DNA from: Alphaproteobacteria bacterium
Lineage (GTDB): Bacteria; Pseudomonadota; Alphaproteobacteria; Bin95
Assembly: GCA_022827685.1 (NCBI GenBank)
Contig: JAJEIH010000114.1
Coordinates: forward strand, 1-50,903
Direction: 5' to 3'
DNA length: 50,903 nt
Shown here one piece after another: positions 1 through 50,903 of this stretch. Each line of letters starts with the position of its first letter. The first letter of the stretch is position 1. The notes below the pieces were generated by a model that worked only from the letters and a program-made list of their open reading frames with translations, did no database searches and was not told where the DNA came from. Made by a program: the position numbers and the translations under genes.

Positions 1-313
1 GAGCATAATGGAAAGGGAGCGGACGGGAGAGGACACATGCCCCCGAAAACCCGGCCGACCTCCAATCTGCTTCGCCCGATCGCTAAACCGGACAGCAATG
101 GAACAAGTCCGGGCATGACGGAAGAGCCTGTCGAAGGGGGGGCGTTCGGGTATGCCTGACAGGAAGAGGGTTGGGCGAGGGCCGCGCGAAGCGCGGAACG
201 GGCGCGGGAGAGGACTGGCCCGGCCGGGTGCCGCAGGCCCCCTTGTCCTTGCATCCGGGCGGCCGGCCGGCGCATACTTGGCGGGTGTCTCCGGGCGCCG
301 AATTCCGTGACCC
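1..313. other. Gene-free left edge
   Basis: No convincing coding region was found here; the open frames are GC-rich shadows. The stretch holds a perfect hairpin at 182-196 (CCGCGC, loop GAA, GCGCGG) without a T tract. Around 105-150 are short segments that resemble decayed intergenic repeats of high-GC bacteria (cctgtcgaagg and catgacggaag types). In many alphaproteobacteria uvrC precedes pgsA, but no uvrC 3' end can be recognised here. No strong Shine-Dalgarno or promoter could be pinned to the following gene. Confidence 0.4.
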
Positions 314-841
314 ATGCCTAGCCTGCCGAACCTGTTGAGCCTTTCGCGCATTGCGGCCCTCCTGCCGCTCGCGATACTGCTCGCCACGGGTGAGAGCTGG
401 TGGGCGGCGGCGCTCTTCGTCGCCGCGGCGGCAACGGACTTTCTGGACGGCTACCTCGCCCGGCAGCAAGGCAGGGTGACCGCCTTCGGAGCAACCATCG
501 ACCCGATTGCCGACAAGGTGCTGGTCAACGGCACGGCGCTGCTGCTGGCGGGTCTGGGCGGGCTCGGGGTCTGGGGCACGCTGGCCGCCGCGCTCATTCT
601 CGTGCGCGAGTTCGTCGTGTCCGGCCTGCGCGAGGCGGCGGGCGGCGGCGCGCTGCCGGTCACCCGCATCGCGAAATACAAGTCGGCGGCGCAGATGGCG
701 GCGCTGACCCTGCTGATCGCCAGCCCCGGGCTGCCGCCGGCGACGCACGGGGCCGGCGTCGTGCTGCTCTGGGTCGCCGCCCTGCTCACGCTCTGGACGG
801 GCGCCGGCTATGTCCGCAAGGCGCTGGGCGCGGGGGCATGA
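314..841 (+). CDS. pgsA: CDP-diacylglycerol--glycerol-3-phosphate 3-phosphatidyltransferase
   Basis: This integral membrane enzyme makes phosphatidylglycerol phosphate from CDP-diacylglycerol and glycerol 3-phosphate, the committed step to phosphatidylglycerol and cardiolipin. The 175-residue protein carries the complete CDP-alcohol phosphotransferase signature: D45-G46, A49-R50, G59, D63 and D67 with the canonical spacing. Several hydrophobic segments follow, as expected for a six-helix membrane protein, and the length is typical of PgsA. Its stop overlaps the start of mobB (ATGA), so the two are probably translationally coupled. The start has only a weak ribosome binding site, but it places the N-terminal PNLLSLSRI motif where the family has it. 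Confidence 0.93.
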   Translation: MPSLPNLLSLSRIAALLPLAILLATGESWWAAALFVAAAATDFLDGYLARQQGRVTAFGATIDPIADKVLVNGTALLLAGLGGLGVWGTLAAALILVREFVVSGLREAAGGGALPVTRIAKYKSAAQMAALTLLIASPGLPPATHGAGVVLLWVAALLTLWTGAGYVRKALGAGA

Positions 842-1350
842 AGGCGCTCGGCATTGCCGGCTGGAGCGGCAGCGGCAAGACCACGCTCGTGCTCAGGCTC
901 ATTCCGGCGCTCAGGCAGCGCGGCGTTTCGGTCTCCACCGTCAAGCATGCGCACCATAATTTCGACGTGGACAAGCCCGGCAAGGATTCCTGGGAGCACC
1001 GGCGGGCGGGCGCGGGCGAAGTGCTGGTGGCGTCCGGCCGGCGCTGGGCGCTGATGCACGAGCTTCGGGAGGAAGCGGAGCCGCCGCTGCCGGACCTGCT
1101 TGCCCGGCTCTCGCCCGTGGACCTCGTGCTGGTCGAGGGCTACAAGCGCGAGCCGCATCCCAAGCTGGTGGTTCACCGCGCGACCGTCGAGGCCGGCGCG
1201 CTCTGGCCGGACGATCCCGATGTCCTTGCGGTCGCATGCGATGCGGAGACCGCGGAGCGCGTGCGGGCGGACGGCCTCCCCGCCCTCGACCTTGACGATC
1301 CGGACGCCATCGCCGATTTCATCGTCGAGCGGCTGGAGTTGCTGGTTTGA
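838..1350 (+). CDS. mobB: Molybdopterin-guanine dinucleotide biosynthesis adapter protein MobB
   Basis: MobB is a small GTP-binding protein that assists MobA in attaching GMP to the molybdenum cofactor. The 170-residue protein begins with a P-loop at residues 8-16 (GWSGSGKTT), followed by a conserved VKHAHH segment and a D-V-D segment, then LVLVEGYK, all typical of MobB. The chosen ATG at 838 overlaps the pgsA stop; the open frame extends upstream only as an antisense-like shadow of pgsA. The moaD start lies inside its last codons (TTGA), so pgsA, mobB and moaD read as a coupled chain. MobA is not in the window. Confidence 0.9.
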   Translation: MKALGIAGWSGSGKTTLVLRLIPALRQRGVSVSTVKHAHHNFDVDKPGKDSWEHRRAGAGEVLVASGRRWALMHELREEAEPPLPDLLARLSPVDLVLVEGYKREPHPKLVVHRATVEAGALWPDDPDVLAVACDAETAERVRADGLPALDLDDPDAIADFIVERLELLV

Positions 1351-1598
1351 AGATCCTCTATTTCGCCTGGTTGCGCGACAAGGCCGGCATGTCGGAATGG
1401 CAGGTCTCGCCCCCGCCCGGCATCGCCACCGTCGGCGCGCTGATCGACTGGCTGGCGGCGCAGAACCCGGACCAGGCGGAGGTCTTCGCCGACCGCTCGG
1501 TCGTCCGCGCCGCGGTCAACCAGGACTTCGCCGAAGCCGACACGCCCGTCGGCCCCGGCGACGAGGTGGCCTTCTTTCCTCCCGTTACCGGAGGTTGA
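1347..1598 (+). CDS. moaD: Molybdopterin synthase sulfur carrier subunit MoaD
   Basis: MoaD is the ubiquitin-like small subunit of molybdopterin synthase. Its C-terminal glycine is thiocarboxylated and donates sulfur to precursor Z (cPMP). The 83-residue protein has the beta-grasp pattern, starting KILYFAWLRDKAG and ending PPVTGG, with the required terminal Gly-Gly at residues 82-83. The start is TTG at 1347, which overlaps the mobB stop; no ATG in frame would preserve the first beta strand. moaE follows after five bases, matching the usual moaD-moaE pairing. Confidence 0.92.
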   Translation: MKILYFAWLRDKAGMSEWQVSPPPGIATVGALIDWLAAQNPDQAEVFADRSVVRAAVNQDFAEADTPVGPGDEVAFFPPVTGG

Positions 1599-1603
1599 CG
1601 CGG

Positions 1604-2050
1604 ATGATCCGGGTCCAGCGCGAGGCTTTCGATGTCGGGCGCGAGATCGCCGCGCTCACCGCCGGCAACACGCGCATCGGCGGCGTCGCCAGCTTTGTCG
1701 GGCTGGTGCGCGACCTGGGCGGGCTGCGCTCCATGACGCTGGAGCACTATCCCGGCATGACGGAGCGCCAGCTGGAGCTCATCGACGCCGAGGCGCACCG
1801 GCGCTGGCCGCTGGAGGCGTCCCTGATCGTCCACCGCTACGGGCGGCTGGAGCCGGGCGACCCCATCGTGCTGACGATCACCGCCTCGGCGCACCGCCAG
1901 GCCGCCTTCGACAGCTGCAATTTCCTGATGGACTGGCTCAAGACCGAAGCGCCCTTCTGGAAGCGCGAGGAAGGCGCGGACGGCGAGCGCTGGGTTGACG
2001 CGCGTGCGGACGACGACGCGGCGCGCGAACGCTGGCGGGAGACGGGCTGA
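1604..2050 (+). CDS. moaE: Molybdopterin synthase catalytic subunit MoaE
   Basis: MoaE is the large subunit of molybdopterin synthase, converting cPMP to molybdopterin with sulfur from MoaD in the cytoplasm. The 148-residue protein contains [12 protein letters not shown] near residues 26-37, LEHYPGM at 46-52, [10 protein letters not shown] at 77-86, and the active-site lysine segment around K113 and K120. The ATG at 1604 sits five bases after moaD. It ends the pgsA-mobB-moaD-moaE group; the next gene is 140 bases away behind its own promoter-like sequence. Confidence 0.93.
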
Positions 2051-2076
2051 CCGTTTCCTTCCGACGGCATTTATAT

Positions 2077-2120
2077 ATTGGAATTACTTATCGCATTGAT
2101 GAGAATATTGCATTGGAATT
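2077..2120 (+). promoter_or_regulatory. Candidate promoter and repeats upstream of catalase
   Basis: A short AT-rich island in otherwise GC-rich DNA. It holds two copies of ATTGGAATT (2077-2085 and 2112-2120, 35 bases apart) and two copies of GCATTG (2093-2098 and 2110-2115). A sigma70-like pair TTGGAA (2078-2083) and GAGAAT (2101-2106) has a 17-base spacer. The repeats could bind a peroxide- or iron-responsive regulator, but no specific box is recognised. Confidence 0.4.
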
Positions 2121-2193
2121 GTCGTCGCGCCCCCGGAATCATGTTCGCAACGCTTCGGCGGAACGACATCGATACGAGGAGGCGCGACAGGAA

Positions 2194-3723
2194 ATGCGCG
2201 GTTCCAACGACCTCACCACCGAGTCCGGAGCCCCGGTGGCCGACAACCGGAACAGCCAGAGCGCCGGCCCCCGCGGCCCGCTCCTGCTGCAGGACCAGCA
2301 CCTGATCGAAAAGCTCGCCCGCTTCAACCGCGAACGCATCCCGGAACGGGTGGTTCACGCGGTGGGCTCCGGCGCTTACGGGGTTTTCGAAGTCACCAAT
2401 CCGGACGCGGCCCGCTGGACCCGGATGCGCATGTTCGCCAGGGCCGGCAAGCGCACCGAGGTGTTCGTGCGGTTCTCCACCTTCGCCGGCTCCAGGGGCG
2501 CGGCCGACACCGTGCGCGACCCGCGCGGCTTCGCCGTCAAGTTCTACACCGAGGACGGCAATTGGGACCTCGCCGACAATAACACGCCGGTGTTCTTCAT
2601 CCGCGACCCGCTGAAATTCCCGGACCTCATACACTCGCAAAAGACCGACCCGCACAGCAACCGGCAGGAGGCCGACAGCGCGTGGGATTTCTTCTCCCAT
2701 TCGCCGGAGGCCACGCACCAGTTCACCTGGCTGTTCGGCGACCGGGGCCTGCCGCGCAGCTGGCGGCACATGAACGGCTACGGCGCCCACACCTTCCAGT
2801 GGGTGAACGCCGCCGGCGAGCGCGTCTGGGTGAAGTTCCACTTCAAGACCGACCAGGGCGTCGAGTGCCTCGCGGCGGAGGACGCGGCGCGGCTTGCGGG
2901 CGAGGACCCCCGGCACCTGCAGCACGACCTCTACAGGGCCATCGAGCGGGGCGACCATCCGTCATGGACGCTCGAGGTGCAGGTCATGCCGGAGACCGAT
3001 GCGGCCGATTACCGGATCGACCCCTTCGACCTCACCAGGGTCTGGCCCCACAGGGACTACCCCCCGATGGAGGTCGGGCGGCTGACGCTCAACCGGCTTC
3101 CCGACAACTATTTCGCCGAGGTGGAGCAGTCGGCCTTCGACCCCGGCCACATGGTGCCGGGCGTGGGGCCGAGCCCCGACAAGATGCTCCAGGCGCGCCT
3201 GTTCGCCTATGGCGACGCCCACCGCTACAGGCTCGGCGTCAACCACACCCGCCTGCCGGTGAACAGCCCGCGCGGCCGGCTCCTCGCCCAGGGCGTGAAC
3301 TACGGGCGCGACGGGGCCATGCGCTTCGACGACAATGGCGGCCGGGCTGCGAATTACGAGCCGAACAGCTTCGGCGGCCCGGTCGAAACGGGCGAGCCGC
3401 TCTATGCCGGCATGGAGGCCCGCGGCCTCTCCGGCAGCCACGGGCCGGACATGCGCGAAGTGGACGACTTCACGCAGGCGGGCGACCTCTACCGGCTCAT
3501 GTCGGAGGACGAAAAGGACCGTCTTGTCGCCGCCATCGCCGAGTCGTTGTCGCAGGTGCAGCGCACCGAGATCGGCGACGCCATCGTCTGCCGCTCCCTC
3601 GCCCATTTCCGCCGTGCGGACCGGGAATACGGGCGCCGGGTGGCGGTCGCGGTCAAGGCCCGGCGCGGCGGCGTGCGCACCGCCTGCCTGCGCGCCGGCG
3701 AAGCGGCGACACCTCAGTCGTAA
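2194..3723 (+). CDS. katA: Monofunctional haem catalase
   Basis: This enzyme dismutates hydrogen peroxide to water and oxygen. With the ATG at 2194 it has 509 residues, typical of small-subunit catalases. Visible catalytic parts are the distal His55 ([11 protein letters not shown]), the Asn129 region ([12 protein letters not shown]) and the proximal haem-ligand tyrosine Y339 ([12 protein letters not shown]). The start is chosen because GAGGAGG at 2176-2182 precedes it; the frame stays open upstream without family similarity. One oddity is valine at the position after VHA, where catalases usually have lysine or arginine. Its 3' end overlaps the convergent hydratase gene by 10 bases. Confidence 0.93.
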
Positions 3724-4589
3724 ACGGCGGTGGCGATGGTGCCGAGATTGCCTTCGGGCGTCACCGACCAGAGCGTCTGGCTGGCGCCGTCGTCCCCCGG
3801 CTTGCCGGCGACCTTGAACGGAGCGACGTCGAACAGCGGCGCCCGGGCCTGGAAGTCGTAGCGGGCCACACGCCGCCCCGGCATCTGCTCCATGCCGAGC
3901 TCCAGCATGTGGGTCGTGGTCAGCGGCCCGTGGACGATCAGGCCCGGATAGCCCTCCACCTCGGTCACATATTTGCGGTCGTAGTGGATGCGGTGGCCGT
4001 TGAAGGTGACCGCCGAATAGCGGAACAGCATCACCGGGTCGGGCACGATCTCCCGGATGAAGGCATGGTCGGTCGGCGCGTTGCCCGTCCTGCCGCTGTT
4101 GCCGCGGCTGTCGGCGGCGTCGGCCGGCGGGTTGTCGCGATAGACGATGTCGTGCTCTTCCTCGATGCAGAGGCCGCGTGGGCTCTCGATCTCGTAAGCG
4201 ACGGTGACGATCACGAGGATGCCCGTGCGCCCGTCCTTGATCGCCACCTCTTTGATCCGCCCCTTGCGCACGATCTCCTCGCCGACCAGCACGTCCTGGC
4301 GGTAGGTCGTGCGGCAGCCGCCGAACATGCGCCGCGGCAGCGGCGTCGGCGGCAGGAAGCCGCCGCGCTCGGGGTGGCCGTCCGCGCCGATGCCCGAGGC
4401 CGGCACGCGGGGGTAGAAATAGCACCAGTGGCCCATCGGCCCGATGGGGTCTCCCATCTGCGGCACGTCCGGCTTGTCGAGCAGCGCGGCGAGGCCGTGG
4501 ATCTGCATCGGCGAGGCGAAGTCGCGGCTTTCCTCGGTGTTGCCGATGGAATCGCGCAGATATTCCAGGTCCGCGGCAGTGTGGGTCAT
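3714..4589 (-). CDS. HTD2/MaoC-type acyl-CoA hydratase (mesaconyl- or itaconyl-CoA type)
   Basis: The 291-residue protein is a double hot-dog hydratase. The N-terminal half resembles the FAS1-like dehydratase domain; the C-terminal half has the hydratase motif [10 protein letters not shown] at 191-200 followed by IHYD, then [11 protein letters not shown]. Such proteins hydrate short branched enoyl-CoAs; characterised members include mesaconyl-C4-CoA hydratase and itaconyl-CoA hydratase. It follows a family III CoA transferase with an ATGA overlap (4586-4589), the same pairing seen in the 3-hydroxypropionate bicycle (mct-meh) and in itaconate degradation (ict-ich). A CoA-ester lyase that would settle the pathway is not in the window. 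Exact substrate is inference. Confidence 0.8.
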
Positions 4590-5713
4590 GGCGAGAATTC
4601 CTCCCGGATCAGGGCGCCGTGTTCGTCCACCTCCGGGATCGGCCCGTATTCCCGAGGCTCTCCATCGAAATAGACCGCCGGCGCGACATGGCTGACGGGT
4701 CCGCCGGGCGTGCCGACCTCCACGCGGCGCAAGGCCGGATGCTCCGACAAGTCCGCCACCGTGTTCACGCTGCCGAAGGCGACATCGGCCGCCGCCAGCC
4801 TTGCGCGCAGGGTCTCGCGGTCGAGCGCGCCCAGGATCCCTTCGAGCACCGCCTCGACCTCGTCGCGGTTCTCGACCCGCGCGACCTGGGTTGCGTATTT
4901 CGGCGCGGCGGCGAGGTCCGGGCGCTCCAGCACCGTCTCGGCGAAGCGCCGCCATTCGCGGTCGTTCTGGCAGGCGATCATCACGCGGTGGCCGTCGGAG
5001 GTCTCGAAGGCGCCGTAGGGCACCAGCGCCGGGTGGCGGAGCGCCATGCGCGGCCATGTCCGGCCGGCATATTCGTGCCACATCAGCGGCGCCGACATCC
5101 AGTCCGCCATCGAGGCGAACAGCGAGGCCTTGATCGCGGAGCCCCTGCCGTCGATGCCGCGCTTGATGAGCGCCTCCAGCACGGCGGCATGGCTGAACAT
5201 GCCGGTCGCGATATCGCAGGCGGAGACGCCGATCCGCCCGGGCTCCGCCTCCGAGCCCGTCACCGACGCCACGCCGCTCTCGGCCTGCACCAGCATGTCA
5301 TAGGCCTTCATCCGGTCGTAGGGCGGCCCGGTCTCGCCATAGCCGGAAATATCGACCGTGATGAGGCGGGGATAGCGGGCGCGCAGTTCCGCCGAGCCGA
5401 AGCCCGCGCGTTCCGCCGCGCCCGGCGCCAGGTTCTGCACCCAGACATCTGCGGATGCGAGGATACGGTGGAGCAGCGCGCGGTCGGCCTCGTCCTTGAT
5501 GTCGATGACGAGCGACTGCTTGCCCCGGTTGAGATAGACGAAATAGGTGGAACTGCCGCGCACATAGTTGTCGTAGCCGCGGGCGAAATCGCCTTCCCTG
5601 CGTTCGAGCTTGATGACGCGCGCGCCGGCATCCGCCAGCCGCGCTGTCAGGAAGGGCGCGGCGACGGCCTGCTCCAGGCTCACCACCAGCAGCCCCTCAA
5701 GCGGTCGGCTCAT
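4586..5713 (-). CDS. Family III (CaiB/BaiF) CoA transferase, paired with hydratase
   Basis: This 375-residue protein transfers CoA between carboxylic acids through an aspartyl-CoA anhydride. The N-terminal PLEGLLVVSLEQAVAAPF, the VWVQNLAPGAAER segment and the likely catalytic D139 in KAYDMLVQAESG are family hallmarks. The overlap with the downstream hydratase argues that it moves CoA onto or within a C4/C5 unsaturated dicarboxylate: mesaconyl-CoA C1-C4 transfer, or succinyl-CoA:itaconate transfer. It differs from the second family III enzyme at 21935, which looks more like formyl-CoA transferase. About 150 bases separate it from the MORN gene upstream, so it probably starts the transcript. 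Confidence 0.85.
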   Translation of the reverse strand: MSRPLEGLLVVSLEQAVAAPFLTARLADAGARVIKLERREGDFARGYDNYVRGSSTYFVYLNRGKQSLVIDIKDEADRALLHRILASADVWVQNLAPGAAERAGFGSAELRARYPRLITVDISGYGETGPPYDRMKAYDMLVQAESGVASVTGSEAEPGRIGVSACDIATGMFSHAAVLEALIKRGIDGRGSAIKASLFASMADWMSAPLMWHEYAGRTWPRMALRHPALVPYGAFETSDGHRVMIACQNDREWRRFAETVLERPDLAAAPKYATQVARVENRDEVEAVLEGILGALDRETLRARLAAADVAFGSVNTVADLSEHPALRRVEVGTPGGPVSHVAPAVYFDGEPREYGPIPEVDEHGALIREEFSP

Positions 5714-5867
5714 GTCGATTTCTGGCCCTCTCGCCGGACAGACCGCAGGATAGGCGGTCCCGCCCCGCCTGCAAACCGGCGCGCAAGCGGGCTGCCGACG
5801 GAAACGCCCTCTCTCTTGCGGGAAGTACGACTTCGGGGATGGCAGACCTCGCGCAGCGCCCGCCGGC

Positions 5868-7373
5868 CTACCGCCCCCATCTCTTGCGCTGCTTCACGTT
5901 CCTGTCCGTGAGCGTGCCGCAGATGCCCTCGCCCCGGTAGCGCGCGCCGATGCCTGTCACCCGGTGGGCCTTGCAGCTTTCCTCGACCCGCTGGCCGTCC
6001 CGCCAGTCGCAGGTGGCGGCCACGCCCTCGGCCCATTCGTAGGTGCCCCGGCCGTGGAAGCGGCCGTCGCGGAATTCGCCCAGGTAGCGGTCTCCGTTCG
6101 CGCGGACATAGAGGCCGCAGCCCTGGAAGCCCCGGCTGTCGAATTCGCCGTCGCCGCCATAGACGTCGCCATTGGCGAGATGCATCGTGCCGCGCCCGCG
6201 AATCTCGCCGTCGGCGAACTCGCCCACATAGCGGTCCCCGTTGGCGAAGGTGAGGACGCCCCTTCCATGCGGCCTGCCATCCCGGTGCTGGCCTTCATAT
6301 CTCGCCTCTTCCCCGTCCGCCCCATCCGGTGCTGCCGCCGTCGCCTTCCGTCCTTCCGCGCGCTCCGCCGCGCTGGCGCCCCCGGTCGGAACCGGCAGGG
6401 CGCCGCGCCAGGACGCCGTGCGGAAACAGGCGGCTGCCGCTCTCTCGGGAACGCCTCCGTCCGCCGGATGCTCGACGCAGCTTCCCTCGACCTCCGCATC
6501 GTCCCGCCATTCACAGGTCTTCATGAGCCCGTCAGGCCAGGCATAGCTGCCGAGGCCGTGAAATCTGTCGCGCCGGAACTCGCCCGCGTAATACTCGCCA
6601 TTGGCCCAGATATAGGCGCCGCATCCGTGGAATTGGTCATCGCGGACGTCGCCGACATAGCGGTTGCCGTCCGCCATCGTCCAGTCGCCGAATCCGTAAA
6701 ATCTCCCGTCCCTGAAATCCCCCTGGTAATGTTCGCCCCCGGGGCTGTTGTAGATGCCTTTCCCGTGCATCTTCCCGTCACGCACTTCTCCGGTATAGCG
6801 GTCCCCGTTCGCCATGGACCAGACCGCGTTGCCCTGGAATTTCCCATCCAGGAAATCGCCGTCATAACGCTCGCCGTCAGGCCAGAAATACACGCCCCGT
6901 CCATGGAATTTCCCGTTCCGGAACGCGCCAACATAGCGGTGGCCGTCGGGCGAACGCCACTCGCCCTCTCCGTCGGCGACGCCCTTTCGCTTCTGTCCCC
7001 GGAATTCCGGCGCCGTTTCGCCTCCCCCCGCCGTTCGCGGCGCAGGAAGCGGCAACGGGATGCCCAGCGCCGTCCGCTGCGGCAGGTCGGGTTTCGCTTC
7101 CACGACCGGCTCGATCTTTTCGGGATTTACGGGCGCCGCGGTCAAGATCCGGGCCTGCCGGTCGCGTTCGACCTGTTTGGTCCTGTTATGGAAGGCGCGT
7201 TCCCGGGTGACCTTTGCCGCCTTCACTACCGGCGCCTTTTTTCCCTGGAACTGGGCGCGCAGGTTGGATCCGAATTTGTCGAAATCAGACCCGATTTTCC
7301 GGGCCGCTTCGCAGGAAGAAAGCACGAAAACCACGAGGCAAGCGGCGAGGACTCTGACTGCGAGGTTTTTCAT
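5868..7373 (-). CDS. MORN-repeat lipoprotein
   Basis: The 501-residue protein begins with a signal peptide ending in a lipobox (VLSSC, Cys near residue 21), so it is probably a lipoprotein. After a basic, proline-containing linker come two blocks of MORN repeats of about 23 residues (pattern YxGxxxxGxxxGxGxxxxxxGxx). The first block has six repeats and the second four, separated by a low-complexity alanine-rich stretch. Each block ends in a similar coda, TCEWRDDAEVEGSC and TCDWRDGQRVEESC, indicating an internal duplication with a conserved cysteine pair. MORN arrays form beta-sheet ribbons that bind lipids or proteins; the function here is unknown. Base composition is visibly less GC-rich than its neighbours. 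Confidence 0.8.
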   Translation of the reverse strand: MKNLAVRVLAACLVVFVLSSCEAARKIGSDFDKFGSNLRAQFQGKKAPVVKAAKVTRERAFHNRTKQVERDRQARILTAAPVNPEKIEPVVEAKPDLPQRTALGIPLPLPAPRTAGGGETAPEFRGQKRKGVADGEGEWRSPDGHRYVGAFRNGKFHGRGVYFWPDGERYDGDFLDGKFQGNAVWSMANGDRYTGEVRDGKMHGKGIYNSPGGEHYQGDFRDGRFYGFGDWTMADGNRYVGDVRDDQFHGCGAYIWANGEYYAGEFRRDRFHGLGSYAWPDGLMKTCEWRDDAEVEGSCVEHPADGGVPERAAAACFRTASWRGALPVPTGGASAAERAEGRKATAAAPDGADGEEARYEGQHRDGRPHGRGVLTFANGDRYVGEFADGEIRGRGTMHLANGDVYGGDGEFDSRGFQGCGLYVRANGDRYLGEFRDGRFHGRGTYEWAEGVAATCDWRDGQRVEESCKAHRVTGIGARYRGEGICGTLTDRNVKQRKRWGR

Positions 7374-7614
7374 GGAACCGCGTTCGCTGCCTCCCGCAAT
7401 ATACCTCTAGCTGCGGCGTCCTGACATCGTCAAGCCGTGCCGGGCGCTCCGCCCGCGCGGCGGACCCGTATGATGCAATAGAACAAACAAACACTCAACA
7501 GGGCATAGTGATTGCCTTGTGTAGCCGGCAGCAGGACGTTTAGGCAAGGATAATTTTCTGTAATCGAGGCCGCCGCGCCGATCGATACGAGCCCGCAGGG
7601 GAACGGCGGGCCCG
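7374..7614. other. Intergenic region with no recognised element
   Basis: About 240 bases between the MORN gene and the reductase gene. It is AT-richer near 7470-7565, but no ORF with a ribosome binding site, RNA gene or clear terminator was recognised. Confidence 0.4.
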
Positions 7615-8556
7615 TCAGCTCGAGGCGGCGCGCAGGCGGGTGAGAGCGTAGAGGGCGTCGATCACCGGGGTCCCGACACCGGCCATGCGGCCCAGTTCGC
7701 GCACCGACCCCAGGGTCGGATCGAGTTCCGGAGGCCGGCCGCGCTCGATGTCTTGCAGCAGCGAAGGCCGGTGGGTGTTGAAGCCCGCCGTCTTGTTTAT
7801 GCGGTCCTCGGTCGAGATCGGGATTTCGACCTCGAAAGCGCGGGCGACAGCCTTGCATTCCTCCATCGCGCCGCGGACGACATCGCGCGTGCCCTCATCC
7901 CCCGCCGCCTCGGCGACAGACGCGCCGGTAAGCGCCGAGACGGGAGCGATGGAGACATTGGCGAGCAGCTTGAGCCAGATGTCGGTGCGGATGTCGGCGC
8001 TGACCGCAACCCCGATGCCGGCAGCGGGCAGGAGGTCCGCGAGCGCGGCAAGCCGGGGCGAACGGCTTCCGTCCGGCTCGCCCATGCGGTATTCCGCGCC
8101 GCCGGTGTGGTGGACGACGCCCGGGGCGGACACTTCGGCCGCGACGAAGGTGATGCAACCGATGGCGCGCTCGGGCGCGATTGCAGCCTGTATGCGCCCG
8201 CCGGGATCGACGCTCTCGATGCGCCGGCCGCCCAGCCCGTGGAAATACCAGTAGGGCAGTCCGTTCATGGCCGTCACCACGGCCGTCTCCGGTCCGAGCA
8301 GCGCCGAGACGCCCTCCAGGGCTCCGGGAAGCTGGTGGCTCTTCAGCGTGATGAAGACGGCGTCCTGCGGGCCGAGTTCGGCTGCATCGGCGCTCGCAGG
8401 CAGCCGGACCGTGCGTCCGCCCATGCTGAGGCCGCGCGCGCGTATCGCGTCAAGATGCGCCCCGCGCGCCACGACCGAAACATCCGCGCCCGCGCCGGCC
8501 AGCGAAACCGCGAGGTGGCCGCCTATGGCGCCCGCGCCGTAAACCGCAATCCGCAT
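7615..8556 (-). CDS. panE: Ketopantoate reductase family protein (2-dehydropantoate 2-reductase)
   Basis: The family reduces 2-dehydropantoate to pantoate with NADPH, in pantothenate and CoA synthesis. The 313-residue protein has the nucleotide-binding GAGAIG at residues 7-12, the LKSHQLPGAL segment near 71-80, a likely catalytic lysine K196 in the DIWLKLLANV segment, and the C-terminal SLLQDIERGRPPELD motif. The start at 8556 is preceded by a strong GGGGAAGGGG ribosome binding site. It lies 50 bases after a homocysteine S-methyltransferase gene on the same strand. Alphaproteobacteria often carry several PanE paralogues, some acting on other 2-oxoacids, so the substrate is not certain. Confidence 0.82.
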   Translation of the reverse strand: MRIAVYGAGAIGGHLAVSLAGAGADVSVVARGAHLDAIRARGLSMGGRTVRLPASADAAELGPQDAVFITLKSHQLPGALEGVSALLGPETAVVTAMNGLPYWYFHGLGGRRIESVDPGGRIQAAIAPERAIGCITFVAAEVSAPGVVHHTGGAEYRMGEPDGSRSPRLAALADLLPAAGIGVAVSADIRTDIWLKLLANVSIAPVSALTGASVAEAAGDEGTRDVVRGAMEECKAVARAFEVEIPISTEDRINKTAGFNTHRPSLLQDIERGRPPELDPTLGSVRELGRMAGVGTPVIDALYALTRLRAASS

Positions 8557-8606
8557 GAGGTCCCCTTCCCCTTGCAGACAGGTTTACGACCGGCGGGCCA
8601 CTCCCT

Positions 8607-9689
8607 TCAACCGGGGCGCGCGGGCGTGGCCGTGAAATGGGGCACGTAGTCCCGGTTGTGCCGGAGGAGCCGCTCGTCGGTGCCGAGCGCATAGTGCTTC
8701 GACATGTCGGGGCTGTAGCGGCTTGCGGCGGGCGTGCGCCCGATGGCCTCCGCCATGGCGCGGATATGGTGCGGGCCGGTGCCGCAGCAGCCGCCGAAAT
8801 AGCGCAGGCCCAGCTCATGGCATTTCTGCGCGAAATCGCCCATCTCGTAGCGGGTGCACTGGAAGGGGTCGAGCCCGACCGGAAAGCTCAGGCCCCCCGG
8901 CAGCGCCTCGGGAAACGGCATGGCGTCGTCCACCAGCGCGCCGAAGGCCGGCTGCAGGGCGGTGGTGCGGTAGGCGACCGCCCAGGTGCAGAGCCGCGCC
9001 GGTTCCACCTCCTCGGCGACCTCGCGGAGGAGCGGCCACATGGTCGCCGGACCCCGGTGGCAGTTGAAGCCGACCAGATGCGCGCCCTCGTCCAGGCAGA
9101 TGCGGCAGGCTTCCGCCAGTGAGCCGTCGAAATCCCGGAGCTTGCCCGAGCGATGGATCGCGAAGCCGAGCACGAGCGGCAGGCCCGCCTGCCGGCAGAC
9201 GTCGATAGCGATCTTCGCTTCGCCCAGATGCGACAGCGTCTCGCAGACGATGTAATCGACGCCTTCCTCCGCCGCCCAGCCGATCTGTTCCTCGAACATG
9301 GCGCGCGCGGTCGCGTCCGTCGCCGGGTCGCCCGGGTCATATTTGTTGGTGTTGCACGTGCCGCCGGCGAGGAGCGTGCCGGGGTGGCGCAGGGCGACCT
9401 TGCGGGCAATGGCGATGGCGTCGCGGTTGAGCCGCTCCAGCAGGTGCTCCCTGCCGATCAGGCGCAGTCTCTCGCGGTGGCCGTAATAGGTGAAGGCGAG
9501 CACCACGTCGGAGCCGCAGCGCGCGAATTCCTCGTGAAGCTGTTCGACGACTTCCGGATGGTCGATCACCACTTCGGGCACATAGGCCCCCGCCTGCAGG
9601 TAGCCGCGCCGCTCCATCTCGAACAGGTAGCCGCTGCCGTGGATGACCGCCTCTCCGGCGGCCAGGCGTTCCATGAGTGCTCCGGCCAT
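8607..9689 (-). CDS. Homocysteine S-methyltransferase family protein
   Basis: These zinc enzymes move a methyl group from betaine, S-methylmethionine or a related donor to homocysteine. The 360-residue protein carries the zinc cysteines C210 (GFNCHRGP) and C311-C312 (GGCCGTGPHH), the TIM-barrel ETLSHLGEA segment around residue 150, and a tail unlike MetH. It lacks the folate, cobalamin and activation domains of full MetH, so it is a stand-alone enzyme, perhaps betaine-dependent. A GGGAGGG ribosome binding site lies before the ATG. With the reductase gene 50 bases downstream it probably forms a two-gene operon. Confidence 0.85.
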   Translation of the reverse strand: MAGALMERLAAGEAVIHGSGYLFEMERRGYLQAGAYVPEVVIDHPEVVEQLHEEFARCGSDVVLAFTYYGHRERLRLIGREHLLERLNRDAIAIARKVALRHPGTLLAGGTCNTNKYDPGDPATDATARAMFEEQIGWAAEEGVDYIVCETLSHLGEAKIAIDVCRQAGLPLVLGFAIHRSGKLRDFDGSLAEACRICLDEGAHLVGFNCHRGPATMWPLLREVAEEVEPARLCTWAVAYRTTALQPAFGALVDDAMPFPEALPGGLSFPVGLDPFQCTRYEMGDFAQKCHELGLRYFGGCCGTGPHHIRAMAEAIGRTPAASRYSPDMSKHYALGTDERLLRHNRDYVPHFTATPARPG

Positions 9690-9887
9690 GACCGCCCTCC
9701 CCTGTCTGCCTGGGGGAAAGCCTGACAGGGCCGGCGCGCGCCATTAGCCGATTTCCGACGCGAATACGCCCGTTTGCGTCACGAGCGGTCGTGCCGGAGC
9801 CGCCTTCGGGCGCCCGGTCCGGCCAGGCGGAAGCCGGACGGTTCGTACCCGTCGGCGCCCTCGAAAAGTGAATGTCTATTTCCTTAT

Positions 9888-9916
9888 TTGACATTATAAA
9901 GAATGAAAATTTATCA
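9888..9916 (+). promoter_or_regulatory. Candidate sigma70 promoter with overlapping dyad
   Basis: A consensus TTGACA at 9888-9893 is followed after 17 bases by TTATCA at 9911-9916, in an AT-rich patch. A dyad GAATGA (9901-9906) and TCATTC (9914-9919) with a seven-base loop overlaps the -10 element, as an operator would. The downstream candidates are the 34-codon ORF at 9958 and the DUF1353 gene at 10079. Confidence 0.5.
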
Positions 9917-9957
9917 TTCGCGCGTCCCCAGTCGCCGCTCCCGGGAGATCGTTATCG

Positions 9958-10062
9958 ATGTCCGGCGCCTTCAGCCCCGCCCCCGCGGAGGACCGCGCCC
10001 GCGACGCCGATGTCGCCGCCGGCGCCGCCCCGACGGACTGCCGCTCCCGTCTCAAATCCTGA
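9958..10062 (+). CDS. Possible 34-residue ORF upstream of DUF1353 gene
   Basis: An ATG at 9958 opens a 34-codon frame ending in TGA at 10060-10062. A GGGAGA sequence lies about ten bases before the ATG. The peptide starts MSGAFSPAPAEDRARDADV and has GC-rich third positions, as real genes do here, and it lies just downstream of the 9888-9916 promoter. No homologue is recognised. It could be a leader peptide or chance; it ends 16 bases before the DUF1353 start. Confidence 0.3.
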   Translation: MSGAFSPAPAEDRARDADVAAGAAPTDCRSRLKS

Positions 10063-10078
10063 TTTGCGGAGTCCCGGC

Positions 10079-10543
10079 ATGGCCCTCAGGCAGCCCATCG
10101 TCGCGCCGCATGCAGCGGAAAACACCTATGAGCTCAGGCGCGATTACCGACTGGAACTGGAGGGCGTCGCCGTCGTCGTTCCCAAATTCTTCACATTCGA
10201 CGGCGCGAGCATCCCCGCTCCCGCCTGGCTGTTCACCTATACGCCCTTTCATCCGGACGTGATGCTGCCGTCCCTGATCCACGACTGGATGTACTATAAT
10301 CACCAGGAGAACCGGGAAATTACCGACGACATATTCTTTACCCTGCTGAAGAACAACGGGGTCAGCAACTTCATGGCAAATGCGATGTGGGGCGCCGTAA
10401 GGGCCGGGGGAGACTTCTTCTGGGACAATCACGACGACGATATCGCAATGCTGACTGCGCTGTGCAGAAAGGTGCGTCGACGGCCGAATTTCGACGGATA
10501 CAAATTTCCGGAGGACGTGATCGCCCGGATCTCCGGAAACTAG
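10079..10543 (+). CDS. DUF1353 domain protein
   Basis: The 154-residue protein matches the DUF1353 family, known from phages and bacterial accessory regions. Recognisable elements are KFFTFDGASIP near residues 37-47, LIHDWMYY near 70-77 and the ITDDIFFTLL segment, a spacing reminiscent of metal-dependent hydrolases, but no activity is established. The ATG at 10079 is chosen because a GCGGAG sequence lies nine bases before it; the frame is open further upstream but codes only a proline-rich low-complexity stretch. Its stop overlaps the convergent AbiEii-like gene by four bases (10540-10543). Base composition is less GC-rich than the flanking metabolic genes. Confidence 0.7.
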   Translation: MALRQPIVAPHAAENTYELRRDYRLELEGVAVVVPKFFTFDGASIPAPAWLFTYTPFHPDVMLPSLIHDWMYYNHQENREITDDIFFTLLKNNGVSNFMANAMWGAVRAGGDFFWDNHDDDIAMLTALCRKVRRRPNFDGYKFPEDVIARISGN

Positions 10544-11190
10544 CCGGTGCCGGCCGTCAGGTCGAGGCAGGTCCGCAGCGCCTCCACCGCCGCCTCGAAG
10601 GATGGCGCCGCCGGATAACCGCCGGTATCGATGGCGGCATATTCATCCGGCAGGCCCTTGCGGCCCAGTGCATGGCGAAGCGTGGCGCCATGGATACGCA
10701 GAATGTTCAGGAAGTCCGGCGTCCCGAACAACCGTGGCGCCGCGCGAGACACGACTGCGAAATCGTATATGTCACGGGCGGCAAGTCCGGCCGCCCGGTG
10801 GTGGAATTTTCGCGCGATGATCTCCTCATCCGGCATCACCCGCACCACACCCGCCACACCGGGCACCGCGACGCGTTCGTCCTCGACAGCATCGGGCAAT
10901 ACCTGCATGGACACGATGAAATCGACTTCATGTGTGCCGTATTCGAGGCGAACGACATTGGCCGTTTCCCGGTAGGGAACCTGCAAATCGTTCAGCCTGG
11001 GGCTGAGCAGGCCGAGAAATTGGATGTCTTCGAGGAAGATGTCGATGTCATGGCTGATGCGGTGTCCATGACGCAGGGCCAGAACGGTTCCGCCTCCCCA
11101 GCGCCAGTCATCGCGAGCGAGGCCGGCGCGGTCGAGAATGCCGACGGCGTCGGCCATCCAGCCGGCCCAGGGCGCAGGGTTCTCATACAC
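10540..11190 (-). CDS. AbiEii/AbiGii-type nucleotidyltransferase, probable toxin
   Basis: AbiEii proteins are nucleotidyltransferases that act as toxins of type IV-like toxin-antitoxin and phage-abortive systems. From GTG at 11190 the protein has 216 residues. It shows WGGGTVLALRHGHR near 31-44, the metal-binding DID at 48-50, D90 in HEVDFI, and the family tail K128, R132, R139-D140 and D143 (AARDIYDF). The GTG overlaps the stop of the upstream 94-residue gene (GTGTATGA), so the two are translationally coupled. Upstream codons in the same frame run into that gene and do not look like AbiEii. The partner is not a recognisable AbiEi, so the toxin role is inference. Confidence 0.75.
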   Translation of the reverse strand: MYENPAPWAGWMADAVGILDRAGLARDDWRWGGGTVLALRHGHRISHDIDIFLEDIQFLGLLSPRLNDLQVPYRETANVVRLEYGTHEVDFIVSMQVLPDAVEDERVAVPGVAGVVRVMPDEEIIARKFHHRAAGLAARDIYDFAVVSRAAPRLFGTPDFLNILRIHGATLRHALGRKGLPDEYAAIDTGGYPAAPSFEAAVEALRTCLDLTAGTG

Positions 11191-11467
11191 CTCGTTGCAT
11201 CCGGTCGAGCGCGGCGATGTCGAGGCCGAAGAGTTCCACCAGCCGCCGTTCGACCGCCGCCGCAGAGAGGCCCACATCGGCCGCAAGCGGCGCGAGACCC
11301 GTTGCCGGCGTCTCCAGCAGCGCCTGCCTTACCCGTGCGACCTCCGGGCCCTCCGGCGCGGCGCCGCGCAGAATGGCCGCGAGGCGCTCCGGCGCCAGCC
11401 GACCGTGACTGACCGAGCCGTGCCGGGCATAGCTGCGCAGGGCCGCTCCGCTGGACATGGGTTCCAT
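11183..11467 (-). CDS. Small helix-turn-helix-like protein, probable partner of the nucleotidyltransferase
   Basis: This 94-residue protein overlaps the start of the AbiEii-like gene by eight bases. Residues about 57-86 (GLAPLAADVGLSAAAVERRL and on) read like a helix-turn-helix. By position it is the likely antitoxin and autoregulator, but it is much shorter than typical AbiEi. A GGAGG ribosome binding site lies eight bases before the ATG at 11467. A perfect TATAAT (11466-11471) overlaps that ATG, so transcription could also start just downstream and use the second ATG at 11458 as a leaderless start. No family name can be given with confidence. Confidence 0.6.
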   Translation of the reverse strand: MEPMSSGAALRSYARHGSVSHGRLAPERLAAILRGAAPEGPEVARVRQALLETPATGLAPLAADVGLSAAAVERRLVELFGLDIAALDRMQRGV

Positions 11468-11520
11468 TATAGGGCCTCCATGGTGGAAGTCCGCACCCGG
11501 GCAGACAGTCGGAGCCCCTC

Positions 11521-12351
11521 ATGACATCGTTTCGCGAGATTTCGGAAACCGGAGCGGAGGGCGAGATCGCCGCCGTTTATGACGAAATCCGCCAGACCTA
11601 CGCCGTGCCTTATGTGTCGTCGCTGTTCCGGCACCTCGCCGCCTATCCGGGCCTCCTGCCCTGGGCCTGGCTGGCATTGCGGCCGGCGCTTGTCTCAGGG
11701 GCGGTGCAGCAACTGGCCTGGCAGCGCGTCGATGTATCCGGCCTGCCGCCATTGCCGCCCCTTTCCCGCGGGGCGCTTGCCGGCCTTGGGGTCGATGCGG
11801 GCGGCCTTGCGGCGATCCGCACGGTCTGCCGAAGCTTCACGCGCGTAAGCCCCGTCAACCTCGTCGTCGCCGCCTCCCTCGCCGGGCTGCTTGGCCAGCG
11901 CCCGCCCGGCGCGGAACCCGCGGTCCCGCTGGAGCCGGCGGGGCTGCCCGCGCCTTTGCCTGCCATGCCCGGCATGGTTCCGGACACAGAGATGACGCCG
12001 GCAACCCGGGCCGCGCTCAAGGTGTTCGAGACGGACCTTGCGGGCGAGGTCTTCGTGCCCGGGCTCTACCGCATCCTGGCGCACTGGCCGGGCTTCCTCG
12101 CACGTCTCGCCGCCTCGCTCGGACCGCTGCTGCGCGACCCTGCCGTACTCGATGCCTGCGAAGGCATTGCCGGGCGGATAACCGCGCTCGCCCCCTCGGT
12201 GCTGGCGGCGATCGAGCAGCCGGCGGAGCCTGCGCCGCTCGCGCCCGGCGAGACCCGGTCCGTCCTCTCGGCGATCCGCGCCTATCGCGGCACGAGCCCG
12301 CAAATGGTCGGCTTCGGCACCCTCATCCTCCAGTCGCTGCCGGACGATTGA
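11521..12351 (+). CDS. DehI-like (halocarboxylic acid dehalogenase family) protein
   Basis: The 276-residue protein resembles the DehI group of 2-haloacid dehalogenases, built from two similar helical repeats. Repeat one lies at about 20-50 (YDEIRQTYAVPYVSSLFRHL) and repeat two at about 169-195 (VFVPGLYRILAHWPGFL); both show the VP-hydrophobic-R-LA-P-G-L pattern. Known members remove halogen from both enantiomers of 2-haloacids using an activated water. I cannot place the catalytic aspartate of DehI without an alignment, and many homologues are uncharacterised. A TCGGAG site precedes the ATG. The next gene follows after 80 bases on the same strand. Confidence 0.65.
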   Translation: MTSFREISETGAEGEIAAVYDEIRQTYAVPYVSSLFRHLAAYPGLLPWAWLALRPALVSGAVQQLAWQRVDVSGLPPLPPLSRGALAGLGVDAGGLAAIRTVCRSFTRVSPVNLVVAASLAGLLGQRPPGAEPAVPLEPAGLPAPLPAMPGMVPDTEMTPATRAALKVFETDLAGEVFVPGLYRILAHWPGFLARLAASLGPLLRDPAVLDACEGIAGRITALAPSVLAAIEQPAEPAPLAPGETRSVLSAIRAYRGTSPQMVGFGTLILQSLPDD

Positions 12352-12431
12352 GCGCGCAGGCGCCGGGTCGAGGCGCGGGCAAGGAGCCGCTATCCTGCCG
12401 CCATGACACGCCATCGACAGGCCATGCGCCG

Positions 12432-13349
12432 ATGACCGCGCTTTCCGCGCGGGAGGTGCGCGAGGCGGCGGCGCTTGTGCGGGAACGGCGGGCGGCGACG
12501 GACCGTGCGCTCAAGCGGCGGGGGCTGACGGTGCTCGCGGTCGGGCTCTCCTTCGGACTGGCGCTGCTGCTCGCCTGGGCCGGCGGCTGGCGGATGGAGG
12601 AGAGCCGCCTCCAGCTTCTCGTCGTGGTCGGCTCCGCCTCCTTCGCGGCGATGCTGGTCTGGGCGCTCGCGCCCTCCCGCCGCCAGCTTCTCGGCGAGAA
12701 GAGCGCGCTCGCGCCGCTGGTGCTGGAGACGCTGGGCGATTTCGACTATGCGCCCGGCGGGCGCATCGCCGAGGACATGCTCGCGCGCTCGCGCCTCTTC
12801 GGCCGCTGGTCGGACTACAGCGGCGGCGACCTGGTGCGCGGCGAGCATGAGGGCCTGCCCTTCGGTTACGCCCGGGCGGCGCTGACGAGGGGCGGCCCGG
12901 CGAAGCTCGAATCGCTGGTGACGAGCGGCAAGGTAAAGGAGGTGTTCCGGGGCGCGGTGCTCGCCGTGGAGGGCCTGCCGCCGGCCGCCGGCACGGCCTT
13001 CGCCGTCACGGACCGGGGCCGGGCGATGGACTGGCTCGCCGACCTCAGCGCCGAAATGCCGGAGCTGCGGCGGCGCGAGTCGGGTGCGCTGGAGGTCTGG
13101 GCCGCGGACCCGGAGGATGCCGGCCGGCTGGCCCGGCCCGAACTGGCGGAGGCGCTGGCAGCGCTCTGCAAGGCGGCGGACGCCGGGTCCGCCGAACTCG
13201 GCCTGCACGGCACCGCCGCGCTGGTGAAGCTCCACACCCGCCGCCCGATCCTGCCCGGCATCGCCGAGGACCCCGTTGACGAGGCCCGCGACCTGCACCG
13301 GGAGATGAAGGCCGCACTTGCCCTTGTCGCCGCCCTGGCGAGGGGCTGA
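12432..13349 (+). CDS. DUF3137 family membrane protein
   Basis: This 305-residue protein has two membrane helices near the N-terminus (about 31-52 and 59-80) and a soluble part with LFGRWSDYSGGDLVRGEHEG, characteristic of DUF3137. The function is unknown. The ATG at 12432 is the only in-frame ATG near the start of similarity. The last 106 bases before the divergent end (13235-13340) recur almost exactly at 15037-15142, in front of the acyl-CoA dehydrogenase gene. This suggests that the gene's original 3' end was displaced by an insertion that supplied a replacement end, so the last two codons differ between the copies. Confidence 0.75.
   Translation: MTALSAREVREAAALVRERRAATDRALKRRGLTVLAVGLSFGLALLLAWAGGWRMEESRLQLLVVVGSASFAAMLVWALAPSRRQLLGEKSALAPLVLETLGDFDYAPGGRIAEDMLARSRLFGRWSDYSGGDLVRGEHEGLPFGYARAALTRGGPAKLESLVTSGKVKEVFRGAVLAVEGLPPAAGTAFAVTDRGRAMDWLADLSAEMPELRRRESGALEVWAADPEDAGRLARPELAEALAALCKAADAGSAELGLHGTAALVKLHTRRPILPGIAEDPVDEARDLHREMKAALALVAALARG
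13235..13340 (+). repeat. 106-bp direct repeat, copy 1 (3' end of the DUF3137 gene)
   Basis: This copy encodes the in-frame C-terminus of the DUF3137 protein. Compared with 15037-15142 it differs at four positions by eye, three clustered near the left end and one near the right end. Beyond the right boundary the copies diverge at once. Confidence 0.9.
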
Positions 13350-13375
13350 GAGGTATTCGAGAAACGGCGCCGGAC

Positions 13376-14950
13376 TCAGGGATACGCCCGGAACGTCCTC
13401 AACCAATGCGCGCGCGGCGGCCGGAAACCAGCCCGGACCAGGCGAGCTTTGGCTTTCAGACTATCTTCGGGCCGAAAATGCACGTCGCTTTCCAGAGTGG
13501 TCGATGATCGGGCGTCCAGATTGAAGGGCGCAAGCCTGACATTGGACGGTCTCTTGTTGAATTCGATAGCCACTTCCACGGTGACGCTGCGAAGCGGGTA
13601 ATCGGTCGGGTTCTCCACGTCCACAAGCAACTGATTGTTCGCAAACACCGGGTTCAGGCGGATATAGCGGCCCGGATTGTCTGCTATATCCAGCATGATG
13701 AAGTCTCTGGACGCCGCCTCTCCGAGGCTTCCGCCCGCGCCTTTGGTGGACCCGAAGAGGCGCTTGGCGTCCGCCCGGTTCCCCTTCGCCATGGCGATTC
13801 TTCCAAGCGTGTAGTTCGCCAGATGGGTCGGCAGCAATCGATTGCTTTGCTCCAGATCTTTCCGGGCCCGGCTTCGCTCCCGCAGCGCATCGCGAGCAAG
13901 GCCGCGCCCCAGGTAATGTCGGTAGTAGCGGGCGTCCCGGTGGACCGCCGCGTCATAGGCGTCCACCGCTTCGCGATAGCGCCGCTGCCGCGCCAGGGCC
14001 TGACCCTTGAGCCCGTGGAACAGGGCTTCTCGGGGTTCCCGCTCAATTGCCTCTTCCAGAAGCCTGAGCGCTTTGCGAGGTTCTGTGTCGAGCAGTTTTT
14101 CGGCCTTGTCCGCCCGGTCGTACGCCGGTTTACGGGCGCGCAGATACGCCAGTCGGCTCCGGTAACGGTCCGCGCCGAGCTCGCCGCCCGGAGGGAAATC
14201 CGCCAAAGCCGCCCGATTCGATTTCACCCGCTCTTTCGATGGAGGGTGGGTGGCGAACAGGCCGCCGAGCCAACCGGGATCCCGCCCATCGGAAAGGGCG
14301 ACGAATTTCTCCTGCAGCGTCACGGCGGCGGTCGTGTCGTAACCCGCCGCGCGCATGTATTTCATGCCGTACCTGTCGGCCGTGCGTTCGTCCGCCCGGC
14401 TGTATCCCCGGTCGATGAGGGCGGAAGCCAATTCGGTGCCGACACCGATGTGGCGCGCATATTTCGAATCCTCGCTCGCAAGCGCGACGCCAAGCGCAAC
14501 CGCGCCGAGTATCAGATCACGGTTCATCGCGCCCACGCCGTGCCTGGCTGCGGCGTGCACGATCTCATGACCGAGCACGGCGGCCAGTTCCGCCTCGTTC
14601 TCCAGTTCGGTCAGGAGGCCGCGATTCACCGCGATCTTGCCGCCGGGCAATGCCCAGGCATTGGGAACGCTGCTGTTCAGCACGACGAATTCGTACGGCA
14701 ACGCCCGGTCGCTGAACCTTGCAACGCTTTGTCCGACGGACGCCACATATGTTTCCAACTGCGGATCGACCGTGTAGCGCCCTCCCGATGCCTGCTGCAA
14801 AGGTCCGTAGTGCCGCCTGCCGGTATCGATCTCGTGTTCGGTCGAAAAGAGCACGAGTTCCTTTTCGCCGGTGACGGGGTTTGCCTCGCAGCCGGCTACA
14901 AGGAGCAGAACCGCCAGAAACGCAAAAGATCGCGACGGTCGAGCTTTCAT
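13376..14950 (-). CDS. M48 family metalloprotease lipoprotein with TPR region
   Basis: The 524-residue protein has a lipoprotein signal with Cys21 (LLLVAGC), then an M48 peptidase domain with the zinc motif HEIVH at 128-132 and the third ligand E188 in SRADERTAD. After it, about 275-400, come TPR-like helical repeats (ALFHGLKGQALARQRRYREA and similar), then a C-terminal beta-rich part. This is the layout of BepA/LoiP-like envelope quality-control proteases. A GGAAG site precedes the ATG; the frame is open further upstream but without similarity. The gene is antisense to its neighbours, has its own promoter-like sequence, is visibly less GC-rich, and is flanked by the 106-bp direct repeat, all signs of insertion. 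Confidence 0.88.
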   Translation of the reverse strand: MKARPSRSFAFLAVLLLVAGCEANPVTGEKELVLFSTEHEIDTGRRHYGPLQQASGGRYTVDPQLETYVASVGQSVARFSDRALPYEFVVLNSSVPNAWALPGGKIAVNRGLLTELENEAELAAVLGHEIVHAAARHGVGAMNRDLILGAVALGVALASEDSKYARHIGVGTELASALIDRGYSRADERTADRYGMKYMRAAGYDTTAAVTLQEKFVALSDGRDPGWLGGLFATHPPSKERVKSNRAALADFPPGGELGADRYRSRLAYLRARKPAYDRADKAEKLLDTEPRKALRLLEEAIEREPREALFHGLKGQALARQRRYREAVDAYDAAVHRDARYYRHYLGRGLARDALRERSRARKDLEQSNRLLPTHLANYTLGRIAMAKGNRADAKRLFGSTKGAGGSLGEAASRDFIMLDIADNPGRYIRLNPVFANNQLLVDVENPTDYPLRSVTVEVAIEFNKRPSNVRLAPFNLDARSSTTLESDVHFRPEDSLKAKARLVRAGFRPPRAHWLRTFRAYP

Positions 14951-14995
14951 TGGGACTTCCGATCTTCGCCTAAGCGATGCGACTGGAATTTCACC

Positions 14996-15023
14996 ATTAT
15001 GCAAGGGCGGTCCCTTGCCGCAA
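14996..15023 (-). promoter_or_regulatory. Candidate promoter of the M48 gene with dyad in the spacer
   Basis: Read on the minus strand, TTGCGG (15018-15023) and CATAAT (14996-15001) are 16 bases apart. A perfect 7-bp inverted repeat, gcaaggg at 15001-15007 and cccttgc at 15012-15018, fills the spacer, an arrangement that could serve as an operator. It lies between the M48 start and repeat copy 2. Confidence 0.45.
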
Positions 15024-15036
15024 GGAAGACAAGGCG

Positions 15037-15142
15037 CACCCGCCGCCCGATCCTTCCGGGCGTCGCCGAGGACCCCGTTGACGAGGCCCGCGACCTGCAC
15101 CGGGAGATGAAGGCCGCGCTTGCCCTTGTCGCCGCCCTGGCG
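15037..15142 (+). repeat. 106-bp direct repeat, copy 2 (orphan 3' end of a DUF3137 gene)
   Basis: This copy keeps the reading frame of the DUF3137 C-terminus and reaches a TAG stop at 15149-15151, but has no gene body in front: similarity stops abruptly at 15037. It sits 34 bases before the acyl-CoA dehydrogenase ATG, the distance expected if it is the original end of the DUF3137 gene. Confidence 0.9.
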
Positions 15143-15184
15143 CGTGCTTAGGCTTTGGCGGCAACGGCAGGAGGGGGAACGCCG

Positions 15185-16375
15185 ATGCAGTTCAGCCGGG
15201 CCGAGGAGGACTTCCGCGAGGAGGTGCGCGCCTTCATTCGCGACGAGTTGCCGCCGGATGTGCGGCACAAGGTGGTCTCCGGCATGGAGATCGCCAAGGA
15301 CGACTACATGCGCTGGCACCGCGCGCTTTACGAACGCGGCTGGGTGGCGCCCACATGGCCGGAGGATCATGGCGGCGCGGGCTGGACGCCCGTGCAGCGC
15401 TACATCTTCGACGAGGAAGCGGGGCTGGCGGGCGCGCCCAGGCTTTCCGGCTTCGGACTCGGCATGGTGGGGCCGGTGCTGATGGCCTTCGGGTCCGAAG
15501 AGCAGAAGGCCGAGCACCTGCCGAAGATCCTCTCCGGCGAGCGCGTCTGGTGCCAGGGCTATTCCGAGCCCGGCTCCGGCTCCGACCTCGCCTCGCTCAA
15601 GACGCGCGCTGTGCAGGACGGCGACGATTATGTCATCAACGGCCAGAAGATCTGGACCTCGCTAGCCCACCATGCCGACTGGATCTTCTGCCTGGTGCGC
15701 ACGAGCGAGGAGCCGAAGAAGCAGGACGGCATCTCCTTCCTGATCTTCCCGATGACGGCGCCCGGCATCGAGGTGCGCCCGATCATCACCATGAACGGCC
15801 TGCGCCATGTGAACGAGACCTTCTTCACCGATGTGCGCGTGCCGGCCTCGAGCCTTGTCGGCGAGGAGGGACGGGGCTGGACGATCGCCAAATACCTGCT
15901 CCAGCACGAGCGGATGAGCGGCGGCGGCGTGGGCGAGCTCAAGACGGCCCTGAAGCGCGTCAGGGACATCGCTGCGGGAGAAGCGTCCGACGGCGGGCGG
16001 TTGATCGACGATGCCAACTTCAGGCGGCGCTGCGCCGACATCGAAATCCAGCTTCTCTCCGTCGAGCAGGTGATGCTGCGGGCGCTGGCCGCCTATTCGG
16101 CGGACCGGGAGCTCGGCGCGCTCACCTCAATGGTCAAGATCAGGCGCAGCGAGGTGCAGCAGGCGATTTCCGAGCTCGGCGTCGAGGCCGCCGGCTACTA
16201 TGCGCTGCCGATGGACGTGAACGCGCTCCGCCACGGCTGGAACGAGGAGCCGGTGGGCGACGAGGCCTTCAACGGCCTCCTGCCGGGCTATCTCTTCCTG
16301 CGCGCCGCCTCCATCTATTCCGGGTCCAACGAGATCCAGCGCAACATCGTCGCCAAACACCAATTGGGGCTCTAG
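15185..16375 (+). CDS. Acyl-CoA dehydrogenase family protein
   Basis: This flavoprotein oxidises an acyl-CoA to the enoyl-CoA and passes electrons to ETF. The 396-residue protein contains the first family signature GYSEPGSGSDLASLKTRA near 120-137, KIWTSLAHHADW at about 155-166, and the C-terminal IYSGSNEIQRNIVAKHQLGL. The chain-length specificity cannot be read from the sequence. A strong GGAGGGGG site lies before the ATG at 15185. Its stop abuts the gpt start with no gap. It stands directly after the orphan DUF3137 3' end. Confidence 0.9.
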   Translation: MQFSRAEEDFREEVRAFIRDELPPDVRHKVVSGMEIAKDDYMRWHRALYERGWVAPTWPEDHGGAGWTPVQRYIFDEEAGLAGAPRLSGFGLGMVGPVLMAFGSEEQKAEHLPKILSGERVWCQGYSEPGSGSDLASLKTRAVQDGDDYVINGQKIWTSLAHHADWIFCLVRTSEEPKKQDGISFLIFPMTAPGIEVRPIITMNGLRHVNETFFTDVRVPASSLVGEEGRGWTIAKYLLQHERMSGGGVGELKTALKRVRDIAAGEASDGGRLIDDANFRRRCADIEIQLLSVEQVMLRALAAYSADRELGALTSMVKIRRSEVQQAISELGVEAAGYYALPMDVNALRHGWNEEPVGDEAFNGLLPGYLFLRAASIYSGSNEIQRNIVAKHQLGL

Positions 16376-16834
16376 ATGGTCCAGAGATCGTTTCCCGTCA
16401 CATGGGACGAACTGCATCGGGATACCAAGGCGCTGGCCTGGCGGCTGAGCGAAGCCGGGCCGTTCAGGGGCATTGTCGGTATCGCGCGGGGCGGGCTGGT
16501 GCCAGCGGCCATCGTGGCGCGCGAACTGGAATTGCGCTTCGTTGAGACCGTCTGCATTTCATCTTACGACGACCGCGACCAGCGCGACCCCGTGGTCCTG
16601 AAGGCGCTGGAGGACGAGGACGGCGAGGGCCTGCTGATCGTGGACGACCTCGTCGATACGGGCGTTACCGCCCGCATCGTGCGCACCATGCTGCCCAAGG
16701 CGCATTTCGCCACCGTCTATGCCAAGCCGGCGGGGCGGCCGATGGTCGATACCACGGTGACGCAGGTGAGCCAGGACACCTGGATCGTCTTTCCGTGGGA
16801 CGACGACGTGCCGATCAGCGAGCAGACCGCGTAA
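16376..16834 (+). CDS. gpt: Xanthine phosphoribosyltransferase
   Basis: Gpt salvages xanthine, guanine and hypoxanthine by transferring phosphoribose from PRPP. The 152-residue protein aligns well from memory with the E. coli enzyme: [40 protein letters not shown], the PRPP-binding [11 protein letters not shown] at 86-96, and [12 protein letters not shown]. The start codon immediately follows the acyl-CoA dehydrogenase stop (16373-16375), so translation is probably coupled. The SMP-30 gene follows after 16 bases. Confidence 0.92.
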
Positions 16835-16850
16835 AGAGGCGGTAGAGGGA

Positions 16851-17705
16851 ATGGAACAGCTCGCAACCGGCTACGGCCTGATCGAAGGGCCCGTCTGGGA
16901 CGCGGCCCGGCAATGTCTCTATTTTTCCGACGTGCCGAACGGCGGGGTGTTCCGGCTGGACGCGGACGGCAGCGTCTCCGTGCAGTTCCCGCACCGCCGG
17001 GGCATAGGCGGCATGGCGCTGCACGAGGCGGGCGGTCTGGTGGTCGGCGGGCGCAACCTCGCCTTCAAGGCCTTCGCCGGCGGGCCGAGCCGGGTGCTGC
17101 TCGACAACGACGTGACCGAGCATGCCGTCGGCTTCAACGATTTCACGACCGATCCGCAGGGCCGCCTGTGGGCGGGCTCGCTCGCCTTCCGGGTGTTCGG
17201 CGGGGAGGAGCCGCGGCCGGGCCACCTGCACCGGGTCGATCTCGACGGCAGCGCGCACACGCTCTCGGACGGAGTGATGCTGACCAACGGCATGGGCTTC
17301 TCGCCGGACGGCGCGCGGCTCTACCACTCGGATGCCCGCGCGGAGCTCATCCGCGTCTATGACGTGGACGAGGCGGGCGGCGTTTCTCCCTGGCGGGTGT
17401 TCGCCCGCCTGCCGGAGGACGTGCCGGACGGGCTTGCGGTGGCGGCCGACGGCACGGTCTGGGTTGCGCTCGCTCATGGCGGCCGGGTCGCCGTGTTTTC
17501 GCCGGAGGGCGAGGAAATCCGCTCGATCCCGGTGCCGCTGCCGATGGTCACGAGCGTCTGCTTCGGCGGCCCGGACCTCCGCGACCTCTACATCGTCACC
17601 GGCTCGCGCGGCGGCCCGCACGAGAATTGCGGCGCCGTATTCCGCATCCGCGCCGATACCCCCGGCCTGCCGCTGGCCGATTGCCGCGTGCAACTGCCGA
17701 AGTGA
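16851..17705 (+). CDS. SMP-30/gluconolactonase/LRE family protein
   Basis: The 284-residue protein is a six-bladed beta-propeller lactonase type. Metal-binding features of the family are visible: E12 in LIEGPVWD, an Asn in the VGFNDFTTDPQGRLWAG segment, the TNGMGFSPDG segment, and the Asp in PDGLAVAADG. Members hydrolyse sugar lactones or related esters; the substrate here is unknown. It has no signal peptide, so it acts in the cytoplasm. It lies in a same-strand run between gpt and a PPOX flavoprotein gene. Confidence 0.85.
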   Translation: MEQLATGYGLIEGPVWDAARQCLYFSDVPNGGVFRLDADGSVSVQFPHRRGIGGMALHEAGGLVVGGRNLAFKAFAGGPSRVLLDNDVTEHAVGFNDFTTDPQGRLWAGSLAFRVFGGEEPRPGHLHRVDLDGSAHTLSDGVMLTNGMGFSPDGARLYHSDARAELIRVYDVDEAGGVSPWRVFARLPEDVPDGLAVAADGTVWVALAHGGRVAVFSPEGEEIRSIPVPLPMVTSVCFGGPDLRDLYIVTGSRGGPHENCGAVFRIRADTPGLPLADCRVQLPK

Positions 17706-17715
17706 AAGGCGGGCA

Positions 17716-18405
17716 ATGACAGACAGGAAAGGAACCGCCGTGCGCACCACCGCTCCCAGCAACCGCGCGCGCCTGCGCCGCAAATATGAGCGCGGGCGCT
17801 ACGACAAGCAGAGCCTCTACGAGATTCTCGATTCCTGCCTGCTCGCGCATGTCGGCTATGTGCTGGACGGCGCCCCGGTGGTCACGCCGACGCTCTACTG
17901 GCGGGAGGGGGACCACATCTACTGGCACGGCTCTTCCGCCAGCCGGATGCTGCGCAAGTCCGCAGGCTACGAGGTCTGCCTGACGGTTTCCGAACTGGAC
18001 GGGCTGGTGCTGGCGCGCTCGGGCATGCACCACTCGGTCAACTACCGCTCCGCCATGCTGTTCGGCACGGCCAGCAAGGTCACGCGGCGCGACGACAAGG
18101 TCGAGCGCATGCGCGTCTTCGTCGAGCAGATGTTTCCCGGCCGCTGGGAACAGCTGCGCGAGATCAACGAGCAGGAAATCAAGGCGACGACCATCCTCGG
18201 CATGCCCATCGACGAGGCGGCGGCCAAGGTCCGCGCCGGCGGCCCCGTCGATGACGAGGAGGACTACGGCCATCCCGTCTGGGCGGGCGTCATCCCGTTC
18301 GTTCCGAAGGCGCCCGGCGCGCCGATCCCCGACGACCGCCAGGACCCGGACACGGCCGTGCCGGACCATGTGCGGCGTTACCGGGTGGCGCGGACGGTTT
18401 GCTGA
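17716..18405 (+). CDS. Pyridoxamine 5'-phosphate oxidase family (PPOX) protein
   Basis: The 229-residue protein belongs to the split beta-barrel FMN-binding group, close to the NimA-like branch: YEILDSCLLAHVGYV, PVVTPTLYWREGDHIYWHGS and the KSAGYEVCLTVSELDGLVLARSG segment fit. The ATG at 17716 follows the SMP-30 stop by ten bases. Such proteins reduce or bind flavins, haem or nitro compounds; the true PdxH motifs are not present, so vitamin B6 synthesis is unlikely. It ends 10 bases before the convergent ammonia-lyase gene. Confidence 0.8.
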   Translation: MTDRKGTAVRTTAPSNRARLRRKYERGRYDKQSLYEILDSCLLAHVGYVLDGAPVVTPTLYWREGDHIYWHGSSASRMLRKSAGYEVCLTVSELDGLVLARSGMHHSVNYRSAMLFGTASKVTRRDDKVERMRVFVEQMFPGRWEQLREINEQEIKATTILGMPIDEAAAKVRAGGPVDDEEDYGHPVWAGVIPFVPKAPGAPIPDDRQDPDTAVPDHVRRYRVARTVC

Positions 18406-18415
18406 CCGAAGGCCG

Positions 18416-19603
18416 TCAGCCGCCGGCGGCCACGAGCGCGGCGTAGCTCTCCGGGTCGGTCGCTCCTTCGGAGCCGATCAGCAGCACGCGGGACTCCCCG
18501 TCCAGGCCGAGCGTCCGGCGCATGTCCCCGCTCCGGGCGGCGGCGATGAGCGCGGCGAGGCCGGCGACCGCGCTTTCGCCGGCCTCGATCTCCGGGTCGC
18601 CGCCGAGCGGCCGCGCGAGCAGGCGCATGGCGGGGCCGACGAAGCTCTCCGGCACGGTCAGGAAGTCGCCCGCCTCTTCCGCCAGGATCTCCCAGGCCAG
18701 GGCCGAAGGCTCGCCGCAGGAGAGGCCGGCCATCAGCGTTTCCTCCCCGATGCGGATGTCCGTCATACCCCCGGCGCGCGCGCTCTCGAACAGGCAGGCG
18801 GCAAGCGCGGGCTCCACCACCGCGATGCGCGGCGCCTCCCCGCCCCAGTGCTGGCGGAGGCCCGCGGCGGCGGCGGCCGCCAGCCCGCCCACACCCGCCT
18901 GCAGGAAGGCATGGGTCGGCGGCCGGTCCAGAGCATCGCACACCTCTTTCACCATCACGCCGTAGCCTGCCATCACGTCGCGCGGGGTCTCGACATAGCC
19001 GGGCCAGGAAGTGTCCGAGACCGCGAACCAGCCGTTCTCTTCCGCTTCCTCGCGGGAGAACCTCACCGAGTCGTCGTAATTGCCGTCGATCCGGACGACC
19101 TCGGCGCCGAGTGCCCGCATGGCCGCCGCTCGGGCCTCGCTTACCCCGGCATGGATATAGATGCGGCAGGCGGCGCCGAAGCGCCGGCAGCCCCAGGCGA
19201 GCGAGCGACCGTGATTGCCGTCCGTCGCCGTCACCAGCGTGATCCGGGCCGCAAGCGCCGCATGCCTGCCCGCGCGGATATCCGCCGGCGAAACGGGCCG
19301 CCCGAGCGCCGCGGCAATCTCCCGCCGCAGCACCAGGAGCGCCGCATAGGCCCCGCCGAGCGCCTTGAAGCTGCCGAGGCCGAAGCGCGGCCCCTCGTCC
19401 TTGTAGAGCAGCTTCGCGAGGCCGAGAGCGCCCGCCAACGCATCCAGCTCGAAAAGCGGCGTCGGCGCGTAGCGTTCCCACGCGGCAATCTCCGCTGCGG
19501 CACCGGCGAAACCGGCGGCGGTCAACACGCGGCCTGCGGCGTCCCCGCTCCGGCGCAACCCCGCGGCATGCCCCAGCCGCGCGCTGTCGAACTCGTCGAG
19601 CAT
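18416..19603 (-). CDS. dpaL: Diaminopropionate ammonia-lyase
   Basis: This PLP enzyme converts 2,3-diaminopropionate to pyruvate and ammonia. From the ATG at 19603 the protein has 395 residues, the usual size. It shows YAPTPLFELDALAGALGL near 45-62, KDEGPRFGLGSFKALGGAYA with the PLP lysine K80, ATDGNHGRSLAWG, and the QAGVGGLAAA phosphate-binding loop. An AGGGGA ribosome binding site precedes the start. It is divergent from the creatinase gene with 126 bases between, a possible shared control region for amino-nitrogen catabolism. Confidence 0.87.
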   Translation of the reverse strand: MLDEFDSARLGHAAGLRRSGDAAGRVLTAAGFAGAAAEIAAWERYAPTPLFELDALAGALGLAKLLYKDEGPRFGLGSFKALGGAYAALLVLRREIAAALGRPVSPADIRAGRHAALAARITLVTATDGNHGRSLAWGCRRFGAACRIYIHAGVSEARAAAMRALGAEVVRIDGNYDDSVRFSREEAEENGWFAVSDTSWPGYVETPRDVMAGYGVMVKEVCDALDRPPTHAFLQAGVGGLAAAAAAGLRQHWGGEAPRIAVVEPALAACLFESARAGGMTDIRIGEETLMAGLSCGEPSALAWEILAEEAGDFLTVPESFVGPAMRLLARPLGGDPEIEAGESAVAGLAALIAAARSGDMRRTLGLDGESRVLLIGSEGATDPESYAALVAAGG

Positions 19604-19729
19604 CCGGCCCGTCCCCTGGCTTGCAAGGCCGCCGGCATGGCAGCAGCGGCCGCACTTGTCGAGACCCCTTTGCCGCCGGCCCCGAACATGCTGCACTCCG
19701 CCGGCTCATCGAGACGCAGGAAGACGGCG

Positions 19730-20932
19730 ATGGAACAGCTCAAGACGATCCGCAACGGCGCGAAGGCCGTCCCCACATTCTCCGCCGCCGAGATGGAGCG
19801 CCGGCTCGCCGCGCTGCGCGCGCATATGGCGGAGAAGCGGATCGACGCCTGCCTGTTCACCTCCTATCACAACGTCAACTATTTCAGCGATTTCCTCTAT
19901 TGCGCCTTCGGCCGCCCCTTCGGCCTCGTCGTCACGCATGAGGGCCAGACGACGATCACGCCGAATGTGGACGGCGGCCAGCCGGCGCGCCGCAGCTTCG
20001 GCGGCAACCTCGTCTATACCGACTGGCACCGGGACAACTACTTCGCCGCCGTCAAGGCCCTCATTCCGGACGGCTGGCGGGTCGGCGTCGAGTTCGACCA
20101 CCTGACGGTCGAGAGCTTTCGCAAGCTGCAGGGCGCGCTGCCCACCTCGGAGCTGGTCGATGCCGGCAAACCCGCCATGGCCATGCGCATGGTGAAGTCC
20201 GCGGAGGAGATCGCCTGGATAAAGGAAGGCGCGCGCATCGCCGACGTAGGCGGGGCGGCCGCAGTCGAGGCCATCGCCGTCGGCGTGCCGGAACATGAGG
20301 TGGCGCTGAACGCCACGCAGGCCATGGTGCGCGAGATCGCCCGCAGCCAGCCGCATGTCGAGCTCATGGACACATGGTCCTGGCTCCAGTCCGGACTCAA
20401 CAGCGACGGCGCCCACAACCCCGTCACCTCGCGCCGGATCGAGCGCGGCGACATCATGGTGCTGAACTGCTTCCCGATGATGGCCGGCTACTACGCCGCG
20501 CTCGAACGCACGCTCTTCGCGGAGGAGTGCTCCGACGACCATCTGAGGCTCTGGCGGATCAATGTCGAGGTCCACGAGGCGGGCCTGGCGCTCATCCGCC
20601 CCGGCGCGCGCTGCTCCGACATCGCGGCCGAACTCAACGCCATCTACGAAGGCTACGGCCTGCTGGAACACCGCACCTTCGGCTACGGCCACAGCTTCGG
20701 CGTGCTCTCCCACTATTACGGCCGCGAGGCCGGCCTGGAGCTGCGCGAGGACGTGGAAACCGTGCTGGAGCCCGGCATGGTGCTCTCGATGGAGCCGATG
20801 ATCATGATCCCGGAAGGCCAACCCGGCGCCGGCGGCTACCGCGAACACGACATCCTGGTGGTAACGGAAGACGGGGCGGAGAACATCACGGGGTTTCCGT
20901 ACGGGCCGGAGCACAACATTGTGGGGAACTAA
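19730..20932 (+). CDS. Creatinase (creatine amidinohydrolase)
   Basis: Creatinase hydrolyses creatine to sarcosine and urea. The 400-residue protein matches the Pseudomonas enzyme closely in remembered segments: FTSYHNVNYFSDFLYCAFGR, YTDWHRDNYFAA, LMDTWSWLQSGLNSDGAHNP with the catalytic histidine (His229 here), FGYGHSFGVLSHYYGREAG and SMEPMIMIPEG. It has the pita-bread fold of M24 peptidases but lacks a metal site, as creatinases do. No sarcosine oxidase, creatininase or urease is in the window, so the complete pathway is not shown. The start has a weak ribosome site; the N-terminal KTIRNGAKA matches the family start. Confidence 0.9.
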   Translation: MEQLKTIRNGAKAVPTFSAAEMERRLAALRAHMAEKRIDACLFTSYHNVNYFSDFLYCAFGRPFGLVVTHEGQTTITPNVDGGQPARRSFGGNLVYTDWHRDNYFAAVKALIPDGWRVGVEFDHLTVESFRKLQGALPTSELVDAGKPAMAMRMVKSAEEIAWIKEGARIADVGGAAAVEAIAVGVPEHEVALNATQAMVREIARSQPHVELMDTWSWLQSGLNSDGAHNPVTSRRIERGDIMVLNCFPMMAGYYAALERTLFAEECSDDHLRLWRINVEVHEAGLALIRPGARCSDIAAELNAIYEGYGLLEHRTFGYGHSFGVLSHYYGREAGLELREDVETVLEPGMVLSMEPMIMIPEGQPGAGGYREHDILVVTEDGAENITGFPYGPEHNIVGN

Positions 20933-20962
20933 AGGAGTTTAGATACGAAAGTGACCAGGGGA

Positions 20963-20978
20963 GCGGCTAATCAGCCGC
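20963..20978. terminator. Hairpin after creatinase
   Basis: A perfect six-base stem GCGGCT and AGCCGC with loop AATC starts 30 bases after the creatinase stop. There is no T tract, so function as an intrinsic terminator is only a possibility. Confidence 0.35.
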
Positions 20979-21030
20979 CCGCATGATGTTCCCCGGCGTG
21001 TCCGGTATCGGCTCCGGCATCTTCGGTCTT

Positions 21031-21219
21031 TCAGGGAAGCAACTTCAGTACCGCGACAGCCACGCTGACAACAGCGATCATTGCGCCGATCATCCGCTAG
21101 TCATGATTGTTAATGTCCCGCGTCAATCGCGCCTCAAGCTGCCCCATCCTGTCAACCACCCGGGTTTCAAGGGACGCCAGATCGGCTTTGGTCGCGAACT
21201 GCCCGGTTTCGGCGTTCAT
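21031..21219 (-). pseudogene. Small coiled-coil membrane protein interrupted by an amber codon
   Basis: From an ATG at 21219, with GGAGGG about nine bases before it, a frame encodes 40 residues (MNAETGQFATKADLASLETR and on, a coiled coil). It meets TAG at 21097-21099, then continues in the same frame for 21 codons (RMIGAMIAVVSVAVAVLKLL P) to TGA at 21031-21033. The two parts together have the usual layout of small bacterial coiled-coil proteins with one C-terminal membrane helix. The stop therefore looks like a recent nonsense mutation. A second, intact protein of similar layout lies at 49218-49493. A truncated 40-residue product may still be made. Confidence 0.65.
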
Positions 21220-21389
21220 GCCGTCTTTCCCTCCAACCCCCATCCTTTAGATCATAGGGGCAGGCGATCAGAGCTATCAAATGCCATTTGCTCATCTACG
21301 CCATTCCGTCCGCGCATCCCCGCTCCCGCAATCGCCAGCGCGCCGCCGCCGCTTGCGCCCCCCGCCCCGCGCCGCTCTAATGCGGGCCC

Positions 21390-21914
21390 ATGAAATACAT
21401 CCTCGAAGACCGGCGGGTGGAAGCGCATGAGAGCGCCTTCATTGCGCCGAACGCGGTGTGCATCGGCAGCGTGCGCGTGCTGCGCAACGCCTCGATCTGG
21501 TGGAACGCGGTGCTGCGCGGCGACTACGAGCCCATCGAGGTGGGCGAGGAGACCAACATCCAGGACGGCTCCGTGCTGCACACCGACCCCGGCTCGCCGC
21601 TCGTGCTCGGGCGCAATGTCACCGTCGGCCACATGGCGATGCTGCATGGCTGCCTCGTCGGCGACGGCACCGTGATCGGCATCGGCGCGGTGGTGCTGAA
21701 CGGCGCCAAGATCGGCAGCAATTGCGTGATCGCCTCCAAGGCGCTGGTGCGCGAGAATGCCGAGATCCCCGACAATTCCATGGTGGTCGGCATTCCCGGC
21801 AGGGTCATCCGGCAGGTGACGCCGGAGATGTCCGCCTTCTTCGCCGAGCAGAACCAGTGGTATGTGACCAACCGGGCCCGCTTCAAGGAAAGCCTCCGGC
21901 CCCAGGACGACTGA
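21390..21914 (+). CDS. Gamma carbonic anhydrase family protein
   Basis: The 174-residue protein has a left-handed beta-helix of hexapeptide repeats and the three metal-binding histidines H64 (VLHTDPG), H81 and H86 (VTVGHMAMLHGC). Members hydrate carbon dioxide or serve as thioesterase-like partners, like PaaY and YrdA. Downstream, after 20 bases, is a CoA transferase gene, a frequent association for PaaY-like proteins. It heads a five-gene same-strand run to 25130. The region before it holds the broken coiled-coil gene on the other strand. Confidence 0.88.
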   Translation: MKYILEDRRVEAHESAFIAPNAVCIGSVRVLRNASIWWNAVLRGDYEPIEVGEETNIQDGSVLHTDPGSPLVLGRNVTVGHMAMLHGCLVGDGTVIGIGAVVLNGAKIGSNCVIASKALVRENAEIPDNSMVVGIPGRVIRQVTPEMSAFFAEQNQWYVTNRARFKESLRPQDD

Positions 21915-21934
21915 CCGACCAGCGAGAGACCGAC

Positions 21935-23158
21935 ATGACCGACGACAGCAACCGCGCCCTTGCGGGCGTCCGCGTGCTCGACCTGACGCAATTCGAGGCG
22001 GGCCCCTCCTGCACCGAGGCGCTGGCATGGCTCGGCGCCGACGTGGTCAAGGTCGAGCGGCCGGGCTCCGGCGAGCAGGGCCGTTTCGCCTCCACCGACC
22101 GGCCGGGCGTGGACAGCTACTATTTCATGCTGCTGAACGCGAACAAGAAGAGCGTCACCGTCAACCTGAAGAGCCCGGAAGGGCTGGAGACGGTGAAGGC
22201 GATGATCGCCAAGGCGGACGTGATGATCGAGAATTTCGCGCCCGGCGCGATCGAGCGCCTCGGCCTCGGCTACGATGTCGCCAAGGCGATCAACCCGCGC
22301 ATCATCTACGCCCAGGTGAAGGGCTTCGCGCGCGGCGGGCCTTACGAAAAGTTCCTCTCCTTCGACATGATCGGCAAGGCGGTGGGCGGCGTCATGGCGA
22401 TCACCGGCGACCCGGACGGGCGGCCGATCAACCCCGGCCCCACCATCGGCGACACCGGCACCGGCCTGCACATGGCGATCTCGATCCTGGGCGCGCTCTA
22501 CCAGCGCGGCCGCACCGGCGAGGGCCAGCATATCGAGGTCGCGATGCAGGACGCGATGATCAATTACTGCCGGCTCGCCTATGCCGTGCAGGCGACTACC
22601 GGCGCGGCCGCGCCCCGGCGCGGCAACGAGGTCATCATGGCCGGCAGCGCGCCCTCGGACGTGTTCCTCTGCGCGCCCGGCGGGCCCAATGACTATGTCT
22701 ATATCTACACGACCCGCGCCTCGAACCTCCACTGGGAGCGGCTCTGCGAGGTGATCGGCCGGCCAGAGCTCAAGGACGACCCGCGCTTCGCCACCGCGCC
22801 CGCGCGCTCGGCCAACCAGAAGGACCTCGACGAGGCCATCACCGCCTGGACCAGCCAGCGCAGCAAGGAAGAGGCGATGGAAGCCATCGGCGCGGCCGGC
22901 GTGCCGGTCGGCGCGGTGTTCGATTCCAAGGAGCTTTCCGACAGCGAGGACATGCGCGCGCGCGGCATCTTCCAGACCGTGCAGCATCCCGAGCGCGGCG
23001 ATTTCCTGATGCCGGGCTGGCCCGTGAAGATGTCCGGCAACGACGTGCCGGTCCAGTGCTCCCCCACGCTTGGCGAACACACCGACGAGGTGCTGTCCGA
23101 CTGGCTCGGCCTCTCCGGCGGCGAGGTGGAAGCGCTGCGCGACAAGGGCGCCGTCTGA
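21935..23158 (+). CDS. Family III CoA transferase, formyl-CoA transferase-like
   Basis: This 407-residue protein transfers CoA between carboxylic acids. It starts LAGVRVLDLTQFEAGPSCTE, has MIENFAPGAIERLGLGY near 97-113, a likely catalytic D144 in the FLSFDMIGKAVGGV segment, GDTGTGLHMAISILGALYQR, and AMQDAMINYCR, which resembles formyl-CoA:oxalate CoA transferase (Frc). No oxalyl-CoA decarboxylase is next to it, so oxalate use is not proven. The ATG at 21935 is the family start; the open frame further upstream overlaps the carbonic anhydrase gene. It is clearly different from the CoA transferase at 4586. Confidence 0.87.
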   Translation: MTDDSNRALAGVRVLDLTQFEAGPSCTEALAWLGADVVKVERPGSGEQGRFASTDRPGVDSYYFMLLNANKKSVTVNLKSPEGLETVKAMIAKADVMIENFAPGAIERLGLGYDVAKAINPRIIYAQVKGFARGGPYEKFLSFDMIGKAVGGVMAITGDPDGRPINPGPTIGDTGTGLHMAISILGALYQRGRTGEGQHIEVAMQDAMINYCRLAYAVQATTGAAAPRRGNEVIMAGSAPSDVFLCAPGGPNDYVYIYTTRASNLHWERLCEVIGRPELKDDPRFATAPARSANQKDLDEAITAWTSQRSKEEAMEAIGAAGVPVGAVFDSKELSDSEDMRARGIFQTVQHPERGDFLMPGWPVKMSGNDVPVQCSPTLGEHTDEVLSDWLGLSGGEVEALRDKGAV

Positions 23159-23208
23159 CCGGCGGCGTCCCCATCCGGAACCGATAGAACGAAGGAACTC
23201 ACCGTCCC

Positions 23209-23940
23209 ATGTCAGACAATATCGCCGAGCAGCTGGCGCCGACCGGCGTGCTGCGCGCGGGCATCAACATGTCCAACTTCCTGCTCGTCACCGGCCGCAC
23301 GGAGTCGGGCGATCCTGACGGGGTAAGCCCCGACATGGCCCGCGCGCTGGGCGAGCGGCTGGGCCTGCCGGTGAAGATGGTGCCCTTCGCCACCCCCGGC
23401 GAACTGGCGGACGCAGCCGCCGACGACGCCTGGGACATCGGGCTGATCGGCGCCGAGCCGCAGCGCGCGGAGAAGATCGCCTTCTCGCTTGCCTACTCGG
23501 AAATCGAGGCGACCTACCTCGTGCCGCCCGGCTCGCCGATCCGGTCGGTCGAGGAGGTGGACCGGCCCGGCATCCGCATCGCCGTATCGGCCCGCAGCGC
23601 CTACGAGCTCTGGCTCTCGCGCAACATCAAGCATGCGGAGCTTGTACTGGCGCAGGGCCTCGGCGCGGCCTTCCAGCTGTTTGTGGACGAGGGATACGAG
23701 GCGCTTGCCGGCCTGCGTCCGGGGCTGATCGGCGATGTCGAGAAGCTGCCCGGCGCGCGCATACTCGACGGGCAGTTCTCCGCCGTGCAGCAGGCCATCG
23801 GCGTGCCGCGCTCGCGGCCCGGATCCGCCGCGGCCTTCGTCGCGGAGTTCGTGGAGGAGGCCAAGACGGGCGGCCTTGTCGCCAGCCTGATCGCCCGCCA
23901 CGGCGTCGAGGGCCGCCTGATGGTGGCCGCGGCGGGATAG
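23209..23940 (+). CDS. Solute-binding protein (family 3 type) lacking a signal peptide
   Basis: The 243-residue protein has the periplasmic binding-protein fold of the amino-acid ABC family: LRAGINMSNFLL, GVSPDMARALGERLGLPVKM, AADDAWDIGLIGAEPQRAEK, FSLAYSEIEATYLVPPGS. However, the N-terminus (MSDNIAEQLAPTG) is hydrophilic and no upstream in-frame extension gives a signal peptide. It is therefore probably cytoplasmic, with no transporter permease nearby. It lies between a CoA transferase and a nucleosidase-like gene; it may be a ligand sensor or enzyme derived from the fold. Confidence 0.72.
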   Translation: MSDNIAEQLAPTGVLRAGINMSNFLLVTGRTESGDPDGVSPDMARALGERLGLPVKMVPFATPGELADAAADDAWDIGLIGAEPQRAEKIAFSLAYSEIEATYLVPPGSPIRSVEEVDRPGIRIAVSARSAYELWLSRNIKHAELVLAQGLGAAFQLFVDEGYEALAGLRPGLIGDVEKLPGARILDGQFSAVQQAIGVPRSRPGSAAAFVAEFVEEAKTGGLVASLIARHGVEGRLMVAAAG

Positions 23941-23969
23941 CGCCGCGCCGGTTCGGAAGGGTCCTGCCC

Positions 23970-24899
23970 ATGCGACCGGCGGCAGCCATGCGCAGGCTGG
24001 TAGCGTTCGCCCTGGTTCTGGCCGCCGGTCTCTGGACGGCGGCGGCGCATCCGGCCGGGGGCGAGGACCGGCTGACGGCCGTCGTCTCGGCCTTCCCGCC
24101 GGAAATGGCGGTTCTGAGGGCGGAGCTTGAGGACGCCGCCTCGCAGTCCGTGAACGGCGTGGAGTTCGTCACGGGCCGGCTCGAGGGCCGCAAGACCGTG
24201 CTCTTCCTCAGCGGCATCAGCATGGTCAACGCGGCCATGACCGTGCAGCTTGCGCTCGACCGCTTTCCCATCGACCGGATCGTCTTTTCCGGCATCGCCG
24301 GCGGCGTCGATCCGGGCCTCGACATAGGCGATGTCGTCGTCGCCGAACGCTGGGGGCAGTATCTCGAAGCCGTCTTTGCACGGAAGGTCGGGAACGGCTG
24401 GGAAAAACCGCCCTTCTTCGAATACCCCTATGCCAATTTCGGCATGATGTTCCCGCGCTCCGTCACCGTGGCCCGCGCCGGCGCGGCCAAGCCCGAAACC
24501 CGCTTCTGGTTCCCGGTGGACGAAGCGATGCTCGCCGGAGCCAGGCGCGCGGCGGTGGGCGTCGCGCTCGAGCGCTGCGCCGGGGAGGACAAGTGCCTGC
24601 CGCAGGCGCCGAAGATCGTTGTCGGCGGCTCGGGCGTATCGGGCGGCGCCTTCATCGACAATGCGGAGTTCCGGGACTACGCCTTCCGCACCTTCGGCGC
24701 GCGCCTGCTCGACATGGAGAGCGCGGCCGTCGCCCATGTCGCCCGGGCGAACGGCGTGCCCTTCATCGCCGTCCGCAGCCTGTCGGACCTCGCCGGCGGC
24801 AGCGGGCAGGCGAACCGGCTGGAAGTGTTCTTTCGCCTCGCGGCCGGCAATGCCACCCGCGTCGTCAAGGCCCTGCTCCGGGAAATGCCGGACGGCTGA
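23970..24899 (+). CDS. Exported nucleosidase family protein (MTA/SAH nucleosidase-like)
   Basis: The 309-residue protein starts with an arginine-rich n-region and a hydrophobic stretch (LVAFALVLAAGLWTAAA), a signal peptide likely cut near residue 26-30. The rest has the phosphorylase/nucleosidase fold: VFSGIAGGVDPGLDIGDVVV, LDMESAAVAHVARANGVPF and RSLSDLAG, including the Met-Glu pair that contacts ribose and the Asp of SD that protonates the base. The cytoplasmic MTAN enzymes lack a signal peptide, so this is a periplasmic relative with unknown nucleoside substrate. A GGAAGGG site precedes the start. Confidence 0.78.
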   Translation: MRPAAAMRRLVAFALVLAAGLWTAAAHPAGGEDRLTAVVSAFPPEMAVLRAELEDAASQSVNGVEFVTGRLEGRKTVLFLSGISMVNAAMTVQLALDRFPIDRIVFSGIAGGVDPGLDIGDVVVAERWGQYLEAVFARKVGNGWEKPPFFEYPYANFGMMFPRSVTVARAGAAKPETRFWFPVDEAMLAGARRAAVGVALERCAGEDKCLPQAPKIVVGGSGVSGGAFIDNAEFRDYAFRTFGARLLDMESAAVAHVARANGVPFIAVRSLSDLAGGSGQANRLEVFFRLAAGNATRVVKALLREMPDG

Positions 24900-24926
24900 A
24901 CCGTTGCAACAAGGGAGGAGCCCGGC

Positions 24927-25130
24927 ATGCGCGCTCTCAATATTTCCGACTGCATCAACGAGACCTGCCCCTGGTCCGGCAAGCCCGTGCAGGCCGATTC
25001 GCTCATCGAATTCGACGGCCGCGTCGTCGGCTTCTGCAACACCGGCTGCCGCGACAAGTTCGAAACCGCGCTTCGCCATTTCGAGCGGGCGAAAGCCGCG
25101 AAGACAGGCAGCGGGCGTCACGGCTCATGA
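24927..25130 (+). CDS. Small Cys-rich YHS/TRASH-like protein
   Basis: The 67-residue protein contains two cysteine pairs, INETCPWSGKPV and GFCNTGCRDKF, with a short beta-hairpin pattern between, as in YHS or TRASH metal-binding domains. Near-identical small proteins are often annotated as glutathione S-transferase without basis. A GGGAGGAG ribosome site lies before the ATG. It ends the run started by the carbonic anhydrase gene, 27 bases after the nucleosidase gene. A metal or persulfide chaperone role is possible but not shown. Confidence 0.7.
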   Translation: MRALNISDCINETCPWSGKPVQADSLIEFDGRVVGFCNTGCRDKFETALRHFERAKAAKTGSGRHGS

Positions 25131-25180
25131 CCGAAGATTAAAATTTGTTCATATTTTTTGAGATATTTATCTTTTGATAC

Positions 25181-25210
25181 TTGATTTTTGTCGGTTTATG
25201 GTATTATAGA
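25181..25210 (+). promoter_or_regulatory. Candidate promoter in the AT-rich segment
   Basis: TTGATT (25181-25186) and TATAGA (25205-25210) are 18 bases apart; an alternative -10, TATTAT, lies at 25202-25207. Any transcript would begin just before the hairpin at 25223 and run towards the crotonase gene with a leader of over 400 bases. Confidence 0.35.
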
Positions 25211-25536
25211 GCCATAGGTAAGGAAGCGGCATTCGCGAGGCCGCTTCGTTTCGCCGTTCGCGCCGGCGCGAAAAAACCCCTGAGAAACGCACGGGAGAGG
25301 TGCGCCCTGCGTCTCGCGCGTGCAATCAGGCGCACGAACCGCGCCGGCGCGTAACGCGCGCAGGATACACGCGAATCAGGGTCCCGCCGCTCCGGCAACC
25401 GGGCGGCGGGAAGAACAAAACGAAGATGAATCGAAAGGACAGTCCATGCCGAAGACGCAAAGCCCGAGGAACCGAATGGAATACCCGCACCCCATGCCCG
25501 GACAGACCACAGGACATGCGCCCTGCGCATGGAGAT

Positions 25537-25605
25537 CATGACATCCCATGACACATCGCACGGGGTCCCGCCGGCCCGCATGACAAAACATGACATTCCA
25601 TGACA
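25537..25605 (+). repeat. Five CATGACA heptamers with 10-base phasing
   Basis: Exact CATGACA copies begin at 25537, 25547, 25579, 25589 and 25599. Spacing is 10, 32, 10 and 10 bases, so within each cluster they fall on the same face of the helix. The last copy ends 40 bases before the ATG chosen for the crotonase gene. They may be operator sites or a small tandem repeat with an interrupted middle. Confidence 0.7.
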
Positions 25606-25644
25606 CTCTCGGCACCTGCCGCAGACCCCGAGGAGACGACCCGC

Positions 25645-26433
25645 ATGCCCTTTCTGACCGAGCAGCACGGCCATGTCGTCACGGTGACGCTCAGCCGCCC
25701 CGAGGCCCGCAACGCCTGGGGGCAGGACTTCTATGACGGCATTGCCGAGCGCTTTCCCCGCTGGGCGGACGATGACAGCGTGCGCGCGGTGGTGGTGACC
25801 GGCGACGAGGACGGGCGCGCCTTCTCCGCCGGGGCCAACCTGAAGGACCCGAACACCCACGCAATGCCGCCGGTCGCGGAGTTCGTCAAGAATTTGTCGA
25901 AGCGGGAGCGCTTTCCGTTCGACGTCTTCATGGACTTCCCGAAGCCGATCGTCGCCGCGGTCAACGGCTACGCCATCGGGATCGGCTGCATCCTGACCTT
26001 CTGCTGCGACCTGGTCGTGGCGAGCGACCGGGCGGAATGGCGGCTGCCGCAGACCGCGCTCGGCATCCTGCCCGCCTATGGCGGCTCGGTGCGCCTGGCG
26101 CGGCTCGTCGGCAAGGGCCTCGCCATGCGGCTCGCCATGGGCTTCCCGCTCGACGGCCGGGAGGCGCACCGCATCGGCCTCGCACAGTGGCTGGTTCCGC
26201 ATGAAGAGCTGATGGGCAAGTCGATGGAGGTCGCCCGGCATGTCACGTCGCTGCCGCCGCTCGCCGTCCGGCTCACCAAGGAATCGCTCAACCGCGGCAT
26301 GGACATCCCGAACCTCAAGGACGCCGCCCTCGTTGACCTTTACCGGTTCATGACGCTCGAATTGACCGAAGACAAGGAAGAGGCCCACAGCGCCTGGCGG
26401 GAACGGCGCACGCCGAACGTCCGCGGCGCCTGA
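25645..26433 (+). CDS. Enoyl-CoA hydratase/isomerase (crotonase) fold protein
   Basis: The 262-residue protein has the crotonase pattern: TLSRPEARNAW, VVVTGDEDGRAFSAGANLKD (first oxyanion-hole segment), KPIVAAVNGYAIGIGC, and GILPAYGGSVRLARLVG (second segment). Both glutamates that act in true enoyl-CoA hydratase appear replaced: isoleucine in GIGCILTFCCD and glutamine in LPQTALG. Another crotonase reaction, such as isomerisation or hydrolysis, is therefore more likely. The ATG at 25645 is chosen for its GAGGAG site; an upstream in-frame start at 25600 also exists and would overlap the last CATGACA repeat. A TauD-like gene follows after 24 bases. Confidence 0.83.
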   Translation: MPFLTEQHGHVVTVTLSRPEARNAWGQDFYDGIAERFPRWADDDSVRAVVVTGDEDGRAFSAGANLKDPNTHAMPPVAEFVKNLSKRERFPFDVFMDFPKPIVAAVNGYAIGIGCILTFCCDLVVASDRAEWRLPQTALGILPAYGGSVRLARLVGKGLAMRLAMGFPLDGREAHRIGLAQWLVPHEELMGKSMEVARHVTSLPPLAVRLTKESLNRGMDIPNLKDAALVDLYRFMTLELTEDKEEAHSAWRERRTPNVRGA

Positions 26434-26457
26434 CGGGGAGAGGGAGAGAGGTTGCCC

Positions 26458-27294
26458 ATGTCCTTCGAGATACGCCCGCTGCCGGGGGTGACCGGCGCCG
26501 AGGTGATCGGGTTCGACATCGGGCGCGACGGCGCCGACCAAGCGGCCCGGCAGCGTCTGCGGGACGCCTGGACCGACAGGGTGGTGCTGGCGTTCCGCGA
26601 CATGGAGATCGACGAGGCGGGCTTCATGCGCCTTGCCGGCCTGTTCGGCGAGAACGTGCCGCAGCCGGTGCAGCGCCCCGAATACCGGGTCGAGGGCTTC
26701 CCCTTCATCCGGCTGCTCTCCAGCAGGCACCGCGACTCGCTCGGGGACAACAAGCCGCTGAATGTCGGCGGCACCTGGCACACGGACCATTCGCACCTGC
26801 CCGACCCGCCCCGGGGCACGGTGCTGCGCGCCATCCGCCTGCCCGGCGAAGGCGGCGACACGAGCTTCACCAACCAGCGCGCCGCCTATGAGGCGCTGGA
26901 CGAGGAGACGCGGCGCGAGGTGGACCCGCTGGTCGGCCTCCACATCTACAACAGCCGCTATGCGCCGCGCCGCATGGCGACGATGACGCCGGCCGAGGAG
27001 CGCGAAGCGCCGAGCGCCCGCCACCCGCTCGTGCGGCCGCATCCGGTGAGCGGCAGAAAGGCGCTCTATTTCAACCCGATCCGCATCGAGCGCTTCGACG
27101 GCATGGACGCCGCCGCCTCACAGGCGCTGATGGACCGGCTGGTGGCCCATTGCGAGCAGGACCGGTTCGTTTACCGCCACCGCTGGCGTGCGGGCGATGT
27201 GCTGATCTGGGACAACGCCCAGGCGCTGCACATGGTCAGGCACGACTACGACCCCGCCCGGGAGCGGGTCATGCACCGCACGCTAGTCGGCTGA
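26458..27294 (+). CDS. TauD/TfdA family 2-oxoglutarate-dependent dioxygenase
   Basis: The 278-residue protein is a non-haem iron dioxygenase. The iron ligands are visible: H108 and D110 in TWHTDHSHLPDPP, and the distal histidine H258 in QALHMVRHDYD; R274 near the C-terminus (RVMHRTL) should bind 2-oxoglutarate. Family members oxidise taurine, 2,4-D and many other acids; the substrate here is unknown. The start is ATG at 26458 after GGGAGAGAGG; a TTG two codons upstream is less likely. It is probably co-transcribed with the crotonase gene. Its last 12 bases overlap the convergent lolD gene. Confidence 0.87.
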   Translation: MSFEIRPLPGVTGAEVIGFDIGRDGADQAARQRLRDAWTDRVVLAFRDMEIDEAGFMRLAGLFGENVPQPVQRPEYRVEGFPFIRLLSSRHRDSLGDNKPLNVGGTWHTDHSHLPDPPRGTVLRAIRLPGEGGDTSFTNQRAAYEALDEETRREVDPLVGLHIYNSRYAPRRMATMTPAEEREAPSARHPLVRPHPVSGRKALYFNPIRIERFDGMDAAASQALMDRLVAHCEQDRFVYRHRWRAGDVLIWDNAQALHMVRHDYDPARERVMHRTLVG

Positions 27295-27972
27295 GTGCTC
27301 CTGCAGCACGCCGTCTTCCAGACGCACCATCCGGTCCAGCCGGCGGGCGAGGTCGATATTGTGGGTGGCGACCAGCGCGGCGACGCCGGCCTCGTGCGCG
27401 AGTTCGAGAAAGGTGTTGATGACGAGGCGCCCGTTGGCCTCGTCAAGATTGCCGGTCGGCTCGTCGGCGAGCAGCAGGCGGGGCGCATTCGCCGTGGCGC
27501 GCGCGATCGCGACACGCTGCTGTTCGCCGCCGGACAGCCGCGCCGGACGGTGGGCCGCCCGGTTTGACAGGCCGACCATGGCGAGCAGCGCATCCGCGCG
27601 TTCGCGCGCCTCGCGCTTCGACCGGCCGGTGACGAGCTGCGGGATCACGAGGTTCTCGCGGGCCGAGAACTCCGGCAGCAGCTGGTGGAACTGGAAGACG
27701 AAGCCGAGATGCCGCGCCCGCATGGCGCTCAGCCTCCTGTCGCTGAGGCCGGAGGCGCTTTCGCCGGAAATCCGGACCTCGCCGGCGTCCGGGCGGTCCA
27801 GCAGGCCCGCGATCTGGAGCAGCGTCGTCTTGCCGGAGCCGGACGGCCCGATCAGCGCCACGGTCTCCCCTTCGCTCACGGCGAGGTCGATCCGGCGCAG
27901 CACCGGCAGCCTCGTGTCGCCCTGCGCGAAGGTGCGCTGCACGCCATCGAGCTCCAGCGCCGCCCTATTCAT
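27283..27972 (-). CDS. lolD: Lipoprotein-releasing system ATP-binding protein LolD
   Basis: LolD drives release of outer-membrane lipoproteins from the inner membrane to LolA. The 229-residue protein has Walker A GPSGSGKTT at 42-50, the signature LSGGEQQR at 146-153, and Walker B LLLADEP at 167-172. It begins at 27972 with an eight-base overlap with the permease gene; an ATG at 27984 would add four residues and cannot be excluded. It is the last gene of the long minus-strand block. No terminator is seen; the 3' end overlaps the convergent dioxygenase gene. Confidence 0.92.
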   Translation of the reverse strand: MNRAALELDGVQRTFAQGDTRLPVLRRIDLAVSEGETVALIGPSGSGKTTLLQIAGLLDRPDAGEVRISGESASGLSDRRLSAMRARHLGFVFQFHQLLPEFSARENLVIPQLVTGRSKREARERADALLAMVGLSNRAAHRPARLSGGEQQRVAIARATANAPRLLLADEPTGNLDEANGRLVINTFLELAHEAGVAALVATHNIDLARRLDRMVRLEDGVLQEHSAD

Positions 27973-29212
27973 AGCGCAACGCATCCGCCGGGTCCTGCCG
28001 CGCGGCCCGCCAGCAGGGATAGAGCGGCGCCAGGATGGAAAGGACGAGGCTCATCGCCACCACCGCCGCCACTTCGGTCGAGTCCACCTTGGCCGGCAGC
28101 CGGGACAGGAAATAGATCTCGGCCTGGAACAGGTCCGTACCAGTGAAGCCCTCTATCCAGCGGCGCAGGGTCTCGATGTTCGTCGCGCAGGCGAGGCCGA
28201 GACCGAATCCGACGGCGGTGCCGATGACGCCGATGGAAGACCCGGTCAGGAAGAAAATGCGCATCATCGAGCCGCGCGTCGAACCGATGGCCCTGAGGAT
28301 GGCGATGTCGCGCGCCTTGTCCTTCACCAGCATGATCATGCTGGAAAGGACGTTGAACGCCGCCACCATGATGATGAGCGTGAGGATCAGGAACATGACG
28401 TTCCGCTCGACCTCGAGCGCGCTCACGAAGCTTGCATTGGACTGGCGCCAGTCGAACACCTGCACGCCCGGATCGGTGGCCACGAGGATGCGCGCGCCGA
28501 CATCGCGGACATTCTCCGGATCGGCGATCTTCACCTCGATATTGGTGATGCCGTCGCCGATCCTGAAGAAGCGCTGCGCTGTTTCCAGCGGCATATAGAC
28601 GTAGCTGTTGTCGTATTCGTACATCCCGACACGGAAGGTCGCGAGCACCCGGAACGCCTTGGTCCGTGGCATGGCGCCGAACGGCCCGGCAGCGCTCTTC
28701 GGCGCCACCATGGAGATACGCCCGCCGGGCCCGACCCCGAGACGGGCGGCCAGACGGTCGCCAAGCACCACGCCGGAGGGGTCACCGAACGCATCCAGCG
28801 CGCCGGACCGCAGATTGTCCGAAATGATCGCGAGCATGCGCAGGTCTTCCGCCCTGATGCCGCGCGCCAGCGCTCCCGACGCCACGCCCTCGCGCACGAT
28901 CATCGCCTGCCCTTCCACGGAAGGATGGGCGCTCGTGACCCCCTCGACGGACCGCACCTGCCCGGTGAGCCTGTCGAAATCGCCGAGCGGGCCGCGGTCT
29001 ATCGCCATCACCGCGATATGGCCGTTCAGGCCCAGCACGCGGTCGAACAGTTCGGCGCGGAAGCCGTTCATCACCGCCATCACGACGATCAGCGTCGCGA
29101 CGCCGAGCGCAATGCCGATCAGCGAGATGATCGCGGTGAGCGAGATGAACCCTTCCTGCCGCCGCGCGCGCAGATAGCGGAACGCGACGGTGCGCTCGAA
29201 CGCCGAGAACAT
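27965..29212 (-). CDS. lolC: Lipoprotein-releasing ABC transporter permease LolC/LolE
   Basis: The 415-residue protein has the four-helix MacB/FtsX layout: one N-terminal membrane helix (about 22-46, LTAIISLIGIALGVATLIVV), a periplasmic domain of roughly 220 residues, and three C-terminal helices with the conserved KDKARDIAILRAIGST coupling segment. Only one permease gene precedes lolD, as in many alphaproteobacteria, so it may act as a homodimer. Its ATG shares one base with the proS stop (TGATG). Confidence 0.9.
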   Translation of the reverse strand: MFSAFERTVAFRYLRARRQEGFISLTAIISLIGIALGVATLIVVMAVMNGFRAELFDRVLGLNGHIAVMAIDRGPLGDFDRLTGQVRSVEGVTSAHPSVEGQAMIVREGVASGALARGIRAEDLRMLAIISDNLRSGALDAFGDPSGVVLGDRLAARLGVGPGGRISMVAPKSAAGPFGAMPRTKAFRVLATFRVGMYEYDNSYVYMPLETAQRFFRIGDGITNIEVKIADPENVRDVGARILVATDPGVQVFDWRQSNASFVSALEVERNVMFLILTLIIMVAAFNVLSSMIMLVKDKARDIAILRAIGSTRGSMMRIFFLTGSSIGVIGTAVGFGLGLACATNIETLRRWIEGFTGTDLFQAEIYFLSRLPAKVDSTEVAAVVAMSLVLSILAPLYPCWRAARQDPADALRYE

Positions 29213-30528
29213 CAGGCGAGCCGCGCCAATGCCGACTCCAGCGAAATCTCCTCGCGCTCGCCGGTGGCGCGGCATTTGAGCTCGACGCTTCCCTTGTCGA
29301 GGCCGCGCGGGCCAACGATCACCTGCCAGGGCAGGCCGATCAGGTCCATGTCCGCGAACTTCACCCCGGCCCGCTCCGGACGGTCGTCATAGAGCGGCTC
29401 GCGATGGGCAAGCCTGGCGTAGAGGTCTTCGCAGGCGCCGTCGCAGCGCGTATCGCCCTGGCGCAGGTTCACGATCCCGACCCCGTAGGGTGCCACCGCT
29501 TCCGGCCAGACGATGCCCTGCTCGTCGTGGCTCGCCTCGATCACCGCGCCGGCCAGCCGCGAAACGCCAACGCCGTATGAGCCCATATGCACCGGAACCT
29601 CCTCGCCCCCGGCGGCGGTGACGCTGGCGCCCAGCGGTTCGGAATACTTGGTGCCGAAGTAGAAGATGTGGCCGACCTCGATGCCGCGCCCGACATAGCG
29701 CCGTTCGGGCGGCACCTCGGCCTCGAAGACGGCCTCGTCGTGCTTCTCGTCGGTGCGCGCATAGGGCCGGGTGAACTCCTCGACCACGGTCCGGACCGCG
29801 TCCGGATTCTCGTAATCGACCTCGCGGGCGAGCATGTCGAACTCCACGCAGTCCCGGTCGCACCAGACGCTGCTCTCGCCCGTGTCCGCGAGGATGAGGA
29901 ACTCATGGCTGAGATTGCCCCCTATGGGTCCCGACTCCGCTTCCATCGGCACGGCTTTCAGGCCGAGCCGGGCGAATGTCCGGAGGTAGGAGACGAACAT
30001 CTTGTCGTAGGAGAGGCGCGCGGATTCGAAGTCGAGGTCGAAGGAGTAGTTGTCCTTCATCAGGAACTCCCGCCCGCGCATCACGCCGAAGCGGGGCCGG
30101 ACCTCGTCCCGGAACTTCCACTGGATGTGGTAGAGCATTTTGGGCAGGTCGCGATAGCTGCGGATATGGGCCGCGAAGATCTCGGTGATCTGCTCCTCGT
30201 TGGTCGGCCCGTAGAGCATGTCGCGGTCGTGCCGGTCCCGGATGCGCAGCATTTCCGGGCCGTAATCGTCGTAGCGTCCCGAACGGCGCCAGAGGTCCGC
30301 CGACTGCACCGTCGGCATCAGCACTTCCTGGGCCCCCGCCCGGTCCTGCTCCTCGCGGACGACCTGCTCGATCTTCTTCAGCACGCGGAAGCCGAGCGGC
30401 AGCCAGGAATAGATGCCCGCCGAGGCCTGCTGGACCATGCCGGCGCGCAGCATGAGGCGGTGCGAGACGATCTGCGCCTCGGAGGGCACGTCCTTCAGGG
30501 TCGGCAGGAAAAGGCGGGTTCGGCGCAT
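29212..30528 (-). CDS. proS: Prolyl-tRNA synthetase, short alphaproteobacterial form
   Basis: ProS charges tRNA-Pro. At 438 residues it is the short form without the editing insertion found in E. coli ProRS. Class II motifs are visible: motif 2 around [19 protein letters not shown] and motif 3 around [12 protein letters not shown], plus [11 protein letters not shown] of the active site. The short type is typical of Alphaproteobacteria. The start at 30528 gives the family N-terminus [17 protein letters not shown] 63-base gap separates it from tag, the largest gap within the minus-strand block. Confidence 0.95.
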
Positions 30529-30591
30529 GGCTGGAGAGCTCGACTGACGGTCCCGGGAAGCGGCGCCAATCTACCGCGTCCGCTTGAGCAT

Positions 30592-31146
30592 TCAACAGCC
30601 CGCCGGCGCAACCGGTTCGCGCATCCAGGGCGGTTCAAGCGCCGCAATGCGGGCATGGACCGGGCAGTCGGGATCATGCGCGCCCGGCAGATAGCCGGTG
30701 CTCATCAGGAATTCGCCGACGATCTCCCCGCCCATGAACTTGAAGGTCTTCCTGAACAGCCTGACCCATTCGTCCTTCGGCAGGGGATGGTGCTCGTCGA
30801 TCCAGGAGGCGAAGGAACCGTATTGGGACTGGATCGCGACGACACGGCGGGCATTTTCGATCACGGCGGCGACCTTGAGGCGGTTGCGGATGATTCGCGC
30901 ATCCCCGAGCAGCCGCATCCGGTCCTCCTCGTCGAAGCCGGCGACGACCTTCGGATCGAAGCCACAGAATGCCTCGAAGAACGCCGCCCGCTTCTTCAGC
31001 ACCGTCAGCCACGAGAGGCCCGCCTGATTGATCTCCAGCGCCAGGCGCTCGAACAGCACGGCGTCATCGCGGGTCGGAAAGCCGTATTCCCCGTCGTGAT
31101 AGGGGCCATGCCAGGGATGGCCGGGCGCAATGCTGCAATAGCTCAT
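30592..31146 (-). CDS. tag: DNA-3-methyladenine glycosylase I
   Basis: Tag excises 3-methyladenine from alkylated DNA. The 184-residue protein matches the E. coli enzyme: YHDGEYGFP, INQAGLSWLTVLKKR, DARIIRNRLKV, and FKFMGGEIVGEFLMSTGYL. The structural zinc ligands are all present: C4, H17, H157 and C161. It lies between the DUF1467 gene (seven bases) and proS, a position where other alphaproteobacteria usually have no gene, so it may have joined the operon later. Confidence 0.93.
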   Translation of the reverse strand: MSYCSIAPGHPWHGPYHDGEYGFPTRDDAVLFERLALEINQAGLSWLTVLKKRAAFFEAFCGFDPKVVAGFDEEDRMRLLGDARIIRNRLKVAAVIENARRVVAIQSQYGSFASWIDEHHPLPKDEWVRLFRKTFKFMGGEIVGEFLMSTGYLPGAHDPDCPVHARIAALEPPWMREPVAPAGC

Positions 31147-31153
31147 CGCGGGA

Positions 31154-31390
31154 TCACGGCTTGCGGAATGTCAGCCATTCGCTGTCGATCAGCAGGAACG
31201 CAAGCAGGGTCAGCACCCCGGCGATCACCGTGGTCACGGCGGCTTTCATGCCCAGCCTCGCCCTCTCCGGCGCACCGGGATCGTTGCCGCGCTCGACCTC
31301 GCGCGCCCGCCGGACGCCGACCGGCAGCGTCATGAAGAAAACCAGCCACCAGACGATGACAAAGACGACGACCCCGGACAGCCAGGACAT
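31154..31390 (-). CDS. DUF1467 family small membrane protein
   Basis: The 78-residue protein has two membrane helices (about 5-24 and 50-68) with the conserved TLPVGVRRA motif after the first. DUF1467 genes sit next to mce and proS in many Alphaproteobacteria, but the function is unknown. Its ATG shares one base with the mce stop. Confidence 0.85.
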   Translation of the reverse strand: MSWLSGVVVFVIVWWLVFFMTLPVGVRRAREVERGNDPGAPERARLGMKAAVTTVIAGVLTLLAFLLIDSEWLTFRKP

Positions 31391-31794
31391 CAGGCCTGCT
31401 CGATCTCGATCAGCGTGCCGCAGAAGTCCTTCGGATGCAGAAACAGGACCGGTTTGCCATGCGCCCCGATTGCCGGCTCGCCGCTGCCAAGGACCCGGGC
31501 TCCCGATTCCTTCAGCGCGTCGCGGGCCGCCAGGATGTCGTCCACCTCGTAGCAGATATGGTGCATGCCGCCGGCGGGGTTCTTCTCCAGGAAGCCCGCA
31601 ATCGGGGACTCGTCGCCGAGCGGTTCCAGCAGTTCGACCTTCGTGTTCGGCAGTTCGACAAAGACAACGGTCACGCCATGGTCCGGCAAGGCTTGCGGAG
31701 CCGAGACATAGGCCCCCAGCGCCCCCCTGTAGGCGCGGGCTCCCGTTTCCAGGTCCGGCACGGCAATGGCGACGTGGTTCAGGCGGCCGATCAT
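31390..31794 (-). CDS. mce: Methylmalonyl-CoA epimerase
   Basis: Mce interconverts the R and S forms of methylmalonyl-CoA between propionyl-CoA carboxylase and mutase. The 134-residue vicinal-oxygen-chelate protein shows the metal ligands: His in LNHVAIAV near residue 7, His in GGMHHICYEV, and Glu in TLIEIEQA at the end. The ATG at 31794 overlaps the RNase J stop by four bases. This order is the usual one in Alphaproteobacteria. Confidence 0.92.
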   Translation of the reverse strand: MIGRLNHVAIAVPDLETGARAYRGALGAYVSAPQALPDHGVTVVFVELPNTKVELLEPLGDESPIAGFLEKNPAGGMHHICYEVDDILAARDALKESGARVLGSGEPAIGAHGKPVLFLHPKDFCGTLIEIEQA

Positions 31795-33476
31795 CGGGAA
31801 TGTCCTCCATCGATGCGCATGACATGGACCTCGACAAGCGGTCGGCGGTTGTACTGCTCCCGGACATGCCGGCGCATCGCCCTGCGAGCCGCTTCTTCCA
31901 CCGTGCCGTCGTCGCGGCGCTGCATGCCGGTCAGCCTTCCGATAGCATGATTGCACCGGGTTGCCAGTTCGGAGGCAAGCTCCGCGACCTCGTCCTCGGC
32001 CACAATGCCCCGGCTGGACACGGACGGCTCGACAAGAGTCCTGCCTCCGCCGTTCAACACGATCGACGCCGTGACGATGCCCTGCTCCGACAGGCGCCGC
32101 CTCGCCCGGACATGTTCCGACTCGAGCGGCACCAGACGGCCGCCGTCCAGTCCGAGCCGCCCTACCCGAACGTCTCCGAGACGCTCCACTCTGTCCCCCG
32201 CTATCCGCAACAGGACGCCGTCCTCGATCTCGGCAACGGTGCCGACACCGCACTCCCGCGCAAGTTCGGCATGGGCGCGGAGGTGGTGCAGCTCGCCATG
32301 AACCGGAACCGCTGCCTTCGGCCTTATCCACTCATACATGCGCCGGAGTTCGGCCCGGCCCGGATGCCCCGATACATGCACGAATGCGTCCCTGGAAGTC
32401 ACGATCTCGACGCCCATTCGCAGGAATCGGTCCTGCAGTCTGGCGACGCTCCGTTCATTGCCGGGAATGGTACGGGACGAGAAGACCAGCGTGTCGCCGC
32501 TTTCCAGCGCAACATGCGGATGGGAGCCCGACGCGATCCGCGCAAGCGCGGCGCGCGGCTCTCCCTGGCTCCCCGTGCAGATCATCGCCGTGTTGGAACG
32601 CGGCAGGTAACCGGAATGCTGCTCCGATACGAAGGCGGGAATATCCGCCAGATAGCCGCACTGGCGGGCTATGTTGTCCATGCGCTTCAGCGACCGGCCC
32701 ACCAGCGCCGTGGACCGTCCATTGGCGCCGGCGGCCCGCGCCACGGTATCGAGCCGCGCTACATTGCTTGCAAAACAGGCGAAGACGACACGGTTGCTCC
32801 GGGCGGCGATCAGGCTCGTCAGGCTCTCCAGAAGATCCGCTTCCGAACCGCTTGCGCCGTCTATGGTGGCGTTGGTCGAGTCACAGATCATCGCTGCGAT
32901 GCCTTCATCCCCGAGACGGCGGAAGAGACCTTCGTCCACCGGCGCCCCGACGACAGGACCCGGATCCAGTTTCCAGTCTCCAGTATGGAAGACCGAGCCT
33001 GCCGCGGTGCGCAGCACGAGCGCGTTCGGCTCCGGAATGGAGTGGGCCAAAGGCAGATATTCGAGTTCGAACGGCCCGACCGCAAAGCGCACGCCCGGCT
33101 CGTGTTCAACGATGGGCACTTCGCCCTCGGCGCTTTCGTCCCGCAGCTTGCGGCGCAGGAAGGCTGCGGAAAACGGCGTGACATGCACCGGCGCCCCCAG
33201 CTCCGACCAGAGATGCGGAACGGCGCCGATATGATCCTCATGCGCATGGGTAATGACGATCGCGTCGAGCCGGTTCCGAACCGCTTCGGCAGCGGCAGTG
33301 TCCGGGACGATGATTTCGATTCCCGGGGTCATTTCGTCGCCGAACGTTACGCCGAGATCGACCATGATCCAGCGTCCGGCATGTCCGTAAAGCGCACAGT
33401 TCATGCCGATGTCGCCGACTCCGCCCAGCGGGACGAACAGGATTTCGTCTGCGGCCGGAACCGGCAGGCGCGTCAC
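31791..33476 (-). CDS. rnj: Ribonuclease J
   Basis: RNase J is a metallo-beta-lactamase/beta-CASP nuclease for rRNA maturation and mRNA decay. From GTG at 33476 it has 561 residues. The catalytic HAHEDH lies at 77-82, the beta-CASP part contains [18 protein letters not shown] and [12 protein letters not shown], and [11 protein letters not shown] and [12 protein letters not shown] follow. The GTG start overlaps the coaX stop (GTGA) and keeps the [21 protein letters not shown]-terminus; the longer open frame upstream is antisense coaX sequence read out of frame. Confidence 0.93.
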
Positions 33477-34249
33477 GAGATACTTCCGTTGCGCCGGTGG
33501 ACTTCCAGCAGGCCCCGAAGAGTGAGGTCGCTGTCTATGTGGTCGATAACATCGGTTGCGCCGGCGAACAGCGGAGCCAGACCGCCCGTGGCCACGGCTG
33601 TCATGGGCTCGCCCGCCTCCTGCTCGATCCGCTGCACCACACCTTCGATCATGCTGACATAGCCCCAGAAAACGCCGGACTGCATGGCGGCAACCGTATT
33701 GCTGCCGATTACCCGTTCCGGCCGGCCGACCGCAATCAGCGGCAGCTTGGCGGCGGCCTGATGGAGGGCCTCCAGAGACAGGTTTACGCCGGGAGCGATA
33801 ACGCCCCCGCAATAATTGCCTGCAGCGTCCACGACATCGAATGTCGTTGCGGTCCCGAAGTCGATGACGATCAACGGACCGGGATAGGCGCTGTGCGCAG
33901 CAACGGCATTGACGATCCGGTCGGCTCCGACTTCCGACGGGTTATCGACCTTCAACGCCATACCGAGGTCGATGCCGGGATCGCCGATGACGAGAGGGGA
34001 GACACCGAAATAGCGCTGGCAGAGATGGCGCAGGTTGAACAGCGACGCCGGCACGACGGTCGCCACGATGCCTGCATCGACAGCCTCGGCATCGACACCT
34101 TCGAGGTCCATCAATTGCATCAGCCAGACGGCGTATTCGTCGGCGGTGCGGTGCGGATCGTTGCCTGCTCGCCACAGGCCCTTGCGGGTTTCGCCGTCGT
34201 AAACCGCGAAAACGATATTGGTGTTGCCGGCATCGATTGCGAGCAGCAT
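33473..34249 (-). CDS. coaX: Type III pantothenate kinase
   Basis: CoaX phosphorylates pantothenate, the first step of CoA synthesis. The 258-residue protein has the ASKHA motifs: [14 protein letters not shown] at 6-19, [19 protein letters not shown] near 108-126, [11 protein letters not shown], and [15 protein letters not shown]. The length is typical. The ATG shares one base with the birA stop; its stop overlaps the RNase J start by four bases. Confidence 0.94.
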
Positions 34250-34980
34250 CAGGCCTCCAGCGGGAAAACTTCTCCGGCGGCGACGCGGCGTTCTACTCCG
34301 GCGGCGTCGCAGACGACAAGCGATCCGTTCTCATCCACCGTCCGCATCACCCCTTCCACGGCGCCCTGCCCCTCTCCGACCCGAACGGTGCGGCCGATCC
34401 ACGCCGCCCGCCCCAGCCACTCGTCGCGCATGGCGGGGAAGCCGCCGGCCAGCCATTGCCGGTAGCGCTGCAGCACGGCTCCGACAGTCCGCTCCAACGC
34501 CGTCTCCACCGACACATCGAGGCCTACGCAGGTCGTCGGGCGGTCGAGCGCCGGCGCCTTGGCCAGATTGAGTCCGATACCCACGGCCATCCAGTCCAGC
34601 CTGCCGCCTTCGGAACCCGCCTCCACGAGAATGCCGGCCAGCTTGGCATCCTCGACCAGAACATCGTTCGGCCACTTGATATATGCATCGGCACCCCACT
34701 CCCGGGCGCAATCCGCAACCGCGAGACCGGCCGCCAGGGCCATGGAACCGGCTTCGGCAGGAGAGCGGTCGGGGTGCAGCAACAGGCTCACCATCAGATT
34801 GCCGCGCGGGCCCGTCCAATTTCGGCCGCTGCGGCCCCGGCCACTCGGTTGTACCGCGGTCCAGACTGCAAGCGGTCCGCGCCGGCCGACTTCCGCCAGA
34901 CGTCTTGCTTCGTCGTTTGTGCTCCCGAGAACCGAATAGGCGAACAGGTCGATGCCTGCCACCGACAGTTTCTGGTTCAT
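34249..34980 (-). CDS. birA: Biotin--[acetyl-CoA-carboxylase] ligase
   Basis: BirA attaches biotin to carboxylase carrier proteins. The 243-residue protein lacks the N-terminal helix-turn-helix repressor domain of the E. coli enzyme, so it is a monofunctional ligase. Key segments are [10 protein letters not shown] (biotinyl-AMP loop), GNLMVSLLL and [17 protein letters not shown]. Its ATG overlaps the nuoN stop by four bases. Confidence 0.93.
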
Positions 34981-36413
34981 CCTGCGAACAATGTGTTGGC
35001 GGCGGTTCCGGCAAAATCGGTAATCGTCCAGGGGACCACAACGAACAGGACGACCACTGCAGCGCTCAAGCCCGCTACCACACCGATCTCCGAGGGCAGC
35101 GGGCGATCCATGTCTTCAACCGCCTCGTCGAAATACATCACCTTCACGATGCGCAGATAGTAATAGCAGCCAACGACGCTCGCGAGCACACCGAAGACCG
35201 CCAGCGGCACCAGCCCGGCGTTTACCGCAGCCATGAACACGTAAAATTTGCCGAAGAATCCGGCGAGCGGCGGAATCCCCGCCATAGAGAACATGAGGGC
35301 GGCGAAAATTCCCGCCACCAACGGACGAGACTTCGAAAATCCGGCGAGATCGGAAATGTTCTCGACTGCGCTTCCGTTCTGACGCATCGCCAGGATACAG
35401 GCGAAGACGCCAACATTCATGAAGAGGTATATGGCGAGATAAATCAGCACCGCGCGGACGCCTTCTTCGGTGCCCGTCGCAACGCCGACCAGCGCATAAC
35501 CCACATGCCCGATGGACGAATACGCCATCAGGCGCTTGATGTTCTCTTGCGCAATCGCGGTAAAGGCGCCAATCGCCATAGACAGGATCGCCACCACGAC
35601 AATGATCTGTTGCCACTTGTCGGCAAGATCTCCGAAGGGCTCCATCAGGACGCGGACGAACAGGGCCAGGGCCGCAATCTTCGGCGCGACGGAGAATAGC
35701 GCCGTTACAGGTGTCGGGGCCCCTTCATAGACATCCGGAGTCCACATGTGGAACGGCGCAGCGGACACCTTGAAACAAAGGCCAGCCAGCAAAAACACCA
35801 ACCCGACGACGAGGCCGAGAGAGGGCTCGCCGCCTTCGCCCACGGCCGCGGCAATCGCATCGAAGCCCGTTGCTCCAACGAAACCGTAAACCATCGAGCA
35901 ACCGTAGAGCAGCATGCCCGACGAAAGCGCGCCAAGGACAAAATACTTCAGCCCGGCTTCGCTCGAACGCAGGGTATCGCGACGAAAGGCAGCCAGCACA
36001 TAGAGCGACAGGCTTTGCAACTCCAACCCGAGATACAGCGCGATCAGGTCGTTGGCCGACACCATCATCAGCATGCCGAGGGTCGCGAACAGGACCACAA
36101 TCGGAAATTCGAAGCGGTCGAGTGACTCTCGCTCGTTGAATGTGAGGGACATGACGATGGCAAGCGCGCTGCCGAGCAGGACCAGAACCTTCACATAGAC
36201 GGCGAATGCCCCGGTGACGAAAAGCCCGCCGAGGCCCACCACGCGGTCCGTCCCGCCCGCCAGCACGAGCAGGAGTGTGACTGCCAGGGACACGACGCAA
36301 AGCCAGGAGACCGTTCGACCCCGCTCCAGCCCGAATACGCCGGCCATGAGCAATGCCATAGCAAGACATGCCAGAACGATTTCGGGAATGGCGGGGGCAT
36401 AGGTCATGTCCAT
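34977..36413 (-). CDS. nuoN: NADH-quinone oxidoreductase subunit N
   Basis: NuoN is one of three antiporter-like proton-pumping membrane subunits of complex I. The 478-residue protein consists of about 14 membrane helices and has the conserved [18 protein letters not shown] (lysine/glutamate channel region) and [14 protein letters not shown] segments. The start MDMTYAPAI at 36413 is four bases after the nuoM stop; a second ATG two codons later is also possible. Confidence 0.94.
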
Positions 36414-36417
36414 GGCT

Positions 36418-37947
36418 TCAATGACCTTTCGCCGCAACGGCCGCCGTTTCGCCCATTGCACGCATGGCTGCCTGATGCTGGTCCACGAGGTTCTGCACGG
36501 ACATCTGGATCGGATCGAGGAACGAAGACGGGTAGATCCCCATCCAAAGCACCAGCACCACAAGCGGCGCGAACACCGCAATCTCGCGCGGATTGAGATC
36601 CAGCATCGTCTGGAGATCCACCCGCTCCAGCTTGCCGAAGATCACACGGCGATAGAGGTACAGCATGTAGGCGGCGCCCAGAATGACACCCGTCGCCGCA
36701 AGGAAGCAGACCCAGGTGTTTACTTCGAACGCGCCAAGCAGCACCAGAAACTCCCCGACGAAACCGCTGGTGCCCGGCAATCCGACGGATGCCAGGGTGA
36801 ACACCATGAATACCGCCGCATAGGCAGGCATGCGGTGGACGAGGCCGCCGTACCGGGCAATTTCGCGCGTATGCAGCCTGTCGTAAACGACCCCGACGCA
36901 GAGGAACAGCGCGGCCGACACAATGCCGTGGCTCAACATCTGGAAAATGGCGCCAGCAATACCCTGGTTGGTCGCCGTGAAGATACCGATGGTCACGAAG
37001 CCCATATGCGCGACGGAAGAATAGGCGATGAGCTTCTTCATGTCCTCCTGCGCCAACGCCACCAGCGAGGTGTAAATCACGGCCACGCAGCTCAGCACGA
37101 AGATCAGCGGAGTGAAAAATTCGCTCGCTTCCGGGAACATCGGCAGCGAAAACCGGATGAAGCCGTATCCGCCCATCTTTAACAGCACACCGGCCAGAAT
37201 AACCGAGCCGGCGGTCGGTGCTTCGACATGCGCATCCGGCAGCCAGGTGTGTACCGGCCACATCGGGATCTTGACGGCAAAACTGGCAAAAAAGGCGATC
37301 CAAAGCCAAATCTGGAGATCGGGGGCAAAGGAATAGACGAGCGCCTCGACAATGCTGGTGGAGCCTACCTCCAGATACACGGCCAAAAGGGCAAGAAGCA
37401 TCAATACGGAGCCGAGCAGAGTGAAGAGAAAGAACTTGAACGCCGCGTAGATACGCCTGGCTCCTCCCCAGACCCCGATAATGAGGAACATCGGGATCAG
37501 CACGCCCTCGAAGAAAATATAGAAGACAACGAGATCCAGGGCGCAGAACATTCCGACCATGAGAGTCTCGAGGGCCAGAAATGCAATCATGTATTCCTTT
37601 ACCCGGACCTGAACGGCTGTCCAGCTGGAAAGAATGCATATCGGGGTCAGAAATGTAGAAAGCAAAACAAAAAACAGGGAAATACCGTCGATACCCATCC
37701 GGTATGCGATATTGAATTCCGGCAGCCACTCCACATGCTCTACGAATTGAAACTCGGCAGTCCCCGGGTCAAACCTGAACCAGAGAAACAGCGACACCAC
37801 GAAGGTCGCCAACGAGGTCCACAACGCGGCCATACGCGCATTTCTGATCGCATCCTCACCCGTCCCGCGGCAAAGCAGCAGGATCGCGAGTACGCCGACA
37901 AGCGGCAGAAAGGTAACGATCGAAAGCAGGCCGACCCCTGAGCTCAT
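36418..37947 (-). CDS. nuoM: NADH-quinone oxidoreductase subunit M
   Basis: NuoM is the second antiporter-like subunit of complex I. The 509-residue protein has many membrane helices, with the conserved [13 protein letters not shown] (key glutamate), [20 protein letters not shown] and [14 protein letters not shown] segments. It is four bases from both neighbours, in line with tight co-translation within the operon. Confidence 0.95.
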
Positions 37948-37951
37948 GCCT

Positions 37952-39889
37952 CTAGAACTCCGCCGAGAACAGATACCAGGAGACCAGGGCGACCACGCCT
38001 ACCATCATCGCGAAAGCGTAATGGTAGATGTATCCGGACTGGAAAATGCTGGCGCGACGAGCGAGTGCCCGGGTGACCGCGGCCAGTCCGTCCGGTCCGA
38101 AGCCGTCTATGACGAAGCCGTCTCCGCCCTTCCAGCAGAGCCGGGCCAGAAACCGCGCCGGCCGCACGAGTGCGACGTCGTAGATCTCGTCGAACCACCA
38201 CTTGTTGAACGAGAGCTGGTATGCCGGCTCGAAATGCTTCCTGAGCGCGGCCGGGGCATCCGGCTTCTGGATGTACATGTACCAGGCAACCAGAATACCG
38301 ATCAACGCAGCCGCGAGCGGCAGCTTCTTGATGTACCAAGGGGCGTGGTGCCCGTCCATCATCGCCGAATTCTGTTCCAGGATAAGGACGGACGTCCCCC
38401 AGAACCGGTCCCAGTCCTCGCCGACGAATGCGTCCACGAAAACGAAACCCGTCACGATGGCTCCGGCGGCAAGGATGTAGAGCGGCACCAGCATGACGGC
38501 CGGCGATTCATGGACATGCGCCATGACCTTTTCATCCGCACGAGGCGCACCCATGAAGGTCATGAACAGAAGCCTCCAGGAATAGAAGGCCGTCATCACG
38601 GCGGCCAGAATCCCGAAGGTAAAAGCGTAGTCGCCAATGCTGCTATGCGCGCCCCAGGCGCTTTCCAGGATGGAATCCTTTGAGAAATAGCCCGAGAAGA
38701 CCGGCAGTCCGGCAAGAGCGAACGAACCGATCCACATCAGGACATGGGTCTGCTTGACATGCCGCCATATTCCGCCCATGCGGCGCATGTCCTGCTCCCC
38801 CGACATGGCGTGAATAACGCTGCCGGCGCCCAGGAACAGCAGCGCCTTGAAGCAGGCGTGAGTCATGAGATGGAAGATCGCCGCCGGATAGGCGGAAACA
38901 CCGATGGCGAAGAACATGTAGCCGAGCTGGCTGCATGTGGAATAGGCGATCACCCGCTTGATGTCTGTCTGCGTCAGCGCGCAGGTCGCGGCGAAAAAGG
39001 CGGTTGTCGCACCGATGAAGGTAATGAAGGCCAGTGTATCCGGCGCGAACTCGAACAGGGGCGACAGGCGCGCGCACATGAAGACGCCCGCCGTCACCAT
39101 GGTCGCGGCGTGGATCAGTGCGGATACGGGCGTCGGGCCTTCCATGGCATCGGGCAACCATGTGTGCAGTCCGATCTGGGCCGATTTGCCCATCGCGCCG
39201 ATGAACAGCAGGAAGCACAGCAATTCGATGGCCGGCAGTTCCATGCCGAGGAAACTGACGTTCTCGCCGGCATAACCCGGAACGGCCGCGAAGATCGAGG
39301 AAAACTGGACCGTTTCGAACACGAGCCAGATGCCGAATATTCCCAGCGCAAAACCGAAGTCCCCCACCCGGTTCACGATGAACGCCTTGATGGCGGCGGC
39401 ATTGGCCGCAGGGCGGTCGTACCAGAAGCCGATCAGGAGGTAGGAGCAGAGGCCGACGCCTTCCCAGCCGAAGAAGAGCTGCACGAGATTGTCGGCCGTC
39501 ACCAGCATCAGCATGGAGAAGGTAAAGAGGCTCAGATAGGCCATGAACCGCGGCTTGTGCGGGTCGTGGCTCATATAGCCGATCGAATACCAGTGGACGC
39601 AGGCCGACACGCCGTTGACGACCACCAGCATGACTGCGGAGAGCGTGTCGAAACGAAGCGTCCAGTGGGCCTCGAACCTGCCGGACCTGATCCAGTCCAG
39701 GACATGGACTGTTTCGGTAACGCCGCTGCCATAGGCGATGTCGATAAAGATGACGACCGAGCACGCCGCCGCGACCGTCACGGCAAGGCATGTCACCAGC
39801 TGCGAGGGGCGGTCTCCCATAAGGCGTCCGAACAGACCGGTGACGATTGCCGCCAGAAGCGGGAGAAATATGGAGGCCAGATACAACAT
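37952..39889 (-). CDS. nuoL: NADH-quinone oxidoreductase subunit L
   Basis: NuoL is the distal antiporter-like subunit of complex I with the long lateral helix. The 645-residue protein contains [39 protein letters not shown] and [14 protein letters not shown]. The ATG at 39889 gives the usual [14 protein letters not shown] start. The 3' part contains the soluble-facing loops and the C-terminal helix. Confidence 0.95.
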
Positions 39890-39909
39890 TCGCGTTCGAC
39901 TGCCCCGCC

Positions 39910-40224
39910 TCAGCCCTTCATCAGATTGACGTCTTCGACGGCGATCGATCCGCGGTTGCGGAAATAGACCACCAGGATCGCGAGGCCGATGGCGGCTTCG
40001 GCGGCCGCGACAGTGAGTACGAACATGGCGAAGACCTGTCCCGTCATGTCTTCGAGAAACCGGGAAAACGCGACCAGATTGATGTTGACCGCGAGCAGCA
40101 TGAGCTCGATCGACATCAGGATGATGATGACGTTCTTGCGGTTGAGAAAAATACCGAAGATGCCCAGCGTGAAGAGGATCGCGGCAAGGGTCAGGTAGTG
40201 CGCAAGGCCGATTTCCAACATCAC
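39910..40224 (-). CDS. nuoK: NADH-quinone oxidoreductase subunit K
   Basis: NuoK is a three-helix membrane subunit of complex I carrying conserved glutamates of the proton path. The 104-residue protein shows [20 protein letters not shown] and [15 protein letters not shown] with those glutamates. Its ATG overlaps the nuoJ stop by four bases. Confidence 0.95.
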
Positions 40225-40829
40225 CGGCCTCCCCTTGCCGGAACCTTGACGACCTCAATGGTGTCTTCCCGCCGACGGTCGAGCTGTGTCGCGATCCGTT
40301 GCCTGCGGACCCCCGTGCGTCTGCGGTGCGTAAGCACGATTGCGCCGATCATGGCGACCAGCAGTACGAGACCCGCAGCCTGGAAGAGATAGATGTAGTC
40401 GGTGTAGAGGACGTGGCCCAATGCATGGGTATTGGTCATTTTTTCGCCGGGAACCGGCAATGATGTCTTCCCGGCTCCCTCGGAAAGCACCCAGCTGCCG
40501 GCGACCAGCGCCAGTTCGGCGAGCAGCACCACTCCGACGACGGCGCCGACCGGCAGATATTGCAGGAAGCCTTCGCGCAGTTCCGCGAAGTTGATGTCGA
40601 GCATCATCACCACGAACAGGAACAGGACCGCCACGGCACCGACATAAACCACCACCAGAAGCATCGCGAGGAACTCGGCCCCTAACAGGACGAACAGGCC
40701 CGCCGCGTTGAAGAAGGCAAGAATCAGAAACAGAACCGAATGCACCGGGTTCCGGGATGAAATGACCATGACTCCGGCAGCGGTCGCTACCGCTGCGAAG
40801 ACGTAGAACGCCAGTGCTTGAACGACCAC
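40221..40829 (-). CDS. nuoJ: NADH-quinone oxidoreductase subunit J
   Basis: NuoJ is a five-helix membrane subunit of complex I. The 202-residue protein has the conserved [14 protein letters not shown] and [20 protein letters not shown] helix with the pi-bulge region, followed by a basic C-terminal tail. It lies 15 bases from nuoI and overlaps nuoK. Confidence 0.95.
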
Positions 40830-40844
40830 TGCCTCCTCCCTGTC

Positions 40845-41333
40845 TCAGCGGTAAGGCGCGTCGAGGGCGAGGTTGTCGGCAAGCGACGCTTCCCAGCGGT
40901 CGCCGTTCGCGAGGAGCCTTTCCTTGTTGTACATGAGCTCTTCGCGGGTCTCTGTCGCAAACTCGAAATTCGGGCCTTCGACGATGGCATCGACGGGACA
41001 GGCCTCCTGACAGAAGCCGCAATAGATGCACTTCGTCATGTCGATATCGTAGCGCGTCGTGCGGCGGCTGCCGTCTTCGCGCGGTTCCGCCTCGATGGTG
41101 ATCGCCTGCGCCGGGCAGATAGCTTCGCAGAGCTTGCAGGCTATACACCTCTCCTCGCCATTCGGATAGCGGCGCAAGGCGTGCTCGCCCCTGAAGCGCG
41201 GGCTGAGGGGCCCTTTTTCGTAGGGGTAGTTCAGCGTCACCTTCGGCTTGAACATGTATTTCAACGTGAGCCACATGCCCGAGACCAGTTCCGCCAGCAG
41301 GAAGCTGCGCATGCCGCGATCGAGAGCTGCCAT
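40845..41333 (-). CDS. nuoI: NADH-quinone oxidoreductase subunit I
   Basis: NuoI carries iron-sulfur clusters N6a and N6b. The 162-residue protein has two 4Fe-4S motifs: [16 protein letters not shown] near 60-75 and [20 protein letters not shown] near 99-118. The N-terminal amphipathic part anchors it at the membrane arm. Confidence 0.96.
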
Positions 41334-41353
41334 CGTTCAATACTCCCTGCGCT

Positions 41354-42397
41354 TCACGACCGCGCCATGACGGGTTCGGGCACCCAGTCGAATGCCACAA
41401 GCGCGCCTGCCGTCACCACCACCCAAAGCAGGGACAGCGGCAGGAACACCTTCCAGCCGAGCCGCATCAACTGGTCGTAGCGGTAACGCGGGAAGGTTGC
41501 CCTCACCCAGAGGAAGGTGAACAGCACCAGCGCCGTCTTGAGCGCGAACCACACGATACCCGGAATCCAGGTGAACGGCTCATAGGGAATCGGCGACAGC
41601 CAGCCGCCCAGAAAGAGCACGACCGCCATCGCGCTCATCAGGATCATGTTCGCGTATTCGCCGAGGAAGAAAAGTGCAAACATCATCGCCGAATATTCGA
41701 CATTGTAGCCTGCGACGAGTTCGGCCTCGGCCTCCGGCAGGTCGAAAGGCGCACGGTTGGTCTCGGCCAAAGCGGACACGAAAAACACGATGAACATGGG
41801 CAGCAGCGGCAGCCAGAACCAGGAGAACAGCCCGGCCGTCCCCTCCTGCGCCTGGACGATAACCGAGAGATTCAGGGAACCGGCGCACAGAAGCACGGTC
41901 ACGATCACGAAGCCTATCGAGACCTCGTAGGAGACCATCTGCGCCGCAGACCGCAAGGCGCCCAGGAACGGATAGCGGGAATTGCTGGCCCATCCCGCCA
42001 TCAGGATGCCATAGACGCCGAGCGACGAAATGGCGAAGAGGTAAAGCACCCCGACATTGATGTCCGCCAAAACCCAGCCAAGGTCGAAGGGAATCACCGC
42101 CCAGGCGACCAGCGCCAGCATAAAGGTCAGCATCGGCGCCAGAAGGAAGACCACACGGTTGGCGCCGGCGGGAATTATCGTCTCCTTGGTCAGCAGTTTC
42201 AGCCCGTCGGCGATCGGCTGGAACAAACCGAAGGGACCAACGACATTCGGCCCCTTGCGCATCTGCATGGACGCGATGACCTTGCGCTCGGCCAGTATGA
42301 GATAGGCGATGCAGCCGAGAAGCGGCAGAACGATCAGCAGGATGTAGCCGACGATCGCCGCTGCGGGCCAGACATAGGCCGTCCAGAAGCTAACCAT
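41354..42397 (-). CDS. nuoH: NADH-quinone oxidoreductase subunit H
   Basis: NuoH forms the quinone entry chamber and the first part of the proton path. The 347-residue membrane protein has [40 protein letters not shown] and the [18 protein letters not shown] helix, all diagnostic. It overlaps the nuoG end by eight bases. Confidence 0.96.
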
Positions 42398-44429
42398 TGC
42401 GGGCTTCCGCGGCGAGGAAGGTCTCTGTGCAGACCGCCATCGTCTCCGAGGCGCGCGAGATCGGGTCGGTCATGTAGTAGTTGGCGACCGGGCTGGCGAA
42501 CGGCGCATCGTCGATCCGGCCTGCCGGAACAGCGCCGCCCCATGCCGCCGCCACGATTTCGTCCTGCGTGTCGAACACCGGATTTGCACGGCCCATGCGC
42601 GCACGCAGGGCCGGCAGCGAATCGTAAGGCAGCGGCCTGCCAAGCACATCGGAAAGGGCGCGCAGCACCGCCCAGTCCTCGCGCGCCTCGCCGGGCGGGA
42701 AGGTCGCCCTCTCGCTGCGCTGCACCCGCCCCTCCAGATTGACCCAGGTACCCGGCTTTTCGGTATAGGCCGCCCCCGGCAGGATGACATCGGCGCGCGC
42801 GGCGCCGGCATCGCCATGATGGCCCTGATAGATCACGAAGGCATCGCCCAGGCCATCCAGGTCGATCTCATCGGCGCCGAGCAGGAAGAGCGTATCGACA
42901 GCCCCGGACAGCATGCCGCCGGTATTCGCGCCGCCCTCGCCCGGCATGAAGCCGAGGTCCAGCCCGCCGACCCTCGACGCGGCCCGGTTCAGCACATTGA
43001 AGCCGTTCCAGTCCCCGGAGATCAGCCCGTTCAGTTCCGCCATGCGTTGCGTCGCGGCGAGCACGGCCGCGCCATCCGGCCGCGCAAGGGCGCCGGCGCC
43101 GACAATGAGCATCGGACGCGACGCGTCCTTCAGCACGGCGCAGAAGCGGTTCCTGCCGGCGGCCGCGCCGCGCAGGGTCTGCCCGCCCGTTCCGAGATGG
43201 TCGTAGCGATAGCCGAGTTCATGCGCCTCGCCTATCACGCCCACCTGCAAGCCGCCCGCCAGCCAGCGCTTTCGGATCCGCGAATTGAGGACCGGCGACT
43301 CCCAACGCGGATTGCAGCCGATCAGCAGCAGCGCATCGGCCTCTTCGATACCCTGGACGGTGGAGTTGAAGAGATAGCTGGAACGCTGGCCGGGAATGGC
43401 GGCAGCGCCATCCTGCCTGCAGTCCAGATGCGGCGAACCGAGGGCCCGCATGAGATCCTTGAGCGCCTGCATCGACTCGGCATCAGCCTGGTCGCCGGCA
43501 ATGGCGCCGATATCCGTGCCGGCCCGGCCTTCCATCCTTTTCCGGATTGCCTCGAACGCTTCGCCCCAGCTCGCCGGATGGAGCCGGCCGTTGCGGCGCA
43601 CATAAGGCCGGTCCAGACGTTGGCGCCGGAGTCCGTCATGCGCGAAGCGGCTCTTGTCGCCCAGCCACTCCTCGTTCACCTCTTCGTTGAGGCGCGGCAG
43701 GATACGCAGCACTTCCGAGCCCCGTGAATCGATGCGGATGTTCGCACCGAGCGCATCGAAGACATCGATGCCTTCGGTCTTGCGAAGCTCCCAGGGACGG
43801 GCATTGAAGGCATAGGGCTTCGAAGTAAGCGCGCCTACCGGACAGAGGTCGATGACATTTCCGGAAAGCTCGCTTTCCACCGCACGCTCGAGCGTGGTGA
43901 TCTCCATATGCTCGCTGCGCCCGACCGCCCCGATCGACGGCACGCCGGCCACTTCCTCGGCGAAGCGGATGCACCGGGTGCAATGGATGCACCGCGTCAT
44001 CGTCGTCTTGATGAGCGGCCCCATATCCTTGTCCGGCACGGCGCGCTTGTTTTCCTCGAAGCGGCTTGTGTCCGCGCCGTAGAACAGCGCCTGGTCCTGG
44101 AGATCGCATTCGCCGCCCTGGTCGCAGATCGGGCAGTCGAGCGGGTGGTTGATGAGCAGGAACTCCATCACCCCCTTGCGCGCCTTCTGCGTCATCGGGC
44201 TCGAGGTCAGCACTTCCATATTGTCGCCCGCCGGCATGGCGCAGGACGCGGCCGGCTTTGGCGGGCCGGGCCGGATTTCGACCAGGCACATGCGGCAATT
44301 GCCCGCGATCGACAGGCGCTCGTGATAGCAGAAGCGCGGCACTTCCCTTCCGGCAGCCTCTATCGCCTGCAGCACCGTGCTGCCGGGCGGGACCTCGACC
44401 TCAATCCCGTCGACGGTAAGCTTCGGCAT
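42390..44429 (-). CDS. nuoG: NADH-quinone oxidoreductase subunit G
   Basis: NuoG is the largest peripheral subunit of complex I and belongs to the molybdopterin oxidoreductase superfamily without the cofactor. The 679-residue protein has a ferredoxin-like 2Fe-2S domain ([15 protein letters not shown]), a His-Cys3 cluster region ([17 protein letters not shown]), and a 4Fe-4S region ([14 protein letters not shown]), then the catalytically inactive Mopterin-like domain. Confidence 0.95.
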
Positions 44430-44447
44430 ACGCTCCGCCCTCCGGGG

Positions 44448-45731
44448 TCAGGCCGCCGCGGCCCGGCTTCGGTAACTCAGGATGCGCTCCTCCATTTCGT
44501 GCCTGAAATGGCGGATCAGTCCCTGGATCGGCCAGGCGGAACCGTCGCCATGCGCGCAGATGGTGTGCCCTTCGATTTCCTTCGACACGTCCAGCAGCAT
44601 GTCGATTTCCTCTACCCGGGCTCGCCCGGAAGCCATCCGCTCCATCACGCGCATCATCCAGCCCGTGCCCTCCCGGCAGGGCGTGCATTGTCCGCAACTT
44701 TCATGCGCGTAGAAACGCGCAAGCCGCGCGATCGCCCGCACCACGTCCGTGGACCGGTCCATCACGATCACGGCCGCCGTGCCGAGCCCGCTCTGCGCGT
44801 CCCGGAGCGCGTCGAAATCCATCAGCACCTCGTCGCAGATGCTCTTCGGCAGGATCGGTGTGGAGGACCCTCCCGGAATGACCGCCTTGAGATTGTCCCA
44901 ACCGCCGCGCACGCCGCCGGCATGCGTCTCGATGAGTTCCCTCATCGGGATGCTCATCGCCTCTTCCACATTGCAGGGCCGGTTCACGTGGCCGGAGATG
45001 CAGAACACCTTGGTGCCGGTGTTGTTGCTGCGCCCGAAGCCGGAGAACCAGGATGCGCCCCGGCGCAGAATGGTCGGCGCCACCGCGATGGTTTCGACAT
45101 TGTTGACCGTCGTCGGGCAGCCATAGAGGCCCGCCATGGCGGGAAAAGGCGGCTTGAGGCGGGGCTGGCCCTTCTTGCCCTCCAGGCTCTCGATCAGCGC
45201 GGTCTCCTCGCCGCAGATATAGGCGCCGGCGCCCCGATGGAGAAACACATCGCAATCGATGCCCGAACCGCAGGCATTCCGGCCGATGAGCCCGGCCTCA
45301 TACGCCTCGTCTATGGCATGCTGCAGGTGCCGCGCCTCGTTGTAGAACTCGCCGCGCACATAGATATAGGCGGCTCCCGCGCCCATCGCCGCGCAGGCGA
45401 GGAGGCATCCCTCGACCAGCTTGTGCGGGTCCCAGCGCATCATGTCGCGGTCCTTGCAGGTGCCGGGCTCGCCCTCATCGGCATTGACCACGAGATAGGC
45501 CGGGCGCCCGTCGCTCTCCTTGGGCATGAAGGACCATTTGAGCCCGGTGGGGAAGCCTGCCCCGCCGCGCCCCCGCAGGCCCGATGCCTTCACTTCCTCG
45601 ACAAGCCACTCGCGCCCCTTGGCGATCAACCCGGCCGTGCCGTCCCAGTCGCCGCGGGCCCGGGCGCCCTTCAGCGTCCAGTCGTGCTCGCCGTAGAGAT
45701 TGGTGAAGATGCGGTCGCCGTCGCTCAGCAT
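44448..45731 (-). CDS. nuoF: NADH-quinone oxidoreductase subunit F
   Basis: NuoF binds NADH and FMN and holds cluster N3. The 427-residue protein shows the [23 protein letters not shown] loop, [20 protein letters not shown], and the 4Fe-4S motif [16 protein letters not shown]. Its ATG overlaps the nuoE stop by seven bases. Confidence 0.96.
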
Positions 45732-46324
45732 CGGGCGTCGGCCTCCAGCAGAGTCGTCCTGCCGCCTTCCGGCGCGGAGTTGAGGCGTTCCGCCATGGTC
45801 CCGACAGGCGGCTGGCGGCCTTCTGCCAGCGCATCGAGCAGCGCGGCCGTCCGATCCGCGTCCAGGTCCTCGTAGTAGTCGTCATTGACCTGAAGGATGG
45901 GCGCGTTGACGCAGGCCCCCAGGCATTCCACTTCCAGCAGGGTGAAGAGCCCCTTCTCGTCGGTCCCCCCGAAATCCAGCCCGGTCTTTTCCTTGCAGAC
46001 CCGGACGACCTCGTCGGACCCGCGCAGCCAGCACGGCGTGGTCGTGCAGACATGCAGGCGGTACCGGCCCACCGGCTCGCGGTAATACATCGTGTAGAAA
46101 CTGGCGACTTCCCAGACGCGGATCGCCGGCAGGTCCAGGAACTCCGCGACATATTCGATAACCGCGGGGGAGGTCCAGCCAAGCTGCCTCTGCGCCAGGT
46201 CCAGCAGCGGCATGACGGCGCTTTGCTGCCGGCCCTGCGGGTATTTTGCGACCATGGCCTTCGCCGCCTTCAGGTTGTCGGCCGTGAAGGCGAAGCTTTC
46301 GGCCGATCCGGCGCGCCCGCTCAT
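45725..46324 (-). CDS. nuoE: NADH-quinone oxidoreductase subunit E
   Basis: NuoE carries the 2Fe-2S cluster N1a. From ATG at 46324 it has 199 residues, with the cluster cysteines in [12 protein letters not shown] and [11 protein letters not shown]. The ATG overlaps the nuoD stop by four bases; a longer open frame further upstream is a shadow of nuoD. The C-terminal tail after the cluster domain is slightly extended. Confidence 0.95.
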
Positions 46325-47511
46325 CGATCGATCTCTCCGAACACGATGTCCATGGCGCCCAGAATCGCAACGCTGTCGGCAAGCATATGGCCGCGCGACA
46401 GGAAGTCCATGGCGGCAAGATGCGCGAAACCCGGCGCCCGGATCTTGCACCGGTAAGGCTTGTTGGTGCCGTCCGACACCAGATAGACGCCGAACTCGCC
46501 CTTGGGCGCCTCGACGGCCGTGTAGGTCTCGCCCGCCGGCACCTTGTACCCCTCGGTATAGAGCTTGAAGTGGTGGATCAGGGCTTCCATCGACCCCTTC
46601 ATCTCCGCCCGGCCGGGCGGCGAGATCTTGTTGTCCTGCGTCTTGACCGGCCCGTCCGGAAGCTCGTCGAGGCATTGCTGGATGATGCGGAGCGATTGCC
46701 GCATCTCCTCGATGCGGACGAGGTAGCGGTCGTAGCAGTCGCCGTTCTTGCCGACCGGAATGTCGAAATCCATCCGGTCGTACACGTCGTAAGGCTGGGA
46801 TTTCCGCAGATCCCACGGCAGGCCGGAGCCCCGCAGCATCGGACCGGACAGCCCCCAGTCGAGCGCGTCCTCCTGCGAGATCACGCCGATATCGACGGTT
46901 CGCTGCTTGAAAATGCGGTTCTCGGTCAGCAGGGACTCGGTGTCGTCGATGAACCCGGGGAAAGTCCGGCAGAACTCGGCGATCTCGTCCGCTAGCCCGG
47001 CCGGCAGATCGCGGTGGACGCCCCCGGGACGGAAATAGGCGGCATGGAGCCTGGCGCCCGAGACCCGGTCGTAGAACCCCATCATCTTCTCGCGTTCCTC
47101 GAACCCCCAGAGAAACGGAGTCATCGCGCCCACGTCGAGCGCGAAGGCGCAGACGTTCATGATGTGGTTGAGAAGCCGCGTGATCTCGCTGAACAGGACG
47201 CGCACATACTGCCCGCGCTCGGGCACCTCGATGCCGAGCAGCTTCTCCGTGGCCAGCGCGAAGGCGTGCTCCTGGCACATCGGCGCGACGTAATCCAGCC
47301 GGTCGAAATAGGGCACGGCCTGGGTGTAGGTCTTGTGCTCGATCAGCTTCTCGGTGCCGCGATGCAGCAGGCCGATATGGGGATCGGCGCGCTCGATCAC
47401 CTCGCCGTCCATCTCGACCACGAGCCTCAGCACCCCGTGCGCCGCCGGGTGCTGCGGACCGAAATTCATCGTCAGGTTCTTGATCTCGCTCTCGGCCAAG
47501 CGTCTAGCCAC
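46321..47511 (-). CDS. nuoD: NADH-quinone oxidoreductase subunit D
   Basis: NuoD (49-kDa homologue) lines the quinone site. The 396-residue protein has [40 protein letters not shown] and [20 protein letters not shown]. It is separate from nuoC, overlapping it by eight bases, as in most Alphaproteobacteria. Confidence 0.96.
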
Positions 47512-48121
47512 CGGTCCCGTCTTCCCCGGCCTTCTCGTCGCCGGGCAGGATGTAGTCGGCGCCCTCCCACGGGCTCATGAAGTCGAAGTCCCGGAAATCC
47601 TGCGTCAGCTGCACCGGCTCGTAGGCGCAGCGCTTCTGCTCGTCGTCGTAGCGCAGCTCGACGAAGCCGGTCAGCGGGAAGTCCTTCCTGAGCGGATGCC
47701 CCTCGAACCCGTAATCCGTCATGATCCGCCGCAGGTCCGGGTTCCCGGCGAAGAAGACGCCGTAGAGATCCCACGCCTCGCGCTCGTACCACCCGGCGGC
47801 CGAAAACACGCCGACCGCCGAGGGAACGGGGGTGTCGGCGTCGACCGCGACCTTGACGCGGATGCGCTGGTTGTGACGCAGGCTGAGCAGGTTGTACACG
47901 ATCTCGAACCGCTTCTCCCGCTCCGGATAGTCGACCCCGCAGATGTCGAGCAGCACCTTGAACAGGCACTGCGCATCGTCGCGAAGCCAGGTCAGGGTCC
48001 GCTCGATCTCCGCGGCGGGCACGGTCAGGACGAGCTCGTCGTTGACGCCGGCGAGCCCGGCGCCCTCGACCGCCAAGGCCGTACCGATATAGTCGCCGAG
48101 TTCGGTGAGCGCCTGGTTCAT
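47504..48121 (-). CDS. nuoC: NADH-quinone oxidoreductase subunit C
   Basis: NuoC (30-kDa homologue) connects the hydrogenase-like module. The 205-residue protein contains the signature [20 protein letters not shown] followed by [20 protein letters not shown]. The C-terminus ends soon after the [14 protein letters not shown] part. Confidence 0.95.
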
Positions 48122-48148
48122 CCTGTGCCTTGAGGGGGTTCTCGACGG

Positions 48149-48670
48149 TCAGCGGGCGAAGGTGCTGGTCCGCCTGATCTTCTTCTGAAGCTGGAGGATT
48201 CCGTAGAGCAGCGCCTCGGCCGTCGGCGGACAGCCGGGAACGTAGATGTCGACCGGCACGATGCGGTCGCAGCCCCGCACCACCGAGTAGGAGTAGTGGT
48301 AGTACCCGCCTCCGTTGGCGCAGCTTCCCATCGAGATCACCCAGCGCGGCTCGGCCATCTGGTCGTAGACCTTGCGCAGCGCCGGCGCCATCTTGTTGGT
48401 CAGCGTTCCGGCCACGATCATCACGTCCGACTGGCGCGGGCTGGGACGGAAGATCACCCCGAAGCGGTCGAGATCGTAGCGGCTGGCGGCCGAATGCATC
48501 ATCTCCACCGCGCAGCAGGCGAGGCCGAAGGTCATCGGCCAGAGCGATCCGCTCTGCGCCCAGGTCATCACCTTGTCGATCTGGGTGACGATGAAGCCCT
48601 TGTCGGCCAGCTCGGTATTGATCGCCCGCATCGCGCCTTGGGTGTCGGCGGGGTCGACGCTTACTCCCAT
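48149..48670 (-). CDS. nuoB: NADH-quinone oxidoreductase subunit B
   Basis: NuoB (PSST homologue) holds cluster N2. The 173-residue protein has the tandem cysteines in [11 protein letters not shown], then [11 protein letters not shown] and [15 protein letters not shown], the four ligands. ATG at 48670 overlaps the nuoA 3' end by ten bases. Confidence 0.96.
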
Positions 48671-49032
48671 TCGAGTGCGCCCTTCTTCCATTCGTAGACG
48701 AAGCCGATGGTGAGCACCGCGAGGAAGACCACCATCGACCAGAAGCCCAGCATTCCGATCGTCCCCAACGAGATCGCCCAAGGGAACAGGAACGCGATTT
48801 CGAGGTCGAAGATGATGAACAGGATGGCGACGAGGTAGAAGCGCACGTCGAACTGGCTGCGCGCGTCGTCGAAGGCCTCGAAGCCGCACTCGTAGGCGGA
48901 GATCTTCTCGCTGTCGGGCCGCTGCCGCGCGACGATGTAGGACGCCGCGACTGCGGCGACGGCCATCGCCGCGGCGATGCCGAGGAAGATCAGGATCGGC
49001 AGGTATTCGAGCAGCATCGAGTCGAGCGCCAT
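48661..49032 (-). CDS. nuoA: NADH-quinone oxidoreductase subunit A
   Basis: NuoA is a three-helix membrane subunit and the first gene of the operon. The 123-residue protein shows the [20 protein letters not shown] loop and [21 protein letters not shown] at 49032 has an AAGGGG site nearby; an internal ATG five codons later is possible but less favoured. Confidence 0.95.
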
Positions 49033-49076
49033 CCACCCCTTCCCTGGAATCCGCAGGCGGCAATTCGGCTGCGGGT

Positions 49077-49105
49077 CTTATACGGGCATGAAGACCGAAA
49101 TTCAA
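49077..49105 (-). promoter_or_regulatory. nuoA: Promoter of the nuo operon
   Basis: On the minus strand TTGAAT (49100-49105) and TATAAG (49077-49082) are 17 bases apart, giving a predicted start near 49070 and a leader of about 38 bases before nuoA. It is the best promoter found in the window and could drive transcription to lolD. Confidence 0.65.
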
Positions 49106-49134
49106 ACAAATGCGCGCTCCGATCCGTTACCCGG

Positions 49135-49146
49135 TGAACCGGTTCA
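49135..49146. promoter_or_regulatory. Palindrome upstream of the nuo promoter
   Basis: A perfect 12-base palindrome TGAACCGGTTCA lies about 30 bases upstream of the -35 element of the nuo promoter, centred near position -70. The position suits an activator, but it could also belong to the divergent gene at 49218. No regulator is recognised. Confidence 0.45.
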
Positions 49147-49217
49147 TCCATGAAGATACTACTCTTGATAGAAAAACGATCGACCGCTAGCTTCGAAACA
49201 TAGAGCTTCCCGAGCGG

Positions 49218-49493
49218 ATGGCGCGGCTGGAGGGTGAAATAGCGGCGGTAGAAGCACGGACCGAGGCGCGGCAGGCCGAATACCGGACCGACATCGCCCG
49301 GCTTGCGGAAGACCTCGCGAAACGAGAAACCGGCCAACAAGCGGAATACAGAACCGGTATCGCGCGCCTCGCCGAGGACATGGCGAAGCGCGACACCGAA
49401 GCCGCGAAGCGCGAAACTCGCCTGCTGCTGGCGGTCGCCGGCATGGTGTCCCTCGCCGTCATTGTCCTCGGCTTGCTGATGCGGCTGCCGTAA
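49218..49493 (+). CDS. Coiled-coil protein with C-terminal membrane helix
   Basis: The 91-residue protein is a long coiled coil followed by one membrane helix (LLLAVAGMVSLAVIVLGLLM) at the C-terminus. Two 20-residue tandem repeats are visible: AEYRTDIARLAEDLAKRET and AEYRTGIARLAEDMAKRDT. The ATG at 49218 lacks a ribosome binding site. The frame stays open for nine codons upstream to a stop; codon 49200-49202 is ATA in the context ATA-GAG-CTT-CCC-GAG-CGG, which reads like an original start ATG turned into ATA. The protein has the same layout as the broken gene at 21031-21219. Function is unknown. Confidence 0.6.
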   Translation: MARLEGEIAAVEARTEARQAEYRTDIARLAEDLAKRETGQQAEYRTGIARLAEDMAKRDTEAAKRETRLLLAVAGMVSLAVIVLGLLMRLP

Positions 49494-49658
49494 GTATCCC
49501 GCGTGCCGCGATTAACGCGAAGCCGACGCCAGGAATGCTGCTTGACGCCGCCCCCGCGCGGTCCGTAGCCTTCGGTACTCGTATTCGCACTTGACGGAGC
49601 CGGGCGACCGGAGCCGGCGGCACGCGGAACGGGACCCGACAGCAAGGGAGAAAGTACG

Positions 49659-50657
49659 ATGATTAAGGGATTGGGATCTGTCGCCGCGGTGGTGGCAGCG
49701 TCCGGGCTCGCGTTGAGCGTTTCCGGTACGTCGGAAGCCGCGACGAAGCGGCAATTCATTACTATCGGAACGGGCGGACCGACCGGTGTCTACTTCGTGG
49801 TCGGCAATACGATCTGCCGTCTGGTCCACAAGGAGGCCGCGGAAGGCCGCAAGAAGGGCCGCAAGCACGGCATTCGGTGCTCGGCGCCCTCGAGCGGCGG
49901 GTCGACCTACAATATCGGGCAGATCGCCGCGGGCGAGTTCGATTTCGGCGTGGCGCAATCCGACTGGCAATACCACGCCTATAACGGCACGTCGGACAAG
50001 GTCACAAAGTTCAACAAGCTGCGTGCGGTGTTCTCGGTCCATCCCGAGCCCTACCACATCATCGTCGGCAAGGATTCGGGCATCAACTCGTGGGCCGACC
50101 TCAAGGGCAAGAGGTTCAACATCGGCAATCCCGGTTCCGGCCAGCGCGGCACGACCGAGGTGCTGATGAAGGCCCACGGGACCAAGGTCGGAGACTTCAA
50201 GCTGGCGACCGAGCTGACCTCGACCGAGCAGTCCAAGGCGCTGTGCGACGGCAAGATCGACGGCTACGGCTACACGGTCGGCGTGCCCAACGCGGGTGTC
50301 GCGGTCGCGACCGACGGGTGCGGCGCGCGCATCATTAACCTGGCCGGCGATGTCGAGAAAAAGCTGGTCTCGGCGAACCCCTTCTACGCGTTCGCGACCA
50401 TTCCGAAGGGGACCTACAAGAGCACGACCGCCGACGTCACGACCTTCGGCGTGATGGCGACCTTCGTCACCAGCGCGGACGTGTCCGACCAGGTGGTCTA
50501 CGAGGTGACGCGCGCGGCGCTCGAGAACATCGCCGACTTCCGCAAGCTGCATCCCGCCTTCCGCAACCTCGATCCCAAGCGGATGATGAAGGACGGGCTG
50601 TCGGCGCCACTGCACAAGGGCGCGGCGAAGTACTACAAGGAAAAAGGCATGATGTAG
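49659..50657 (+). CDS. TAXI family TRAP transporter solute receptor
   Basis: TAXI receptors bind organic acids in the periplasm and pass them to a fused TRAP permease. The 332-residue protein has a signal peptide (AAVVAASGLALSVSGTSEA, cut near 27), then the TAXI start FITIGTGGPTGVYFVVGNTI, SSGGSTYNIGQIAAGEFDFG and SGQRGTTEVLM. A GGGAGAAA site precedes the ATG. The permease gene that usually follows is not in the window: a strong hairpin and an insertion sequence come next, so the operon may have been split. Confidence 0.9.
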   Translation: MIKGLGSVAAVVAASGLALSVSGTSEAATKRQFITIGTGGPTGVYFVVGNTICRLVHKEAAEGRKKGRKHGIRCSAPSSGGSTYNIGQIAAGEFDFGVAQSDWQYHAYNGTSDKVTKFNKLRAVFSVHPEPYHIIVGKDSGINSWADLKGKRFNIGNPGSGQRGTTEVLMKAHGTKVGDFKLATELTSTEQSKALCDGKIDGYGYTVGVPNAGVAVATDGCGARIINLAGDVEKKLVSANPFYAFATIPKGTYKSTTADVTTFGVMATFVTSADVSDQVVYEVTRAALENIADFRKLHPAFRNLDPKRMMKDGLSAPLHKGAAKYYKEKGMM

Positions 50658-50690
50658 CCGGTCGCCGGCTCATCGCGCTTTAGTGCCGCC

Positions 50691-50714
50691 GGGGCGGGTC
50701 CAACGACCCGCCCC
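50691..50714 (+). terminator. Strong hairpin after the TAXI receptor gene
   Basis: A perfect ten-base stem, GGGGCGGGTC at 50691-50700 and GACCCGCCCC at 50705-50714, with loop CAAC. It is followed by GCGCTCTTCC, a poor T tract, yet is the best terminator candidate in the window. It lies 34 bases after the stop codon. Confidence 0.6.
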
Positions 50715-50790
50715 GCGCTCTTCCGGGCTTCCGCTCCTCCCACGGTCGCCCCGGAACTCGCGACGGTTTCAACCAACGCGGTTTCGCCTT

Positions 50791-50903
50791 AGCAGGTTGC
50801 TGAAAAACTCGCTGGCCCGATTCTCGTTCTCGTGATTCTCTGGTTCCGCGTCGATCGGTTGCGGAGGTTGCGATGCGGGGTGTGGACGAGCGGGGCTGCG
50901 GTC
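50791..50903 (+). mobile_element. Left end of an insertion sequence (IS1182/IS5-like)
   Basis: The sequence AGCAGGTTGCTGAAAAACTC at 50791-50810 matches the terminal inverted repeats I know from DDE-type elements of the IS1182/IS5 groups. A transposase start follows 62 bases later. The element continues past the window edge, so its family, size and target duplication cannot be fixed. Confidence 0.55.
50873..50903 (+). CDS. Transposase, 5' end only (partial)
   Basis: Ten codons (MRGVDERGCG) remain before the window ends. GCGGAGG lies just upstream as a ribosome site. Transposases of the IS1182-like group commonly begin MRG-x-D-E-R and continue with a short hydrophobic-aromatic stretch, which is why the assignment is made; too little is present to check further. 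Confidence 0.5.
   Translation, partial: MRGVDERGCG

Follow-up and report, generated by a model that had tools for sequence, protein, structure and literature searches.

A duplicated gene end around an accessory M48 protease gene: a probable scar of uneven recombination

Introduction

Why should the 3' end of one gene stand twice around a single protease gene, and does such an arrangement mark a mobile cassette? This question is raised by the 50.9-kb window (the whole stretch of DNA analysed), in which an M48 protease gene lies between two direct copies, R1 and R2, of the end of the neighbouring gene, hereafter the host gene. Integrative elements with att sites in tRNA genes or other gene ends rebuild the 3' terminus of the gene they target, and the locus resembles them in carrying the host-gene 3' end on both sides of the insert. 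The original prediction offered two explanations, a gene-sized cassette that restores the end of its target by its own mechanism, or uneven recombination. The locus was compared here in seven congeneric genomes (G001-G007). The genome holding the window is referred to as G000, and all positions are window coordinates.

Results

Alignment of the two copies placed R1 at 13235-13340 and R2 at 15037-15142, both on the forward strand, with 102 of 106 nucleotides identical (96%), which reproduces the duplication with four mismatches that had been reported by eye. Three of the mismatches fall within the first 26 nt and the remaining one at the 3' end, leaving the differences at the edges and the core identical. 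A chance repeat was ruled out by this identity, as all other direct repeats of at least 45 nt in the window reach at most 71%. Membership of a repeat family was ruled out as well, since the whole G000 genome contains just these two copies of the 106-bp block and no third.

R1 forms the coding 3' end of the host gene (12432-13349, forward strand), the target of the insertion, and completes its frame as proposed, with a TGA stop at 13347-13349 of the type found in carriers of the M48 gene. R2 is an orphan host-gene end which runs into an in-frame TAG (15149-15151), 33 nt ahead of the ATG at 15185 of an acyl-CoA dehydrogenase (ACAD) gene (15185-16375, forward strand; PF02770, PF02771 and PF00441). 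The host gene encodes a protein of 305 aa with an N-terminal membrane region, and belongs to no Pfam or NCBIfam family. Its earlier assignment to DUF3137 was not borne out, with no such Pfam match even at E=10; the sole Pfam signal was PF22551 (E 0.028, under its cut-off), and the corresponding stretch is a possible peptide-binding chaperone-like region. Orthologues with 80-86% amino acid identity are present in five congeners, and partial ones in two others. The host gene evolves faster than its neighbours, with dS of 0.4-0.5 between most congeners vs 0.14-0.32. As had been stated of integrases, no recombinase is present at the locus, the flanking genes tested being metabolic or without known function.

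The sole gene between the repeats is, as described before, an antisense gene (13376-14950, reverse strand) for an M48-TPR lipoprotein of 524 aa with the lipobox LVAGC and the zinc motif HEIVH, an instance of HEXXH in the translation. It belongs to Pfam family M48 (PF01435, 120.3 bits, cut-off 20.3), and the protein matched PDB 3c37 (E 4e-26) and BepA (E 1e-15 to 1e-16). With BepA/YfgC (M48 with TPR) and LoiP (an M48 lipoprotein) it has in common the M48 domain with HEXXH, the TPR and the lipoprotein signal; it differs from them in falling far under the NCBIfam BepA and LoiP cut-offs (92.9 bits vs 570 for the BepA equivalog NF052400) and in being an accessory gene at the genus level. The dN/dS was about 0.15 against G002 and G005. 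The lower GC attributed to this gene was apparent in its GC3 (0.730), the lowest among the listed window genes (0.75-0.93), whereas its overall GC of 0.632 is just modestly low. The promoter of its own that had been ascribed to it was not recovered in a search for sigma-70-like promoters; the upstream region (14951-15025, reverse strand) is nevertheless kept in G002 and G005, the blastn alignment reaching about 15025. PADLOC gave no match in support of a defence gene, and Rfam none in the window or in the loci tested. In G003 a relative of the M48 gene (56%) is found at a different locus (L119:6237-7892), and the sequence upstream of it includes a CATGACATTTCATGACAC-like motif, such as also occurs where the dispersed element described below ends.

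Comparison of the congeners revealed several states of the same site. In G007, G006 and G001 the site is empty, consisting of the host gene, one R and ACAD, with contigs that start inside the host gene in G006 and G007. These empty sites are scar-free, and their TAG-ACAD junction is the same as that following R2, in agreement with the proposals that the second copy represents the native end and that the M48 gene is an insertion. In G001, ACAD is internally deleted, with just its first and last parts left (L015:9450-9647), and the empty site is otherwise native. G002 and G005 (the latter with its locus spread over two contigs) carry the host gene, one R, the M48 gene (86-88% nucleotide identity), an unrelated stretch of about 0.5 kb (X), and native sequence again from the TAG. 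In G003 the order is host gene, R, X and ACAD, the M48 gene being absent at the site, and in G004 other genes follow the host gene. The original prediction had named, as an observation that would speak against it, relatives that all carry the M48 gene and both repeats; instead, the relatives differ from one another, R2 is absent from all seven, and none has both repeats. As the M48 carriers G002 and G005 lack a second repeat, the repeat does not move with the gene as its boundary. By this comparison, the M48 gene is accessory, and species of the genus differ in whether its site is occupied or empty.

The two junctions in G000 are of different kinds. On the left, the alignment with G002 and G005 runs from R1 across the host stop codon into the M48 gene. 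On the right, the succession of M48 upstream region, about 11 nt, and the start of R2 is unique to G000, and the filler at 15026-15036 aligns neither to M48 carriers nor to the host gene. M48 carriers and empty alleles are both found in the genus, and G000 combines a left junction that aligns with other carriers and a right one of its own, which fits the pair of one homologous and one non-homologous junction sought in a recombination scar.

Both copies of the repeat carry private bases (in GTT and CTT codons) that occur in no relative, and therefore both derive from one lineage. As R1 is 83-93% alike to all relatives and 96% to R2, this sharing of bases argues for a duplication specific to this lineage. 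Of the four differences between the copies, three are derived in R2, as expected if R2 were a functionless relic and R1, keeping the end of the host protein, were under selection. The pattern has the look of a young, unselected duplicate, and gene conversion of an older one could also give the private bases.

G000 is the sister of G007, as indicated by rpoB with its flanks (96.0% identity, others at most 92.2%) and by a concatenated FastTree phylogeny (support 0.99). Just upstream of R, its host gene is likewise 92% like that of G007 and 76-80% like those of G002-G005. The M48 gene thus sits in a chromosomal background of the empty-site type, and was either added in G000 or lost by G007. The state of the site differs within three sister pairs, the gene being present in G000, G002 and G005 and absent from G007, G006 and G003, respectively; thus, M48-bearing and empty alleles have repeatedly been exchanged or lost. 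Between species, M48 dS was 0.33-0.40, near that of rpoB (0.28-0.35). The value for G000 against both G002 and G005 was 0.40, vs 0.15-0.35 in core-gene comparisons, all dS figures excluding ACAD2 and PRT_SMP, whose reading frame was wrong or mixed. Recent transfer from the species of G002 or G005 was ruled out by this value, and the source of the gene is therefore neither of them.

Sequence X, which precedes ACAD in G002, G005 and G003, contains a dispersed element. With a DNA query, at least 50 matches were returned for G000 and for six congeners; G001 gave 2, and sister genera gave none. With a covariance model of the 173-position core (E ≤ 1e-6), at least 85 copies were counted in G000 and 20-70 in the six congeners among 150 candidates scored per genome, with no copy among the 150 candidates scored in G001. 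One copy of about 0.5 kb lies in the window (about 25131-25605, forward strand), and further ones of about 0.5 kb at L016:6450-6985 and L118:8405-8937. All 21 copies examined in G000 are in or near intergenic DNA, and in about two thirds of them the next downstream gene is co-oriented with the element. The element comprises a TTGAC/TATAnT-like (sigma-70-like) promoter, a conserved GC-rich core (AATCAGGCGCGCGAACCGCGCC) and CATGACA repeats at its end. The core can fold into long helices with little compensatory change, and a 31-aa frame in some copies is under weak constraint (mean dN 0.19, dS 0.27). The element gave no match in Rfam, its core motif gave none in viral contigs, and no paper containing the motif was found in the literature. 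It is an undescribed, genus-restricted, promoter-bearing intergenic repeat, and looks like a small-RNA or mobile-repeat family.

Discussion

The arrangement R1-M48-R2 is probably the scar of an uneven recombination between M48-bearing and empty alleles, with homology at one junction and non-homologous joining at the other. This explanation brings together the observed repeat, the empty sites, two species that have the M48 gene at this site but no R2, and an identity between R1 and R2 that is specific to the lineage; the direction in which DNA was transferred and the enzymology are what we infer. In the G000 lineage, an M48-bearing allele would have recombined unevenly with an empty allele (host gene, R, ACAD, as in the sister G007). 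The homologous junction would lie within R or the host gene, or within ACAD, and the other, from the M48 upstream region to the start of R2 (about 15026-15036), would have been joined without homology. In one possible route, a fragment spanning R, the M48 gene and its upstream region, circularised or one-ended, would cross over in the R of an empty chromosome and thereby duplicate R; alternatively, whatever lay between the M48 gene and ACAD would have been replaced by a fragment of an empty allele. Both routes fit, and neither would require an integrase or recombinase. Uneven recombination, the other of the two explanations first offered, is thus supported by the empty sites together with the one homologous and one non-homologous junction. 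Against this scar stand the dS of 0.40, which equals or exceeds the more divergent core comparisons and points to no recent donor, and the private bases of R1 and R2, which could come from gene conversion of an older duplication.

That same divergence, close to that of rpoB, would suit an R1-M48-R2 arrangement ancestral in the genus, from which G006 and G007 became empty by recombination between R1 and R2, i.e. by precise deletion of the M48 gene; their sites are indeed scar-free, and gene conversion could have kept the copies alike in an identical core with differences at the edges. Such a history would need several losses as well as that of R2 in G002, G005 and G003, where X would have replaced R2 and native sequence restarts exactly at the TAG; moreover, G001 is empty as well and R2 is in no relative, and we regard it as unlikely. 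That three species have the M48 gene at the end of the same host gene, and that the left edge of the insert gives the host gene a new stop (TGA), might instead suggest a dedicated gene-sized mobile cassette which enters host genes at their 3' ends and repairs these with a copy that it carries, its recombinase acting in trans. An element of this kind should bring a repeat at each insertion, yet G002 and G005 have a single R, which argues against a 3'-end-restoring element; the locus also differs from such elements in lacking an integrase. As the 106-bp block is at no other place in the genome, and R1 and R2 are one lineage's sequence and not a donor plus a native allele of different species, we consider the cassette first proposed extremely improbable.

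A merging of strain variants with and without the M48 gene in a metagenome assembly would be conceivable, given that several relatives are known MAGs, that the window genome is probably one too, and that the locus is polymorphic between species. A simple mis-join, however, would not make the unique 11-nt stretch at the M48-R2 junction or the derived bases of R2, and we hold an artefact of this sort to be very unlikely. There is a slight chance that the locus acts as a reversible presence/absence switch, in which duplications of the R1/R2 type would allow the M48 gene to be excised precisely, and its capture and loss, time and again at the same host-gene end, would explain one carrier per sister pair in three pairs.

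The uneven recombination that we favor has parallels elsewhere. In E. coli conjugation, single crossovers of circularised fragments yielded duplications of 109-950 bp (PMC3240628), and there as here (106 bp) an insert lies between direct duplications of part of the target gene, with one junction formed without homology. That case involved an experimental plasmid, whereas at our locus the event is deduced from sequence, which would allow more than one direction and intermediate. In Vibrio T6SS immunity arrays, displaced orphan gene ends have been ascribed to homology-facilitated illegitimate recombination (PMC5361080), and the locus shares with them an anchor by homology at one flank, an illegitimate join at the opposite one, and a displaced 3' part downstream. 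It differs from the arrays in being one protease-gene insertion with no effector-immunity logic, and in that the original gene end is intact in R1.

The more open question is a by-product of this analysis, namely the high-copy, promoter-bearing intergenic repeat confined to the genus. As for the locus itself, it shows that a lone accessory gene needs no cassette machinery to leave a signature like that of a cassette, and that relatives must be compared before such structures are called mobile elements.
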